Source: Caldilinea sp. CFX5
GTDB taxonomy: Bacteria > Chloroflexota > Anaerolineae > Caldilineales > Caldilineaceae
Assembly (NCBI GenBank): GCA_021405325.1
Contig: QWII01000199.1
Coordinates: 1-5,395 of the forward strand
DNA: 5,395 nucleotides
Direction: 5' to 3'
Shown: piece after piece, positions 1-5,395 of the stretch
How the letters are laid out: every line of letters begins with the position of its first letter
Position numbering within the stretch: position 1 is the stretch's first letter
The notes under the pieces: generated by a model
The model's input: the letters and a program-made list of their open reading frames with translations, nothing else
Database searches by the model: none
Told to the model about the DNA's origin: nothing
Position numbers and translations under genes: made by a program

Positions 1-138
1 AGCCACATCGGCATTGGTTTCGTATAAGGCGTGCGCCTGGGCGCTGCGTTGTCCGGGCAGCGCCTGAGCGCCGAAACCTGCTAACCACAGGAGGGCGCAG
101 CAGAGCAAAGCCGACAACATGATTATCTGAGAACGCAT
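1..138 (-). CDS. N-terminus of an exported protein of unknown function (runs off the left edge)
   Basis: Only the first 46 codons are visible and the reading frame is still open at the window edge. The product starts MRSQIIMLSALLCCALLWLA and continues through GFGAQALPGQ, which is a typical Sec signal peptide: one Arg near the start, a long Leu/Ala/Cys/Ile hydrophobic core, and an A-Q-A signal peptidase I site at residues 24-26. The two Cys in the core are not followed by a lipobox arrangement, so a lipoprotein is unlikely. The ATG at 138 is preferred because a strong purine-rich Shine-Dalgarno (GGAGGAAGGA, 153-144) sits 5 nt upstream; a second in-frame ATG at residue 7 lacks such a site. The mature part (LPGQRSAQAHALYETNADVA) is too short to assign to a family. 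It is codirectional with the two modular surface proteins upstream, separated by 347 bp. Export is well supported; function is unknown. Confidence 0.75.
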   Translation of the reverse strand, partial: MRSQIIMLSALLCCALLWLAGFGAQALPGQRSAQAHALYETNADVA

Positions 139-143
139 GAAGA

Positions 144-153
144 TCCTTCCTCC
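144..153 (-). promoter_or_regulatory. Shine-Dalgarno of the left-edge gene
   Basis: On the minus strand GGAGGAAGGA lies 5 nt before the ATG at 138. It fixes that ATG as the start. Confidence 0.7.
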
Positions 154-209
154 CTAACAGAAGTAAAGCGATAACACACCAACTGATTCAAAGTAAAAGT
201 TTTATTTAT

Positions 210-234
210 TTACATGTAAGAAAGTTCATATGAA
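210..234. promoter_or_regulatory. Two tandem 10-bp palindromes, possible operator
   Basis: TTACATGTAA (210-219) and TTCATATGAA (225-234) are both perfect dyads, with centres 15 bp apart. They cover the proposed -10 box and start point of the left-edge gene, where a dimeric repressor would act. The binding protein is unknown. Confidence 0.35.
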
Positions 235-252
235 ATGAGGAATAAGTGGCAA
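225..252 (-). promoter_or_regulatory. Candidate sigma-70-type promoter for the left-edge gene
   Basis: On the minus strand TTGCCA (252-247, five of six matches to TTGACA) is followed after 16 nt by TATGAA (230-225, four of six matches to TATAAT). Initiation would fall near 218, giving a 5' leader of roughly 80 nt before the ATG at 138. The -10 box lies inside one perfect palindrome and a second palindrome covers the expected start site. The match is moderate and AT-rich DNA gives such hits by chance. Confidence 0.35.
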
Positions 253-376
253 TTGTGGTCGGTCAGTTGGGTGAATGTTTTATGAATAGGACATACGTAG
301 GCTCATCGGCCGCGCATCCGCAGCAGATGGGTGGCTGTCCGTTATGCGCCCAACGCTGCATAAGTTGTCAGTGACA

Positions 377-407
377 AGAAGGAGGAGGCAAATTGTCTCC
401 TCCTTCT
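377..407 (-). terminator. Stem-loop, candidate terminator of the 848-residue protein gene
   Basis: An 11-bp perfect stem (377-387 with 397-407) encloses a 9-nt loop, 78 nt beyond the stop codon at 486. One arm is purely purine (AGAAGGAGGAG on the plus strand). No U-tract follows on either strand, so it is not a textbook intrinsic terminator; it could act as a U-less terminator or an mRNA 3'-end stabiliser. Two more small dyads adjoin it, TTGTCAGTGACAA (365-377) and TTATGC...GCATAA (342-363). Confidence 0.5.
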
Positions 408-485
408 CATCCGACTTAAACCGGGTCAGCAAGTGATAGAACAGGCCAAACCACACCTAGCGTCACCGGTTCTACCACAGTGGTT

Positions 486-3032
486 CTAGCGTTGGATGTA
501 CGGCAAGAGTTGCTTGTAGATCTTGCTCGCCGCTTCGCCGATTTGCACGGAACCATCGGTGACGGCGACCGGCACATCAACACCCTCAGCGCTGCCCAGC
601 GAAGATTCGACCAAGGTGACAGATGCTTGATCGGCATCCGCATCCTGGCGCACCGTTAGGGCAACCGAGGCGAGTTCACCATCACTGACAACATCCGTCG
701 CAAGGGCAAACTCAAGGCGGCTCTCCGCCGCATTGTAGACCACGGAAGCGAAGGCGCTCGCCGCCACATTCAGGCGCACAGCATCGGGAATGCCATCACC
801 GTTGGCGTCGCTGGCGTCGAAGCTCAGTTGGTCGCCATCGAAGTCAAGGGCAAAGGCGGCCGCGCTCACGGCATGACCGTTCGCCTTCAGGGTCACAGGG
901 ACATTCACCACGTTGCCACGGGCAGCCTTCACCCCGCCGGCAACGGCCAGTTGGGCGGCGTCACTGCTACCGGCTGCCATAACCGCGGTGCAGGTCGCAG
1001 CCGGGTTGAACATCTTGACCGCCGTGCAGGATAGATCCGATGCATTGACAAACATATCTGCATTGGAGTTACAGCCATAAGGGCTGTAAGCGTAGGTGCC
1101 CAGGTCGGTGTCATACCAGTTGCTGCCGGCCGGCAGATCGAAGAGTTCCAACGCCGTCGCCGTCAGGTCGGCGCCACCGAGGCGACCATCCTTGTTGCAG
1201 TCACCCAGGGCGACCGGGCTGCCATTGGATGCCAGATCACGGCCCAGCACCAAAGTGACCACGGCTTTGTCTGTTAACGCCCCGGCCGGGTCATTATCGG
1301 TCAGGGTATAGGTGAAGACATCGGTCGTGGCCTTGGGGTTGGTCGGCACATAGAGGACGCTCAAGCCCTGGTTGGTCGTTGTGCCGGAGATGCCATTGGT
1401 CACCGACTGGATACTGCAATTGGCGCAGAGGGCCGCGCCATCCGGATCACTGTCATTGGTGAGCAATGTTGTGATCACTTTGCGCCCACGGATAACGATG
1501 GCGGGAGCATCATCATTGGCGATCGGCGCCACGTTCACTTTGGTGATCTGGATCGGGAAGGTCTTGGTGAAGATGCCGCCATAGGTGTCCGTGGTTTGGA
1601 TAACCAGGTTGTAGGTGCCGGGGGCCAGGCCAGCATTCAGAAGTTGCAATTCATTGCCGAAAGCAATGGTAAAGTTAGCCGTGATCGGCACAGTAGCATA
1701 GGTGTGCGTATCGCCTGCATCCGGATCCGTGGTCGACAGCGTGCCAATGAATTTGGGTGTTGTCGGGCCTTGCGGTACGCTGCTGTTGGAGAGCGCAATG
1801 TTGGTCGGTTTCTGGTTTGCGCCACCAACCGAAGTGGTCTTATCTTGCGCGGCCGCGCCCGGAATTGGCGCACCGGTTGGACCACCAAAGAAATCATTCT
1901 TCAAATCAAAGGTCTGATTGGCAGCGCCGCAGGTCGTGCTGGCTTTGAACTGGATCGTCGCAATGACACGGGTCGGTGTGCCAGAGCCGGCTAAAATGCC
2001 GCCGGTGACTGAGGCAAGCGAGAAGCGCAATTCTTCGGGGCCAAGACCGGCGCCGGTATCCAGATCGGCCTTCAGGAAGTAGAAGTTGGGCAGACCGAAG
2101 TTGCTCGTTGCATCATCTTCCAACGCATCCACGGCGCGACGGGCATTGGTCGGGTTATCCGGATCGAGCAGACAAGCCGGATAAGCCAGGTCGAAATCAA
2201 CCGCAGCAACGTTTACATCCGGGCTGTTCAGGATCACATCGATTTTGAAGGTGTGATTGCTGAAGGCATAGGGTTCGCTCAAGCTCAGGAAAGGATTGCC
2301 CGGACAGCGCACCGTCACGCTGACCGTACCGGCGGCTTGCAGGCCACTGCCATCCTGCACCAGATAGGTGAAGGTGACAGGCGTCGCACTACAGAAATTG
2401 GCAACCGGCGTGTACCGGATTTGGCTGCCTTCGATCACGGCGGCGCCGCTTGGATTGGGCGTCGAAACGCTGCCGGCGACCAACGACCGCGAATCACCAG
2501 GTTCATTGGGGCCGCCATTATCGTTCGCCAACACGTCGATCAGGACGGACTGATTCTGGTTGGTTGTGGCGCTATCCGCACCGGCAACCGGACCATCATT
2601 GACCGCCGTAATGCTGACCGATACAGTGGCTTTGGCGCCGCAGACCACCGGTGTCGCAATGGTACAGAGCTGATACTCAAAGATCACTGCATCAGTGCGG
2701 TTTGCACCAGGAGTGTATTGAATCTTGTAGCTTCCCGTGCCGGCAGCATCGCGCGGTAGCAACTCAACAGCCGTACCATGAGCAGGGCCAGGGACAACAA
2801 TTGCCACCAAATAGCGATTGCCAGCATCAACCACGATACCTGTATCAATGGTAGTAGCCGTATCTTCCGGCGTCGTTTGGGTTTTGGCGACGGCGGCCGG
2901 CGGCGTTTGCGCGAAGACTGTACCGGCGCTCAGGATCATAAGCAGGAGGGTAGTTGCACAGATGACTGCCGCTACCACTGCTGTCGGATACTTGCTGCGG
3001 TCACGCAAGGTAGAAATTGCGTGTAAACTCAT
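486..3032 (-). CDS. Secreted multidomain cohesin/dockerin and cadherin-like surface protein (848 aa)
   Basis: A complete extracellular scaffold-type protein with no recognisable catalytic domain. Residues 1-41 are a Sec signal peptide (Arg/Lys-containing start, hydrophobic core about 18-38, cleavage after VFA). Then come Ig/cadherin-like (Big_9-type) domains at about 54-143 and 144-242, with the typical yTP...vtFtY...tvsvtv strands; cohesin-like A at 246-403; a cadherin-like repeat at 405-500 (DPDAGDTHTY core); a third Ig/cadherin-like domain at 501-597 (LTNDSDPDG); a dockerin-like module at 609-677; cohesin-like B at 690-832; and a tail ending IYKQLLPYIQR. The start ATG has a perfect GGAGGG Shine-Dalgarno 6 nt upstream. 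Cysteines occur as likely pairs (123/131, 214/243, 287/368), as expected for an exported protein. It lies 523 bp downstream of another cohesin-bearing gene on the same strand. Domain names are assigned from sequence pattern, not from a profile search. Likely role: cell-surface adhesion or scaffold assembly. Confidence 0.9.
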   Translation of the reverse strand: MSLHAISTLRDRSKYPTAVVAAVICATTLLLMILSAGTVFAQTPPAAVAKTQTTPEDTATTIDTGIVVDAGNRYLVAIVVPGPAHGTAVELLPRDAAGTGSYKIQYTPGANRTDAVIFEYQLCTIATPVVCGAKATVSVSITAVNDGPVAGADSATTNQNQSVLIDVLANDNGGPNEPGDSRSLVAGSVSTPNPSGAAVIEGSQIRYTPVANFCSATPVTFTYLVQDGSGLQAAGTVSVTVRCPGNPFLSLSEPYAFSNHTFKIDVILNSPDVNVAAVDFDLAYPACLLDPDNPTNARRAVDALEDDATSNFGLPNFYFLKADLDTGAGLGPEELRFSLASVTGGILAGSGTPTRVIATIQFKASTTCGAANQTFDLKNDFFGGPTGAPIPGAAAQDKTTSVGGANQKPTNIALSNSSVPQGPTTPKFIGTLSTTDPDAGDTHTYATVPITANFTIAFGNELQLLNAGLAPGTYNLVIQTTDTYGGIFTKTFPIQITKVNVAPIANDDAPAIVIRGRKVITTLLTNDSDPDGAALCANCSIQSVTNGISGTTTNQGLSVLYVPTNPKATTDVFTYTLTDNDPAGALTDKAVVTLVLGRDLASNGSPVALGDCNKDGRLGGADLTATALELFDLPAGSNWYDTDLGTYAYSPYGCNSNADMFVNASDLSCTAVKMFNPAATCTAVMAAGSSDAAQLAVAGGVKAARGNVVNVPVTLKANGHAVSAAAFALDFDGDQLSFDASDANGDGIPDAVRLNVAASAFASVVYNAAESRLEFALATDVVSDGELASVALTVRQDADADQASVTLVESSLGSAEGVDVPVAVTDGSVQIGEAASKIYKQLLPYIQR
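537..965 (-). other. Cohesin-like domain B (residues 690-832)
   Basis: It opens with LAVAGGVKAARGNVVNVPVTL, then AVSAAAFALDFDGDQLSF, a loop SDANGDGIPD, then SRLEFALAT, GELASVALTV and a closing DGSVQIG strand. The loop and preceding strand match the cohesin-like domain of the upstream protein at 12 of 19 positions (777-833 against 4906-4962), so the two are paralogous. Unlike domain A it has no cysteine. Confidence 0.7.
1002..1208 (-). other. Dockerin-like pair of calcium-binding loops (residues 609-677)
   Basis: The first loop is D611-x-N613-x-D615-G-x-x-G619-x-x-D622 (DCNKDGRLGGAD), followed by a helix-like LTATALELF. The second is N655-x-N657-x-D659-x-x-x-N663-x-x-D666 (NSNADMFVNASD), followed by LSCTAVKMF. 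This 12-residue loop plus F-helix, present twice, is the type I dockerin signature. The linker between the repeats is longer than usual (about 22 residues, aromatic-rich). Cys612, 654, 669 and 681 are in or next to the module and may pair. Dockerins bind cohesins, and cohesin-like modules flank this one. Confidence 0.75.
1824..2297 (-). other. Cohesin-like domain A (residues 246-403)
   Basis: It shows the cohesin plan: an opening strand (FLSLSEPYAFSNHTFKIDVIL), then VAAVDFDLAYPACLLD matching the family's 'v.g.dfdl.YDp..L' strand, a variable loop, LRFSLAS, then TRVIATIQFKASTTC. Cys287 and Cys368 sit where a disulfide could staple two strands, and the full cohesin-like domain of the upstream protein has Cys at both matching positions. 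A carbohydrate-binding-module fold is an alternative, as the two folds look alike at this level. Confidence 0.65.
2910..3032 (-). other. Signal peptide of the 848-residue protein
   Basis: Residues 1-41. R10, R12 and K14 form a positively charged n-region, 18-38 is an uninterrupted hydrophobic/small stretch, and V39-F40-A41 followed by QTPP fits a signal peptidase I site. The mature N-terminus is Gln/Pro/Thr-rich. Confidence 0.85.
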
Positions 3033-3038
3033 GAGTTT

Positions 3039-3044
3039 CCCTCC
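3039..3044 (-). promoter_or_regulatory. Shine-Dalgarno of the 848-residue protein gene
   Basis: GGAGGG on the minus strand, 6 nt before the ATG at 3032. It is near-ideal and settles the start codon. Confidence 0.8.
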
Positions 3045-3266
3045 AAAAGGTTAAAAAGATGGATGACAGGTTTCCCGTTGCCCAAAGGGCTATTGAGAAA
3101 CAAAACAACGAACAAACAACAGATGGGTATTACAGTGCTTGCCTTGATTGCGGGCTGTTCGGTCCACTGGGCTGACAGGATGGAGTGCAGCTATTTCAAT
3201 CTTTCTACCCTGGTTCAAATTGGGCCGAGAACAGCAATTGTGTCACCTCCCTATCGTACATTGTTG

Positions 3267-3323
3267 GGGCGTTCGCTTTAGGTGATTACGCGAGCCGTGC
3301 TTCGAGTGAACGCCTGGTTTTTT
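3267..3323 (+). terminator. Intrinsic-terminator-like hairpin reading on the plus strand
   Basis: Twelve contiguous pairs join 3267-3278 to 3304-3315 (three G-U, rest Watson-Crick; core GGCGTTC/GAACGCC). Two nucleotides later comes TTTTTT (3318-3323), continuing as ATTTATTTA. The loop is long, about 25 nt. This is the only hairpin in the window with a proper U-tract, and it faces the opposite way to all three genes. Confidence 0.5.
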
Positions 3324-3478
3324 ATTTATTTAGCCACTCTAGAAAAGGATTGGTGCATCTACGTGACTTTTCTAGCATTTATGATGAACGGAAGCACAGA
3401 CAATCATGCAGGAGAGCCATGAAGATCGTGTTGCTGCGTTTGTCGGCCCCGGTACATCCAACAAAAGGTGTTGCGAGC

Positions 3479-3534
3479 GGTAGGCAGAAGGCCCGGTGCT
3501 TGCCGTCAGCTACTGGTGTGGCCTTCTGCCTACC
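3479..3534 (-). terminator. Long perfect hairpin after the truncated cohesin protein gene
   Basis: A 15-bp perfect stem (3479-3493 with 3520-3534, arm GGTAGGCAGAAGGCC) has a 26-nt loop, starting 21 nt beyond the TAA at 3556-3558. There is no U-tract on the minus strand. The position suggests a transcript end, and it resembles the hairpin at 377-407 in having a purine-rich arm and no U-run. A dispersed REP-like repeat is an alternative. Confidence 0.5.
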
Positions 3535-3555
3535 CGTCCGTCGTCGCTAGTGCGC

Positions 3556-5395
3556 TTACTGCTTGGTCACGACGGGCAAGAACATCCGCTGACGTAATGT
3601 CTCATCGCGATCCAGGTCAGCATCGGTCAACTCAGCGTCGGCCACGCTGCTGGGGTTCGCCGCGCCAACCGCAAACTGTTCACCCGCAGCTTCGTCCGCC
3701 GTCGCGGCGACGATGCTGGTGAAGGGCAGCAGTTGATTGGCGGCAACCAACGCGGTATCATCAATGTCGTAATTGAAGCCCTTGCTGGCGCCCACAAAGA
3801 AGGCGGCAAAGCGGCAGTCGGTTGCGGCGCCGATGGCCAGGAGCTGGCAAGTGAAAATATCGCTCTCCTTCCCACTCAGCGCATTGGCCTTGCCGACAGC
3901 CGTAAAGCTGCCCTTGGTGCTGAGGTAGAGATTGCCATTCGCCTTGTCCAGCCAGGCGGCATCAATATCTTCGCTACTGCTGGTCAGCGCCACCCGTGAG
4001 CCGTCGAAGTAAAGTGCCCAACTGCCGGCCGTATTGGCGCCCAGGCTGGTTGCGGTAAAGGCAAACAGGTCTTCATCGGCGCCGCTGACGCCGCCGGCGG
4101 AGAAGGAACCCTCGGTGCTGATGAGCAGGCGACCGTTGGCGTCCAAGGCAATTGCGTCCAAGTGTTCACTGTCGCCGCTCAAGCCGACATCGGAGCCGTC
4201 GAAGTACCATTGCAACGTACCGGCGGTCGTTGAACCCAGGCTCGTTGGAATGAAACGTAAGATGTCAGAAGGCGTCACTTCACCCAACCCCGCAATGGTG
4301 ATTTTCTTGCTGGGGGTTAGCAGGAAGCTGCCATCGGGCAACAGATCGAAGGCTTCCAGATCGACATTGCCAATGCCAATATCCGAACCATCAACGACCA
4401 GCGCCCAGCCGCCCGTGGTTGCGTTGTACGCCAGAATATCCTCGTCCTTAAAGGATACGCCATTGACACTGCCACTGGAATCGCTGACACTGACCAAGAG
4501 AAGGTTGCTGCTTGCCGGAACCGTGGTCGGCGTCGACGTGGCGGTTGGCAGGCTGGTTGCCGTGCTGGTCGGTGTGGCCGTATGGGTTGGCGTGCTGGTT
4601 GCGGTCGCCGTTGGTAAGGCCGGGCCACTGATCGTCACCGCACCGTTGACGGCATGACCAGCCGCCGAGGCGCCGCCCGGCGTGCCGAAGCTAACCGGCG
4701 TGTTCGTGCCAAAGTTCACCGGCGCTACTTGCGATCCGCCGGCGGCCGGCTGACAGGTAGCGGTGAAGCGAATGGTCAGCAACGGGTTAATCGAGGGTAA
4801 AGTCGCAGCCGGTTGCGTTGCGGCGCTAATGATGAAATTCAGCTCGCCATCCGCATGCCCAGCCACGATCGCACCTGCAGTAAAGCCGGCGGGGACAAAG
4901 AACGTAATCGCGTCGGGGATGCCATTGCCGTTCGCATCGGCGCTATTAAAGGAAAGACAGGTTTGATCATAATCGACCGTGAACGCCATAGTAGAGATGT
5001 TAGTGCTGGTCGCCTGATAAGCAATGGGTACGTCTACTGAACCACCCGTAGTGGTCGACGCATTGCCGATGATCAACGCCGGGCCGGTAAAGACGGGAAT
5101 CGGTGTGTTAGTTGGCGTGTTGGTCGGCGTGTTGGTCGGCGTGTTGGTCGGTAGTGGGGTCGCCGTGTGCGTTGGCGTATTGGTCGGTGTGTTGGTGGCC
5201 CCGGTTGTCGCGGTTGCCGTTGGGGTGTTGGTGGCGACCGCCGCCACGCCTGTAATCGTGACCACGCCGGAGCCGTTGGTATAAGAGAGTTCGCTTCCAT
5301 TCTCCGCCGTCACATTGATGAACTGGCTAAAGGAGACGGTGCGCTGGATCGAACTGCCGGCGCCCGGATCACAGGCGGCCTTGGCCGTAAAGGTC
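3556..5395 (-). CDS. Surface protein with cohesin-like domains, Thr/Pro linkers and a four-unit repeat domain (5'-truncated at the right edge)
   Basis: The frame is open from the window edge (first full codon 5394-5392) to TAA at 3556-3558, giving 612 visible residues; the true start lies outside. A GTG at 5313 is not the start: it falls inside a domain, lacks a Shine-Dalgarno, and the residues before it are clearly coding. Domains by visible residue: 1-49, end of a cohesin-like domain (Cys8, closing VVTITG strand); 55-99, NTPT linker; 105-257, complete cohesin-like domain with loop DANGNGIPD and Cys146/Cys214; 258-294, second Thr/Pro linker; about 297-557, four internal repeats with conserved DGSDxG and EdiDA motifs, family not recognised; 558-612, acidic tail ending RQRMFLPVVTKQ. 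No catalytic residues are apparent. It is probably exported and surface-attached, but its signal peptide is not visible. The cohesin-like domain is paralogous to domain B of the downstream 848-residue protein. Confidence 0.88.
   Translation of the reverse strand, partial: TFTAKAACDPGAGSSIQRTVSFSQFINVTAENGSELSYTNGSGVVTITGVAAVATNTPTATATTGATNTPTNTPTHTATPLPTNTPTNTPTNTPTNTPIPVFTGPALIIGNASTTTGGSVDVPIAYQATSTNISTMAFTVDYDQTCLSFNSADANGNGIPDAITFFVPAGFTAGAIVAGHADGELNFIISAATQPAATLPSINPLLTIRFTATCQPAAGGSQVAPVNFGTNTPVSFGTPGGASAAGHAVNGAVTISGPALPTATATSTPTHTATPTSTATSLPTATSTPTTVPASSNLLLVSVSDSSGSVNGVSFKDEDILAYNATTGGWALVVDGSDIGIGNVDLEAFDLLPDGSFLLTPSKKITIAGLGEVTPSDILRFIPTSLGSTTAGTLQWYFDGSDVGLSGDSEHLDAIALDANGRLLISTEGSFSAGGVSGADEDLFAFTATSLGANTAGSWALYFDGSRVALTSSSEDIDAAWLDKANGNLYLSTKGSFTAVGKANALSGKESDIFTCQLLAIGAATDCRFAAFFVGASKGFNYDIDDTALVAANQLLPFTSIVAATADEAAGEQFAVGAANPSSVADAELTDADLDRDETLRQRMFLPVVTKQ
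3736..4440 (-). repeat. Four-unit internal protein repeat, possible beta-propeller (family not recognised)
   Basis: Units begin at D-[IL]-[LF] at about 4440, 4266, 4071 and 3861 (spacing 58, 65 and 70 residues). The consensus is D(I/L)(L/F)xF, TSLGxxTAG, a W/Y-containing strand, (F/V)DGSxVxL, E-x-(I/L)-DA, nG-x-L-x-(I/L)ST-x-GSF. Units 2 and 3 are the most alike; unit 1 has a shortened front half, and unit 4 is degenerate with two cysteines and GASKGF in place of DGSDVG. The alternation of strands and turns fits blades of a propeller, but four units is few for a closed one. It is not a dockerin or cohesin. Confidence 0.65.
4513..4623 (-). repeat. Second Thr/Pro/Ser-rich linker
   Basis: Visible residues 258-294 are built from TATSTPT-like units and join the complete cohesin-like domain to the repeat domain. 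Unlike the first linker, the DNA repeat is degenerate and Asn is absent, so the two linkers are not recent copies of each other. Confidence 0.75.
4624..5082 (-). other. Complete cohesin-like domain of the truncated protein (visible residues 105-257)
   Basis: PALIIGNASTTTGGSVDVPI opens the domain, followed by ISTMAFTVDYDQTCLSF (the cohesin 'Y-D' strand), loop SADANGNGIPD, ELNFIISA, PLLTIRFTATC and a closing NGAVTISG strand. Cys146 and Cys214 could form a disulfide between the middle strands. The partly visible domain at the right edge ends in the same way (TFTAKAACDP ... GVVTITG), so at least two such modules were present in tandem. Confidence 0.7.
5098..5232 (-). repeat. Asn-Thr-Pro-Thr linker with a 12-bp DNA tandem repeat
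   Basis: About 45 residues of NTPT/TATP units join two cohesin-like domains. At DNA level GTGTTGGTCGGC (plus strand) repeats at 5117-5128, 5129-5140 and 5141-5152 (last copy imperfect), preceded by a diverged copy at 5105-5116 with two mismatches. The period of exactly four codons keeps the frame whatever the copy number. Such linkers are flexible, extended and often O-glycosylated; none of that can be shown here. Confidence 0.85.

What the first reader, a model, noticed from the sequence alone, without database searches (positions are those of the whole stretch)
486..5395. Non-enzymatic cohesin-dockerin scaffold on neighbouring genes
The 848-residue protein has a dockerin-like module between two cohesin-like domains, and the neighbour carries at least two more cohesin-like domains on Thr/Pro linkers. 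Cohesin-dockerin pairs are best known from cellulosomes, where enzymes carry dockerins. Here no glycoside hydrolase or other enzyme is visible and one chain carries both partners, so it could in principle polymerise or bridge to the neighbour. That would be a surface polymer or adhesion matrix rather than a cellulosome. Binding is inferred from domain type only.
Basis: partly seen in the sequence, partly recalled or inferred. Interest (0 to 1): 0.75.

Follow-up and report, generated by a model that had tools for sequence, protein, structure and literature searches.

The report
Non-cellulosomal cohesin–dockerin adaptor gene pair
Two neighbouring secreted-protein genes, probably from a Caldilineales-like bacterium, carry cohesin modules, and one also carries a cysteine-rich dockerin variant held next to a cohesin in the same chain; the same arrangement recurs in relatives and looks like a connector kit for protein assemblies outside the cell rather than a cellulose-degrading machine.

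Summary
Protein A (486-3032, -, 848 aa) reads Ig, cohesin 1, cadherin, Ig, dockerin variant, cohesin 2, LP tail. Cohesin 2 passes Pfam's cut-off; cohesin 1 is divergent (profile comparison 97.5%). The dockerin has two calcium-type loops and four cysteines, but Pfam does not call it. Neighbour B (3556-5394, -, cut by the window end) has one whole cohesin, perhaps the end of another, and a beta-propeller. Neither shows an enzyme.

Elsewhere this cysteine-type dockerin is nearly always in cis with cohesins: 14 of 14 places in 46 genomes of one order, and 47 of 52 database proteins (45 Coh-Doc-Coh). In those genomes it co-occurs with one cohesin subfamily (9 of 9 against 1 of 37), and at 8 of 14 loci the next gene downstream is a cohesin gene; in the window that order is reversed. 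Peptidases carry the cassette too, so the family is not strictly non-enzymatic.

Best reading: adaptor of a non-cellulosomal cohesin-dockerin network acting between chains. Binding is untested. New variant of a known kind.

The parts
486..3032 (-). Gene A, 848 aa modular protein (486-488 is the stop codon)
   Evidence: complete ORF; 29 relatives in alignment A1 at 39-92% identity, query coverage 77-100%
2907..3032 (-). A residues 1-42, signal-peptide-like N-terminus
   Evidence: read from the sequence; A41 and Q42 at least 90% conserved in A1; no signal-peptide predictor was run
2313..2600 (-). A residues 145-240, Big_9 Ig-like module
   Evidence: Pfam PF17963, whole-protein E 3.6e-24, best stretch
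1821..2309 (-). A residues 242-404, divergent cohesin 1
   Evidence: no Pfam hit; hhalign with the cohesin 2 family 97.5%, E 7.2e-12; weak PDB scaffoldin hit 5n5p, E 0.0096, 40 positions
1533..1811 (-). A residues about 408-500, cadherin-like module
   Evidence: A1 profile matches cadherin chains in the PDB; PF00028 at E<=1 in 19 of 30 A1 members; boundaries read by eye
1242..1532 (-). A residues about 501-597, further Big_9/cadherin-like Ig module
   Evidence: three Big_9 stretches in the protein; boundaries read by eye
987..1208 (-). A residues 609-682, cysteine-type dockerin variant
   Evidence: loops, and cysteines 612, 654, 669, 681 in 30 of 30; Dockerin_1 below cut-off in relatives; AF2 model poor, pLDDT 56, with one helix after each loop
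1167..1202 (-). dockerin loop 1, residues 611-622 (DCNKDGRLGGAD)
   Evidence: positions 613 and 622 in 30 of 30
1035..1070 (-). dockerin loop 2, residues 655-666 (NSNADMFVNASD)
   Evidence: positions 655 and 666 in 30 of 30, 657 N in 29, 659 D in 26 of 30
534..968 (-). A residues 689-833, cohesin 2
   Evidence: Pfam PF00963 37.1 bits, E 4.3e-9; family profile hits the solved cohesin 5nrk, E 1.8e-11
489..509 (-). A C-terminal tail LLPYIQR
   Evidence: tail motif in 30 of 30 A1 members
3556..5394 (-). Gene B, at least 612 aa, N-terminus beyond the window
   Evidence: open frame to the window end; relative P0121 (785 aa, 75% identity over 84%) shows two cohesins, linkers and the propeller
5248..5394 (-). 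B residues 1-49, possible C-terminal end of a first cohesin
   Evidence: weak: family HMM positions 117-148, E 0.17; 41% identity over 49 residues to the end of the P0130 cohesin, E 0.37
4630..5085 (-). B residues 104-255, cohesin
   Evidence: family HMM E 9e-27; Pfam 22.7 bits, just below cut-off 24.1
5101..5235 (-). B Thr/Pro linker 1
   Evidence: read from the sequence
4513..4614 (-). B Thr/Pro linker 2
   Evidence: read from the sequence
3721..4503 (-). B residues about 298-558, four-repeat hemopexin-like beta-propeller
3559..3585 (-). B C-terminal tail MFLPVVTKQ
   Evidence: read from the sequence
377..407 (.). hairpin after gene A (15-nt arms, 93% complementary, 1 nt between)
3479..3534 (.). 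hairpin between B and A (15-nt perfect arms, 26 nt between)

Best explanation
Gene A encodes a secreted, surface-displayed adaptor of a non-cellulosomal cohesin-dockerin network. Ig and cadherin-like modules form a stalk; the cysteine-type dockerin next to cohesin 2, with cohesin 1 further up, is the connector. The dockerin of one chain binds a cohesin of another chain: the cohesin(s) of neighbour B, which sit on Thr/Pro linkers beside a propeller, or a cohesin of another A molecule. A joins chains; B displays cohesins. Shown here: the module identities (cohesin 2 firm, B cohesin near-threshold in Pfam but clear by family HMM, cohesin 1 and dockerin by divergent similarity), the cis arrangement, its recurrence, the co-occurrence with one cohesin subfamily, and the gene pairing in relatives. 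Inferred: secretion, calcium binding, binding in trans, which cohesin is the partner, and any adhesive role.
For: Architecture kept in A relatives, with loops and all four cysteines. The dockerin variant occurs at 14 places in 9 of 46 genomes of one order; all 14 share a frame with a cohesin. Re-read with family HMMs: cohesin downstream in 13 of 14 (weakest E 3e-3), upstream in 12, both in 11. In a database search with the dockerin region of P0099, 45 of 52 are Coh-Doc-Coh and 2 more Doc-Coh; P0099 itself came from the A search and has rows in both HMMs, so this is a second look, not fully independent. All 9 genomes with the dockerin have the A7 cohesin subfamily against 1 of 37 without (Fisher p 9e-9, not corrected for kinship). 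34 of 42 A7-cohesin places lie in the dockerin frame (26) or in another frame of the same contig (8); those 8 are each the next gene downstream, same strand, first ATG 19-193 nt away. Five of 52 carry the dockerin at the extreme C-terminus without a cohesin, the usual layout of a module that binds a cohesin elsewhere.
Against: No binding was tested. Window A's dockerin is not recognised by Pfam and its AF2 model is poor (pLDDT 56; Foldseek best E 1.8). In the window the order is reversed (B upstream of A, 523 nt apart, hairpins after each), unlike the 8 relatives. 4 of 14 loci have no neighbouring cohesin gene in the stretch held and 2 end too soon to tell. The fixed step between upstream cohesin and dockerin in 41 of 45 proteins could also mean a rigid cis unit.
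Confidence: 0.5

Rival explanations
1. Enzyme scaffold: A and B are scaffoldins of a cellulosome-like but proteolytic or hydrolytic system, and their cohesins recruit secreted enzymes whose dockerins are encoded elsewhere in the genome.
For: The dockerin variant is on enzymes: M36 fungalysin peptidases (L119, L121) and a PGAP1-like alpha/beta hydrolase (L128), a C11 clostripain (P0280), and, as a C-terminal dockerin alone, on an S8 subtilase (P0288), a PGAP1-like protein (P0290) and a CAP protein (P0276).
Against: Only 5 of 52 have the free C-terminal dockerin; most dockerins are tied to cohesins in cis. No enzyme in the window, and the window's own genome could not be searched. No glycoside hydrolase catalytic domain appeared among the 7 and 10 proteins scanned; L128 has only a sub-threshold hit to a GH2 C-terminal Ig-type domain.
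Confidence: 0.25
2. Cis unit: the dockerin is packed against its own cohesin(s) and the Coh-Doc-Coh cassette is one rigid structural element, not an intermolecular connector.
For: The step from dockerin to the next cohesin is short (8-42 positions in 47 of 52 proteins), and the step from the upstream cohesin to the dockerin is exactly 6 positions in 41 of 45; conserved cysteines may lock the dockerin.
Against: In the window family and in L122 and L126 the upstream cohesin is separated from the dockerin by about 200-360 residues, so contact with it is not fixed. Free C-terminal dockerins exist. Adjacent cohesin-only genes need another explanation.
Confidence: 0.15
3. The 'dockerin' is only a calcium-binding, disulfide-stabilised EF-like spacer that does not bind cohesins.
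For: Pfam does not call it in the window protein and scores it below cut-off in relatives where bits were shown; four cysteines; 44 residues between loop starts against 34 in 2ccl; loop-1 position 5 is Ser in 16 of 30 A1 members and 5 of 30 have a 5-residue insertion in loop 1.
Against: Dockerin_1 aligns over nearly its whole length in relatives (P0276 22.2 bits against 22.9, profile 2-50 of 57); loop-1 position 5 is Asp in 47 of 52 wider relatives; co-occurrence with one cohesin subfamily.
Confidence: 0.1

Closest known systems
Non-cellulosomal cohesin/dockerin proteins of bacteria and archaea (Peer et al. 2009, recalled, seen only as reference 166 of PMC9012536; ANME scaffoldin-like proteins, PMC9012536 section 32, read)
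   Same: Cohesin and dockerin on proteins of organisms not known for cellulose breakdown; a dockerin with several cohesins on one chain is reported in ANME archaea.
   Different: Here a cysteine-type dockerin is held at a near-fixed distance from flanking cohesins, co-occurs with one cohesin subfamily, and often has a cohesin gene next door; section 32 as read mentions no such fixed cassette.
Cellulosomal scaffoldins with cohesins and a dockerin on one chain (Acetivibrio cellulolyticus, PMC3413522, passages read)
   Same: Both partner modules on one polypeptide; works like an adaptor scaffoldin.
   Different: No CBM, SLH module or glycoside hydrolase called in the window proteins; Ig, cadherin and propeller modules instead.
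Dockerin type I, PF00404
   Same: Two loop-helix type segments with D-x-N-x-D...D spacing; near full-length alignment in relatives.
   Different: Three to four conserved cysteines, longer inter-loop segment, below Pfam's cut-off.
Hemopexin-like four-bladed propeller
   Different: 10% identity; no Pfam family matched; membership not shown.

Membership tests
Cohesin (PF00963), A cohesin 2 | score above Pfam cut-off over most of the domain | tested here: met
   37.1 bits against 24.1, profile 5-139 of 139
Cohesin (PF00963), A cohesin 1 | score above Pfam cut-off | tested here: not met
   one PF00963 stretch only, at 698-831; related to cohesin 2 by hhalign 97.5%, E 7e-12, so called divergent and cohesin-like only
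Cohesin (PF00963), B | score above Pfam cut-off | tested here: not met
   22.7 bits against 24.1; family HMM, which holds a row from the B relative P0121, gives E 9e-27 over positions 5-149
Dockerin type I (PF00404) | score above Pfam cut-off | tested here: not met
   no hit in the window protein at E<=1; 4 of 30 A1 members at E<=1, best 0.0035; none of the 14 places is among the 32 PF00404 places; best wider relative P0276, 22.2 against 22.9
Dockerin type I (PF00404) | two calcium loops with D/N at positions 1, 3, 5, 12 | tested here: met
   both loops in window A; in relatives positions 1, 3 and 12 are kept, position 5 of loop 1 varies
Dockerin type I (PF00404) | loop-helix fold | tested here: inconclusive
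   one helix after each loop but mean pLDDT 56; no significant fold match
Dockerin type I (PF00404) | calcium-dependent binding to a cohesin | not testable with these tools
   needs a binding assay or a complex prediction
Cellulosome | dockerin-bearing glycoside hydrolases and a CBM-bearing scaffoldin | tested here: not met
   no enzyme or CBM called in the window proteins; peptidases and other hydrolases but no glycoside hydrolase catalytic domain in the relatives scanned; the window's genome could not be searched
Non-cellulosomal cohesin-dockerin system | cohesin and dockerin modules together outside a cellulosome | tested here: met
   with the dockerin reservation above
Hemopexin-like propeller (B C-terminal domain) | four-bladed propeller fold | tested here: inconclusive

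The most novel reading that the evidence does not exclude
The Coh-(Cys)Doc-Coh cassette is a dedicated self-assembling unit: the dockerin of each chain binds a cohesin of the next, giving head-to-tail or branched extracellular fibres, with the adjacent cohesin-only protein as a cap or anchor. It would be a cohesin-dockerin polymer system, kept as a fixed module and plugged onto stalk proteins and secreted peptidases in Caldilineales, Anaerolineales and unnamed bacteria.
Probability: 0.25. Interest if true: 0.8.

Novelty: new variant of a known kind. Interest (0 to 1): 0.5.

Why it matters
Cohesin-dockerin biology is centred on cellulosomes. A cysteine-containing dockerin subfamily that is nearly always beside a cohesin, co-occurs with one cohesin subfamily and often has a cohesin gene next door gives a concrete, testable non-cellulosomal system. 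If binding is in trans it offers a natural protein-polymer or matrix mechanism in Chloroflexota, and a new pair of affinity modules.

Tried and rejected
Cellulosome reading: dropped, as no glycoside hydrolase, CBM or SLH was called in the window proteins. PDB search with single sequences: no hit for A, six weak hits (E 0.15 and above) for B, among them three cohesin-type chains. Scan of GTDB r220 contigs with the A alignment: 44 pattern matches, none confirmed, so close A relatives were available only as database proteins; the second scan used B's propeller (260 confirmed, the best 80 kept). AF2 of the dockerin alone was too poor to use; the 50 rows shown of its 69 Foldseek matches are not evidence either way, and no dockerin among them is not held against it. 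Phylum sample: dockerin variant in 3 of 400 genomes, one of them G001 itself, with at most 14 candidates scored per genome, so it is rare outside the order in that sample. Ordinary PF00404 dockerins in the same 46 genomes: 32 places, 17 without a cohesin in frame, 8 upstream only, 7 both, so the cis rule is strong for the cysteine type, not for dockerins at large; the cysteine type was scored with extra cohesin evidence from the A1 hits, which favours it somewhat. Promoter and terminator scan: counts no higher than in shuffles. Papers: the listings (for, 20 of 47 papers) showed nothing describing a Coh-Doc-Coh cassette in Chloroflexota or a cysteine-type dockerin; I judged from titles and abstract starts, except passages of PMC9012536 (and its section 32), PMC4877987, PMC5590126 and PMC3413522. 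PMC4877987 reports no cohesin or dockerin in five Anaerolineae genomes and UNI-1. Peer et al. 2009 was not held and may already describe related layouts.

Full report
What is in the window. Two frames on the minus strand: B (3556-5394, cut at its N-terminus by the window end) and, downstream of it, A (486-3032, 848 aa). Pfam and NCBIfam call Ig and cadherin-like modules and a cohesin in A, a sub-threshold cohesin in B, and no enzyme in either. A reads: signal-like N-terminus, Ig module(s), cohesin 1, cadherin-like, Big_9, dockerin variant, cohesin 2, LP tail. B reads: possible end of a cohesin, Thr/Pro linker, cohesin, Thr/Pro linker, propeller, LP tail. No whole genome is held for the window. 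A Caldilineales-like Chloroflexota origin is inferred from the best whole-genome matches, which lie in the order of a MAG titled Caldilineaceae (L032 = G001), and from labelled relatives of B such as P0133, Caldilineaceae.

How sure each module is. Cohesin 2: Pfam 37.1 bits; family profile to the solved cohesin 5nrk at E 1.8e-11. Cohesin 1: no Pfam hit; hhalign with the cohesin-2 family 97.5%, E 7e-12; its own profile finds one PDB chain at E<=10, a scaffoldin, E 0.0096. B cohesin: 22.7 bits in Pfam, under the cut-off; E 9e-27 with the family HMM, which includes a row from the B relative P0121. Dockerin: two loops with canonical spacing; C612, C654, C669, C681 in 30 of 30. In 52 wider proteins the cysteines at model positions 3, 45 and 60 are 52 of 52 and the fourth 35 of 52; at the 14 places in the order they are 12, 12, 13 and 10 of 14. 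Pfam Dockerin_1 misses the window protein and is below its cut-off wherever bits were shown for relatives, the best being P0276 at 22.2 against 22.9. I therefore call it a dockerin variant, not a member of PF00404. Its AF2 model is too poor to decide the fold.

The arrangement recurs. In 46 genomes of the order of G001 the dockerin-variant profile matches 14 places in 9 genomes. All 14 share a frame with a cohesin. Re-read with the family HMMs, 13 of 14 have a cohesin downstream (the fourteenth frame, L132, is cut by a contig end; the weakest of the 13 is L125, E 3e-3), 12 of 14 one upstream, 11 of 14 both. These 14 partly reflect how the profile was built, from A relatives plus P0099. As a second look I searched the protein database with the dockerin region of P0099 alone: 52 proteins of 272 candidates, of which 45 are Coh-Doc-Coh, 2 Doc-Coh and 5 dockerin alone at the very C-terminus. 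The coordinate step from the end of the upstream cohesin to the start of the dockerin is exactly 6 in 41 of 45; the downstream step ranges from 8 to 42 in 47. P0099 was found through the A search and is a row of both HMMs, and the 52 are related to each other, so these are not independent events. Window A differs in that cadherin and Ig modules separate cohesin 1 from the dockerin, as in L122 and L126.

The partner signal. The cohesin-2 subfamily profile (A7) matches 42 places in 10 of the 46 genomes: all 9 dockerin-variant genomes and one other, G047 (Fisher p 9e-9, not corrected for kinship). 26 of 42 lie in the dockerin frame, 8 in another frame of the same contig, and 8 elsewhere (5 in G047, 2 on G027:C363, 1 at G003:C33). 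The 8 same-contig frames (in L120, L122, L123, L124, L125, L126, L128, L131) are each the next gene downstream on the same strand, with the first ATG 19-193 nt away. Of the other six loci, four (L121, L127, L129, L130) show no neighbouring cohesin gene in the stretch held and two (L119, L132) end too soon. In the window the cohesin gene B lies upstream of A, 523 nt away, with a hairpin between them and one after A; so the window pair is not in the common order. For one A relative and one B relative (P0008, P0131) the longest contig has the same length, 23,280 nt, which fits neighbourhood but was not checked.

Enzymes. The window shows none, but the cassette or the dockerin sits on M36 peptidases (L119, L121), a PGAP1-like hydrolase (L128), a C11 peptidase (P0280), an S8 subtilase (P0288), a second PGAP1-like protein (P0290) and a CAP protein (P0276). 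Other carriers scanned are Ig/cadherin stalk, propeller-repeat, beta-helix or LRR proteins.

Mechanism. I favour binding in trans: the dockerin of A engages a cohesin of B or of another A. The co-occurrence, the gene pairing in relatives and the free C-terminal dockerins favour this; the fixed short joins leave room for a cis unit; enzyme-borne dockerins leave room for an enzyme scaffold. None of these was tested by binding or by complex prediction.

Against the known. A dockerin and cohesins on one chain is known in cellulosomal scaffoldins (PMC3413522, passages) and in ANME archaea (PMC9012536, section 32), and non-cellulosomal forms have been reviewed (Peer et al. 2009, recalled; not held). 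In the search listings made I saw no description of a cysteine-type dockerin fixed between cohesins with a cohesin gene next door. Hence: new variant of a known kind, interest 0.5.

Noticed in passing
window 489-509 and 3559-3585 (-); L119-L138: A short C-terminal tail (aliphatic/aromatic, L/M/I/V/F, P, two mostly aliphatic residues, then 1-5 residues) ends 30 of 30 A1 members and 27 of 217 frames of 200 aa or more in L119-L138, against 0 of 217 for the same motif 30 residues upstream. The motif was drawn up after seeing these tails and many of the 217 frames are not genes. It could be a sorting or anchoring signal; one paper search listed nothing on it.
   Followed up: partly
window 3721-4503 (-): Four-repeat hemopexin-like propeller without a Pfam call, found at or near the C-end of many proteins in Anaerolineae, and in loci titled cyanobacteria, Nitrosomonas, Methylobacter, Rhodopirellula and Phycisphaerae.
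   Followed up: partly
window 1-138 (-): Start of another secreted-looking protein downstream of A, cut by the window end; it could be the downstream neighbour seen in relatives, but too little is present to tell.
   Followed up: no
G045:C133, G038:C334, G044:C44, G003:C33, G003:C85, G044:C14, G001:C47: Ordinary Pfam dockerins also lie between two cohesins in one frame at 7 of 32 places, so Coh-Doc-Coh is not limited to the cysteine type.
   Followed up: partly
P0276, P0279, P0282, P0288, P0290: Five proteins with the cysteine-type dockerin at the very C-terminus and no cohesin: a CAP protein, an LRR protein, one without a family above cut-off, an S8 subtilase and a PGAP1-like protein; candidate clients of the cohesins.
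   Followed up: partly
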